42,828 nucleotides of DNA, from positions 1-42,828 of the forward strand of contig CANQLJ010000013.1 of assembly GCA_947624685.1 (NCBI GenBank). The letters run 5' to 3'. Origin of the DNA: Candidatus Gastranaerophilales bacterium (GTDB lineage Bacteria > Cyanobacteriota > Vampirovibrionia > Gastranaerophilales > Gastranaerophilaceae). A model generated the notes under the pieces. The model had not been told where the DNA came from, made no database searches, and saw nothing but the letters and a program-made list of their open reading frames with translations. The position numbers were made by a program, and so were the translations under genes. Shown here piece by piece: positions 1 through 42,828 of the stretch. Positions within the stretch are counted from its first letter, which is position 1. Each line of letters opens with the position of its first letter.

Positions 1-146
1 GCTTTTTTCTTTGATGGGCGCCAATATAATCCAAAAAGGCAAAGAAAAGAAAGCGGGCAAATTGATGAAATCAATTTATTAGAAACTTTTTGGCTTTTTT
101 CAAAGAAAAGTGAACGTCCAAAATGTGAGGATTACATACTTTAGAG

Positions 147-214
147 ATTGCGGGTCAAGCACGCAATAACGGAATGTTTCACCCCCAACATAACCATTTC
201 ACCCGCAATGACGG
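147..214. repeat. Palindromic intergenic repeat, GCGGG type (left copy)
   Basis: ATTGCGGG at 147-154 is the exact reverse complement of CCCGCAAT at 202-209. An inner pair, ATTGCG (147-152) with CGCAAT (162-167), competes for the same left arm. The 13-mer CCCGCAATGACGG (202-214) recurs exactly at 42694-42706, where the arms are only 6 nt apart. This looks like a dispersed non-coding palindromic element, with the left copy carrying a longer interior. The first 130 bases hold no gene, only purine/pyrimidine tracts that are partly self-complementary and a small hairpin (ATTGAT 61-66 with ATCAAT 70-75). Confidence 0.6.
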
Positions 215-243
215 GGCATGGTAGCTTACATCTCTGCATAGTG

Positions 244-351
244 TCATGCTGAACTTGTTTCAGCATCTGACCAGGTAAAGTAACTAACATTCAACCAAAA
301 GACAATAAATGTGAGACACTCAACCCCTCAGACCCTGAATCAAGTTCAGGG
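244..351. repeat. Two-part palindromic intergenic repeat (left copy)
   Basis: Two hairpins lie 66 nt apart: ATGCTGAA (246-253) with TTCAGCAT (259-266), and CCCTGAA (333-339) with TTCAGGG (345-351). The stretch TCTGACCAGGTAAAGTAACT at 266-285 matches 42590-42609 at 16 of 20 positions. The second hairpin recurs at 42629-42647 in the opposite orientation. Similar CCCTGAA-TTCAGGG palindromes are known as dispersed intergenic repeats in many bacterial genomes. I see no protein-coding potential here. Confidence 0.6.
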
Positions 352-403
352 TGACACGATACAGGGATGCAATGATTCTAAACAAGTTCTTTACTTGGTG
401 TGG

Positions 404-1187
404 CTCCTGGGCGAATCAAAGATTCGCACGTCGCCCATCAATAGTTTCGCGCCGTTGCTCAACGCAACGCCAGCACGGGCTCCACATCCTTATGCGGAAA
501 ACTTCGTTCACCAAGAGCGACCCAGCGCTCTAGCTTCACTTGGTTCGGGTTTTCCGCCTGTCTTGAAATTCCTAGCGGCTCGCTATACTTAGCTACGCTT
601 TTAAAACCTATCGGTTTTAAGTCGCTCCGCCGTCCGCTCGCATTGGCGAGTTTGAGCCTTACGGCTCATCACTCTACGGAATTTCGCTGTGGGTATCTCA
701 CAAAAATTTGCTTACGCTAACGCTGTCGCAAATTTTGCTCGATTATCCTACGGCGGCTATCTAAGGTCTCCGTCCTGTGTGCCAATGCTCCACGCATTGG
801 CACTTCGGACTTCACACAGCATGCCCTCATCGTCGTTCGGCAAGTCCGCCCTGCGGACTAGGCCTCACTCGATTCAGGTTTTTTACATCATTCCCATGCC
901 GTCTGAGTGCCTTCGGCACACGACGGCCTAGTACGGTTACACAAAGGCTTGCCAAGTTCTCACTTGCCAAGCCTTTGTTTCACACACTTTTGGGTCATTC
1001 GTAATTTTCTACAGCGCACAAGCGCTGTGGGAAAATAGCTCCTGAGTGAATCAAAGATTCACACGTCGCTTGGGTACGGTTTCGAGCTGTCCGGCGGAAC
1101 TCATCGTTCCGCCGTCACGCTCGTCACACACCTCTGCTCGCATTTTGCTCGTTGGGTGCATCGCACCACAACTCGCTTTATGCGAGT
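404..1187. repeat. Dense hairpin array downstream of groL
   Basis: A gene-free stretch, visibly richer in GC than its surroundings, made almost entirely of short perfect inverted repeats. Examples: 411-417/421-427; a nested set 494-502/549-557, 510-515/539-544, 514-519/526-531; 601-608/613-620; 637-641/646-650; 653-658/663-668; 703-711/728-736; 779-788/794-803; 843-849/853-859; nested 859-864/925-930, 898-903/922-927, 907-911/915-919; 941-951/968-978; 1011-1017/1022-1028; 1046-1052/1056-1062; 1093-1100/1106-1113; 1155-1159/1163-1167; 1171-1176/1182-1187. The unit at about 404-436 recurs at about 1039-1070 with compensating base changes. Short open frames crossing this region are not credible genes: they shift frame between repeat copies and lack homology I can recognise. 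Function is unknown; it could be a complex repeat island, a structured RNA or a transcription barrier. Confidence 0.7.
883..901. repeat. 19-bp duplicate of the groL 3' end
   Basis: TTACATCATTCCCATGCCG at 883-901 is identical to 1191-1209, which encodes the last codons and stop of groL on the minus strand (G-M-G-M-M-stop). It lies at the right edge of the first hairpin module, as the real groL end lies at the right edge of the second. The placement suggests a duplication that carried a fragment of groL with it. Confidence 0.75.
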
Positions 1188-1190
1188 TTA

Positions 1191-2855
<1,665 letters not shown>

Positions 2856-2874
2856 TTACAATTTTCTTCTAACA

Positions 2875-3159
2875 TTATTCAATGATAGCAAGCGCGTCTT
2901 TCACGCTTATAATCTTATACTCAACATCATCAATCTTGACATCGGTGCCTGAATATTTTGCGAATAATACAACATCGCCGACTTTTACTTCCATTGGTTC
3001 TTTTTCGCCGCTATCAAGAGTTTTTCCCGGGCCAACAGCGACTACTTCGCCTTTTTGAGGTTTTTCTTTTGCGCTATCCGGAATGAAAATCCCGCCCGAT
3101 GTTTGTTGAACATCGTCAATGACTTTAATAACGACTCTGTCTGCTAAAGGTTTAATCAT
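2875..3159 (-). CDS. groES: Co-chaperonin GroES (Hsp10)
   Basis: Heptameric lid of the GroEL chamber. The 94 residues are full length: the N-terminus [11 protein letters not shown], the mobile-loop region around [19 protein letters not shown] with the IFIP-like hydrophobic anchor, and the β-barrel segment [21 protein letters not shown] are all typical. The ATG follows a GGAGG ribosome-binding site about 10 nt upstream. A TATAAT hexamer at 3196-3201 (minus strand) is a likely -10 box, while the -35 is not convincing. No CIRCE element (TTAGCACTC-N9-GAGTGCTAA) is present between 3160 and 3400, so HrcA control is not evident. Confidence 0.98.
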
Positions 3160-3195
3160 TATATTTTTTCCTCCATTATCTAATCGCTTTACTCT

Positions 3196-3201
3196 ATTAT
3201 A
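3196..3201 (-). promoter_or_regulatory. Likely -10 box of the groES-groL operon
   Basis: Perfect TATAAT on the minus strand, about 37 nt before the groES ATG, in a very AT-rich stretch. The position expected for the -35 box has only a weak T-rich match. No heat-shock inverted repeat is visible. Confidence 0.45.
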
Positions 3202-3321
3202 ATAAATGCAAATTAAAAAAATAATTAAAATATTAACAAAAAATTAATTATTCTTATAAATAATTAAATCCTATCTTTCTAAAACTATTTAAAATCGGGA
3301 TAATTAACACTTTTGACCAAT

Positions 3322-3362
3322 AAAAAAGTGCATAAAAGCAACGAGCTTAAATACACTTTTTT
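3322..3362 (-). terminator. Intrinsic terminator after the small unknown gene
   Basis: On the minus strand AAAAAAGTG pairs with CACTTTTTT. The loop contains a second helper stem (AAGC with GCTT), and the right arm itself ends in a T-run. It sits 40 nt past the stop codon of the gene ending at 3403 and separates that gene from groES. Confidence 0.6.
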
Positions 3363-3402
3363 AAAAAAAAATTTGCAAACATTAATAAATTCAGGCGAAA
3401 AT

Positions 3403-3711
3403 CTACAGCAAAAGACAGTTTTTTAAATATCCTATGGTGGAAACTTTGTTGTCATACAAAAATCGAACAAAATTGAGATACTCCCCTTGTCTTGAAGATA
3501 ATGTTACGTTTATTTCAAAACCATCAGAACAAAAAGGCTCGTAGTCATATATAACATAGTTATTATATTTACTTTTCCATTCCTTTTTTTCGATTTTACA
3601 TCTGTATTCAAAAGCGAGATTTTCAAGCCATGGTAAAATTTCTTTTCCAACGTTCTTAAATTCCGTCTGGAAATATTGTTTGTCTTGGTTTTTTTGTTGA
3701 TTAGTAAGCAT
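3403..3711 (-). CDS. Hypothetical protein, 102 residues
   Basis: No family recognised. The protein is charged and soluble-looking, without a signal peptide or membrane segment. It has a Lys/Gln-rich N-terminus and aromatic patches (EYRCKIEKKEWKSKYNNYVIYDYEPF) and ends in KNCLLL. An in-frame GTG four codons earlier (3723) is possible, but the ATG at 3711 has a GAGG ribosome-binding site six bases upstream and is preferred. Upstream, a 7-bp dyad with a 2-nt loop (3733-3748) may be a regulatory site or a weak end to the ispD transcript. It lies 63 nt downstream of ispD on the same strand and has its own terminator. The composition matches its neighbours. Confidence 0.65.
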   Translation of the reverse strand: MLTNQQKNQDKQYFQTEFKNVGKEILPWLENLAFEYRCKIEKKEWKSKYNNYVIYDYEPFCSDGFEINVTLSSRQGEYLNFVRFLYDNKVSTIGYLKNCLLL

Positions 3712-3774
3712 AGTTGACCTCACAAATATTTCTTACATTTTAATGTAAAATATTTAGCAAGGTTTTAAAATAGA

Positions 3775-4419
3775 CTAAAGTATTATGTCAAAATCGTCTT
3801 TTGTGGTAATTTTAATATTTTTTCTTGACGTTTCAAAATAATATACTTCTTTCCCCATTTCTTCTAAAAGCGCGCTGTCATCTGTAAAATCGTCTCTGTC
3901 TTTATATTTTTCATGCGCTTTTTTAATTAATTCAAAATCAAATGCTTGTGGCGTTTGAGCGTGAAAAAGCGTGCTTCTGTCTATTGTTTTTATGATTCTT
4001 ACTTCTTTATCAATCTTTTTTATGGTGTCAACTGCTCTATAGCCAGCAACGACCGCTTTTTTTTCAATTGTTTTTTGAATAATTTCTCTTATTTCTTCTT
4101 TTTTAATAAAAGGTCTTGCACCATCATGGATTAAAACAATATCACTTTTTTCTATTGCCATAAGCGCACTATAGACGCTTTTTTGCCGCGTTGTGCCGGG
4201 GGAGACAAATTTTATTTTATTATTCATCGTTTTTGAATTTAATAAATATTTTTTTGTTTCATCAATTGCAGGGATAACGATTAAATCAACAATATCAATG
4301 AATTTTGATATGGTTATTTCAATTATAGCGCGATTATCATTATTAACTTTTTCGAGCAATTTATTTTTTCCAAAGCGTCTGGAAACGCCCCCTGCGGTAA
4401 TTATTGCACTAACAAACAA
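3775..4419 (-). CDS. ispD: 2-C-methyl-D-erythritol 4-phosphate cytidylyltransferase IspD
   Basis: Third step of the MEP isoprenoid pathway: CTP + MEP gives CDP-ME + pyrophosphate. The 214 residues are slightly short of the usual ~230 but contain all hallmarks: the nucleotide-binding loop TAGGVSRRFGKNK (residues 8-20), SVYSAL, the HDGARPF motif, RAVDTIK, the TPQAF motif and DDSALLE, with NIKITTKDD near the end. The start overlaps the 3' end of thiL by 11 nt, implying translational coupling in an aroQ-thiL-ispD cluster. IspF is not adjacent. The protein ends abruptly after DFDIIL, a small C-terminal shortening with no sign of frame disruption. Confidence 0.95.
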   Translation of the reverse strand: MFVSAIITAGGVSRRFGKNKLLEKVNNDNRAIIEITISKFIDIVDLIVIPAIDETKKYLLNSKTMNNKIKFVSPGTTRQKSVYSALMAIEKSDIVLIHDGARPFIKKEEIREIIQKTIEKKAVVAGYRAVDTIKKIDKEVRIIKTIDRSTLFHAQTPQAFDFELIKKAHEKYKDRDDFTDDSALLEEMGKEVYYFETSRKNIKITTKDDFDIIL

Positions 4420-5314
4420 AATGATTAAACCCCTTATATTCTATTTTTTCGTTATCAACAAAAATGCCTTTTCCTTTTTCGACCGTACCGATTTGGATGA
4501 GCATATCTTCGTTTTGAGCTTTTAAAATCTTGTTTATCCTTCTAAAATCCTCACTATCAAGGCAAACAAAAAGCGAATAGTCCTCTCCGCCATATAAAAC
4601 GAGGTCTCTATCGTAAATTTTTTTGGGAATTAGATTATATTGAACATTCAATTTGGCATTGCTTGCTTTTGAGATTTTATAAAGACAATCAACAAGCCCA
4701 TCGGATGAATCCATCATTGCATAGGGCTTTTGAGTGTTTGTTGCAATCGTTTTTGAAACGATAGGGTATAATTTAGGGCATTTATGGAAATTAGTGAAAT
4801 AATTATTTTCATTGTTGTTATAAGAAAGCTGCTTTAATCCCATGGCACTCGATCCAAAAACGCCCGCTGCTGCTATGACATAGCCTTCTTTTGCGTTAGA
4901 CCTTTTTGAAATTTTTCGATTTTTATAATCGCCCAAAATCGTTATATTAATTGAGATTTTATCCCCTTTTGTTAAATCTCCGCCAATGATTTTAATATCA
5001 TAAGAATTTGCAATTTCATTAATTCCTTTATAAAAATCATTAATGAAATCTTCGCTTAAATCGCCGCTAAGGCTAATTAGCGCATAATCAGCTTTAGCTC
5101 CCGATGATAAGATGTCTGAAATATTAACTAAAAGCGCTTTTTTTGCTATTTCATAAGGCGTCATATAAAGAAGCGAAAAATGAACATCTTCAACTAAACT
5201 ATCAGTCGATAGCGCAAGATTATATTCACCTAAATAGGCGCAATCGTCCCCTAAATAAGAGTTATCATTTAATTTATTGGATATTATTTTTAAAAATTCA
5301 ATTTCTTTGTTCAT
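4409..5314 (-). CDS. thiL: Thiamine-monophosphate kinase ThiL
   Basis: ATP-dependent phosphorylation of thiamine monophosphate to thiamine diphosphate. The AIR-synthase-like fold motifs are clear: LGDDCAYLG, the Mg/ATP segment STDSLVEDVHF, the GGDLTKGD loop, SSDGLVDCLYKISKAS and the LYGGEDYSLFV signature. An upstream extension of the frame to 5401 would add 29 residues inside aroQ; the ATG at 5314 gives 301 residues, starts at a typical family position, and overlaps the aroQ stop by 17 nt. No good ribosome-binding site precedes it, consistent with coupling to aroQ translation. Confidence 0.93.
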   Translation of the reverse strand: MNKEIEFLKIISNKLNDNSYLGDDCAYLGEYNLALSTDSLVEDVHFSLLYMTPYEIAKKALLVNISDILSSGAKADYALISLSGDLSEDFINDFYKGINEIANSYDIKIIGGDLTKGDKISINITILGDYKNRKISKRSNAKEGYVIAAAGVFGSSAMGLKQLSYNNNENNYFTNFHKCPKLYPIVSKTIATNTQKPYAMMDSSDGLVDCLYKISKASNAKLNVQYNLIPKKIYDRDLVLYGGEDYSLFVCLDSEDFRRINKILKAQNEDMLIQIGTVEKGKGIFVDNEKIEYKGFNHFVC

Positions 5315-5744
5315 TAATTTTATTATATAACCCCAAAAAAGCGAGTTTATAGCTGTCTTTTTTAAATCCCGAAATGCACGCAAAACAAACTTCGGATACA
5401 AAAGAGATTTTTCTATAGTCTTCTCTTTGGTTTATGTTTGATAAATGCACTTCGACACAAGGAACCTCAATTGCCCTCAGTGCGTCGGCTATAGCAATAC
5501 TTGTGTGGGTATAGGCGGCAGGGTTAATGATAATCCCGTCATAGTCTTTTGATTTTTGGATAATATCAACAATTTCACCTTCATGGTTTGATTGGAAAAA
5601 GGAGAGCTCAATATCATGGGCAATCGTTTTTGAAAAATCAACAAGCTCGTTATTAATTTCTTCAAGGCTTGTTGTACCATATATTTTAGGCTCTCTTTGA
5701 GAAAGTAAATTAAGATTCGGCCCGTTGATAACAAGTATTTTCAT
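5298..5744 (-). CDS. aroQ: Type II 3-dehydroquinate dehydratase
   Basis: Converts 3-dehydroquinate to 3-dehydroshikimate in the shikimate pathway; the type II enzyme is a cytoplasmic dodecamer. The 148 residues match the family length. Visible are INGPNLNLL (residues 6-14), the flexible lid with Arg17 and the catalytic Tyr22 of REPKIYG, QSNHEGEIVD, INPAAYTHTSIAIADAL and the catalytic His100 in EVHLSN. It is the first gene of an overlapping set with thiL and ispD. A perfect TATAAT on the minus strand at 5789-5794 is a plausible -10 box; a -35 is not obvious. Confidence 0.97.
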   Translation of the reverse strand: MKILVINGPNLNLLSQREPKIYGTTSLEEINNELVDFSKTIAHDIELSFFQSNHEGEIVDIIQKSKDYDGIIINPAAYTHTSIAIADALRAIEVPCVEVHLSNINQREDYRKISFVSEVCFACISGFKKDSYKLAFLGLYNKINEQRN

Positions 5745-5788
5745 AATTTTCCTTTTAAATTTCCTTTAAAATTAAATTTCTTTTCTAA

Positions 5789-5794
5789 ATTATA
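5789..5794 (-). promoter_or_regulatory. Likely -10 box for aroQ-thiL-ispD
   Basis: Perfect TATAAT on the minus strand 45 nt before the aroQ ATG. The -35 region on this strand is A-rich and does not match TTGACA, so the call rests on one hexamer. Confidence 0.35.
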
Positions 5795-5819
5795 TCATAG
5801 TTTTTGTTTTTGTTTATGT

Positions 5820-5885
5820 TTATGAGGGAGGTGCTTTTGTTTAGGTGTTTTGTTTGGGGGTGGTTGGGGGTGTTTTGGCTAAAAT
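5820..5885 (-). terminator. C/A-rich, G-poor 3' region: candidate Rho-dependent terminator
   Basis: The plus strand is strikingly G/T-rich, with two G5 runs, so the transcript leaving the ABC permease gene (stop at 5892) is C/A-rich and almost G-free. That composition is typical of Rho-utilisation sites, and no intrinsic hairpin terminator is present. Similar strand-skewed tracts follow ssb (36290-36432) and, more weakly, the gene ending at 23623. The call is based on composition only. Confidence 0.3.
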
Positions 5886-5891
5886 TATTAC

Positions 5892-6731
5892 CTAGCCCTT
5901 GTTTGCGCCATCATAAGAGCCTTCGATAAAGTACCTTTGAAGGCATAAGAAAAATACAATTATAGGAATGATTGAAACAATCGACCCTGCGGCAATGAGC
6001 CTATAGTCTGCACTAAAAGCACTTGATAGGTTATTTATCCCGACAGGCAATGTAAAAAGCTTTTCGTTTGTTAGGACGATGCTGGGCCAAAGGAACTCTC
6101 CCCAGCTTCCGACAAACGTAAATATCGCTAATATTGCCAAAGTCGGTTTAATCATAGGTAAAAGAAGCATATAAAAAATCTGAAACGAATTACACCCATC
6201 TATCACGGCGCTTTGTTCAATTTCTCTTGGGATTGTCATAAAAGCCTGCCTTAAAAGAAATATCCCAAAAGCATTCACGCAAAAAGGAAGAATCATCCCT
6301 AAATACCCCATTGTTAAACCATAGTTATCTACTAAATGAAGCTTTAATGTAACTATATAAACGGGAAGCATTATCGTTTGAAAAGGTACCATAATGGTTG
6401 CTAATATCGAAAAAAAGGCGATTTTTTTGCCCCTAAATTCCATTCTGGCTAAAGGATACGCAGCCAGCGCCGATAAAATCACATTTAATATAACGGTAAA
6501 AAAAGCGACAATAAAGCTATTTATGACGTATCTTACAATAGGAACAAGCTTTAACACTTCCCTAAAATTATCAATAGTTAAGTCTTTTGGGATAAAAACG
6601 GGAGGATAAGCGAATATATTTTCGCTCCTTCCTTTAAGAGCGGTTGATAACAGCCACAAAAAAGGAATTAAAGATAAAATACAAACAATAATAAGCACTA
6701 TATGGGAGGGCAAATTCTTAAATCTTTTCAT
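5892..6731 (-). CDS. Carbohydrate ABC transporter permease, MalG/UgpE type
   Basis: Inner-membrane subunit of a binding-protein-dependent sugar importer (CUT1 family). The 279 residues contain six predicted membrane spans and the EAA loop that docks the ATPase, around EIEQSAVIDGCNSFQIFYML followed by LPMIKPTLAI. The N-terminal span (HIVLIIVCILSLIPFLWLLST) and the C-terminal FIEGSYDGANKG ending are typical of MalG-like proteins. It overlaps the upstream MalF-like gene by 4 nt (ATGA), so the two are co-translated. Neither a solute-binding protein nor an ATPase gene is adjacent; these must lie elsewhere or be shared. The substrate cannot be told from sequence. Confidence 0.93.
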   Translation of the reverse strand: MKRFKNLPSHIVLIIVCILSLIPFLWLLSTALKGRSENIFAYPPVFIPKDLTIDNFREVLKLVPIVRYVINSFIVAFFTVILNVILSALAAYPLARMEFRGKKIAFFSILATIMVPFQTIMLPVYIVTLKLHLVDNYGLTMGYLGMILPFCVNAFGIFLLRQAFMTIPREIEQSAVIDGCNSFQIFYMLLLPMIKPTLAILAIFTFVGSWGEFLWPSIVLTNEKLFTLPVGINNLSSAFSADYRLIAAGSIVSIIPIIVFFLCLQRYFIEGSYDGANKG

Positions 6732-7597
6732 ATTTTATATTTATCCCTTTCAAAAACAAAAATATTTAATATCGAAAAACCCATCACGATGAACAATAAT
6801 ATCACGGCTCCGGCGCTTGCGAGCCCCAAATCGAGGTTTTCAAAAGCTTTTTCATAGATATAATAAACAATTGTCTTGGTTGAATTCATCGGGCCGCCGT
6901 GGGTCATAACATAAATTTCAACAAAAACCTTCAGGGCCGAAATCGAGCTAATTGTGCTCACAAGCGCAATAACGGGCATTAAATGAGGTATTGTTATTGC
7001 CATATGTTTATTTAATCCCGTTATACCGTCAATTTCTGCAGCGTCATAGAGCTCTTTTGGTACGCTCATAAGTGCGCTTAAATAAATCATCATATAATAT
7101 CCGACCCCTTTAAATATTGTTACCAAAGCAACGCTAATCATAGCAACGTTAGGATCGGACAAAAACCCGATTGGTCTGATATGAAAGAGGGACAAGAAAT
7201 AATTTAAAAGCCCGTTTTGAGCATAAAGCCATTTAAAAGCTATCGCCACAACGACGATTGAAACGACGACGGGAAGATAAATTAAAACTTTATAGATATT
7301 TTTAAATTTGATATTTTGATTAATCAAAATCGCAAGATACAAGGGAAAAATGACCAAAAAAGGCACGCATAACAAAAGAAAATAAAACGTATTAACAATC
7401 GTTTTTAAAAACATCGGCGAATGAATCAAAGTCATATAGTTTTGAAACATTACAAAAACAGGCTTATAGATGTCATTTGAATAGTCAAAAAAGCTTAAAT
7501 AAATCGTTTGGAAAAAAGGAATGAAAAAAAACACCGTCAAAATAACGCCTGCCGGCAATAAAAATAAGTATGCTCCAAAATTCTTTTTCATATCCAT
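6728..7597 (-). CDS. Carbohydrate ABC transporter permease, MalF/UgpA type
   Basis: Partner inner-membrane subunit of the same sugar importer. The 289 residues show six hydrophobic spans and the EAA loop VPKELYDAAEIDGITGLNKH followed by IPHLMPVIALV. The gene is the first of the pair and is transcribed away from the divergent amidase gene. Two ATG codons (7597 and 7591) are possible. Neither has a clear ribosome-binding site, and a TATAGT hexamer lies only 8 nt before the first, so the mRNA may be nearly leaderless. Confidence 0.93.
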   Translation of the reverse strand: MDMKKNFGAYLFLLPAGVILTVFFFIPFFQTIYLSFFDYSNDIYKPVFVMFQNYMTLIHSPMFLKTIVNTFYFLLLCVPFLVIFPLYLAILINQNIKFKNIYKVLIYLPVVVSIVVVAIAFKWLYAQNGLLNYFLSLFHIRPIGFLSDPNVAMISVALVTIFKGVGYYMMIYLSALMSVPKELYDAAEIDGITGLNKHMAITIPHLMPVIALVSTISSISALKVFVEIYVMTHGGPMNSTKTIVYYIYEKAFENLDLGLASAGAVILLFIVMGFSILNIFVFERDKYKI

Positions 7598-7692
7598 ATA
7601 TAAATACTATATTAACAAAGACAAAAATTCAATAATCCGTATTAGTTAATATTATCTTTAAAGTGTTAAAATTTAATAATAGAGGAATAGTC

Positions 7693-9690
7693 TTGAATTT
7701 AATCAGAATTATCACAATAATATTATTTTTTATCTTCACTTTCGCGCAAAGGGGTTTTTGTGCGGATGATTTTCGAATCAAAAATTTAATCGTCGATAAT
7801 TCGGATAAAGTCATTTTAATCCAAGGGAAAGGAAACTATAAAACCACACAAAGCGCGTCTTCCTACACTCCGATACCCGGAAACAACCCAAACAGCGTCA
7901 ATTTAATTAACGACATTTCAACTTTCACAATAACTTCCCCAAACCGCTATGTCATTGATATTCCAAACGCAACTTTAGAAAACGCAAGCAGAACCTATAC
8001 CATAAATAACTCTGATACATTAACAAATATCATTATGTCGCAATTCAGCGTCAAACCAAACATCGTTCGCGTTGTTTTGACTTGTAAAAATATGGATGAT
8101 TTTAAAAAATTTTCAATATTTTCTAACGGCTCAAACATAATTATTAAATATAAACAAAATATCTTGGATAATTCAATTCAATATAAATTTTATACCCCAA
8201 CGGGTGATATGACCCAAAACACGATTCCTCAAGATACCGGCATGGTAGTAAAATTCAACAACAACGATGAAACAATTGATCTTACTCCCCGTTTTCAAAC
8301 AAAATATTATCTGAGTCAAATCAGCCAAAATACAGATGGCATAATTCTAAGAGGGCTTGGTTCAATTTCATATCAAAGAATCGAATATTCTTTTGACAAC
8401 ACAAAAGCCGTTATCTATCTTGATAATGCAGCTGTTGCTTCAAGAATCAGCGACAAAATCTATAAAATCCCTTCTCTTAAAAAAGACTTAAGAGCAACCC
8501 TTGCAATTCAAAAATATAACGCAAGAAAAGTCAAATTGACTCTCAGCGCCGATAACGTCAGAGACTACAGATTCATTATCTCCCCCGACGGGCAGAGCAT
8601 GTTCATCTCTCATCGAAGCTATGTAATAAATACGACTTTTTCGCAGCATCCTTCAATAATAAAAGACTATAAAGTTGCAACGACGGCTAATGATTATCGC
8701 GTTTTTGAATTTCTCTTTGATAAAAGTGTAGCTTATGATGTTTTTGAATATAACAACAATTTTTATCTTGATGTTAATAATTTGGGTGATTACAACGAAC
8801 AACTCTTTAAAAACACTTTTAATAACTATGATATTAAAGTTGAAGCAATTAAAATTTCAAGCGATAAAACCCGCTTTATTATCCCGATGGATAAGATGAA
8901 TTTTGCCTATGCAAATGTCGAATCTAACACAAAATCAATTAAAATATGTTTTAAAAATAAACCCTCAAGTGAAATTACGCCAAAAAAACAAGACCAAGGG
9001 CTCATCGTTGTTCAAAACAAGACGGATAACAAAGACGAAGTAACCGCAAAAAGCGAAAACATCAATGTTAATTACATTCCAAAAGACGAAGATAAAAACG
9101 AAGAAATTAAAACTTCTAAATTCAGAAAAAAAGATTCAAGCCTATCTTCGATGAAAAAAGTCGTCATCGACCCGGGTCACGGAGGCTCTGACAGCGGCGC
9201 CATAGGAGGCGGAATATATGAAAAAAATCTTAATTTGGAAGTAGCAAAACTTGTCCAACAAAAGCTCAATAAAAAAGGCATTTATGTCTATATGACAAGG
9301 TCTAAAGACGAGACTTTGACATTAGAAGACAGAGTCAACTTCTCAAATGAGATAGACCCTGATATATACGTCAGTATCCACACAAATTCGACGGTTCAAG
9401 AAGATGCCTTTGGGCTTGAAACGCATTATTTCAAAGACGACAGCTTAGATTTAGCAAAAACAATCCATGCTTCTTTTGCGTCTGAGAAAAATCTTAAAAA
9501 ATGGGACACAAAAGATAGAGGGGTGTTCAAATCTCGTTTTTATGTTATAAATCATACAGAAGCACCAAGCATCCTGATTGAAATGGGATTTATTTCAAAT
9601 CTTAACGAAAGAGCGCTTTTAATCAAAAAATCCCACCAGGATGATATAGCAGATGCAATCGTAGAAGGCATTTTGGAGTATTTAAAATAA
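7693..9690 (+). CDS. AMIN-domain N-acetylmuramoyl-L-alanine amidase (Amidase_3)
   Basis: Periplasmic zinc amidase that cleaves the amide bond between MurNAc and the stem peptide, used in daughter-cell separation and wall turnover. An earlier GTG (7663) is in frame, but the TTG at 7693 follows AGAGGA at good spacing and begins a signal peptide ending near RGFCA. The next ~450 residues are β-rich with AMIN-like repeats (for example residues ~30-150 and ~200-320), followed by a charged linker. The C-terminal ~180 residues are Amidase_3: VVIDPGHGG (zinc His), the YEKNLNLEVA zinc Glu, YVSIHTNS (zinc His) and the catalytic Glu in ILIEMGFISN. The stop TAA abuts the murI ATG. AMIN domains target peptidoglycan or the septum in known homologues. 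Confidence 0.92.
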   Translation: MNLIRIITIILFFIFTFAQRGFCADDFRIKNLIVDNSDKVILIQGKGNYKTTQSASSYTPIPGNNPNSVNLINDISTFTITSPNRYVIDIPNATLENASRTYTINNSDTLTNIIMSQFSVKPNIVRVVLTCKNMDDFKKFSIFSNGSNIIIKYKQNILDNSIQYKFYTPTGDMTQNTIPQDTGMVVKFNNNDETIDLTPRFQTKYYLSQISQNTDGIILRGLGSISYQRIEYSFDNTKAVIYLDNAAVASRISDKIYKIPSLKKDLRATLAIQKYNARKVKLTLSADNVRDYRFIISPDGQSMFISHRSYVINTTFSQHPSIIKDYKVATTANDYRVFEFLFDKSVAYDVFEYNNNFYLDVNNLGDYNEQLFKNTFNNYDIKVEAIKISSDKTRFIIPMDKMNFAYANVESNTKSIKICFKNKPSSEITPKKQDQGLIVVQNKTDNKDEVTAKSENINVNYIPKDEDKNEEIKTSKFRKKDSSLSSMKKVVIDPGHGGSDSGAIGGGIYEKNLNLEVAKLVQQKLNKKGIYVYMTRSKDETLTLEDRVNFSNEIDPDIYVSIHTNSTVQEDAFGLETHYFKDDSLDLAKTIHASFASEKNLKKWDTKDRGVFKSRFYVINHTEAPSILIEMGFISNLNERALLIKKSHQDDIADAIVEGILEYLK

Positions 9691-10488
9691 ATGACAAAAA
9701 ACGAGACAATCGGTCTTTTAGATAGCGGGGTCGGAGGGTTAAGCGTTTTGGCGCAATTTTATAAAGTTATGCCAAATCAAAACTATGCTTTTTTTGCCGA
9801 CACAAAAAACCTTCCCTATGGCACAAAAACAAGAGATGAAATTTATAATTTCACAAAAAATATCCTAAATTTTTTCTTATCCAAAGGTATTAAAACCGTG
9901 GTCTTTGCTTGTAATACCACTTCTGCCGTTGCTTATGAAAGATTAAGGGACTATTTTAAAGATGAAATAAAAATTTTTCCGCTCATTCAAACCATCATTC
10001 CTTATTCAATTGAAAACCTATCAGATGGCGATACGATTGCAATTTTAGCCACAAAAGCAACAATAAATTCTCATAAATATCGAGATGAAATTAAAAAATT
10101 AAATAATAAAATAAATGTCGTTGAAATTGATTGCACGGGTTTTGTTGAAATCGTCGAACAAAGGCTCTATGATGATGAAAAGTCATTCAATCTCATAAAA
10201 GAAAAAATAGATATTGCAAAGAAAAATAACGCAAAAAAAGTTGTCTTAGGCTGCACCCACTACCCTTATTTAATTGACATTTTTAAAAAAATCTATGATG
10301 TTGAATATTTTAACCCGGCTAAAAGCCTTGTAGATGTCGTTAAAGAGGAAATTAAAGGGGAAATATCGCAAAATAAAGAAACAAAAAATCCAAAAATAGA
10401 TTTTTATGTTTCAAAAGACCCCGACGAATTTATCAAAAGCGCAAAACCGTTTTTCAAAGTGGATATAAAAGACGTACATCTTGTTTAA
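9691..10488 (+). CDS. murI: Glutamate racemase MurI
   Basis: Interconverts L- and D-glutamate to supply D-Glu for peptidoglycan. The 265 residues are of normal size. The motifs are LLDSGVGGLSVL (Asp11-Ser12), FFADTKNLPYGTK, the first catalytic cysteine in FACNTT (Cys74) and the second in LGCTHYPYL (Cys188). Its ATG directly follows the amidase stop codon (TAAATG), indicating a two-gene cell-wall operon with translational coupling. No terminator lies immediately after it; the next one is at 10667-10695. Confidence 0.97.
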   Translation: MTKNETIGLLDSGVGGLSVLAQFYKVMPNQNYAFFADTKNLPYGTKTRDEIYNFTKNILNFFLSKGIKTVVFACNTTSAVAYERLRDYFKDEIKIFPLIQTIIPYSIENLSDGDTIAILATKATINSHKYRDEIKKLNNKINVVEIDCTGFVEIVEQRLYDDEKSFNLIKEKIDIAKKNNAKKVVLGCTHYPYLIDIFKKIYDVEYFNPAKSLVDVVKEEIKGEISQNKETKNPKIDFYVSKDPDEFIKSAKPFFKVDIKDVHLV

Positions 10489-10501
10489 CTTACTAAATAT
10501 A

Positions 10502-10530
10502 TTGACAAAGTATAGTTTAACAAGTAGAAT
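10502..10530 (+). promoter_or_regulatory. Strong sigma-70-type promoter for the candidate small RNA
   Basis: TTGACA at 10502-10507 and TAGAAT at 10525-10530 are separated by exactly 17 nt. This is the best consensus promoter in the window. It starts only 14 nt after the murI stop and points away from it, so it must serve something between here and the next gene. Confidence 0.8.
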
Positions 10531-10536
10531 AACATT

Positions 10537-10695
10537 AATATCATATACAAAAATTTGATTTAACATGAAAACTATTTTATCTGATTTTTTAACTAAACGC
10601 GTATTGATAGGCATGTTTAGTTGGCTTAAGCATATTTAAGTTCATGTTATATTTGTATTTTGACACGCACCCTGACCATAACGGGTGCTTTTCTT
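10537..10695 (+). ncRNA. Candidate structured small RNA or leader-peptide transcript
   Basis: A transcription unit of about 160 nt bounded by the promoter at 10502-10530 and an intrinsic terminator at 10667-10695. Inside, TAACATGAA (10561-10569) pairs perfectly with TTCATGTTA (10641-10649), enclosing AACTAAAC (10591-10598) paired with GTTTAGTT (10615-10622) and a small hairpin CTTAA-TTAAG (10625-10640). The fold is a closed stem with an internal bulge and side hairpin. It does not match tRNA, tmRNA, 4.5S or RNase P RNA. A 24-codon frame (10565-10639) beginning MKTILSDFLTKR also fits, with its ATG locked inside the outer stem and no ribosome-binding site. A hydrophobic-peptide (type I toxin-like) or leader role is therefore an alternative. 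Confidence 0.5.
10667..10695 (+). terminator. Intrinsic terminator
   Basis: GCACCC (10667-10672) pairs with GGGTGC (10683-10688) across a 10-nt loop, followed by TTTTCTT. It ends the candidate small RNA and probably read-through from murI. Confidence 0.8.
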
Positions 10696-10781
10696 ATTAT
10701 AATTTCTTTGTGGTTATATTTTGTACTTTTTTATAGTAATATAATATTTAAAAAAAAGTAACATATTTTAACGAGGTAAAA

Positions 10782-11732
10782 ATGTCTAAAGAAGATATAT
10801 TAACTTACGATTTTAAAAACATAAAAGAGCTTTCATGTGGCGAAAATGCTCATCAAAGCGCGGCTTTATATGATTTTAATCAAAAAAAATTAGACTATGA
10901 AATTTTATCGAATCATCATCTTAATTATAACGATTATGTTAATTTAACTTTGGCAATTGAGACTGCGGCAGAGTTTTTTGACGTTGCGCTTTGTGCTTTT
11001 GTTAAATATTCAAGTTTGGTTAATGTATCTATGTCAAATAAGCTTGAAAACGCTATATCAAAGGCACTTGACAGCGATTGCGCGAACGTATTTAATTGCT
11101 GCTGCGCTTTAAGCAGGCATGTTGATATAGAATCGGCAAAAAAGCTGTCTTCTCTGTCTTTAGATATAATTATTGCGCCAAACTATGATGATGACGCGCT
11201 TTTAGAACTTAAGAAAAATCAAAACACAAAAATAATTAAACTCAAAACCCCATATCAAGATATTGTTAATTTTGTTGACCAAGAAATCAAAATCACCCCT
11301 TTTGGTGCATTAATTCAGCAAAAAGACAACAAAGATTTTGATAAAGAAACATTTAAAGTCGTTTCAAAGAAAAAACCGACTCAACAAGAGCTTGAGGACA
11401 TGATTTTTGCTTTCAAAGTCGTCAAACACGCTATAAGCGCTTCTTTTGTCGTTGCAAAAGATTTAAGGACGCTCGGGATATGTTCCGGCCAGCAAAACCA
11501 AATTTTGGCACTGGAGACGGCACTTTCTCGCGTTTGCGATTCGACAAAAGATTCTATAATTGCCACAGATTGCGACATAACCTCAAGCGAAATTATTCAG
11601 CTTATGATTCAAAACAGAGTCAACGGCATAATTCAGCCCGCAGGAAACAAAAAAGACAAAGAACTGATTGCGCTGTGCGACAAATATGATATTTCAATGG
11701 TCACAACAGCTATAACTCACAGAAAACATTAA
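10782..11732 (+). CDS. Stand-alone PurH C-terminal (AICAR transformylase) domain homologue, probably inactive
   Basis: The 316 residues align end to end with the AICAR-formyltransferase half of PurH, from SCGENAHQSAALYD (residues 18-31) to the C-terminal ITHRKH. The IMP-cyclohydrolase half is absent. Conserved framework pieces remain (IIAPNYDDDALL, PTQQELEDMIFAFKVVKH, AKDLRTLGI, GIIQPAGNKKD). However, the catalytic KH-x-NPCG motif reads KYSSLVNVS (Lys75-Tyr76), replacing the catalytic His. GAGQMSR is changed to CSGQQNQ, DAFFPF to DCDITS, and the terminal RHFRH to THRKH. This suggests a paralogue with a regulatory or new function rather than a working enzyme. A good ATG follows CGAGG; a TATAAT lies upstream near 10739-10744. 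The MFS gene follows after 8 nt. Confidence 0.8.
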   Translation: MSKEDILTYDFKNIKELSCGENAHQSAALYDFNQKKLDYEILSNHHLNYNDYVNLTLAIETAAEFFDVALCAFVKYSSLVNVSMSNKLENAISKALDSDCANVFNCCCALSRHVDIESAKKLSSLSLDIIIAPNYDDDALLELKKNQNTKIIKLKTPYQDIVNFVDQEIKITPFGALIQQKDNKDFDKETFKVVSKKKPTQQELEDMIFAFKVVKHAISASFVVAKDLRTLGICSGQQNQILALETALSRVCDSTKDSIIATDCDITSSEIIQLMIQNRVNGIIQPAGNKKDKELIALCDKYDISMVTTAITHRKH

Positions 11733-11740
11733 CAACAACG

Positions 11741-12916
11741 ATGAAAAATAAACTCATAAACGAAAAAAATGCGATAATTACGCTTGGCTTCGGACACTTT
11801 AATATTGACCTTTATGCGTCATTGATAGTGCCTTTATATCCGATGATTACGGCAAAACTCGGGATTAATTTGGCTTCGATTTCGGCTATAATTGCCCTGG
11901 GACACATGGTGTCATCTTTAATTCAGCCGTTGTTCGGGTTTTTTGCCGATAAATTGCGCCACAGGGTTTTTATGTTTTGGGGACTTATATTATCTGCCCT
12001 TTTTATCCCATTGACCCCAAAAACAACAACAATAATCACGTTTTTGGCTTGTTTATTTTTGGGAATGATTGGAAATGCTCTTTTTCATCCCCAAGTGAGC
12101 GCTTTAGTTAAAGTATTTAATAAATATAGCCTTAATCTTAGCCGCGATATGGGAATATTTCTTGGTCTTGGGACTATAGGTTATGCCATCGGGCCATATT
12201 TATCAACATATTGCGCTAAAAACTTCACAATTGAAAAATTTTATTATTTTACAATTTATGGAATAGTTTGTGCCGTTTTAATATATTTTTTGACGCCAAA
12301 AATCCCCGCTAAAGAAGAAAAAGAAACAGCAAAGGAAAATTTTTTCGTCGTTTTAAAAGATATTTTAAAAGACAGAAAGCTCATATATCTTGCATTTTTA
12401 TCCGTCATCAAATCCGCTTTGAGTATATCATTTGGCGTTTACATTCCCTTTTTATTAAACGGGGCAGGGTTTTCGCTTGAAAAAATCGGGTTGATTACGA
12501 CGTTATTTTTTGTCTCGGGCGGCTTTGGAACGATGTTCAGCTCGAAACTTGAAAAAATAATCGGCCCAAACGGCGTGATTACACTATCTTTTATGTCAAT
12601 TTTGCCTTTGGTTTTGTTGTTTTTATACTGTTTTAAATTCAACAAGTACCTATCTTGCGCGATATTTATTTTGTGCGGATTTTTCATACTTTTATCAGTC
12701 GGCGTGATTATGGTTCAAGCCCAAAACTCTCAAACAAAACACCTTGGGCTCATAAGCGGCGTGATGCAAGGCTTCAGCTGGGGCTTGGGGTCGTTTTTCC
12801 TTGCGCCCTTAGGGTTTATCGCTCAAAAAAGCTCAATTGAAGTAATTTTTATTTTAATGGGCACAATTGCTTTTCTTGTTGGGCTGATGAGCATGAAGTA
12901 TAAAAAATTATCATAG
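11741..12916 (+). CDS. MFS transporter, fosmidomycin-resistance (Fsr)-like
   Basis: Major facilitator superfamily membrane protein of 391 residues with about 12 hydrophobic spans. The N-terminal pattern GFGHFNIDLYASLIVPLYP, the cytoplasmic loop GFFADKLRHR (MFS motif A-like) and GNALFHPQVSALV are characteristic of the Fsr/YfnB-like branch. The physiological substrate is unknown; Fsr of Escherichia coli exports fosmidomycin, an inhibitor of the MEP pathway whose gene ispD is present elsewhere in this window. It starts 8 nt after the PurH-like gene with no recognisable ribosome-binding site, so it is probably translated as part of that operon. Confidence 0.85.
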   Translation: MKNKLINEKNAIITLGFGHFNIDLYASLIVPLYPMITAKLGINLASISAIIALGHMVSSLIQPLFGFFADKLRHRVFMFWGLILSALFIPLTPKTTTIITFLACLFLGMIGNALFHPQVSALVKVFNKYSLNLSRDMGIFLGLGTIGYAIGPYLSTYCAKNFTIEKFYYFTIYGIVCAVLIYFLTPKIPAKEEKETAKENFFVVLKDILKDRKLIYLAFLSVIKSALSISFGVYIPFLLNGAGFSLEKIGLITTLFFVSGGFGTMFSSKLEKIIGPNGVITLSFMSILPLVLLFLYCFKFNKYLSCAIFILCGFFILLSVGVIMVQAQNSQTKHLGLISGVMQGFSWGLGSFFLAPLGFIAQKSSIEVIFILMGTIAFLVGLMSMKYKKLS

Positions 12917-12987
12917 AAGAAATGTTTCAATTTTTTAATTTTTATGATATTTTAATTTTAAATAACTTTAGGCGGGAGAAATAAAAA

Positions 12988-13461
12988 ATGGTTAAGACTT
13001 ATGAAGGTAATTTATATGCAAGCGAAAATGATAAATTTTGTATCGTAATATCAAGATTTAACGATTTTATCACTTCAAAATTACTTGACGGCGCATTAGA
13101 TACTTTTAAAAGATTAAACGTCAAAGACGATAATATCGATATTATTTGGGTTCCGGGGGCTTTTGAAATACCCTTGAGCGCTCAAATTGCGGCAAAAACA
13201 AAAAAATATGATTGTATTGTTGCCTTAGGTGCCATAATAAAAGGCGCAACCGACCACTATGATTATGTTTGCGCTGAACTTTCAAAAGGAATTGCTAACG
13301 TTTCATTAAATGAAAACATTCCCGTGATGTTTGGAGTATTAACCGTCGATAATTTAGAACAAGCAATCGAGCGCTCGGGCTCCAAAGCCGGAAACAAAGG
13401 CGCAGACGCTGCTAAAAGCGCAGTTGAGATGGTTAATGTAATTAAAAAAATCAATCTTTAG
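12988..13461 (+). CDS. ribH: 6,7-dimethyl-8-ribityllumazine synthase RibH
   Basis: Penultimate riboflavin step: condenses the ribityl-pyrimidine amine with dihydroxybutanone phosphate. It assembles as a pentamer or icosahedral shell. The 157 residues are of normal length and show [45 protein letters not shown] with the catalytic His90, and [21 protein letters not shown] followed by the N-K-G phosphate-site region. It has its own GGGAG ribosome-binding site 71 nt after the MFS stop. The other rib genes are not in the window. Confidence 0.97.
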
Positions 13462-13592
13462 ATCGAGAAAAAAATATTTAAAAAACAATCTTTGGTTCAA
13501 TGCCCAAAACAAATTAAAGAAATATCATCAAATTATAGAAAATAAAAAGATGATAGAAAGACTTAATTAGTTTTAGGGAGAGTATTTTAAAA

Positions 13593-14876
13593 ATGAAGTG
13601 TACTTCGTTTAAATTGTTTGGTTTAGTTATTGCCGTTTCGCTTTTTTGTTTGATTCCAAATGCAGTTGCAAACGCTAAAGACAACAGCGAAAATATAATT
13701 TCAACCGTATCCGTTTCAAAGTCAAAAATGGATCCGACGGGTTATGAATTAAACATCGATTCGACAAAATCAGTTCAATATAAATCTCATATCGAAGGGG
13801 ACAGAAATGTCTATTTTGATTTAAAAAATTCAACACTTGCGCCCGATATGGGAACGATTTATAACGATGTTAATAATATCGATAATTTGAGCATCAAACA
13901 GCTTGATAAAAATAAAGTTCGAATCTATTTGACGGGCAAAAACGTCAAAAACACTGAGCTTGTTTTCGTAAATGAAGTTTTTGAAACGACACCTAAAATC
14001 TCAAAAAAAATTAACATAAATCGTCCCATAAACGAATATAAAGCAACAAACTATGAAGATGACCTTGATGAAACCCAAGAAATGCAAAGCTGGGACGACA
14101 ATTCTTTTAATTTTTCCCATCTTGGTATAACAATGATTCAAACGATTCTGACAAGCCCTATAGCTAAAGGAATCACAGGTTTTATATGTCTTTTGATTCT
14201 GTTTTTGGTTATAAAATCAATAACATCAAATATATCTAAAGATCAAGAACCGCTTATCGGCCTAAATGGTGCAAAATTAAACGAACATGACAACTTTGAC
14301 GAACAATCCGACCAATATGCTCTCGGGACAAATTGCTTTGATATAAATGAAATTAATAATCAAAACACAAGAAACAAAACTCTTGAATTAGCGCAAAACG
14401 AGCTTAAAAAAGCCCATGAAAAATATCAACAATATGTAAAAGATAAATATGGCGCTCTCAAACAACCCAAAAAAGTCGATTTTGACGCAATTAAACAATC
14501 TATCGCGCTTAATCAATATCAAAAAACTTCTCAAAATCCCTATCAAAATCAGCCCGTTGTCAATATGGATAAAGTTAATAATCTTACAAAAGGCTATACG
14601 AGCGACATTAAAACGAAGTTTGACAGAAGCGACGATTTTTCGCTCGGCGAAAATAAAGCAAGCTTTGTTCCGAAAAATCCCGTAATGCCGAAAAAAGAAT
14701 TCACGAGCCCATACATAAAAAGAAAAACCAACCTTGTCAAAGACGATAGTTTCAATGTACAAAAGCCGAATATGAAATTCTTGGATTCCGTCACAAAGAT
14801 ATACGAGCGCTCGGGCAGAGAGGATTTGGCAAACGGTTTAAAAAATTCCATAAGTAAAGCAAAACAAATAATTTAA
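13593..14876 (+). CDS. AMIN-like exported protein with a single membrane span and long cytoplasmic tail
   Basis: No precise family recognised. Residues 1-29 form a signal peptide (hydrophobic core LFGLVIAVSLFCLIP). Residues ~35-130 are a β-rich AMIN-like domain (YELNIDSTK, NVYFDLKNSTL, KVRIYLTGKNVKN) resembling the repeats of the amidase at 7693. Residues 192-211 form a transmembrane helix (GITGFICLLILFLVIKSI). Residues ~215-427 are a charged Asn/Gln/Lys-rich region with a helix (KTLELAQNELKKAHEKYQQY) and a conserved-looking C-terminus. If the first segment is cleaved, the AMIN part faces the periplasm and the tail the cytoplasm, as in a wall-to-cytoplasm linker. It starts a run of envelope-type genes and ends with a strong terminator. 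Confidence 0.75.
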   Translation: MKCTSFKLFGLVIAVSLFCLIPNAVANAKDNSENIISTVSVSKSKMDPTGYELNIDSTKSVQYKSHIEGDRNVYFDLKNSTLAPDMGTIYNDVNNIDNLSIKQLDKNKVRIYLTGKNVKNTELVFVNEVFETTPKISKKININRPINEYKATNYEDDLDETQEMQSWDDNSFNFSHLGITMIQTILTSPIAKGITGFICLLILFLVIKSITSNISKDQEPLIGLNGAKLNEHDNFDEQSDQYALGTNCFDINEINNQNTRNKTLELAQNELKKAHEKYQQYVKDKYGALKQPKKVDFDAIKQSIALNQYQKTSQNPYQNQPVVNMDKVNNLTKGYTSDIKTKFDRSDDFSLGENKASFVPKNPVMPKKEFTSPYIKRKTNLVKDDSFNVQKPNMKFLDSVTKIYERSGREDLANGLKNSISKAKQII

Positions 14877-14890
14877 TACTCGACCAATAT

Positions 14891-14917
14891 GCCTCTTATA
14901 AAAGAGGCTTCTTTTTT
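14891..14917 (+). terminator. Intrinsic terminator
   Basis: GCCTCTT (14891-14897) pairs with AAGAGGC (14902-14908) over a 4-nt loop, followed by TTCTTTTTT. It lies 14 nt past the stop of the AMIN-like membrane protein. Confidence 0.9.
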
Positions 14918-14928
14918 AAGAGCTGGAC

Positions 14929-14948
14929 TATGCAAATCTTTTTGCATA
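14929..14948 (+). promoter_or_regulatory. Dyad at the promoter of the next gene
   Basis: TATGCAAA (14929-14936) and TTTGCATA (14941-14948) form an 8-bp perfect dyad with a 4-nt spacer. A TATAAT-like -10 box begins within its right arm (14946-14951). The position fits an operator, but no cognate regulator is encoded nearby. Confidence 0.45.
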
Positions 14949-14967
14949 TAATAATATTGAGATAGAT

Positions 14968-16083
14968 ATGGCAAACGTTTATACGAAAAACGAAATACTA
15001 CAAGAGCTTTCTTCAAAAGGCTATTTCATAGATGAGTATACACTTGATACTTTTTTCAAAAAATGGAAAATCGAAGCAATCTTTGAAGACGAGCAAGGGT
15101 GCGAATTTTTTGATGAAAATGCGCTCGATACCGTCTTAAATGAAATGTTTAATGACGATAATAAAAAAGAAGAAAAAAAGGATGATTCGTCTAATATCGA
15201 CGAGCAAAACGTCAAAATCCTGCGCTCTCAAAGCGAAATTCAAAAAGAAAGAGAATTTGAAAACCAATTTAACATAATCACCCCAAACGAACCAAAAAGC
15301 GAATATAAAGTCCCAAGCGAACTTTATGACAATCTGACAATTCAAGATGAACCGATTACAATAAACGACAGAGACACAAATGACATTTTAAATAATATTT
15401 CATTATCCGACGGCACGCCTTTGATGAGGGGTGTTTCGAACAATCCTCAAAGAAATAATTTCTATGACATTAATCTTGCTCAGTCAATAAATGAGATGGA
15501 CTTAGACGTTCGAAGTGAGCTCGAGGCGGAAAACCCCAAACCCAAAAAAGAAAAAAAGATGGGGATTTTGGAAGGGGCGTTTTTGGCTTCGGGAAAGGAA
15601 TTTAACCCGCCAAACAGCGATGAAGAAAATAGCGAAAATCAAAACCAAAATCAAGACGACACAAATAATGACTTTGATGACATAAGTTTGTTGTCGGAAT
15701 CTTTGGAAGCTCAAGAAAAATTTCGCGAATATGTAATGTCCGAGTTTGCAAGAAGAAGCCCCGACGGCATGCCTCAAGCGCCCGCTCAAAATGCGGCAGG
15801 CGAATTTAAGCTTGATATATCCGAGCGAACATTGAGCATGATTGCGCGCTCGATGGCAAAAAAAATTGCAAAACACGTCAATTCATTGTGTTCGGCTGAT
15901 ATGAAAAATTCTCAACAGGTTGCTCAAATTGAACAAAAAAACGAAGAATTGGAAAAGAAAAACAGGGAGCTTGAAGAACAAAACAAAAAATTGAGGCTTC
16001 TTTTAGCCGAATCAAACAAAAATCTAAATTCATATAAACCGAGCGTTTTTGGTTTATATAAGAAAGTTCCGCCCCAAAATTAG
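14968..16083 (+). CDS. Hypothetical cytoplasmic protein with N-terminal helical domain and C-terminal coiled coil
   Basis: No family recognised. The 371 residues have no signal peptide or membrane segment. Residues 1-60 (NVYTKNEILQELSSKGYFID and following) look like a small helical, possibly helix-turn-helix, domain. Residues ~65-260 are acidic and Asn/Gln-rich and probably disordered. Residues ~265-305 contain a helical block (ERTLSMIARSMAKKIAKHVN), and ~310-350 a clear coiled coil (QKNEELEKKNRELEEQNKKL). The ATG is preceded by GAGATAG. It lies 26 nt upstream of rseP and probably shares its transcript. An adaptor or scaffold role is conceivable, but nothing in the sequence proves it. Confidence 0.7.
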   Translation: MANVYTKNEILQELSSKGYFIDEYTLDTFFKKWKIEAIFEDEQGCEFFDENALDTVLNEMFNDDNKKEEKKDDSSNIDEQNVKILRSQSEIQKEREFENQFNIITPNEPKSEYKVPSELYDNLTIQDEPITINDRDTNDILNNISLSDGTPLMRGVSNNPQRNNFYDINLAQSINEMDLDVRSELEAENPKPKKEKKMGILEGAFLASGKEFNPPNSDEENSENQNQNQDDTNNDFDDISLLSESLEAQEKFREYVMSEFARRSPDGMPQAPAQNAAGEFKLDISERTLSMIARSMAKKIAKHVNSLCSADMKNSQQVAQIEQKNEELEKKNRELEEQNKKLRLLLAESNKNLNSYKPSVFGLYKKVPPQN

Positions 16084-16109
16084 TCAAAAAGAAAAACAAA
16101 GAGGAAAAT

Positions 16110-17588
16110 ATGAACCAAATTATAATGATTTTATTAATAAGCATACTTATTTTAGTCCATGAAATAGGGCATTTTATAGCGGCAAGAATCTGCGGAATCA
16201 GAGTGACGCGATTTGGCTTCGGAATGCCGATTGGGCCCGAGTGGAAGCTTTTTAAATGGGGTCATACGGTTTTTTATATCCATGCTTTTTTGTTTGGCGG
16301 ATACGTATCTTTCGCAGATGACGAGGAAATGTTTGAAAAAGATAAAGATAAAATCCAAGGCGAAAACAAAGACGAAAATAAAGAAGCGGCCGGGGATGAA
16401 AACATTAAGGAAAATAAAAATAATGAAGAAGATGATGAAATCTTGCCATCCGATAGCCCTGAATTATACGAAAATAAAACAATAGGTCAAAAGCTTTTTG
16501 TAGTTACGGCAGGGGTTTTGATGAATGTTGTTTTTGCAATTTTGCTTGTATTTTTCTGTGCAATTTTCTATCATAAACTCCCTCAAAATATTCAAAATAT
16601 TGTAGTATCCGATTTTGCAAAAGAAATTACCTCAAACGCTCAAATAAGAGGAATTCAAAAGGGCGACAAGATTTTAAGAGTGAATAATGAAGAAATTAAA
16701 ATTTTATATAATTTGACGTTTTTTGCAAAAAATTCAAGACTTTTTGATAACTATGCTCAAGACGATTTGGTCTTAAAAAATATCGATAATATAATCGAAT
16801 TGAACAAAAATCTTTCTTTAAAACAAACTTCAATCATCAAAAAAGGTCAAGAGATTGTTTTACCTGATATTCTTGCCGAAACTCCGATGAGCGTAAGGCG
16901 AGATGTCTTAGACGGTATGGAAAACTATAAACCGAGAGGAATTGAGCTTGATGATGAAATAATTAAATTAAGAGATGAAATCTATTTGAAAAAAACATTC
17001 ACTCCAAGCTATGATATAGAGCTTGCTAAAATCGCTCTTGCGTTGTCTGATACATATAAACCCCTTGAAATCACGGTTTTAAGAGATGATAAAGAAATAA
17101 CTCTAACGGATATTAAAATTGATAAACAAGGGATTTTAGGGATTATGTTTGATGTTAAAGACATTTATTACGACATAAAAACCCCAAAAGACGTGATAGT
17201 AAGGTCATTTAGCTATACATACGACACGACACACGATATGTTGAAGGCTCTATGGAATCTTTTCACGGGTAAAATCAGTGCAACACAAATGCATGGCGTA
17301 ATTGCGGTCATTAAAGTCGGCGGGGACATAATTGCATCAAAAGGCATGCTAAACGGAATACTTTTAACCGCGATGATTAGTATAAATCTTGCGGTTATGA
17401 ATCTTTTGCCCATTCCGGCCTTAGATGGAGGGCATGTGATGTTTCTTTTGATTGAAAAATTCACGGGCAAAAAGCCCACAAAAGAGCTCGGCCAAAAAAT
17501 TACCAACTTTTTCTTTATACTGTTGATTATTTTGATGGTCGTAATCTGTTACAACGACATTTTCGCCCTTGTTACAAAAGAATTTTAG
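16110..17588 (+). CDS. rseP: Site-2 protease RseP (RIP zinc metalloprotease)
   Basis: Inner-membrane zinc protease that cuts substrates within the membrane, such as anti-sigma factors and signal-peptide remnants. The active-site HEIGH is at residues 17-21 in the first span (LILVHEIGHFIAAR), followed by the GGYVSF loop near 63. The C-terminal MNLLPIPALDGGHVMFLL supplies the third zinc ligand (Asp of LDGG). Between the first and second spans is an unusual insertion of about 45 residues (70-115) made almost only of Asp, Glu, Lys and Asn. The central region has PDZ-like stretches (IQKGDKILRVNNEEIK). The ATG has a GAGGAAAA ribosome-binding site. Total length of 492 exceeds the common ~450 mostly through the insert. 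Confidence 0.93.
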   Translation: MNQIIMILLISILILVHEIGHFIAARICGIRVTRFGFGMPIGPEWKLFKWGHTVFYIHAFLFGGYVSFADDEEMFEKDKDKIQGENKDENKEAAGDENIKENKNNEEDDEILPSDSPELYENKTIGQKLFVVTAGVLMNVVFAILLVFFCAIFYHKLPQNIQNIVVSDFAKEITSNAQIRGIQKGDKILRVNNEEIKILYNLTFFAKNSRLFDNYAQDDLVLKNIDNIIELNKNLSLKQTSIIKKGQEIVLPDILAETPMSVRRDVLDGMENYKPRGIELDDEIIKLRDEIYLKKTFTPSYDIELAKIALALSDTYKPLEITVLRDDKEITLTDIKIDKQGILGIMFDVKDIYYDIKTPKDVIVRSFSYTYDTTHDMLKALWNLFTGKISATQMHGVIAVIKVGGDIIASKGMLNGILLTAMISINLAVMNLLPIPALDGGHVMFLLIEKFTGKKPTKELGQKITNFFFILLIILMVVICYNDIFALVTKEF

Positions 17589-17701
17589 CTAATAAATTTT
17601 AATTAAAAATTTTGCTTATAAAAATTTTTATTATAAAATTTTGTTGTAACAGTTTAATTTTTTATAAAAAAAGAGGAACTTTGGGGAGCTTTTTTAAAAT
17701 T

Positions 17702-19756
17702 TTGAAAATCAATAATTTTATTTGCGTTTGTTTGGGATTGTTCACTTTGACATATTTACCCGCTTTTTCGCCGGTTTTTGAGTCTGTCTTTTCGCAGGCT
17801 GCGCTCGCTGACGCTCAAAGCAACTATCAAAAGCTTTACCAAAACTATTATTCAAAAAGCTATGAGCAATCTCAAGAACAAAAAATCCCCTATGTCCAAA
17901 AGAACGCTCAACAAAATGTTCAACAAAATGTTCAACAAAGTACTCAACAAAGCTCTCAAAAGAACATCCAAAAAACTCTCCAAAAAAGCCAGCAGCCCCC
18001 AAAAACATCCAAAACACAGCCCTTGGAAGTAAAGCCTCTCAACAACAAACTGCTTGATGTAACGCTTGATGAGAACAAAAACTATATTTCAGTCAACGAT
18101 GAGATTCAAAATAAAACAAAAGTCATCTCTCAATCTCAAAGAAAAATTAACGCAATTTATCCTTTTGATAAAGTCGCGGCAAATAACACTTACCCCGGCT
18201 ATAGAGGCCCGAATCAGCTTGTTATTTATACAAGCGGATTTTCTAAAACAACACAAACAAATGAATTCGGAAAAGAAGCGGTCGTTGTGGATGATACAGT
18301 CATTGCCCTAAGCGGAGCTAATTCAATTATTCCCAAAAACGGCTTTGTAATTTCCGGCCACGGAAGCGCAAAAAAATGGATTAGCGACAACTTAAAAATT
18401 GGTACAAAAATTGAAATTCAAGGAAGAACAATCCTTGCTTATACAACAATAGACAGCTACCGCTATTTTGCAAAAGCAAAAATAAAAGAAGTCGAAGACA
18501 TACTTATTTCAACTAAATCAGACTATGAATCAAGGGACGATAAATTTATCTACTATTACCTTCGAAAAGCAAAACAACAGTATAAAAAATCCAAAAAAGA
18601 CGATAGTGAAACATCCCTTAATTGCGCAAAAGAATCTATCCAAAACGCTTCTCTAGCTTATCAATACACCCTTCCTTATATTGAAGAAGAATTAAAAGGA
18701 GTCTGGCTTCGCCCCGATAAGGCTCGAAGTCTTAAAGACATTCAACTGACGCTTGATAAAATCAAAGACGCGGGGATTAATAATGTATTTTTAGAAACTT
18801 ATTACCACGGAAAAACGATATTTCCTTCTCAAACTATGGAAAAATACGGTTTTGAAGTTCAAAACCCGATATATAGCGGCTTCGACCCTCTTGCGATATG
18901 GATTAAAGAGGCACATCGAAGAAACATCAAAATCCACGTTTGGTTTGAAAGCTTCTATGTCGGAAATGAATCTCCCTCGGCTAATCCTAAGTCAATTCTT
19001 TCTCAAAAACCTCTGTGGATGAATCGGACAAAACAAAAAGCCGACTATAAAGGCTATGTTTCCCATCCTCAAGAACATAACGGATATTTTTTGGATCCTG
19101 CTAACCCCGAGGTTACTGAATTTTTATTAACATTAATCAATGAAATAGCGACAAGATATAATATTGACGGCTTAAACATAGACTATGTAAGGTATCCAAA
19201 CATTTCTCAAGAAAATTACAATAATCAATGGGGTTATACAAAATATGCTCGCGACGAATTTATGGGGATATATGATATTGACCCTGTTGATATTGAAGCA
19301 AGAGGCCCAAAATGGGGCGAATGGTGCGATTATAGAAGAAGCAAAATCACTTCATACATAGAAAATGTCTCAAAACTTCTTCGCCACAGAGAAGTTGTTT
19401 TTTCTGCCGTGATATTTCCGGATTATAAAATCAGCGTTCAAACAAAATTCCAAGATTGGGACTATTGGCTCAATCGAAGATACCTTGATGCCGTAACGCC
19501 GTTGATTTTGACGGCGGATGAAGCATTAGCAAATTCCATGCTCGATGAAATCAGAAAAAAAGCTTACAGAAGTGCAAACGTCTATCCGGGGCTTTTTGCG
19601 GGGTTCATTGAATCAGACCCTGAAGATTTATTAAGACAAATTCATATTGTAAGAAAATTGAAGCTAAACGGCGTTGTGCTTTTTGATTGGGCACATCTCA
19701 ATGACAATTATTTGAAAGTTTTAAAGACAAGTGCATTTAAAGAACAAACATATTAA
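17702..19756 (+). CDS. Secreted GHL10-type glycoside hydrolase with Gln-rich linker
   Basis: Probable exported or lipid-exposed hydrolase of the GHL10 / YngK-like TIM-barrel family, thought to act on cell-envelope glycans. The open frame extends back to 17612. The TTG at 17702 gives a compact signal peptide (MKINNFICVCLGLF start, cleavage near ALA at 34-36); TTG at 17681, after AGAGGA, is the alternative. Residues ~60-110 are a Gln/Asn/Ser-rich linker encoded by 12-bp tandem repeats. Residues ~170-225 hold a small β domain (NQLVIYTSGFSK, FVISGHGSAKKW). The barrel begins near 333 with GVWLRPDKARS and includes NNVFLETYYHG, IKIHVWFESFYVG and the DGLNIDYVRYP strand with likely catalytic acids. 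Located between rseP and a giant coiled-coil gene. Confidence 0.88.
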   Translation: MKINNFICVCLGLFTLTYLPAFSPVFESVFSQAALADAQSNYQKLYQNYYSKSYEQSQEQKIPYVQKNAQQNVQQNVQQSTQQSSQKNIQKTLQKSQQPPKTSKTQPLEVKPLNNKLLDVTLDENKNYISVNDEIQNKTKVISQSQRKINAIYPFDKVAANNTYPGYRGPNQLVIYTSGFSKTTQTNEFGKEAVVVDDTVIALSGANSIIPKNGFVISGHGSAKKWISDNLKIGTKIEIQGRTILAYTTIDSYRYFAKAKIKEVEDILISTKSDYESRDDKFIYYYLRKAKQQYKKSKKDDSETSLNCAKESIQNASLAYQYTLPYIEEELKGVWLRPDKARSLKDIQLTLDKIKDAGINNVFLETYYHGKTIFPSQTMEKYGFEVQNPIYSGFDPLAIWIKEAHRRNIKIHVWFESFYVGNESPSANPKSILSQKPLWMNRTKQKADYKGYVSHPQEHNGYFLDPANPEVTEFLLTLINEIATRYNIDGLNIDYVRYPNISQENYNNQWGYTKYARDEFMGIYDIDPVDIEARGPKWGEWCDYRRSKITSYIENVSKLLRHREVVFSAVIFPDYKISVQTKFQDWDYWLNRRYLDAVTPLILTADEALANSMLDEIRKKAYRSANVYPGLFAGFIESDPEDLLRQIHIVRKLKLNGVVLFDWAHLNDNYLKVLKTSAFKEQTY
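17909..17956 (+). repeat. 12-bp tandem repeat in the GHL10 linker
   Basis: Four consecutive 12-mers: CAACAAAATGTT twice, then CAACAAAGTACT and CAACAAAGCTCT. They encode Gln-Gln-Asn-Val, Gln-Gln-Asn-Val, Gln-Gln-Ser-Thr and Gln-Gln-Ser-Ser. Because the unit is a multiple of three, copy-number change would alter linker length without shifting frame. Confidence 0.85.
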
Positions 19757-19833
19757 GATAAGCTTAACAATTAGCCATAAAATTTGATTTTTTGATAAAA
19801 TGGTTGTGTGCGATAAAGGAAAAGTAAAAAATA

Positions 19834-22800
19834 ATGTCAGATAGTATTGAAATCAGATTAGACCAGCTTACTCAGGCCATCAAAGGTTTATATGCAAAAT
19901 CTTCCATGTCTCAAGGAGAAATTTATAACGCTCTAACGAGTCTTTCTCAAAGATATGAAAACCTCACAACGCTCTCGAGCGAAAAGATTGCAACGACATT
20001 GGTCGGTGAATTTCGAAAAACAATCGATTCAAAATACGGCCAAACAAGCCAATCTCTAAAGGATTTGGAAAATTCTTTAAAAAACTTTTTGCAAAATCAG
20101 CAAAACCAAAGCCCAAAGATGCAGGCTGAAATTTCAAAACTTTTAAATGACACTTCAAATGTCTATTCTAAACTGAATTCACAAGATTTGGCATTGCAAA
20201 AAATATTTAATTCCGTCGAACTTCAAAAAAACAAAGACGCTTCGCAAGAGATTTTAAAGCTCTCCGATAGCTTCATGAGCTTTTCAAGAGGGTTTGATAA
20301 TATAATTAACACCTTGAATAAGAATTTTGCGGATTTTTTAAGCCAAGTTAAACAAAATTCGACAAAAGACGAATATACCGCCCTTCAAGGCGAATTAAAC
20401 ACAATTTCGGGAAATGTAAACTCGGTCATTTCGGCAATTTCAATAATTGACGCTAAATATCGCGATTTAACGGGGCTCATTAGCACCATCCAAAACAGAG
20501 AAAGCGCTTTTAACGACGCCTTAAAAGAAATTGCGGCACTGGCCGGAAGTGTGAGCACTTTAAGGGAAGAAATCAATTCAATTGATTCAAAGCCGCAGAT
20601 TCAAGCCCTCAATAATGACATAAGAAACGAAATTGAAACAATAAAATATGAAATTCAAAAGGCAATTAACGTCAAAGGCGACGACACGGTTAAATCCGAT
20701 GTTTATAATTTGGCGGGAAATGTTGCAACCGTTTCAAATAACATCGAATCGCTCGACAATAACATTACAAACACAAAAGACGAATTAAGAAACCTCTCAA
20801 CGACCGTTCAAGGCCTCGGTAACGAAGTCAAAAACATCCACGGACTTATTAACGATGAAATTTTATATAAATCTCACCAACATCAAGAGGACTTTGAAAG
20901 ATACCTTTCAAGCGCAAAAGAAGATATTAAGGCGCTTTTGATTGGTCTTGGGCAGTTTAAAAAAGATTTAACCGCAATCAATGAAGGAAATATCAAGGTT
21001 CTTCAAGCGCCGATTGAGCGTGCGATGGAATCGTTGAAAAATCAGGATTTAGGTAAAAGCATCAAAGAATTGTCCGATAATTTAAGAGACATTACTTTAG
21101 AAATTCAAAGTTCAATTCAAAACATGCAAACGAGTTTATCCGATATGAACTCTGTTTCGAGCATGCAAATTTTAACGCAAATTTCTGAATCCATTCCTGC
21201 AATATCTGACAAGCTGGAAATATTTAGAACCCACGTTGTAACAGAAAACAGCACAAATTTAAGCCAAGTTCGAACAAGCTTTTCCGAAGTCGTAAGCTCC
21301 GTTCAAGAGCACATCAAAAACGCAATTGAAAAAATTCAAGACGACACAAGAACAATTAACACCGAAACCATAGACACCGTCAAAGTCGACCTTCAAAGGC
21401 TTTCAGACCACCTAGTCGACAGTGTCGAAGCGGTGAGCGAAAAAGTCGACAAAGAATTTTCAAACTTCAGAGGCGATTTCCAAGAATTCAACATCAAACA
21501 ACAGGATAATGTCGATAAAATCTCGGACAAATTGACCTCTCTTGAAGTCGGATTAGAAACGTTTTCAAATGATGCAATTGAAAAGATTAACGATAGCTTA
21601 AGTGCTAATTTTGCAAGCACCCAAGACACATTCAATGAAATTAAAAGCGATATTTTAGAAGGTGTTTCAAATGTTGACAAGACAAATAAAAACGCCCTAA
21701 CGCAGTTTGAGCTTAAGATAGATAAGCTTTTAAATAACTACATAGGGACGGATTTAGATAATATTTTAGAAAAGAAATCGTTGAGAGAAACGGTTGTCGA
21801 CATTGAAACGAAAGTCGACAGAGCCAATCTCCAACAGATTCACAACGCAAAAGAACTTTTAGAAGAAATTCAATCGAGCGCATCCAATCTTTCGATGAAA
21901 ATTGCAACGATTGAAGAAAGCAGAAACATCCAAAATGTTCTAAGCGCAATATCTAAAATATCCGAAAAAATCCAAGGTCTTGAGGAAAACAACAACGAAC
22001 TTAATGAAGAAATTAAAGACACAAAAGACTTAATCGAACAAAAATTAAAAGATAATGTCCAAAAAATCTCCGCTCTTGTGGATAAGCCCCAGGACAATTC
22101 GAGCCTTGAAAAACAAAATTCCTATATCGACAATTTGTCCAACAAAGTTCAAGAATATCTTTCAAACTTCGAATTTCTCAAAAGCAACATTTCTCAAGAA
22201 ATTAAAGAAAGCCTTGTCGGGGAATTTTCAAAACTCGATGAAGCAATCAAAAAAATCCGTACATCTGGCGAAAACTCCAATTATTCCTATACTTTAGAAG
22301 ACATTGAGTCGGATTTAGCGAAAATTAAACTGACGATAGAAAAAAATGTTGCAAATAGTGAAGATTTTAAAAATATCTTTGAAAAAATAATCGAACTTCG
22401 AACAGTGGGCTTAGAAGGCGTCAAAATCAACAGAGACGTTGAGACGGAATTGGGAAACCTCTCCGGGTGGGTCAAAGACACGGTTGCGAAGGTTGATGAT
22501 TTGAATCAAAGGTTTGATGATTTTTCAAACAACGGCTTTGAAGACATTAAAACAAGGCTTTTGCAAAGCGAAAAATCAAAAGCGATTGCAAACGAATATA
22601 ACGCAAAATTTGAAAATGCGCTTAAACACCTTGTTAAAACCGCACAAACGCAGGATAACAAAATCACGGAATTAACCAAAAAAATCGAATTTTTGACTCA
22701 AGCGCAAAGCGAAAACTTTAACCCGACGCAATTTATCGACATTTTCTATGAAAATATGACCCAAACAAAGATGCTCGCTAATCGTGTTGAAATAATTGAA

Positions 22801-22860
22801 GACAAGATTAATTCCATCCAAAATGCAATGGAAAAATTAATCAATTATGTTGAACAATAG
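19834..22860 (+). CDS. Giant coiled-coil protein, 1008 residues
   Basis: No enzymatic family recognised. The whole protein is a succession of amphipathic heptad segments rich in Ser, Asn, Lys, Glu and Ile with very few prolines, Trp or Cys. There is no signal peptide or membrane span, so it is predicted cytoplasmic. The N-terminus MSDSIEIRLDQLTQAIKGLY and C-terminus VEIIEDKINSIQNAMEKLIN are also helical. Local repeats of the type NIESLDNNITN and DKISDKLTSLE recall SMC-like or chemoreceptor-like coiled coils, but no ATPase head or signalling hairpin is present. The ATG is preceded by AAAGGAAAAG. It follows the GHL10 gene by 77 nt and ends the envelope-type run. A cytoskeletal or spacer role is inference. 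Confidence 0.8.
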   Translation: MSDSIEIRLDQLTQAIKGLYAKSSMSQGEIYNALTSLSQRYENLTTLSSEKIATTLVGEFRKTIDSKYGQTSQSLKDLENSLKNFLQNQQNQSPKMQAEISKLLNDTSNVYSKLNSQDLALQKIFNSVELQKNKDASQEILKLSDSFMSFSRGFDNIINTLNKNFADFLSQVKQNSTKDEYTALQGELNTISGNVNSVISAISIIDAKYRDLTGLISTIQNRESAFNDALKEIAALAGSVSTLREEINSIDSKPQIQALNNDIRNEIETIKYEIQKAINVKGDDTVKSDVYNLAGNVATVSNNIESLDNNITNTKDELRNLSTTVQGLGNEVKNIHGLINDEILYKSHQHQEDFERYLSSAKEDIKALLIGLGQFKKDLTAINEGNIKVLQAPIERAMESLKNQDLGKSIKELSDNLRDITLEIQSSIQNMQTSLSDMNSVSSMQILTQISESIPAISDKLEIFRTHVVTENSTNLSQVRTSFSEVVSSVQEHIKNAIEKIQDDTRTINTETIDTVKVDLQRLSDHLVDSVEAVSEKVDKEFSNFRGDFQEFNIKQQDNVDKISDKLTSLEVGLETFSNDAIEKINDSLSANFASTQDTFNEIKSDILEGVSNVDKTNKNALTQFELKIDKLLNNYIGTDLDNILEKKSLRETVVDIETKVDRANLQQIHNAKELLEEIQSSASNLSMKIATIEESRNIQNVLSAISKISEKIQGLEENNNELNEEIKDTKDLIEQKLKDNVQKISALVDKPQDNSSLEKQNSYIDNLSNKVQEYLSNFEFLKSNISQEIKESLVGEFSKLDEAIKKIRTSGENSNYSYTLEDIESDLAKIKLTIEKNVANSEDFKNIFEKIIELRTVGLEGVKINRDVETELGNLSGWVKDTVAKVDDLNQRFDDFSNNGFEDIKTRLLQSEKSKAIANEYNAKFENALKHLVKTAQTQDNKITELTKKIEFLTQAQSENFNPTQFIDIFYENMTQTKMLANRVEIIEDKINSIQNAMEKLINYVEQ

Positions 22861-22920
22861 CTCTAAAATAGCTTAATATTTATCTTTATCGGTTTGAATG
22901 GGCGTAATTAGTTTTTTGCG

Positions 22921-23415
22921 CTAGTGTTTACAATATAAAACGATCTTGTTTTCCTTAAGAGACTTTTGAACGTCGATTATTCTTTGGTTATAGCTTCCGA
23001 CCCATTCGATGTTGTTGTCGTTGAGTTCTTTTTTAAATTCGCCGTCTAATAATACGTCGATGTTTGATAAATCAAGCGCGTCTTTAATTTCTTCCCACAA
23101 AAACCCCGTATAGAGCCAAACGGTCTTGTTTTTAAATTTTTCTTTAATCTCTTTTGCAAGCCCCAAAACCGTCTCGCGATTAAAAGGATGCAAAGGATCG
23201 CCGCCCGAGAAAGTAATTCCCGAAATATAATCGGGCGCTAAATCATCAAAGAGCTCTTTTTTTGCCTTATCATCAAATTCGATACCGCCTGCAACATCCC
23301 AAGTCTGCGGATTTTGGCAGCCTTCGCAGCAGTGAGTACATCCTGATGTCCAAAGGACAACCCTTAAACCTTCGCCATTTAGCATATCGTCTTTGGTGAT
23401 GTTGTGATAATTCAT
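22921..23415 (-). CDS. nrdG: Anaerobic ribonucleoside-triphosphate reductase activating protein NrdG
   Basis: Radical-SAM enzyme that installs the glycyl radical in NrdD for oxygen-free deoxynucleotide synthesis. The 164 residues are typical. The 4Fe-4S cysteines follow the CX3CX2C spacing of the NrdG family (Cys26, Cys30, Cys33 in SGCTHCCEGCQNPQTWD), and the SAM-binding ITFSGGDPLHP is intact. NrdD is not in the window, so the gene is separated from its partner. A well-spaced promoter (TTGCCT-17-TATAAT) lies upstream. The TAG stop is 60 nt from the convergent coiled-coil gene. Confidence 0.95.
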   Translation of the reverse strand: MNYHNITKDDMLNGEGLRVVLWTSGCTHCCEGCQNPQTWDVAGGIEFDDKAKKELFDDLAPDYISGITFSGGDPLHPFNRETVLGLAKEIKEKFKNKTVWLYTGFLWEEIKDALDLSNIDVLLDGEFKKELNDNNIEWVGSYNQRIIDVQKSLKENKIVLYCKH

Positions 23416-23453
23416 TTTTCCCTTAAGTCCTATAAAAAATAGATTATATTGAA

Positions 23454-23482
23454 ATTATACATTTTTATAAAAATATAGGCAA
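23454..23482 (-). promoter_or_regulatory. nrdG promoter with a palindromic spacer
   Basis: On the minus strand TTGCCT (23477-23482) and TATAAT (23454-23459) are separated by 17 nt. The spacer contains the perfect 14-bp palindrome ATTTTTATAAAAAT, which could be a regulator site. It does not match the NrdR box or the FNR consensus. Confidence 0.65.
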
Positions 23483-23531
23483 ACCATTTAATATTTTTTG
23501 AGGATTTTTGCTTTTTGCTTTTTGTTATCTG

Positions 23532-23549
23532 TTTTTTTTTGGGGGGGGG
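23532..23549. repeat. T9G9 homopolymer pair between two minus-strand genes
   Basis: Nine T followed by nine G, next to short TTTTTGC repeats (about 23507-23526), in the 207-bp gap between the gene ending at 23623 and nrdG (start 23415). It lies about 50 bp upstream of the nrdG -35 box. The rest of the gap holds only the nrdG promoter and AT-rich sequence. On the transcribed strand the tract is C9. Confidence 0.8.
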
Positions 23550-23622
23550 ATGTGTTTTATTTTTTTAAAAGCAATTTTAGCTGTTTATCATGATGGGTGG
23601 ATTGTAAAAATATGAAAAAACA

Positions 23623-24462
23623 CTAGATTTCTTTTGCTTCAATTGAATTAAAATGCTCGCGAGCAAGGAATTGGATGTTTTTTGCTTTTTCAAAATTTTC
23701 TTTTGTTTTTGTTTTAATGTCTTTTGATAAGCTATCAGCGAGCTTCAATTCGCCATATGAACCCAAGCCCATAACCATAAGAGGCGAAAGAGCGCATAAG
23801 GTTTTTAATTTTGCACTATTTTTGCTTTCAATTTTTGAAATAAAAGCGTTGATTTTTTTTGAAGCTTTAAAAGAATTGATTTCTTTTGATAATTGGGCAA
23901 TTTCTTTTTGAGCAAAATCATAGATATTATCTATAACTTTTGTTTTTCCGGCTATTAATGCCGCAGCGCCAAGAGCCAAAGCGGCGCTTGCGCCTTTTAG
24001 GACATTATTTATTTTGGTTTTTTTATCGTTTTTATCGGTTTTATTTTCTTGAATCAAGTTTAGGGAATCTTGCTTTAGAGATTTTTCTTTTGATTTTTGA
24101 ACTTGTTTTGAAATGAATTTTTCGCCTTCAAAAATCATGCTCATTAGCGTTAAAAAACCCAACCCTGCACCGGCTTTCGCCGTAATTTTCCCGGGTTGGG
24201 CAATTGCTATTGTACTTCCTAATAATGCTGTTGTGATTTGGGGCATCGCCTTGAATAATCGCATTTTACCGCTATTTTGCACCTGCTTATACGCTTTATT
24301 CAAGCTCATTACACCTAAAGTGTCGTCGTTCATCTGCTCATAATGCTTGTATCTAATCTTCGTGCCGTCATTTCGGCTGCGCTTTTGATTAATTTGGTCG
24401 TCTCCCAAAAAGTTTAATCTGCGCTTAGGCTTGTTGCAATCAATTATATTCTTAATCTGCAT
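23623..24462 (-). CDS. Hypothetical membrane-associated protein, 279 residues
   Basis: No family recognised. The N-terminus is hydrophilic and basic (KPKRRLNFLGDDQINQKRSR). Hydrophobic segments follow at about 75-110 (MPQITTALLGSTIAIAQPGK, GAGLGFLTLMSMIF), 155-172 (GASAALALGAAALIAG) and 222-240 (LCALSPLMVMGLGSYG), separated by Lys-rich helices. The style resembles the two unknown membrane proteins at 29920-31313 (Ala/Gly-rich hydrophobic blocks, Lys-rich helices), suggesting a lineage-specific class. The ATG has a strong GAGGAAG ribosome-binding site. No intrinsic terminator follows; the downstream transcript passes into the C9 tract. Confidence 0.7.
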   Translation of the reverse strand: MQIKNIIDCNKPKRRLNFLGDDQINQKRSRNDGTKIRYKHYEQMNDDTLGVMSLNKAYKQVQNSGKMRLFKAMPQITTALLGSTIAIAQPGKITAKAGAGLGFLTLMSMIFEGEKFISKQVQKSKEKSLKQDSLNLIQENKTDKNDKKTKINNVLKGASAALALGAAALIAGKTKVIDNIYDFAQKEIAQLSKEINSFKASKKINAFISKIESKNSAKLKTLCALSPLMVMGLGSYGELKLADSLSKDIKTKTKENFEKAKNIQFLAREHFNSIEAKEI

Positions 24463-24545
24463 TCTTCCTCACGGGAATTACATCCCATTATGAAATCTTT
24501 ATAGAACTATTTTATTACATTTTAAAAAATTTGCAAGAGCCATGG

Positions 24546-24571
24546 CATTAATTTTGTAAAAAAAATTAATG
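24546..24571. promoter_or_regulatory. Perfect 10-bp dyad in a divergent promoter region
   Basis: CATTAATTTT (24546-24555) and AAAATTAATG (24562-24571) are exact reverse complements around a 6-nt spacer. The dyad lies between the divergent genes starting at 24462 and 24643, about 35 bp upstream of the latter's -10 box. It is a plausible operator. Confidence 0.45.
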
Positions 24572-24605
24572 AAAATCTCTAAAAAGTTCTAAAAAAGATT
24601 GTTAA

Positions 24606-24614
24606 TGCTATAAT
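24606..24614 (+). promoter_or_regulatory. Extended -10 promoter of the homocitrate-synthase-like gene
   Basis: TGCTATAAT matches the extended -10 pattern TGnTATAAT exactly. Transcription would start near 24620. An in-frame ATG at 24613 overlaps this box, which argues that translation really begins at the ATG at 24643. Confidence 0.65.
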
Positions 24615-24642
24615 GTTGTTTATTATCAGCTTTGAGGGAAAA

Positions 24643-25947
24643 ATGAACTACATTAAATTTGTTGATGTCACAAACAGAGACGGCGTGCAGACTTCGCGTT
24701 TGGGTCTTGCGAAATTACAAAAAACAATAATTAATCTGATGTTAAATGAAATGGGTATAACGCAATCGGAGTTTGGTTTTCCGACAACATCCCATGAAAT
24801 AAACTATCTAAACGGCAATTTAGAGCTCGTTGAGCGCGGCGTCATCAACAAAACAAAGCTCTCCGGCTGGATGAGGGCGATTCGAGACGATGTTATTTTG
24901 TCTTTTAAAAATGTTCCGAAGCTTCAATATCTCAATATGTCGCAATCGACCTCAGAACAAATGATTCAAGGAAAATATCAAGGAAAAAAAACCAAAAAAG
25001 ATGTTTTAAACGACACTCTTGAAGCGATAAATGAAGCAATCAACCAAAATGCGCGTGTAATAGGCGTGAACGCCGAAGATGCTTCAAGATCAGACATTGA
25101 CTATTTAATCGAATACGCTTGCAAATGTAAAGAATATGGCGCAACGAGATTTCGCTATTGCGACACTTTAGGCTATGACGACCCAAAAAGCGCCTATGAG
25201 AGGATATTTAAAATTGCTTCCGAAGCAAAGATGGATATTGAGCTTCATTTCCATAACGATTTAGGTATGGCAACGGCATGTTCTGTCATGGGAGCACGTG
25301 CCGCAATTGATGCGGGGGTTGATGCTTGGATTAACACGGCAATAAACGGCATGGGAGAGCGCGCGGGAAATGCCGATTTAGTCTCGTGCATCCTTGCAAT
25401 TACAAAATCTTCGGGCTTTAAGGATAAATACTTTATCGACCCGCAAATTGATATATCAAAGGCTTGGAAGCTTGCAAAATATACTTCCTATGCTTTTGGC
25501 GTGCCGATTCCGATGAACCAGGTCGCAGTAGGCGCTAACGCTTTTGCCCATGAATCGGGAATCCACGCAGATGGCGCGCTCAAAGACAGAAGAAACTATG
25601 AACTGTATGATTATGAGGAATTGGGAAGGGGAGAGCCCGAGATAATTGAGACCGGAAGAATGATAACAGTGGGCGAATACGCAGGGATTAAGGGTTTTAG
25701 AAACGTCTATAACAGTTTGGAATTGGAATTTAAAGACGAAAATGAAGCAAGAAACATTCTTGAACTTGCGCGCTACGCCAATGTCCACACCCAAAAACCC
25801 CTAACTGATAGCGAATTAAAGTTTATTTATTATTATCCCAATATCGCCGCAAAAATTATGACCGTGAACCCCTATTATCACCCCCAAGGCGCTTTGAAAG
25901 AAAGAATGGAGCGCTACGAAAACATTTCCGGTTCGGCGATAATATAA
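24643..25947 (+). CDS. Homocitrate synthase / LeuA-family acyltransferase
   Basis: Aldol-type condensing enzyme of the HMG-CoA-lyase-like TIM-barrel family (2-isopropylmalate, homocitrate and citramalate synthases). The start at 24643 is preferred because it has a GAGGGA ribosome-binding site, giving 434 residues. The metal/acid loop reads FVDVTNRDGVQT, the metal-binding HxH is in ELHFHNDLGMA, NGMGERAGN follows, and HESGIHADGALKDR marks the subdomain. There is no C-terminal LeuA regulatory domain, unlike the true leuA at 31504. The substrate is uncertain: homocitrate synthase is the nearest guess, with citramalate synthase as the alternative. It precedes miaB by 21 nt on the same strand. Confidence 0.8.
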   Translation: MNYIKFVDVTNRDGVQTSRLGLAKLQKTIINLMLNEMGITQSEFGFPTTSHEINYLNGNLELVERGVINKTKLSGWMRAIRDDVILSFKNVPKLQYLNMSQSTSEQMIQGKYQGKKTKKDVLNDTLEAINEAINQNARVIGVNAEDASRSDIDYLIEYACKCKEYGATRFRYCDTLGYDDPKSAYERIFKIASEAKMDIELHFHNDLGMATACSVMGARAAIDAGVDAWINTAINGMGERAGNADLVSCILAITKSSGFKDKYFIDPQIDISKAWKLAKYTSYAFGVPIPMNQVAVGANAFAHESGIHADGALKDRRNYELYDYEELGRGEPEIIETGRMITVGEYAGIKGFRNVYNSLELEFKDENEARNILELARYANVHTQKPLTDSELKFIYYYPNIAAKIMTVNPYYHPQGALKERMERYENISGSAII

Positions 25948-25968
25948 AAAACGAAAAGAGCTTAAAAA

Positions 25969-27303
25969 ATGCAAATGAAAAAGATTTTTATTGATACTTT
26001 GGGCTGCCAGATGAATAAGCTCGACACTGAGCGGATTTTGGGGATATTGTCGCATTTTAATTATGAACAAACAAATGATGAAAACCAAGCCGATTTATAT
26101 ATCGTAAACACTTGCGCGATTCGCCAATTGTCAGTGGACAAGGCCTATTCGCGGCTTGGAAATTGGGGAAGAATTAAAAAAGAAAAAAAATCAAAAAATC
26201 TGCCCTTGCCCAAAATCGCCATTTGCGGCTGCGTTGCGCAATTAGAAAAAGAAGACCTTTTAAAAAAATTCCCCTATCTTGATTTAGTCATAGGGCCAAG
26301 GAATATCCCTCAATTACCCGAACTTTTAGAAAAAATTGAGACTAAAAGGCTTGTTGTGACGGATGATTTTGAATTATGCGAAAATAAATATGAAACAAAA
26401 AGGAAAAAAGCCGTCAATGCTTGGCTTACGATTATGGAAGGATGCGATAATTTTTGTTCCTATTGCGTTGTACCTTATACAAGAGGGCGCGAGCGCTCAA
26501 GAAGTGTTGAATCAATAAAAAATGAAGCAATAAAAATTTTATCTGACGGTTTTAAAGAAATCACGCTTTTGGGGCAAAATGTAGATAGCTACGGGAAAAA
26601 TTTGGATGAAAAAACAAATTTTGCAATGCTATTAAAAGAATTGGATAATCTTGAAAACATAAACGGAAACTACAGAATCCGCTTCACTTCTTCATATCCG
26701 ACCGACATAACGGATGAAGTAATTGATGTTATCAAAAATTCGACCCATATCTGCGAATGTTTCCATATTCCGATGCAATCGGGAAACGATAGGATTTTAA
26801 AAAAGATGAATCGAAGATATGATTTTAATCAATATAAAAATATCGTCGAAAAAATCAGAAAAAATATTCCCGATGTCTCAATAACATCCGATTTCATCGC
26901 AGGATTCCCGTCAGAAAGTGAACAAGAATTTCTCGATACCATTAAGGCAATTGAAGTTTTAGAGCTTGATTACGCAAATACCGCCTCATATTCTCCTCGC
27001 CCGATGACAAAAGCGGCCAAAATGACAGATGTTTTTATAGATGAAGAAGAAAAATCAAGAAGGCTCAATATTTTAAATGAAAAAGTAAAAGAGGCTTCCT
27101 TAAAATCGAATCAAAAATATCTTTCAAGGACGATGGAAATTTTGATTGACGCGGTTAAAGACGGAGTTTTTCAAGGAAGGACAAGGAACAACAAAGTTGT
27201 TCATATTTTAAATTCTGATAAAGACTTGTCATTGGGGCAATTTGTTGAAGTCAAAATAAAAAAAGCTTCGACTTGGTGCCTTTTTGGCGAGATTGAAAAA
27301 TAA
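25969..27303 (+). CDS. miaB: tRNA-2-methylthio-N6-dimethylallyladenosine synthase MiaB
   Basis: Radical-SAM methylthiotransferase that modifies i6A37 to ms2i6A37 in tRNAs reading UNN codons. The 444 residues contain the UPF0004 domain with auxiliary cluster cysteines Cys13, Cys49 and Cys88 (TLGCQMN, NTCAIR, CGCVAQ), the radical-SAM triad Cys159-Cys163-Cys166 in EGCDNFCSYCVVPYTRGRE, the barrel motif HIPMQSGNDRIL, and a C-terminal TRAM domain (RTMEILI...GQFVEVKIKKAS). It is co-directional with the preceding synthase and ends at a bidirectional terminator. Confidence 0.97.
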   Translation: MQMKKIFIDTLGCQMNKLDTERILGILSHFNYEQTNDENQADLYIVNTCAIRQLSVDKAYSRLGNWGRIKKEKKSKNLPLPKIAICGCVAQLEKEDLLKKFPYLDLVIGPRNIPQLPELLEKIETKRLVVTDDFELCENKYETKRKKAVNAWLTIMEGCDNFCSYCVVPYTRGRERSRSVESIKNEAIKILSDGFKEITLLGQNVDSYGKNLDEKTNFAMLLKELDNLENINGNYRIRFTSSYPTDITDEVIDVIKNSTHICECFHIPMQSGNDRILKKMNRRYDFNQYKNIVEKIRKNIPDVSITSDFIAGFPSESEQEFLDTIKAIEVLELDYANTASYSPRPMTKAAKMTDVFIDEEEKSRRLNILNEKVKEASLKSNQKYLSRTMEILIDAVKDGVFQGRTRNNKVVHILNSDKDLSLGQFVEVKIKKASTWCLFGEIEK

Positions 27304-27312
27304 ATATAAATT

Positions 27313-27353
27313 AAAAAAACCCGCCTTTAAATGTATTTAATGCGAGTTTTTTT
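27313..27353. terminator. Bidirectional terminator between convergent genes
   Basis: AAAAAAACCCGC pairs with GCGAGTTTTTTT (one mismatch), giving a GC core flanked by A and T runs on both sides. It lies between the convergent miaB and the gene ending at 27371 and would work on both strands. Confidence 0.75.
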
Positions 27354-27370
27354 ACGGTAATTTATCTAAA

Positions 27371-27796
27371 TTAATTTTGGAAATACCCGAAGTTATTTTC
27401 AATACTATCTTCCAGAGCCTGGTCAATTGCTTCTAAATCAGCTTTCATCGCTTCGTTTTGCGTTTCTAAAAGAGAATTTTCCATTTCGATTTGCGTTTGA
27501 AAGTCTGATGTTTCTGTTTCGATTCTTTTAAGTTTTCTGTCTGTTTCGTCTTGAATTTCTTTTATTTCGCCCATCAAATCGACATAGGCTTGGCCCGTTC
27601 TGTCGTCTCCTTCAAGACCGTCTATTTCGTTTCTGATGAGCTCTGTTTCTGATGTTGCAGCCAATTCGATGTCTGAAATTTCACTTGCACTATATTTATT
27701 GTTCAATTGAAGCGCTCTGCTGTTTTCAAGCATTTCATTTTGGTTGTCGGAGATTTGTGCCGTATATAAATTCTTTGTCGCTAGTTCACCAAACAT
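27371..27796 (-). CDS. Small all-helical acidic protein, 141 residues
   Basis: No family recognised. From the ATG at 27796 (AAAGGA nine bases upstream) it is acidic, lacks Cys and Trp, and is almost entirely predicted helix/coiled coil, with Glu/Gln/Thr-rich heptads (KEIQDETDRKLKRIETETSD). It ends NNFGYFQN. The open frame extends 21 codons upstream to 27859, but that part covers a perfect hairpin (27811-27840) that better fits a 5' untranslated region. No signal peptide. Small helical proteins of this type include secretion-system filament or WXG-like proteins, but no diagnostic motif is present. Confidence 0.65.
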   Translation of the reverse strand: MFGELATKNLYTAQISDNQNEMLENSRALQLNNKYSASEISDIELAATSETELIRNEIDGLEGDDRTGQAYVDLMGEIKEIQDETDRKLKRIETETSDFQTQIEMENSLLETQNEAMKADLEAIDQALEDSIENNFGYFQN

Positions 27797-27810
27797 ACTT
27801 TCTTGTCCTT

Positions 27811-27840
27811 TATTACTTTCTACATATTTATAAAGTAATA
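27811..27840 (-). promoter_or_regulatory. Hairpin abutting the ribosome-binding site
   Basis: TATTACTTT (27811-27819) pairs perfectly with AAAGTAATA (27832-27840) over a 12-nt loop. On the minus strand the hairpin ends in the AAAGGA ribosome-binding site (27806-27811) of the small helical protein, so it could modulate translation or act as an operator. Confidence 0.45.
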
Positions 27841-28013
27841 TATCGGCACAATATTTCAATTTTATATATTTTTTTTACAAATCTTTACAAAAAACGCCAA
27901 AATAAAGAAATAGCTTGAAATTTTATAATTGTCCAAAAATATATACGATTTTACAAAAGTTTACAAACCCCGGCCTTAAGACTTACCCTTAAAAACCGCC
28001 CTTAAACTTTATT

Positions 28014-28871
28014 TCATAGGTCATATTTGATTAATTTATTTGTTTCTTGTTCCGTCACATAAAGGCGATGGTGTTCTTCGTCATATATCAGACAATAGGG
28101 CTTTTTGATGTCCGCAAATATGGAAGCTGTGCCTTCGGGCGTGATTTTGACAATTGTATTTACGCTGTAGTTTGCAACATAAATATTGTCAAATTTATCA
28201 ACAGCAAGACCAATCGGCCCTTTAATTAGTGATGTTTTTGTTAAAAGTGTTTTTTTGCCGTAAATTGAAATTTTATAGATTTGATTTTCGCTAAAGCTTG
28301 CAATGTAGATGTTTCCTCTTTTGTCAACCGCAATACCCGACGGCGCCATAATTTCGCCAAGTTCAATTCCCGCTGCTTTGCCATAGGAATCGCTCAGCGC
28401 TTGGTGTTCTTTGATTTTTGCCTCGAGCCCCAATTCCGCTTGTCTTTTTTCGATTCTTGCAATATAAATCTGCGCTTCGTCGTATTGGCTTGCGGTGGAG
28501 TTAATTTTTTTCAAATAGTTATAAGATTTTGTTAAATAGCCTTTGACATATTCAACTTTTGCCAAATTCAAAAGATTTTCCGTATCATTCGGGCGAAGGG
28601 AATATATTTTTTCCAAGTGCACTAAAGCTTCATCCTGGCGGTTTTGAGAAATTAAAATTTGCGCTATATTATAATGCGCTTCATAAAAATCCGGATTTAG
28701 TTCAATTGCTTTTTCAAATGACTCGATTGACTCTTGGGTTCTGTTTTGACCATACAGGTCGATTCCTTCGTTATAATATCTTGTTGCTATGTCTAAATCG
28801 GCACAAAATGCGGGGCTGAAACAAAATCCACCCACCAAAATAAAAAATAAAATTAATAAATTCTTTTTCAT
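28014..28871 (-). CDS. Exported TPR-NHL repeat protein
   Basis: From the ATG at 28871 the protein starts with a signal peptide (MKKNLLILFFILVGGFCF, cleavage near AFCA). It continues with about three TPR units (residues ~25-130, e.g. ATRYYNEGIDLYGQNRTQES and AHYNIAQILISQNRQDEALV), then a half β-propeller of NHL-type repeats (APSGIAVDKRGNIYIASFSE, GPIGLAVDKFDNIYVANYSV, PYCLIYDEEHHRLYVTEQET). Only three or four blades are visible, so the propeller may be partial or complete in an oligomer. The role is probably periplasmic protein interaction; no catalytic motif is seen. A TATAAT hexamer ends 6 nt before the ATG and no ribosome-binding site exists, suggesting a leaderless mRNA. It is divergent from tsaD. 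The 142-nt gap after its stop holds nothing convincing. Confidence 0.8.
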   Translation of the reverse strand: MKKNLLILFFILVGGFCFSPAFCADLDIATRYYNEGIDLYGQNRTQESIESFEKAIELNPDFYEAHYNIAQILISQNRQDEALVHLEKIYSLRPNDTENLLNLAKVEYVKGYLTKSYNYLKKINSTASQYDEAQIYIARIEKRQAELGLEAKIKEHQALSDSYGKAAGIELGEIMAPSGIAVDKRGNIYIASFSENQIYKISIYGKKTLLTKTSLIKGPIGLAVDKFDNIYVANYSVNTIVKITPEGTASIFADIKKPYCLIYDEEHHRLYVTEQETNKLIKYDL

Positions 28872-28939
28872 GATAATATTATATAGCAAAAGCTTTTTAA
28901 ACTACAATAAAAAAATAAAATAAATAAAAAGGAAAAATT

Positions 28940-29914
28940 TTGTTAATTTTAGGAATCGAATCAAGCTGTGACGAGACTTCGGCCGCAATCGTGAAAGACG
29001 GCAGAGAGGTTTTATCAAATATTGTGTCAACGCAAATCGACATACACAAAAAATTCGGAGGCGTTGTGCCTGAAGTCGCCGCAAGAGAACATCTTAACTC
29101 AATTAATCTTGTCGTTAAAGAAGCGTTTGAAAAAGCAAACGTTAAACCAGATATGATTGACGCTTTCGCTTCAACAGTCGGCCCGGGGCTTTTGGGGTGT
29201 TTGCTTGTGGGGCTTAATGTCTCAAAGACGCTATCTATAATATATAATAAACCCTTCATTGGCGTAAATCACCTTAATGCGCATGTAGACGCTAATTTTA
29301 TCGATAGCGACCTTGTCCCTCCCTTCATTTGCCTTCTTGTTTCAGGCGGACACAGCCAAATAATCTATGTTAAAGACTATGGTTCGCAGCAAATCCTTGC
29401 CCAGACATTGGATGACGCCGTGGGCGAAGTCTATGATAAAGTCGCAAGATTATGCAACATCCCCTACCCCGGGGGCGTGATGCTTGATAAAATGGCGCGT
29501 TTGGGGGCTCGAGACGCTTTTTGCTTCCCCGAAGCCAAAGTCAAAGAGGATGAATTTTCTTTTTCTGGACTAAAAACCGCGGTATTGAGGCAAGTGCAAA
29601 AGTTTAATCAGGATGACCTACCCAAAAACGACATTGCAGCAAGCTTTCAAGAAACAATATCAAAAACCTTAATTAAAAAATTATTATATTTTTCAAAAAA
29701 ATTAAACTGCAAAACTTTAGCACTCGCTGGCGGTGTCGCCGCTAATTCAAGGCTCAGAGAAAGAATGGAAGAATTGAAAAATCAAGGCTATAAAACTTAT
29801 GCGCCGATTTTAAAATATTGTACGGATAATGCTGCAATGGTTGCAAGCTGTGCTTATTTTAACCCGATTAAAACAGATGACCCTTTGCTTTTGGAAGCTT
29901 TTTCAAGGGATTAA
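28940..29914 (+). CDS. tsaD: tRNA N6-adenosine threonylcarbamoyltransferase TsaD
   Basis: Transfers the threonylcarbamoyl group to A37 of ANN-decoding tRNAs, with TsaB, TsaE and TsaC. The 324 residues have all ASKHA-fold motifs: LGIESSCDETSAAIV, GGVVPEVAAREHL, the metal-binding His111 and His115 (VNHLNAHVDA), LVSGGHSQI, LDDAVGEVYDKVAR, FSGLKTAV, LAGGVAANSRLRERM and CTDNAAMVA. The start is TTG, preceded by AAAGGAAAAA, a clear ribosome-binding site. The stop is 5 nt from the convergent gene ending at 29920, leaving no room for a terminator. Confidence 0.97.
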   Translation: MLILGIESSCDETSAAIVKDGREVLSNIVSTQIDIHKKFGGVVPEVAAREHLNSINLVVKEAFEKANVKPDMIDAFASTVGPGLLGCLLVGLNVSKTLSIIYNKPFIGVNHLNAHVDANFIDSDLVPPFICLLVSGGHSQIIYVKDYGSQQILAQTLDDAVGEVYDKVARLCNIPYPGGVMLDKMARLGARDAFCFPEAKVKEDEFSFSGLKTAVLRQVQKFNQDDLPKNDIAASFQETISKTLIKKLLYFSKKLNCKTLALAGGVAANSRLRERMEELKNQGYKTYAPILKYCTDNAAMVASCAYFNPIKTDDPLLLEAFSRD

Positions 29915-29919
29915 CCGCT

Positions 29920-30642
29920 TTAAATTTTTAAACCTTGGCTGCTTGAATAATTCATATAATTTTTCATCGTTAAAGGCATCTTATTTTGAGAATTTAGGGA
30001 ATTGTTAAGGCTTGTTATGGTGTAAAAATGTTTCAAATCGTCGTTTGTGATGTTGGGGTTTGATTTTTTCATATGTTTTTGAACAAAATAGGCGCTAACG
30101 TCTCTAATTATCGGAGTCAAAATGGAACAGCCGATGACAGCGCCAATGAATGCGCCTAAGACTCCGCCTGCGGCTTTAACGTTATCTTTATATAATTCTA
30201 TTGCTTTAGCTGTGATTTTGCCCTCGCTGCCGTTTTCAAAAAGAGTCTTTTCCATCGATTTAATATATTCTTCGCTTTTTTTAAATAATCCCTTTTGAGC
30301 TTTTTTAAGTGCATTTTGGGCATAGGTTTTTGCGTTTTTTTCAAGAGTTAGGGTATCCATCTTATTAATTTCTTTTTGTGCCGAATTTTTTAGGTGAGAT
30401 ATTATTCTGTTTGTCATTAAATAATATATGCCAAGATTAGCAACACCCGTTGCGGCACCTGCAGGTACAAGGAATTTTTTATCTTCTTTGGATGTGTTTT
30501 TATCGATTGCAGCGGCAAAAGTGTTGCTTCCTGCGGCAAATAAAATCCCCAAAGCGTTTAAATTCAGCAATAAATTTCCGGCTTTGGTAGGGTCAGGGTT
30601 ACATTTTTTTAAGATTGAAATGATAAAATTTTCTTTTGCCAT
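29920..30642 (-). CDS. Hypothetical membrane protein, 240 residues
   Basis: No family recognised. There are three hydrophobic segments: ~22-45 (GNLLLNLNALGILFAAGSNT and following), ~58-78 (VPAGAATGVANLGIYYLM) and ~157-178 (GGVLGAFIGAVIGCSILTPI). A Lys/Glu-rich helical domain (~85-150) lies between them, and the C-terminus is Asn/Ser-rich. The start has an excellent GGAGG ribosome-binding site that lies inside the last codons of the upstream gene (gap 2 nt), so the two membrane proteins are co-translated. The architecture resembles its partner and the protein at 23623. Confidence 0.75.
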   Translation of the reverse strand: MAKENFIISILKKCNPDPTKAGNLLLNLNALGILFAAGSNTFAAAIDKNTSKEDKKFLVPAGAATGVANLGIYYLMTNRIISHLKNSAQKEINKMDTLTLEKNAKTYAQNALKKAQKGLFKKSEEYIKSMEKTLFENGSEGKITAKAIELYKDNVKAAGGVLGAFIGAVIGCSILTPIIRDVSAYFVQKHMKKSNPNITNDDLKHFYTITSLNNSLNSQNKMPLTMKNYMNYSSSQGLKI

Positions 30643-30644
30643 AA

Positions 30645-31313
30645 TTAACCCACCTCCTTGTTTGCTTGTTTAGGTTTTTGGGAGGCATTGTTTTGAGCGA
30701 TTTTATTTTGTTTTTTTGTTTGGATGTTATTAACTATATTTGTCATTTTGCCGTTAATCCAATTTATAAAAGGCGCATCGATGATGAAATTTGTCACAAG
30801 CATAATTAATACGGCAATGCCGCCGCCTGTGCTTTTGCCCCAGGATTTCATTTTTTCTTCATATTCATAAGCATTCAGCGCTTTATCACCCACAACGGTA
30901 TCTGCGATTTGCCTAAAAACCCCGTCTTTTTTGGTTGCTTCTTTTCCGATTAATTTGCCTGCGCTTTGGCCGATTTTAGATAATATTGCCGTCATTAAAG
31001 CGATGCAGGAAAGTCTCATAATGACCCCTACAATCGTTCCGCCGACGGATTGAGAAAATGTTCTTATAGCTTGGACTTTAGAGCTATCGTTAGTTTTTCC
31101 GTCTTTTTCGTCCGTTATTTTTGTGATTGTTTTTCCGACGCCTATATCAATCATTGGCCCGACAACAGCTTCGGAACCTGACATGACGATTTTTTGGGCA
31201 ACGACAGATGAGCCTGCAAGCGCCGCGACAAGCCCGGCATTCTTTACTAAGGGCTTCATAATGCCCTTAAAACCGGGGTTATTTTGATTGTTGTTAATGC
31301 TTTGAATATTCAT
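30645..31313 (-). CDS. Hypothetical membrane protein with N-terminal NNPGFKG motif, 222 residues
   Basis: No family recognised. The N-terminus MNIQSINNNQNNPGFKG is Asn-rich and ends in a Phe-Lys-Gly tag. I associate such tags with lineage-restricted proteins of Gastranaerophilales-type genomes, but this is from memory and not provable here. Hydrophobic Ala/Gly-rich segments follow at ~25-50 (NAGLVAALAGSSVVAQKIVM), ~88-112 (VGGTIVGVIMRLSCIALMTA) and ~152-172 (GGGIAVLIMLVTNFIIDAPF), with a Gln/Asn/Lys-rich tail. It is the first gene of a two-gene operon with 29920-30642. Confidence 0.75.
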   Translation of the reverse strand: MNIQSINNNQNNPGFKGIMKPLVKNAGLVAALAGSSVVAQKIVMSGSEAVVGPMIDIGVGKTITKITDEKDGKTNDSSKVQAIRTFSQSVGGTIVGVIMRLSCIALMTAILSKIGQSAGKLIGKEATKKDGVFRQIADTVVGDKALNAYEYEEKMKSWGKSTGGGIAVLIMLVTNFIIDAPFINWINGKMTNIVNNIQTKKQNKIAQNNASQKPKQANKEVG

Positions 31314-31503
31314 TTAACTTACTTTACTTTTTTAAACTCTTTTCGTACAAAACTTGTGAATATTTTTTGTTGCTTATAAAGTTGCTTCATTTAACATTTT
31401 TTTACAAAAATAGATTTTGATTGCGATTTTTTTCAAAAACGTCTGGCAATTTTTTTAGAATTTAATTATACTGGAAAAATAGAATATAATTCAAGGGAAA
31501 ATT

Positions 31504-33027
31504 ATGTCTGATAAACCATTTTTTTATGATATTACGTTACGAGACGGCAATCAATCTTTAAAAAAGCCTTGGGACTTAAAAGAAAAGCTTTTAATTTTTG
31601 ACAGAATTACAGAACTTGGCATAAAAGCAATAGAGATAGGTTTTCCGGCATCTTCGAAGATGGATTTTGATTCTTGTGAGGCGCTTGTTGAACATGCTAA
31701 CGCCGATACATTGGTCTCGGTCTTGGCAAGATGTAACAAAAACGACATTGATAGCGCTCTTTTGGCTCTCAAAAACGCTAAAAAAGCAAGGCTTCACACT
31801 TTTATTACATTATCTCCCTTCCATACAAAAAATGTTTTAAATAAAACCCAACAGCAAGCGGCAGATATAGCGCTTGAAGCCGCTAAATATGCAAAAGAAC
31901 AAATTGATTCGATGAAAAAAGACATTGATATTGAGTTTTCCGTCGAACACTTCGGAGATTGCAGGGAAAATCTTGATTTTGTAATTGAAACGTTAAAAAA
32001 AATCGTTTCTCTGGGCGCAACGACAATAAACCTTCCAAACACCGTCGAAAGGTCGCATCCGATGGCTTTTGTTGAGATGATAAAAAAGGTCAAAGAAAAT
32101 TTGCCCCCGACGACAATTATTTCCGTCCACTGTCATAATGACCTCGGGATGGCAACGGCAACGACTGTGGAATCGTATTTTGCGGGGGCAAAACAGTTGG
32201 AATGCTGCTTAAACGGGCTTGGAGAGCGTGCGGGCAACACCGATTTTAATCAAGTGGCCGTCGCTTTAAATAATTGCAAAGTTGAAACGGGAGTCGATTT
32301 ATCAAAAATCTATGAAACAGCTTTAATTATTTCTCAAATGAGCCAAACAAAAATCTATGAAAAAGCGCCTCTGATTGGCCCCGAAGCGCTCGCACACCGA
32401 AGCGGAATCCACCAAGACGGCGCAATCAAGACAAAAGATATGGATTTTGGCGCATATCGCCCGATTAACCCGGCATTAATCGGCAGAGGAGATGATGAAA
32501 AAATCGGCTTTACTTCTCAATCGGGTAAAACCGCAATATATGATATAATTAAGGCTAATAAATACCCGATAACGATTCAAGAATCGATATTCTTGACGTC
32601 ATTAGCCAAAACCCTCGCCCAAGAAAAAGGAGAGCTCAAAAACGAAGAAATTTTATCATTATATTTTGAAAAAATCTGCGACATTAAAGGTGTCTTTAAA
32701 TTAATTTCGTTTAAACAAATTTATAAAAATACTTTTGGCTTGTTTTTCACTTTTAAAGGCGAGAAAAAAGAAGCCATAGGCGAAGGTAACGGGCCGCTGG
32801 ACGCTTGTGTGGATGCTTTAGAAAAGCTCGGTTTTGAAATAAAAATATCAAATTACAAGCAATATTCCCTGGATAACACAATAGAAGGCTCGAAATCTCG
32901 CGCTATGAGCGAAATTTGGCTTGAAGGATTAAATAATGATAAAATAATTGCCCGCGCAATAGATACTTCAACGGCGCTTGCTAACGTCAAAGCGGTCTTT
33001 AACGGATTAAACCAAATGTATAAATAA
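31504..33027 (+). CDS. leuA: 2-isopropylmalate synthase LeuA
   Basis: Condenses acetyl-CoA with 2-ketoisovalerate, the committed step of leucine synthesis. The 507 residues include the catalytic barrel with DITLRDGNQS, the metal-binding HCHNDLGMAT, CLNGLGERAGNT and HRSGIHQDGAIK. The C-terminal LeuA allosteric domain (residues ~370-507, e.g. GVFKLISFKQI, GEGNGPLDACVDAL, SRAMSEIW, RAIDTSTALANVKAV) confers leucine feedback in relatives. The loop motif is of the class also seen in stand-alone LeuA enzymes of anaerobes. TATAAT at 31485-31490 lies very near the AAGGGAA ribosome-binding site; TATACT at 31467-31472 is an alternative -10. No T-box or leader peptide is seen. leuB, leuC and leuD are not adjacent. 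Confidence 0.94.
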   Translation: MSDKPFFYDITLRDGNQSLKKPWDLKEKLLIFDRITELGIKAIEIGFPASSKMDFDSCEALVEHANADTLVSVLARCNKNDIDSALLALKNAKKARLHTFITLSPFHTKNVLNKTQQQAADIALEAAKYAKEQIDSMKKDIDIEFSVEHFGDCRENLDFVIETLKKIVSLGATTINLPNTVERSHPMAFVEMIKKVKENLPPTTIISVHCHNDLGMATATTVESYFAGAKQLECCLNGLGERAGNTDFNQVAVALNNCKVETGVDLSKIYETALIISQMSQTKIYEKAPLIGPEALAHRSGIHQDGAIKTKDMDFGAYRPINPALIGRGDDEKIGFTSQSGKTAIYDIIKANKYPITIQESIFLTSLAKTLAQEKGELKNEEILSLYFEKICDIKGVFKLISFKQIYKNTFGLFFTFKGEKKEAIGEGNGPLDACVDALEKLGFEIKISNYKQYSLDNTIEGSKSRAMSEIWLEGLNNDKIIARAIDTSTALANVKAVFNGLNQMYK

Positions 33028-33065
33028 TTATAATATAAAATGGCGATAAAACTATTTTTCCGTTC

Positions 33066-34637
33066 TTAATTTTTCTTTGTTTTATCCGCAAGCTCGCTAT
33101 CTAATCTTAAAAATACGGGGAAAATTTCTTCTTTTGAAATTAATTTTCCGCTTCTGATGTTTTTAAAATTGATGTCGTCAAGTTTTGTGTTTATATCATA
33201 TTTAAGCTGCTTTGCCATTGATTTTGCAATGTTTGGGCAATATGGATAAATTAGAGACGAAACAACGCACATAATTTCTAAAACATTATATAAGACGTTT
33301 CCGCACTCGTCCCATTTTTCCTCTTTTGCCAGTGTCCAAGGGGCGCTATCCGTCACATATTTATTTAAAACATCCACAAGCTCAATAATTTTTAAAGAAG
33401 CTTCCGCAACTTCAAAATAATCAAAATGGTGTTTAACTTCATCTATCGTTTGTTTTGCTTTATCAAAAAGTTCAGCTTTGGCGTTAATGAAGCTATCTTT
33501 TATTTCGCCGTCGAAATACTTACAAAGCATTGATAATGTGCGATTTAAAAGATTGCCCATCGAATTTGCAAGATGCGCATTTACTTTTTCTTTAAAATCA
33601 TTGTCGCTGTAATTTCCGTCTTTTCCAATCGGAGCGGCGCTTGCCATATAATATCTTAAGGCGTCGGGAATGTCCATTTTGAAAGCTTCCATGATACTTG
33701 ATGGGCTTACGACATTACCCAATGACTTTGACATTTTTGTTTCATCAATCGTAATCCAGCCATGGGCCAGGATGTGCTTGGGCAAAGGCAAATCTAATGC
33801 CATTAATATCGCGCTCCAATAGATGCTGTGGAATTTTAAAATATCTTTTCCGATGACTTGAACGTCTGCGCTCCAATATTTATCGAATTTTTCGCTGTTG
33901 TTTTTTGTGTCATAGCCAAGAGCCGTAATATAGTTTGATAACGCGTCAATCCAAACGTAAATCACTTGCTCGGGGTCGCTCAAAACGTCAATTCCCCAGT
34001 TCACGTTTGACTTTGCCCTTGAAACGGAGATGTCTTCCAAGTTTTCAAGCTGGTTTAAAACTTCGTTTGCTCTGAAATCGGGAACGATGAAATCGGGGTT
34101 TTGCTTGATATGATTGATTATTCTGTCTTTATATTTTGTTAATTTAAAGAAATAATTTTCTTCTTTGACCACTTCGGGCTTTTTTTTGTGAATCGGGCAA
34201 AAACCGTTCTCATCAAGGTCTTTTTCGCTCAAAAATGCTTCGCAGCCCGCGCAATATAAGCCTTCATAGGAATTTTTATAGATGTCGCCTTGTTTTAAAA
34301 GCTTATCAAATATATTTTGAACGGATTTTTTGTGGTTTTCCTGCGTCGTTCTGATGAATTGAGAATAGTTAATGTCCAAAAGCTTCCAAGCGTCGATGAA
34401 TTTTTGTGCATTCATATCGCAAAAGTCTTTTGGCTCGATATTGAGGCTTTGGGATGTTTTTTGGATTTTGATACCGTGTTCGTCGGTGCCTGTGAGCATA
34501 TATGCGTCATTAACCCTTTGGCTAAAGTGCCTAAATATGACATCGGTTAATATTTTTTCATAGGCATGCCCGATGTGAGGTGCGCCATTAACATAATCAA
34601 TCGCCGTTGTTATATAAAATTTGTCTTGTTTTTCCAT
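33066..34637 (-). CDS. metG: Methionyl-tRNA synthetase MetG
   Basis: Class I aminoacyl-tRNA synthetase charging tRNA-Met and initiator tRNA. The 523 residues contain HIGH at 21-24 (GAPHIGHAYEK), a zinc-knuckle insertion with CAGC and CPIH as the two half-sites, the KMSKS loop in DETKMSKSLGNVV, and the anticodon-binding helical domain. The C-terminal EMAP/tRNA-binding domain found in longer bacterial forms is absent; this short form is common. The ATG has a GAGGAAAA ribosome-binding site and an extended -10 promoter (34668-34676). Its promoter is interleaved with that of the divergent FkbM gene. Confidence 0.97.
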   Translation of the reverse strand: MEKQDKFYITTAIDYVNGAPHIGHAYEKILTDVIFRHFSQRVNDAYMLTGTDEHGIKIQKTSQSLNIEPKDFCDMNAQKFIDAWKLLDINYSQFIRTTQENHKKSVQNIFDKLLKQGDIYKNSYEGLYCAGCEAFLSEKDLDENGFCPIHKKKPEVVKEENYFFKLTKYKDRIINHIKQNPDFIVPDFRANEVLNQLENLEDISVSRAKSNVNWGIDVLSDPEQVIYVWIDALSNYITALGYDTKNNSEKFDKYWSADVQVIGKDILKFHSIYWSAILMALDLPLPKHILAHGWITIDETKMSKSLGNVVSPSSIMEAFKMDIPDALRYYMASAAPIGKDGNYSDNDFKEKVNAHLANSMGNLLNRTLSMLCKYFDGEIKDSFINAKAELFDKAKQTIDEVKHHFDYFEVAEASLKIIELVDVLNKYVTDSAPWTLAKEEKWDECGNVLYNVLEIMCVVSSLIYPYCPNIAKSMAKQLKYDINTKLDDINFKNIRSGKLISKEEIFPVFLRLDSELADKTKKN

Positions 34638-34667
34638 ACTTTTTCCTCAATTATCATCATAAATCAG

Positions 34668-34676
34668 ATTATACCA
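34668..34676 (-). promoter_or_regulatory. Extended -10 promoter of metG
   Basis: TGGTATAAT on the minus strand matches TGnTATAAT exactly. It lies about 30 nt upstream of the metG ATG, facing away from the FkbM promoter 30 bp further along. Confidence 0.6.
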
Positions 34677-34702
34677 TAAAATTTTTTGAGGGGTTTAAAT
34701 TA

Positions 34703-34711
34703 TGATATAAT
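34703..34711 (+). promoter_or_regulatory. Extended -10 promoter of the FkbM gene
   Basis: TGATATAAT matches TGnTATAAT exactly and lies 32 nt upstream of the ATG, with an AAAGGATG ribosome-binding site between. The metG promoter on the other strand is close enough for the two polymerases to interfere. Confidence 0.6.
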
Positions 34712-34743
34712 TAATTTTGTGATGAATATAGAAAGGATGAAAT

Positions 34744-35937
34744 ATGATTTTTTGTGAAGATAAAACCAAAATGTTGAGGGGGGGGGGGCTAGAAGAAACT
34801 TCAACTTCGGCTAAATTACAAGAAAAAAACACAAACGAGAATAATACTCAAAAAACGGCGCCAAAATTTTTTGACAATATTTTTTCAATAAAAAACCTTG
34901 AACGATACAGCGCATACACGGATTTAATTTATAAACACAAACAAATCACCCTTTTGGGATTGAAATTTAAAATAAAAAAAGGAACAACAAAACCGCAAAA
35001 ACCCGATTTAACCTCGCTATACATCGATTATTCCGATTTACTTTATTTATCTTTGTATAACGATTTAAAAAATTATAAAAATTTGAAAGAAGATTATCTG
35101 AATTTAATTAAGGGCCTGGACGAAAAGTCAATAGAATTGGTGGACAGATCGCTCAATGCTTTGCAAAACAGCAATGGCGTTGATAAATTTAAGGTTGAAT
35201 ATTTTGATTATGAACTCGACTTAGTCAAAAAGGCCGATATGCTTCATAATTCAATTGTGAAATTGGACGAAAATCTTTGGGCATATAAAAACTATCTGCT
35301 TTCTTACAATCTTTTTCCTTATGAAGTTTTTATAAGCAATTTCGCAAAAGAAGAATTCACTAACTTAAATCCCGAAAAATCAATCATTGACGCCGGCGCT
35401 TTCATTGGCGACAGCGCGATTGTTTTATCCGATTTAACAAACAAAAATGTCTATGCTTTTGAGCCTATCTTACCCGTATTTGAAAAGCTCAAACGGACAA
35501 TCGAGCTGAATCACTTGCAAAATAAGATTATTCCCGTTAATAAATGTTTTTCAAATGAAAATAAAACAATCGAATTGCACTATGATTCGCAAGGTTTTAA
35601 CGGGTGTTCGTCTCTTGATAACATTAGGCAATTCGGCGAAATTCAAGAAGCGCAAGCAATCACTTTGGATGATTTTGTAAATTCAAATAATATTGAAGTC
35701 GGTTTGATTAAAGCGGATATTGAAGGTGCGGAACAATTGCTTTTGAAAGGTGCGATAAATACCATAAAAACGCAAAGGCCGCATATGATTATCTCGATTT
35801 ATCATAATATTTCGGATTATTTTAAAATTAAGCCGATGATTGAAAATTTAAACCTTAACTATAAATTTAAAATCAGAAAAGGAAATCCAAAAACCGCAAT
35901 CGGCGAAACAGTCTTGATTTGCGAACCGCAAAAATAG
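34744..35937 (+). CDS. FkbM-family methyltransferase, predicted phase-variable
   Basis: SAM-dependent O-methyltransferase of the FkbM family, typically acting on surface glycans. In the 397 residues, the segment ~43-80 (FSIKNLERYS ... ITLLGLKFKIKKG) resembles a linker that accompanies capsule or LPS enzymes in gut and mucosal bacteria. Residues ~213-228 hold the SAM-binding motif SIIDAGAFIGDSAIVL, then NVYAFEPILPVFEKLKRTI, QAITLDDF, LIKADIEGAEQLLLKGA and the FkbM-like end PHMIISIYHN. Eleven consecutive G at codons 12-15 (34778-34788) keep the frame open. Ten G create a TAG immediately after the tract; twelve G reach TAA eight codons later. No other ATG exists until residue 166, so slippage would switch the protein on and off. 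The composition matches its neighbours. Confidence 0.88.
   Translation: MIFCEDKTKMLRGGGLEETSTSAKLQEKNTNENNTQKTAPKFFDNIFSIKNLERYSAYTDLIYKHKQITLLGLKFKIKKGTTKPQKPDLTSLYIDYSDLLYLSLYNDLKNYKNLKEDYLNLIKGLDEKSIELVDRSLNALQNSNGVDKFKVEYFDYELDLVKKADMLHNSIVKLDENLWAYKNYLLSYNLFPYEVFISNFAKEEFTNLNPEKSIIDAGAFIGDSAIVLSDLTNKNVYAFEPILPVFEKLKRTIELNHLQNKIIPVNKCFSNENKTIELHYDSQGFNGCSSLDNIRQFGEIQEAQAITLDDFVNSNNIEVGLIKADIEGAEQLLLKGAINTIKTQRPHMIISIYHNISDYFKIKPMIENLNLNYKFKIRKGNPKTAIGETVLICEPQK
34778..34788 (+). repeat. G11 homopolymer contingency tract
   Basis: Eleven consecutive G in an otherwise AT-rich gene, 34 bases after the ATG of the FkbM methyltransferase. Its length is in the range known to slip during replication in Campylobacter contingency genes. 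The current length is the in-frame (ON) state. Confidence 0.9.
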
Positions 35938-35969
35938 TCTGAAATATATTGTTTTATGCCTAAATATTG

Positions 35970-36007
35970 AAAGTGCAGTAAGAATAGCGCAACAAGCGGC
36001 ACTTTTT
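35970..36007 (+). terminator. First terminator after the FkbM gene
   Basis: AAAGTGC (35970-35976) pairs with GCACTTT in 35999-36007, with a 22-nt loop and a T-run inside and after the right arm. The right arm and flank (GCGGCACTTTTTAAATTGT) recur at 36134-36152. Confidence 0.6.
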
Positions 36008-36025
36008 AAATTGTCTATGTCTTAA

Positions 36026-36134
36026 AAGCACATCAGGCGGCAAGAGCGCATCAAGAAAAGCACGGCAAGAAAGGCGCATCAAGAAAAGCGCATCAAGCAG
36101 CAAAAGTACGGCAAGCAATAAAAGTGCTGCAAGC
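36026..36134 (+). repeat. Degenerate tandem repeat between two terminators
   Basis: About seven imperfect units of 14-18 nt on the pattern GCGCATCAAGAAAA (examples at about 36047, 36075 and 36089), with variants GCACGGCAAGAAAG and GTACGGCAAGCAATAAAA. The array is G/C/A-rich and T-poor on the plus strand, unlike the flanks, and shows no open frame. It is bracketed by two near-identical terminator arms. Confidence 0.6.
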
Positions 36135-36144
36135 GGCACTTTTT
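36120..36144 (+). terminator. Second terminator after the FkbM gene
   Basis: AAAAGTGC (36120-36127) pairs with GCACTTTT (36136-36143) over an 8-nt loop and continues in T. It is more compact and probably stronger than the first. Confidence 0.75.
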
Positions 36145-36201
36145 AAATTGTTCCAAATTTTTTAAAAAAATTACCATAATATAATAAAACATAATGTAAC
36201 A

Positions 36202-36257
36202 CATACGCAACACATACCGCGATTATAGATTATAAACTGCGGTATGTGTCGCGTGTG
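36202..36257. repeat. Long inverted repeat in a convergent intergenic region
   Basis: ACACATACCGC (36210-36220) and GCGGTATGTGT (36239-36249) are perfect 11-bp complements around an 18-nt AT-rich spacer. After one mismatch the stem continues for seven more pairs (36202-36208 with 36251-36257, one G-U). There is no adjacent T-run, so it is not an ordinary terminator. The arm spacing is too wide for a dif site. Confidence 0.6.
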
Positions 36258-36289
36258 GCCATTTTATTGGCACAAATAACATGAAAAAA

Positions 36290-36432
36290 AAGTGTGCTTT
36301 GTTAAATATTTAGTGTTGTTTGTTACTTTGGGTGTGTTTTTGAGTGTTGGTTTTTTAAGTGTTGTTCTTTTGGGTGGTTTTTGGGTATTGGTTTTTGGGT
36401 GTTGTTTGGGTGTTAGGTTTTTAATTTGTTTT
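36290..36432 (-). terminator. C/A-rich, G-poor 3' region after ssb: candidate Rho-dependent terminator
   Basis: The plus strand is a G/T-rich tract with repeated GGGTGTT/GGGTATT-like units, so the minus-strand transcript leaving ssb is C/A-rich with hardly any G over about 140 nt. No intrinsic terminator hairpin follows ssb on this strand. The 9-bp repeat ATTAAATTG (36441-36458, plus a variant to 36467) lies just before the ssb stop. Confidence 0.35.
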
Positions 36433-36473
36433 GAGATTTAATTAAATTGATTAAATTGATTAAATTAAATCAA

Positions 36474-36908
36474 TTAAAACGGTATCTCATCGTCGTCGAT
36501 GAGGTCTTGGGCAATTTCGTCTTGATTAAACGAAACTATATTGCCGTTTGAGGCGTTTGAAGCCGAGTTTGAGGCACTTTGAGGATTGGAAGCAGCGCCG
36601 TTAAAACCTGCTTGGGTGCTCATTTTTTCGATTGCGTTTGCGTTAATTTCATAGACTTTTCTATCAATGCCGTTTGGAAGTTTGAAAGAATTAACCTGCA
36701 ATCTGCCTTCTACGGCGATATTGTCGCCTTGGGCAACGGTTGCGCAGATTGTTTCCGCCAATTGTCCGAAAGCAAGAACGCGAACAAGTGTCTCGTTGTT
36801 TTGGTCGAGATTAATTGTCATTGAGGCTGTTGCCATATCATTTTGAGTGAATCTTTTTTCGGGAGCCTTAACGACACTACCCGTCACAAAAGCTTTTGCA
36901 AAAGTCAT
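36474..36908 (-). CDS. ssb: Single-stranded DNA-binding protein SSB
   Basis: Binds and protects single-stranded DNA and recruits replication and repair partners through its acidic tail. The 144 residues have an OB fold (AKAFVTGSVVKAPEKRFTQN, VRVLAFGQLAE, GDNIAVEGRLQVNSF), a Ser/Asn/Ala-rich flexible linker and the canonical C-terminal tip DDDEIPF. It is directly joined to rpsF (stop TAG immediately before the ATG) and so translationally coupled. rpsR, which usually follows in this operon, is absent here. Confidence 0.95.
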   Translation of the reverse strand: MTFAKAFVTGSVVKAPEKRFTQNDMATASMTINLDQNNETLVRVLAFGQLAETICATVAQGDNIAVEGRLQVNSFKLPNGIDRKVYEINANAIEKMSTQAGFNGAASNPQSASNSASNASNGNIVSFNQDEIAQDLIDDDEIPF

Positions 36909-37199
36909 CTATGCACTTTCCTTTGCTGTAAACATAACGCGAATGATTGAATCGTTGAGTCTTAATTGTCTTTTAATGTCGGCAACTTTTGAAGGGTCAA
37001 CATTAATGACTTGGTTTACCATAAAGCCGTCGCTATATCCGCCAACTTCATAGGCAAGCTTTTTTCTGCCCATTTTGTCGCATTCTAAAACGCTTCCGCC
37101 AAGAGTTTTGACATATTCTTCCGTGCGAGCAACGATTTTATCCGCTTCATCATTATCCAAATTTGGCTTAATTATTGTGAATAATTCGTATTTTTTCAT
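36909..37199 (-). CDS. rpsF: 30S ribosomal protein S6
   Basis: Small-subunit protein that binds 16S rRNA with S18. The 96 residues show the usual KYELFTIIKPNLDNDEADKI start, GGSVLECDKMGRKKLAYEV and LRLNDSIIRVMFTAKE. AAGGAG precedes the ATG, and TATAAT on the minus strand (37220-37225) is a likely -10 box. First gene of an rpsF-ssb pair. Confidence 0.96.
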   Translation of the reverse strand: MKKYELFTIIKPNLDNDEADKIVARTEEYVKTLGGSVLECDKMGRKKLAYEVGGYSDGFMVNQVINVDPSKVADIKRQLRLNDSIIRVMFTAKESA

Positions 37200-37284
37200 T
37201 TTTTCTCCTTGGTGATTGTATTATACCGCATAACTTAACATAAACACGCATCCAAAACAAGAAAAAATTTAACATAATTTAATA

Positions 37285-38535
37285 TTACTTATTATATTCA
37301 AGAAAAATTTCTCTGACAAATTCATAACCGCGTCTGAGGCTCTCTGTTTCCATCTTTTCGTTTGGCGAATGCATCGAAAATATGTTAGCTACACCTAATA
37401 ATATGGGTCTGAATTTTTTATTAAATTTATTTGTTTTATTGGCGTATATGTGCGTTTCTGCTCCTGCATGGAAGGATTGGATTTTTATATCGAGGTTGAT
37501 ATTTTTTGCGGCATTTTTCGCAATCTGCGCCATAGCTTGATTTTGCGACTTTTCAAAAGGCAGCATGTGGATTTTGACTTCCATTTGAGCACTCGCCAAA
37601 TCTTTATATTTTTTGTTAAATTTGTCAATTTCTTTTTGAAATTTATTTAAAAGCTCCGCTTCATATTTTTTGTTTGAACTTCTCAAAGAATAATGCGCAT
37701 AAGCGCTTGTATTTATGACGTTATCAGTGTTTAGGGGCATAAGAAATTTTGAATAAGGCTTTTTAATACTTTCAAAACCTTCGTTTTTTGCTTTTTCGAT
37801 TAGTCTTTCAAGCCCAATATCCGCTCCCGCTACGATTGAACCGAGGTTGCATGATGTTATTGTAAAGCCGTTTTCGCTTTTATAAACGCCGTTTGGAAGC
37901 TTATCAACAAGCTTTGCGATAAGTTTTGCCGCGTTATATCTTTTTTTGTCGGCAATATCGTTTCCGCTGTGGCCGCCAAGAGCGGTTTTTAGTTCAATAT
38001 CGATTTTTGTGTAACCTGCTCCCGCTATTTCAAAATTGCCCAAAGAATCAGAATCCAATACCAATACGTCTTGCGCTTCCAAGGAATCAAATTTTACGTT
38101 ATTAATCCCTGTCATATTCGTTTCTTCGTCTCTTGTAAAGACAATTTCAAGCCCGCTGTGGGAGATGTTTTTGTTTTTTGATAAATAAATAGCGAGATTT
38201 AATGCCGCACTTATACCTGCTTTGTCGTCAGCTCCAAGGGTTCTTGAGCCGTCTGTTTTAATATATTTTTTATCGTCACTATAGCAAAGCTTGATTTCGC
38301 TGTTGTCTCCGACCACATCCATATGCGCAGACAAACATAACGGCGCCTTAGAAGGATTATTTGATGTCGGAGGAATCTTAACAATCACGTTTTGATAATC
38401 GTCCAAATAAGCGTTAATGCCGTTTAAATAGGTGTATTCCATAATTTGTTTTGCGACATTATGTTCATTTAAAGATGGCGATGGGATTTTAACCAAAGTT
38501 TCAAAAATACTTATTACATCCTCATTATTTTCCAT
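37285..38535 (-). CDS. M20 family metallopeptidase, peptidase T-like
   Basis: Cytoplasmic di-zinc aminopeptidase releasing N-terminal residues from small peptides. The 416 residues have the complete M20 ligand set: His71 and Asp73 in SAHMDVVG, bridging Asp103 in TLGADDKAG, Glu137-Glu138 in TRDEETNM, Asp161 in LVLDSDSLG, and a late His in MHSPNEKM. GGHSGNDI starts the dimerisation domain. Sequence style is closer to PepT (tripeptidase) than to PepD, but the exact specificity is uncertain. It follows trpS by 19 nt in a three-gene operon (TPR protein, trpS, this gene). Confidence 0.88.
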   Translation of the reverse strand: MENNEDVISIFETLVKIPSPSLNEHNVAKQIMEYTYLNGINAYLDDYQNVIVKIPPTSNNPSKAPLCLSAHMDVVGDNSEIKLCYSDDKKYIKTDGSRTLGADDKAGISAALNLAIYLSKNKNISHSGLEIVFTRDEETNMTGINNVKFDSLEAQDVLVLDSDSLGNFEIAGAGYTKIDIELKTALGGHSGNDIADKKRYNAAKLIAKLVDKLPNGVYKSENGFTITSCNLGSIVAGADIGLERLIEKAKNEGFESIKKPYSKFLMPLNTDNVINTSAYAHYSLRSSNKKYEAELLNKFQKEIDKFNKKYKDLASAQMEVKIHMLPFEKSQNQAMAQIAKNAAKNINLDIKIQSFHAGAETHIYANKTNKFNKKFRPILLGVANIFSMHSPNEKMETESLRRGYEFVREIFLEYNK

Positions 38536-38554
38536 AATACCCCCTTTATAATAT

Positions 38555-39583
38555 TTATTTATACATTTTAATCATTTTAACAGCACCGTCTAAGACTTCT
38601 TGAGATTTTTGTTGAGCTTGTTTTGAACCCTTTTTAAGTACGTCATAAACATAACCAAGGTCATTTTGAAGTTCAAGCCTTTTTTGCCTTTGAGGTGCCA
38701 ATGATTCGTTAATTTTTTTAGCCAGCTTCATTTTACATTGAGCACAGCCAATTGTCGCGTTTTTGCAGCCGTCACAAATTTCATCGATTTCATTTTGAGA
38801 GCCGAAAAGCTTCCAATAATCATAAACCACGCCGCAATTATCCGGATTTCCTTTGTCGTCTCGTCTCAATCTGTTTTTGTCTGTTAATGCCATTTTGACT
38901 TTGTTTTCGGTCGTTTTTTCATCGTCCGATATTTTTATATCATTGTTAAATGATTTTCCCATTTTATTCCCGTCCAAGCCCTTTAAAAGCGGGGTTTGAG
39001 TGAGTTTTGGTTTGGGTTCGATAAAATATTCGCCATAAATATTATTGAATCTTCTTGCAATGTCTCTTGTGAGCTCAACATGGGCCACTTGGTCAATTCC
39101 AACAGGCACAAAATCAGCATTAAAAGACAATATATCCGCGCTCATCAAGACGGGATAGCCAAAAAGACCATACGACAAATCAGACATATTTTCATTTTTG
39201 TCTTTCATAATTTTTGCTAAATCCTTAAGCGTCGGATCTCTTTCGACCCAATTTTGGGGCGTAATCATAGATAGATATATGTGCAATTGCGCGGTTTGAG
39301 CTACGTCAGATTGCAGATATACAACCGCTTTATTAGGGTCAATTCCTACGCAAAGCCAATCGAGCAAAACATCCAGGACATTTTGCTTCATATCTTGGGT
39401 TTGATTATATTTTGTTGTGAGCGCATGCCAGTCAGCGATTGAAAAATAGCATTCATATTCGTCTTGAAGCTTCACCCAATTTTTTAAAACTCCGAAATAA
39501 TGCCCCAAATGGAGCTTTCCGGTCGGGCGCATGCCGGACATTATCCTTTGTCTTTTATTTTCACCTGTCATATTTTCGCTCAT
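38555..39583 (-). CDS. trpS: Tryptophanyl-tRNA synthetase TrpS
   Basis: Class I synthetase charging tRNA-Trp. The 342 residues contain GMRPTGKLHLGHYFG with the HIGH equivalent HLGH at 25-28, the substrate-binding segment DILSFNADFVPVGIDQVAHV, and the KMSKS equivalent GNKMGKSFNNDI near residue 207. A Cys-rich segment (CDGCKNATIGCAQCKMKL) near residues 270-290 resembles the 4Fe-4S-binding motif known in some TrpRS enzymes such as Thermotoga. Its ATG directly follows the TAA of the TPR gene (TAAATG), indicating coupling. Confidence 0.96.
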   Translation of the reverse strand: MSENMTGENKRQRIMSGMRPTGKLHLGHYFGVLKNWVKLQDEYECYFSIADWHALTTKYNQTQDMKQNVLDVLLDWLCVGIDPNKAVVYLQSDVAQTAQLHIYLSMITPQNWVERDPTLKDLAKIMKDKNENMSDLSYGLFGYPVLMSADILSFNADFVPVGIDQVAHVELTRDIARRFNNIYGEYFIEPKPKLTQTPLLKGLDGNKMGKSFNNDIKISDDEKTTENKVKMALTDKNRLRRDDKGNPDNCGVVYDYWKLFGSQNEIDEICDGCKNATIGCAQCKMKLAKKINESLAPQRQKRLELQNDLGYVYDVLKKGSKQAQQKSQEVLDGAVKMIKMYK

Positions 39584-41365
39584 TTATTTTGAAATCTCCT
39601 TTAACAGTTCAAGCGCTTCGCTATAGTCATCATATATCATCAAAGCTTGTCTTAGATGTTCTTTCGCTTCATTAATCTTATCACATTTTATCTCACATTT
39701 TGCAAGATTTGTTAAAATTATGTGGTTTTTAGGATAAGTCTTGGCTAATTTAAAGTATAGCCCCAAAGCGTCGTGGTAATTTTGCTCTTTCAAATAGCAA
39801 AATGCAAGCATATTGATTAATTCGTCGTCTTGATTTTTTGAAATTATATCTTGCAGAAAGTCTTTTGCGACGTCATATTTTTCAATTTTGAAATAATATT
39901 TTGCAAGATGATTTTGGGCAAGATAGTTGCCGGGGTCTTTTTTAATTGCCATATTTAGGTATTTATATGCGTTTTCATAGTCATTTTGCTGGGTATAAAC
40001 ATTACCCAAAAAGGCGAGAGCATCAACATCATCAGGGTTTAATTCAATTGCTTTTAAAAGTGCGGTTTTAGATTTTTCAACTTCGCTTAACATAAGATAG
40101 CAAACGCCCAAGGAATAGTAAAATTCGCTCACGTCGTCTTCGAGCTTGATTGCTTCAAGCATCTCATCAAGCGCCCATTCATAGCAATTCATCTTCAAAT
40201 ACAATACGCCCAAATCCTTGTGCGCATAAGGATTGTTAGGTTCAAGCGTGATACATTTTTTAAACATTTCAACCGCATTATCATAATCTTCCATCTGAAC
40301 ATAGTTGAAAGCAAGATTATAGTAGACTTCGACGTCGATTTTGCCCCGTTTAACCAATATATCAAACGTTTCGATTGATTCTTTGCAGAGGTTCAATTTT
40401 CGAAGAAGCGCACCTTTTTTCTTTATTAAATCGCTGTTTTTATCGTCAAGCACCAAAAGCTCGTTTATCACTTCAAGCGCCTGTTGATTGTATTCAAGCT
40501 TTTCCAAGATGTCAATATAAGTCAGAGAATAGTTGAGATTATTGGGATAGAGCATCTTGAGGTTTTTATACATCACACAAGCGTTTTCATAATCGCCCGA
40601 TTTCAAGGTGCAATTAGCAAGGCTTGAGAGCATTGTGATTGTCGGTTCTATCTTATAGGCGATATTAAGATATTTTTTTGCTTCTTCATAGTTTTCTTGC
40701 GCCTGATATAAAACGCCGAGGTTAAAGCACGTCAGAGCGTTGTTTTGGTCAAGTTCATAAGTGTTAAGTAAGACTTCTTTTGCTTTTTCAATTTCATTTA
40801 AGTTCATATAGCACGAAGCAAGGCTGTTTAAAATTGAAATATTAGAGCTGTCAAGCTCTCTTGCCTTTAAAAGATAGCCAAGAGCTTGATTGGGCTCTTT
40901 TTTGAGCATATATGAAGTCGCAATTATATAATATAGTGAATAATCCGGCTCTATCATCGGGTTTGAGAGCGCTTTTTCGGCTGTTTGAATGGCTTCATCG
41001 ATTTTGTTAAATTCTACATAAATCATCGAAAGATTTTTATAAGCATCAAGATATTGCGGGCGAATTTCGATGACTTTTTTGAAAATCTCAGCTGCGTCTT
41101 CCTTTTGCCCGATTCGATTATGGCAGCATCCAAGATAAAACAAGCTCAGCGCGTTTGATGGCTCTAATTCGATTATTTTTTCAAAATATTCTTTGGCTTC
41201 AATTGGCTTGTCGAGGTTAATCTCGCACAGCCCAAGGTTTTTTAGAGCCTCAATATTGCCCTTATCTTCGTCTAAAATTTCTTTTAAAATCCCTTTTGCT
41301 TTGTCATAGTCTTCTTTTTGAATCAAATCCAAAGCCATATCCAATTTATCATTAATGTTTTTCAT
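39584..41365 (-). CDS. Tetratricopeptide-repeat protein, 593 residues
   Basis: Almost the whole protein is a run of about 16 TPR units of 34 residues (e.g. EALKNLGLCEINLDKPIEAK, ALSLFYLGCCHNRIGQKEDA, PYAHKDLGVLYLKMNCYEWA), forming a superhelical protein-binding scaffold. There is no signal peptide, membrane span or enzymatic domain, so it is probably cytoplasmic. The partner is unknown. It heads the operon with trpS and the PepT-like gene. The start ATG has no ribosome-binding site: a TATAAT hexamer ends only 6 nt upstream (41372-41377), as for the TPR-NHL gene at 28871, suggesting a leaderless transcript. Confidence 0.9.
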   Translation of the reverse strand: MKNINDKLDMALDLIQKEDYDKAKGILKEILDEDKGNIEALKNLGLCEINLDKPIEAKEYFEKIIELEPSNALSLFYLGCCHNRIGQKEDAAEIFKKVIEIRPQYLDAYKNLSMIYVEFNKIDEAIQTAEKALSNPMIEPDYSLYYIIATSYMLKKEPNQALGYLLKARELDSSNISILNSLASCYMNLNEIEKAKEVLLNTYELDQNNALTCFNLGVLYQAQENYEEAKKYLNIAYKIEPTITMLSSLANCTLKSGDYENACVMYKNLKMLYPNNLNYSLTYIDILEKLEYNQQALEVINELLVLDDKNSDLIKKKGALLRKLNLCKESIETFDILVKRGKIDVEVYYNLAFNYVQMEDYDNAVEMFKKCITLEPNNPYAHKDLGVLYLKMNCYEWALDEMLEAIKLEDDVSEFYYSLGVCYLMLSEVEKSKTALLKAIELNPDDVDALAFLGNVYTQQNDYENAYKYLNMAIKKDPGNYLAQNHLAKYYFKIEKYDVAKDFLQDIISKNQDDELINMLAFCYLKEQNYHDALGLYFKLAKTYPKNHIILTNLAKCEIKCDKINEAKEHLRQALMIYDDYSEALELLKEISK

Positions 41366-41371
41366 AGGATA

Positions 41372-41377
41372 ATTATA
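41372..41377 (-). promoter_or_regulatory. -10 box implying a leaderless TPR-trpS transcript
   Basis: TATAAT on the minus strand is followed by TATCCT and the ATG, so transcription would begin at or within a base or two of the start codon. TATACT three bases upstream is the alternative -10. Confidence 0.45.
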
Positions 41378-41479
41378 GTATAAAAAAATCAGAAAATCGT
41401 GTGCTTGGAATTTTGCATTTTGATATGGTGTTTGGAAATTGTGTTGAAAAGCAAACTGAAAATGTGCTTTTTGTAAATA

Positions 41480-42442
41480 TTAAACCACTCCGCCAAATTT
41501 TTTATATAATTCCATAATTTCATCATCAACCTTAACTCCGTGGACAAGTTGAGAATATACTTCCGCAACAAATTCTTTGGGTGATTCTTTTGCGTAGGAT
41601 GAGATTTTTCCTATAATATCCTGTTTGGAATTAAACAGCTCCAAAAGTTCTTCTGCGCCTTTAGCAAGCTTCTCGGGCCTTTGTCTTGAGGTACCTAAGG
41701 ATTCATAGAGTTTTAAATTTTGCATATTATGTCGGTGCTGTAAATGCCCCATCTCATGGGTAATTATCGAATATGTTCCCCCACGCCAAGCAGTTGCGTC
41801 ATTTTCATCAAATTTGAGCTTGCTGCAAGTATCGAATATTCTTTTGGTACTTATCCCTTTTATAAATTCATTTTGCGCTTCTTCTGTCATATTAGAATTT
41901 CTGACAGTTTCTATTACCGTATTTTTAAGATCGTTTATTATGCTTTTTGTTATTTGCATAGTACCGTAGCAATCCATACTTCCGCCAGCTTCACCAATCT
42001 CGCCTGATTTGAAAGCAAATTCACCTATATCATCAATATAAGAAATCTTTTTTGGCATAACTATTTGACCTTTGGACTTTGCTTTATTTGCACACATTGT
42101 CAAACCTTCGTTTATCCAGTTTACAACATCTAAATCCTCGTTTTTAAAGCCTTCATAGTGCTTTATCCCGAGTGTCTTTGTGCCGTATTCGATTGCTTCA
42201 TCTAATGTTTTAGCTTCTCTAAAATTAATTGTTTCGCTTAATTTTAAAATGTTGGGCATTTTTTTGTTTCGAAGTATAATGCCGCCGACAGCCAGTGCCG
42301 TCACACCCACAGCCGCCGCAACGGAAATGCCTTTTATGACTTTTGAAGATGTTGTTTGTTCTTTTTTGGCTTCCGTTTTTGGCGTTTGTTTGACGCTGTT
42401 GATATAATTGGTATTGACGCTGCTTAAAATTTTTGTTTCCAT
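41480..42442 (-). CDS. Membrane-anchored HEMGH zinc metallopeptidase-like protein
   Basis: No exact family assigned. Of 320 residues, the first ~35 are polar, 37-57 form a single transmembrane helix (IKGISVAAAVGVTALAVGGI), and the rest is one soluble domain. The zinc-protease motif HEMGH is at 229-233 (YSIITHEMGHLQHRH), followed ~55 residues later by ESPKEFVAEVYSQLVHG with Glu290 and Glu294 as candidate third zinc ligands. This arrangement resembles the gluzincin-type toxin domain of anthrax lethal factor and related secreted peptidases. With a short N-terminal segment before the helix, the topology is uncertain. The ATG lacks a ribosome-binding site. It appears to be a single-gene unit; a weak hairpin with T-run lies at about 41447-41472. 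Confidence 0.78.
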   Translation of the reverse strand: METKILSSVNTNYINSVKQTPKTEAKKEQTTSSKVIKGISVAAAVGVTALAVGGIILRNKKMPNILKLSETINFREAKTLDEAIEYGTKTLGIKHYEGFKNEDLDVVNWINEGLTMCANKAKSKGQIVMPKKISYIDDIGEFAFKSGEIGEAGGSMDCYGTMQITKSIINDLKNTVIETVRNSNMTEEAQNEFIKGISTKRIFDTCSKLKFDENDATAWRGGTYSIITHEMGHLQHRHNMQNLKLYESLGTSRQRPEKLAKGAEELLELFNSKQDIIGKISSYAKESPKEFVAEVYSQLVHGVKVDDEIMELYKKFGGVV

Positions 42443-42572
42443 ATATATATTAAAACATTTTCCTGAAAAAAATTGCCTAAATAATTGTGCATTTTTTGTT
42501 AGAGTGTGGTTTTGGCAGGGTAGGATTAAAGTGGGGCTTAGAATTTAGCGTGAAAGCGTAATTTTCTGTCCG

Positions 42573-42706
42573 CATGAAGCGTTTCAGGGTCTGATTAGGT
42601 ATAGTAATTCATAAAAAAGTGACTGTCACCCTGAACTTGATTCAGGGTCTCTTCACCTTGGATATATCTATCTCAACAGATTGCGGGTCGGAGCCCGCAA
42701 TGACGG
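42573..42706. repeat. Palindromic intergenic repeats (right copies)
   Basis: TCTGATTAGGTATAGTAATT (42590-42609) matches 266-285; CCCTGAA (42629-42635) with TTCAGGG (42641-42647) matches 333-351 in reverse orientation; ATTGCGGG (42680-42687) with CCCGCAAT (42694-42701), then GACGG, matches 147-214. The same three modules therefore occur near both ends of the window. The 130 bases between 42443 and 42572 hold no recognisable feature. Confidence 0.6.
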
Positions 42707-42774
42707 AACGACATATAGGACTTTTCCATGTGCACTTAATGAAAGCAGTGCCGGAAGGGGTTGTCTGAGCGCAC

Positions 42775-42828
42775 CCGAGACGAGCGAGGTCTAGAGCGCT
42801 TGTGCGCTCTAGACCTCGCTCGTCTCGG
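42775..42828. repeat. Perfect 25-bp palindrome at the end of the window
   Basis: Positions 42775-42799 and 42804-42828 are exact reverse complements around a TTGT loop. A competing 8-bp pair (GAGCGCAC 42767-42774 with GTGCGCTC 42802-42809) shares the right arm. The right arm ends precisely at the last base. It may be the first hairpin of another array like 404-1187, or an assembly end artefact. Confidence 0.8.

Follow-up and report, generated by a model that had tools for sequence, protein, structure and literature searches.

A run of eleven G lies just inside the 5' end of an FkbM-family methyltransferase gene from a Candidatus Gastranaerophilales bacterium and raises the question of whether slippage in the run switches the gene on and off, as an earlier note on this DNA had proposed. 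The gene is carried by contig C13 of a 2.02-Mb MAG of 92 contigs; the window, the whole stretch of DNA that was analysed, is 42,828 nucleotides long. We analysed the reading frame across the tract, the set of similar tracts in this genome and its relatives, and the placement of stop codons behind them. With a probability of roughly 0.85, we read the G11 tract as a translational contingency switch driven by slippage.

Reading frame across the G11 tract

The features of the locus are collected in Table 1 together with the tract genes of the genome. The arithmetic of the earlier note proved exact: the ORF is uninterrupted at the present length, a tract of 10 G leads to a TAG straight after the tract, and a tract of 12 G leads to a TAA eight codons on. 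The computed products are 396 residues at G8, 22 at G9, 15 at G10, 397 at G11, 23 at G12 and 16 at G13. A single-base length change in the tract, which lies at codon 12 in the 5' coding region, is thus computed to leave a truncated product of 15–23 residues. The next ATG after the tract is codon 166, again as claimed, and TTG or GTG codons stand ahead of it at codons 71, 73, 104, 114, 132, 133 and 140. The locus is represented by one copy and one allele in the assembly. A scan for promoters and terminators around the gene returned nothing exceeding shuffles.

Table 1. Features of the FkbM locus (window coordinates) and tract-bearing genes of the genome.
Feature	Position	Strand	Detail	Basis
Shine-Dalgarno-like AAAGGA	34732..34737	+	6 bases ahead of start codon	sequence
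FkbM-family methyltransferase ORF	34744..35937	+	397 aa, in frame (ON) at G11	
N-terminal extension	34744..34866	+	41 codons including tract, upstream of similarity to G027 homologue	alignment
G11 homopolymer, proposed slippage switch	34778..34788	+	first G 34 nt from A of ATG 34744	
TAG stop	34790..34792	+	reached at G10 or G13	in silico tract lengths
TAA stop	34812..34814	+	reached at G9 or G12	in silico tract lengths
Internal ATG, codon 166	35239..35241	+	possible short-isoform start when OFF; SD-like AAAAAGG at 35227–35233, 5 bases upstream	
FkbM methyltransferase domain	35383..35799	+	residues 214–352	TIGR01444, 95.9 bits (cut-off 37.7)
FkbM enzymes (2)			window gene ON; C16/C58 gene OFF	Pfam/NCBIfam
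Glycosyltransferases			WbsX, group-1; with tract	Pfam/NCBIfam
RgpF			with tract	Pfam/NCBIfam
Cytidylyltransferase/PEP mutase (2)			one ON, one OFF	Pfam/NCBIfam
Class-V aminotransferase			with tract	Pfam/NCBIfam
Radical SAM enzymes			with tract	Pfam/NCBIfam
Aldo-keto reductase/radical SAM fusions (2)			ON with C9; OFF with G9; tracts at different codons	
HAD enzymes			with tract	Pfam/NCBIfam
Phosphoribulokinase/uridine-kinase-like protein			with tract	Pfam/NCBIfam
N6/N4 DNA methylases (2)			with tract	Pfam/NCBIfam
Phage tail fibre			with tract	Pfam/NCBIfam

The FkbM protein and its leader

The assignment of the gene to the FkbM methyltransferases is borne out by two models, TIGR01444 (Table 1) and PF05050 (52.6 bits, cut-off 22.7, E 7.9e-14), both of which score above their curated cut-offs. 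The best relative is a 347-residue homologue in genome G027 with 43% identity, whose residue 4 pairs with residue 42 of the window protein. Since the similarity begins there, the window protein has an N-terminal extension in which its tract is encoded, and homology across a tract within an unconserved leader cannot alone prove the ATG. The G027 homologue has an in-frame G10 of its own, placed differently (approximately 45 residues in), and such relatives with tracts at different positions point to repeated independent gain of the tract. Among viral contigs, no relatives of the FkbM protein or of the tail fibre were found.

The neighbouring metG is 81–84% identical to its counterparts in Candidatus Gastranaerophilales MAGs of animal-gut origin, which places the organism among the gut Melainabacteria. 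At 80 named Gastranaerophilales metG loci searched for metG-FkbM-ssb synteny, none had the other query genes near metG, so there is no orthologous locus at which tract length can be compared.

A genome-wide set of tract genes

The window contains two G9+ runs and six G8 words, against a mean of 0.11 in dinucleotide shuffles (0/100 shuffles reach six). Genome-wide, 28 matches to G/C runs of at least 9 resolve to 26 distinct loci (two loci lie on two contigs each), where Markov models trained on window sequence predict about 1–5 (genome GC 34–36%). By the shuffles and the Markov models alike, the FkbM G11 tract exceeds chance.

Tracts at 21 of the 26 loci lie within genes. Reading the frame across the tract gave 13 genes ON, 4 OFF and 1 in both states; the remaining 3 are near a gene or contig end and were left unscored. 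Pfam and NCBIfam assign most of the genes to surface chemistry (glycans or phosphonates), to the radical SAM enzymes, to the DNA methylases or to a phage tail fibre. This profile of surface chemistry, DNA modification and phage genes is that of a phasome.

Stop codons in the off frames lie close behind the tracts. In 30 tract genes drawn from this genome and from two congeners, the first off-frame stop comes at a median of 0.5 codons past the tract, compared with 3 in a null of random codons from the same ORFs; in the other off frame a stop follows at 5.5 codons, compared with 13. None of 5,000 resamples had stops as close as observed; choosing the longest downstream frame may slightly inflate this signal, and the null used the same frames. 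The unusually close off-frame stops are signs of selection.

Certain nucleotides recur 5' of the tracts on the G strand (TTCCGA, TAAGA and TTAGA, in this genome, G027 and G011), preceding tracts in unrelated genes and in different reading frames. We considered that the motif surrounding the tracts (TTCCGA-Gn-CTAG, TAAGA-Gn-TAGGAA) might reveal a dedicated mechanism and set it aside, the close off-frame stops accounting for its downstream half; they do not account for its upstream half.

The second tract of the window, a G9 right after a T run (23532–23549), lies between a 4Fe-4S/radical SAM gene (22921–23415, minus strand) and an ORF at 23623–24462 (minus strand). Composites of an A/T run and G8–G9 are also intergenic elsewhere in this genome; variation of promoter spacing is a possible role for them.

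Changes of tract length

Tract-length change with unchanged flanks is seen in the lineage at two sister loci, both near contig ends. Contigs C67 and C23 of this genome overlap by approximately 116 bases and are identical there except that a tract in a radical SAM gene is G9 in C67 (OFF) and G10, the in-frame length, in C23 (ON); C67 ends 67 bases past the tract and C23 starts 40 bases ahead of it. Two IMG/VR phage contigs from different metagenomes, L210 (3300029705_003524) and L211 (3300029305_012113), match at every position over 3,498 bases apart from the length of one tract in a DNA methylase gene, G8 in the former and G9 in the latter; L210 ends 8 bases past the tract. Given the proximity of both differences to contig ends, either could still stem from assembly or PCR error, and poly-G length in a MAG is generally open to miscalling by PCR or assembly. 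The methylase region of this genome shares 78% identity with L211, and its homologous site is G10 (ON); in L209 the site is G11 (OFF). Phage genes for DNA methylases that are related to this region (L209–L212, L062) contain one to three G8–G11 tracts each.

Distribution of tracts and competing explanations

Of the 28 genomes of the genus, 18 are free of such tracts, 6 contain one or two and 4 contain 15–27 each. Across the family, tracts occur in 99 of 117 genomes; several of these exceed 80 tracts, and the highest number is 128. No genome of the genus has a MutL above the cut-off (0/28, versus 26 of 30 other genomes), and the MutS of the genus is divergent, shorter and scores under the MutS1 cut-off. 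Such a state of the repair genes is seen in some other hypervariable bacteria. We rejected loss of mismatch repair as a sufficient or necessary cause of the tracts, which do not track MutL: the genomes with most tracts are MutL-bearing relatives in the family, and repair loss therefore does not explain the tracts.

The repair genes bear on the idea that the FkbM tract is fixed or neutral, either a mutational relic without adaptive switching or part of a pseudogenising gene that is in frame by accident. With MutL missing and MutS divergent, homopolymers could drift, and the single allele in the assembly offers no direct sign of variation at the FkbM locus. Drift sits poorly, however, with the concentration of tracts in surface-type genes, with their absence from 18 congeners that likewise lack MutL, with the higher rather than lower tract numbers of family members that have it, and with the nearness of off-frame stops; we consider it quite improbable. 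An assembly or sequencing artefact in the tract length, with the true gene constitutively in or out of frame, is scarcely credible: the MAG was built from short reads and some of its contigs end at tracts, but the same architecture recurs across many independent assemblies, the present length keeps the ORF open, and an error of this kind could not produce the tracts themselves. Gene classes, stop placement and breadth thus make neutral drift and artefact unlikely.

An alternative of a different kind retains switching and changes what is switched. In the OFF state, translation might start at codon 166, whose ATG follows an SD-like element and stands ahead of the FkbM domain (Table 1), to give a 232-residue product containing the entire methyltransferase domain; the tract would then toggle the N-terminal region, with a role in targeting or partner binding, and not activity. 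Most sister genes, however, carry the tract inside or just ahead of the catalytic domain, where only ON/OFF fits, and residues 42–165 are conserved in the G027 homologue and therefore matter. We regard an isoform switch as unlikely.

Proposed switch

The earlier interpretation of the tract as a contingency switch is supported by the geometry of the locus, by the set of about 21 genes with mixed states, mostly in surface-glycan chemistry, and by the length change at two sister loci. In such an ON/OFF switch, replication slippage would alter the number of G in the FkbM tract; lengths of G8, G11 or G14 would yield the full-length methyltransferase (ON), and at all other lengths translation would stop within 23 codons (OFF). 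Within one population, a surface glycan would thus carry an O-methyl-type modification on some cells and not on others. In the genome of this gut Melainabacterium, about 20 poly-G/C genes, the FkbM gene among them, would switch independently and together generate a combinatorial mixture of surface chemistries among cells, with selection on the mixture probably exerted by phage or host. We infer slippage at this tract, loss of function in the OFF state, the glycan substrate and the selective agent; the suggestion of SAM-dependent O-methylation of a surface glycan comes from the remaining tract genes in this genome and not from the neighbours metG and ssb.

Prepilin-like genes in other genera

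In other genera, many tracts lie inside type IV prepilin-like genes (G033, L187–L205; G071, L239–L257), and such genes also occur at the named MAG loci L135, L139, L144 and L165. Their layout comprises an SD-ATG, approximately 9 codons, a G9–12 or C9–11 tract, a leader and the type IV prepilin motif FTLAEVLITLGIIGVVAA, with the leader open into the pilin at one length class only. Most copies read OFF (16 of 20 in G071, 15 of 19 in G033), and, judged by its sequences, the family is reminiscent of a pilin repertoire in which each member is switched on its own. The motif FTLAEVLITLGIIGVVAA was not found in the window or in the stretches around the tracts of this genome.

We think it probable that the phasome of the Gastranaerophilales family ranks among the largest known in bacteria (up to ~128 tracts of at least 9 per ~2-Mb genome). 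This phasome would include a lineage-wide repertoire of dozens of prepilin-like genes, each with a G9–12/C9–11 switch approximately 9 codons past the start and most of them OFF, so that few pilin variants would be shown per cell; the genus of the window would use the switch for glycan chemistry instead, and prophages of the lineage would carry tracts too.

Comparison with known phase-variable systems

SSR phase variation has been described mainly in pathogens (Campylobacter, Helicobacter, Neisseria and Haemophilus), and in Neisseria Opa forms a multigene family in which each member is switched independently. Campylobacter jejuni genomes have 18–39 poly-G/C loci, with a median of 20 (PMC6321876, PMC4965091), and NCTC11168 has 28–29 (PMC4965091). 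The set described here is like the Campylobacter phasome (PMC6321876) in its intragenic G8–G11 tracts, its surface-glycan and methyltransferase genes, its ON/OFF states predicted from the reading frame and its approximately 20 loci per genome. It differs in belonging to an unrelated phylum, in uncultured gut Melainabacteria, in including PEP mutases, radical SAM enzymes and AKR-radical SAM fusions, and in that some Gastranaerophilales relatives reach 128 tracts.

In Helicobacter canadensis, tracts likewise occur both at the starts of genes and close to their ends, with translational and C-terminal switching and length variation measured in reads (PMC2823697), whereas here there are two contig-level cases of length change and several tracts are mid-domain. 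The pili switch of Bifidobacterium breve (PMC9187656) is also a slippage-based ON/OFF control of a surface structure in a gut commensal, but involves few loci and sortase-dependent pili, whereas the set here spans the genome and relatives have a repertoire of type IV prepilin-like genes. Neisseria PilC and Opa (Neisseria phasome, PMC5953494) share with the prepilin-like genes a repeat tract in the 5' coding or signal region of pilus or adhesin genes; here, unlike in Neisseria, a poly-G or poly-C tract stands in the leader of the prepilin-like subunits themselves, ahead of the prepilin motif, with dozens of copies per genome.

Full-text literature on Gastranaerophilales and Melainabacteria, subscription papers being outside the search, contained no account of SSR phase variation; the sole joint match with phase-variation terms deals with flagellins. 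The earlier statement that no such description was known for this lineage therefore holds for the searchable full text. The mechanism is classical; the lineage and the scale appear to be undescribed in searchable papers.

Finding a dense poly-G phasome in uncultured commensals of the gut that are related to cyanobacteria suggests that commensals, too, use slippage to diversify their surfaces. Tract lengths at approximately 20 named loci per genome, taken from existing PCR-free or long-read data, would make the ON/OFF states of a hard-to-culture gut group readable from metagenomes. Standard annotation will split tract genes or label them pseudogenes, and because contigs often end at or near tracts, phase-variable genes are expected to be systematically broken in MAGs. 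In this genome, contig ends at or near tracts occur at C16/C58, at C23/C67 and at the start of C30.

Two further arrangements were observed in relatives. On contigs C11 of G033 and C1 and C2 of G071, tract orientation is constant over long stretches and flips once (G033 C11, at ~0.79 Mb), suggesting that tract genes may be co-oriented with replication. At L172 (G027 C5:78851 and 82625), two identical G11 tracts lie 1 base ahead of an ATG, and the genes behind them encode large secreted-looking proteins of 1142 and at least 521 codons; these tracts could act through an upstream ORF or through ribosome-site spacing.
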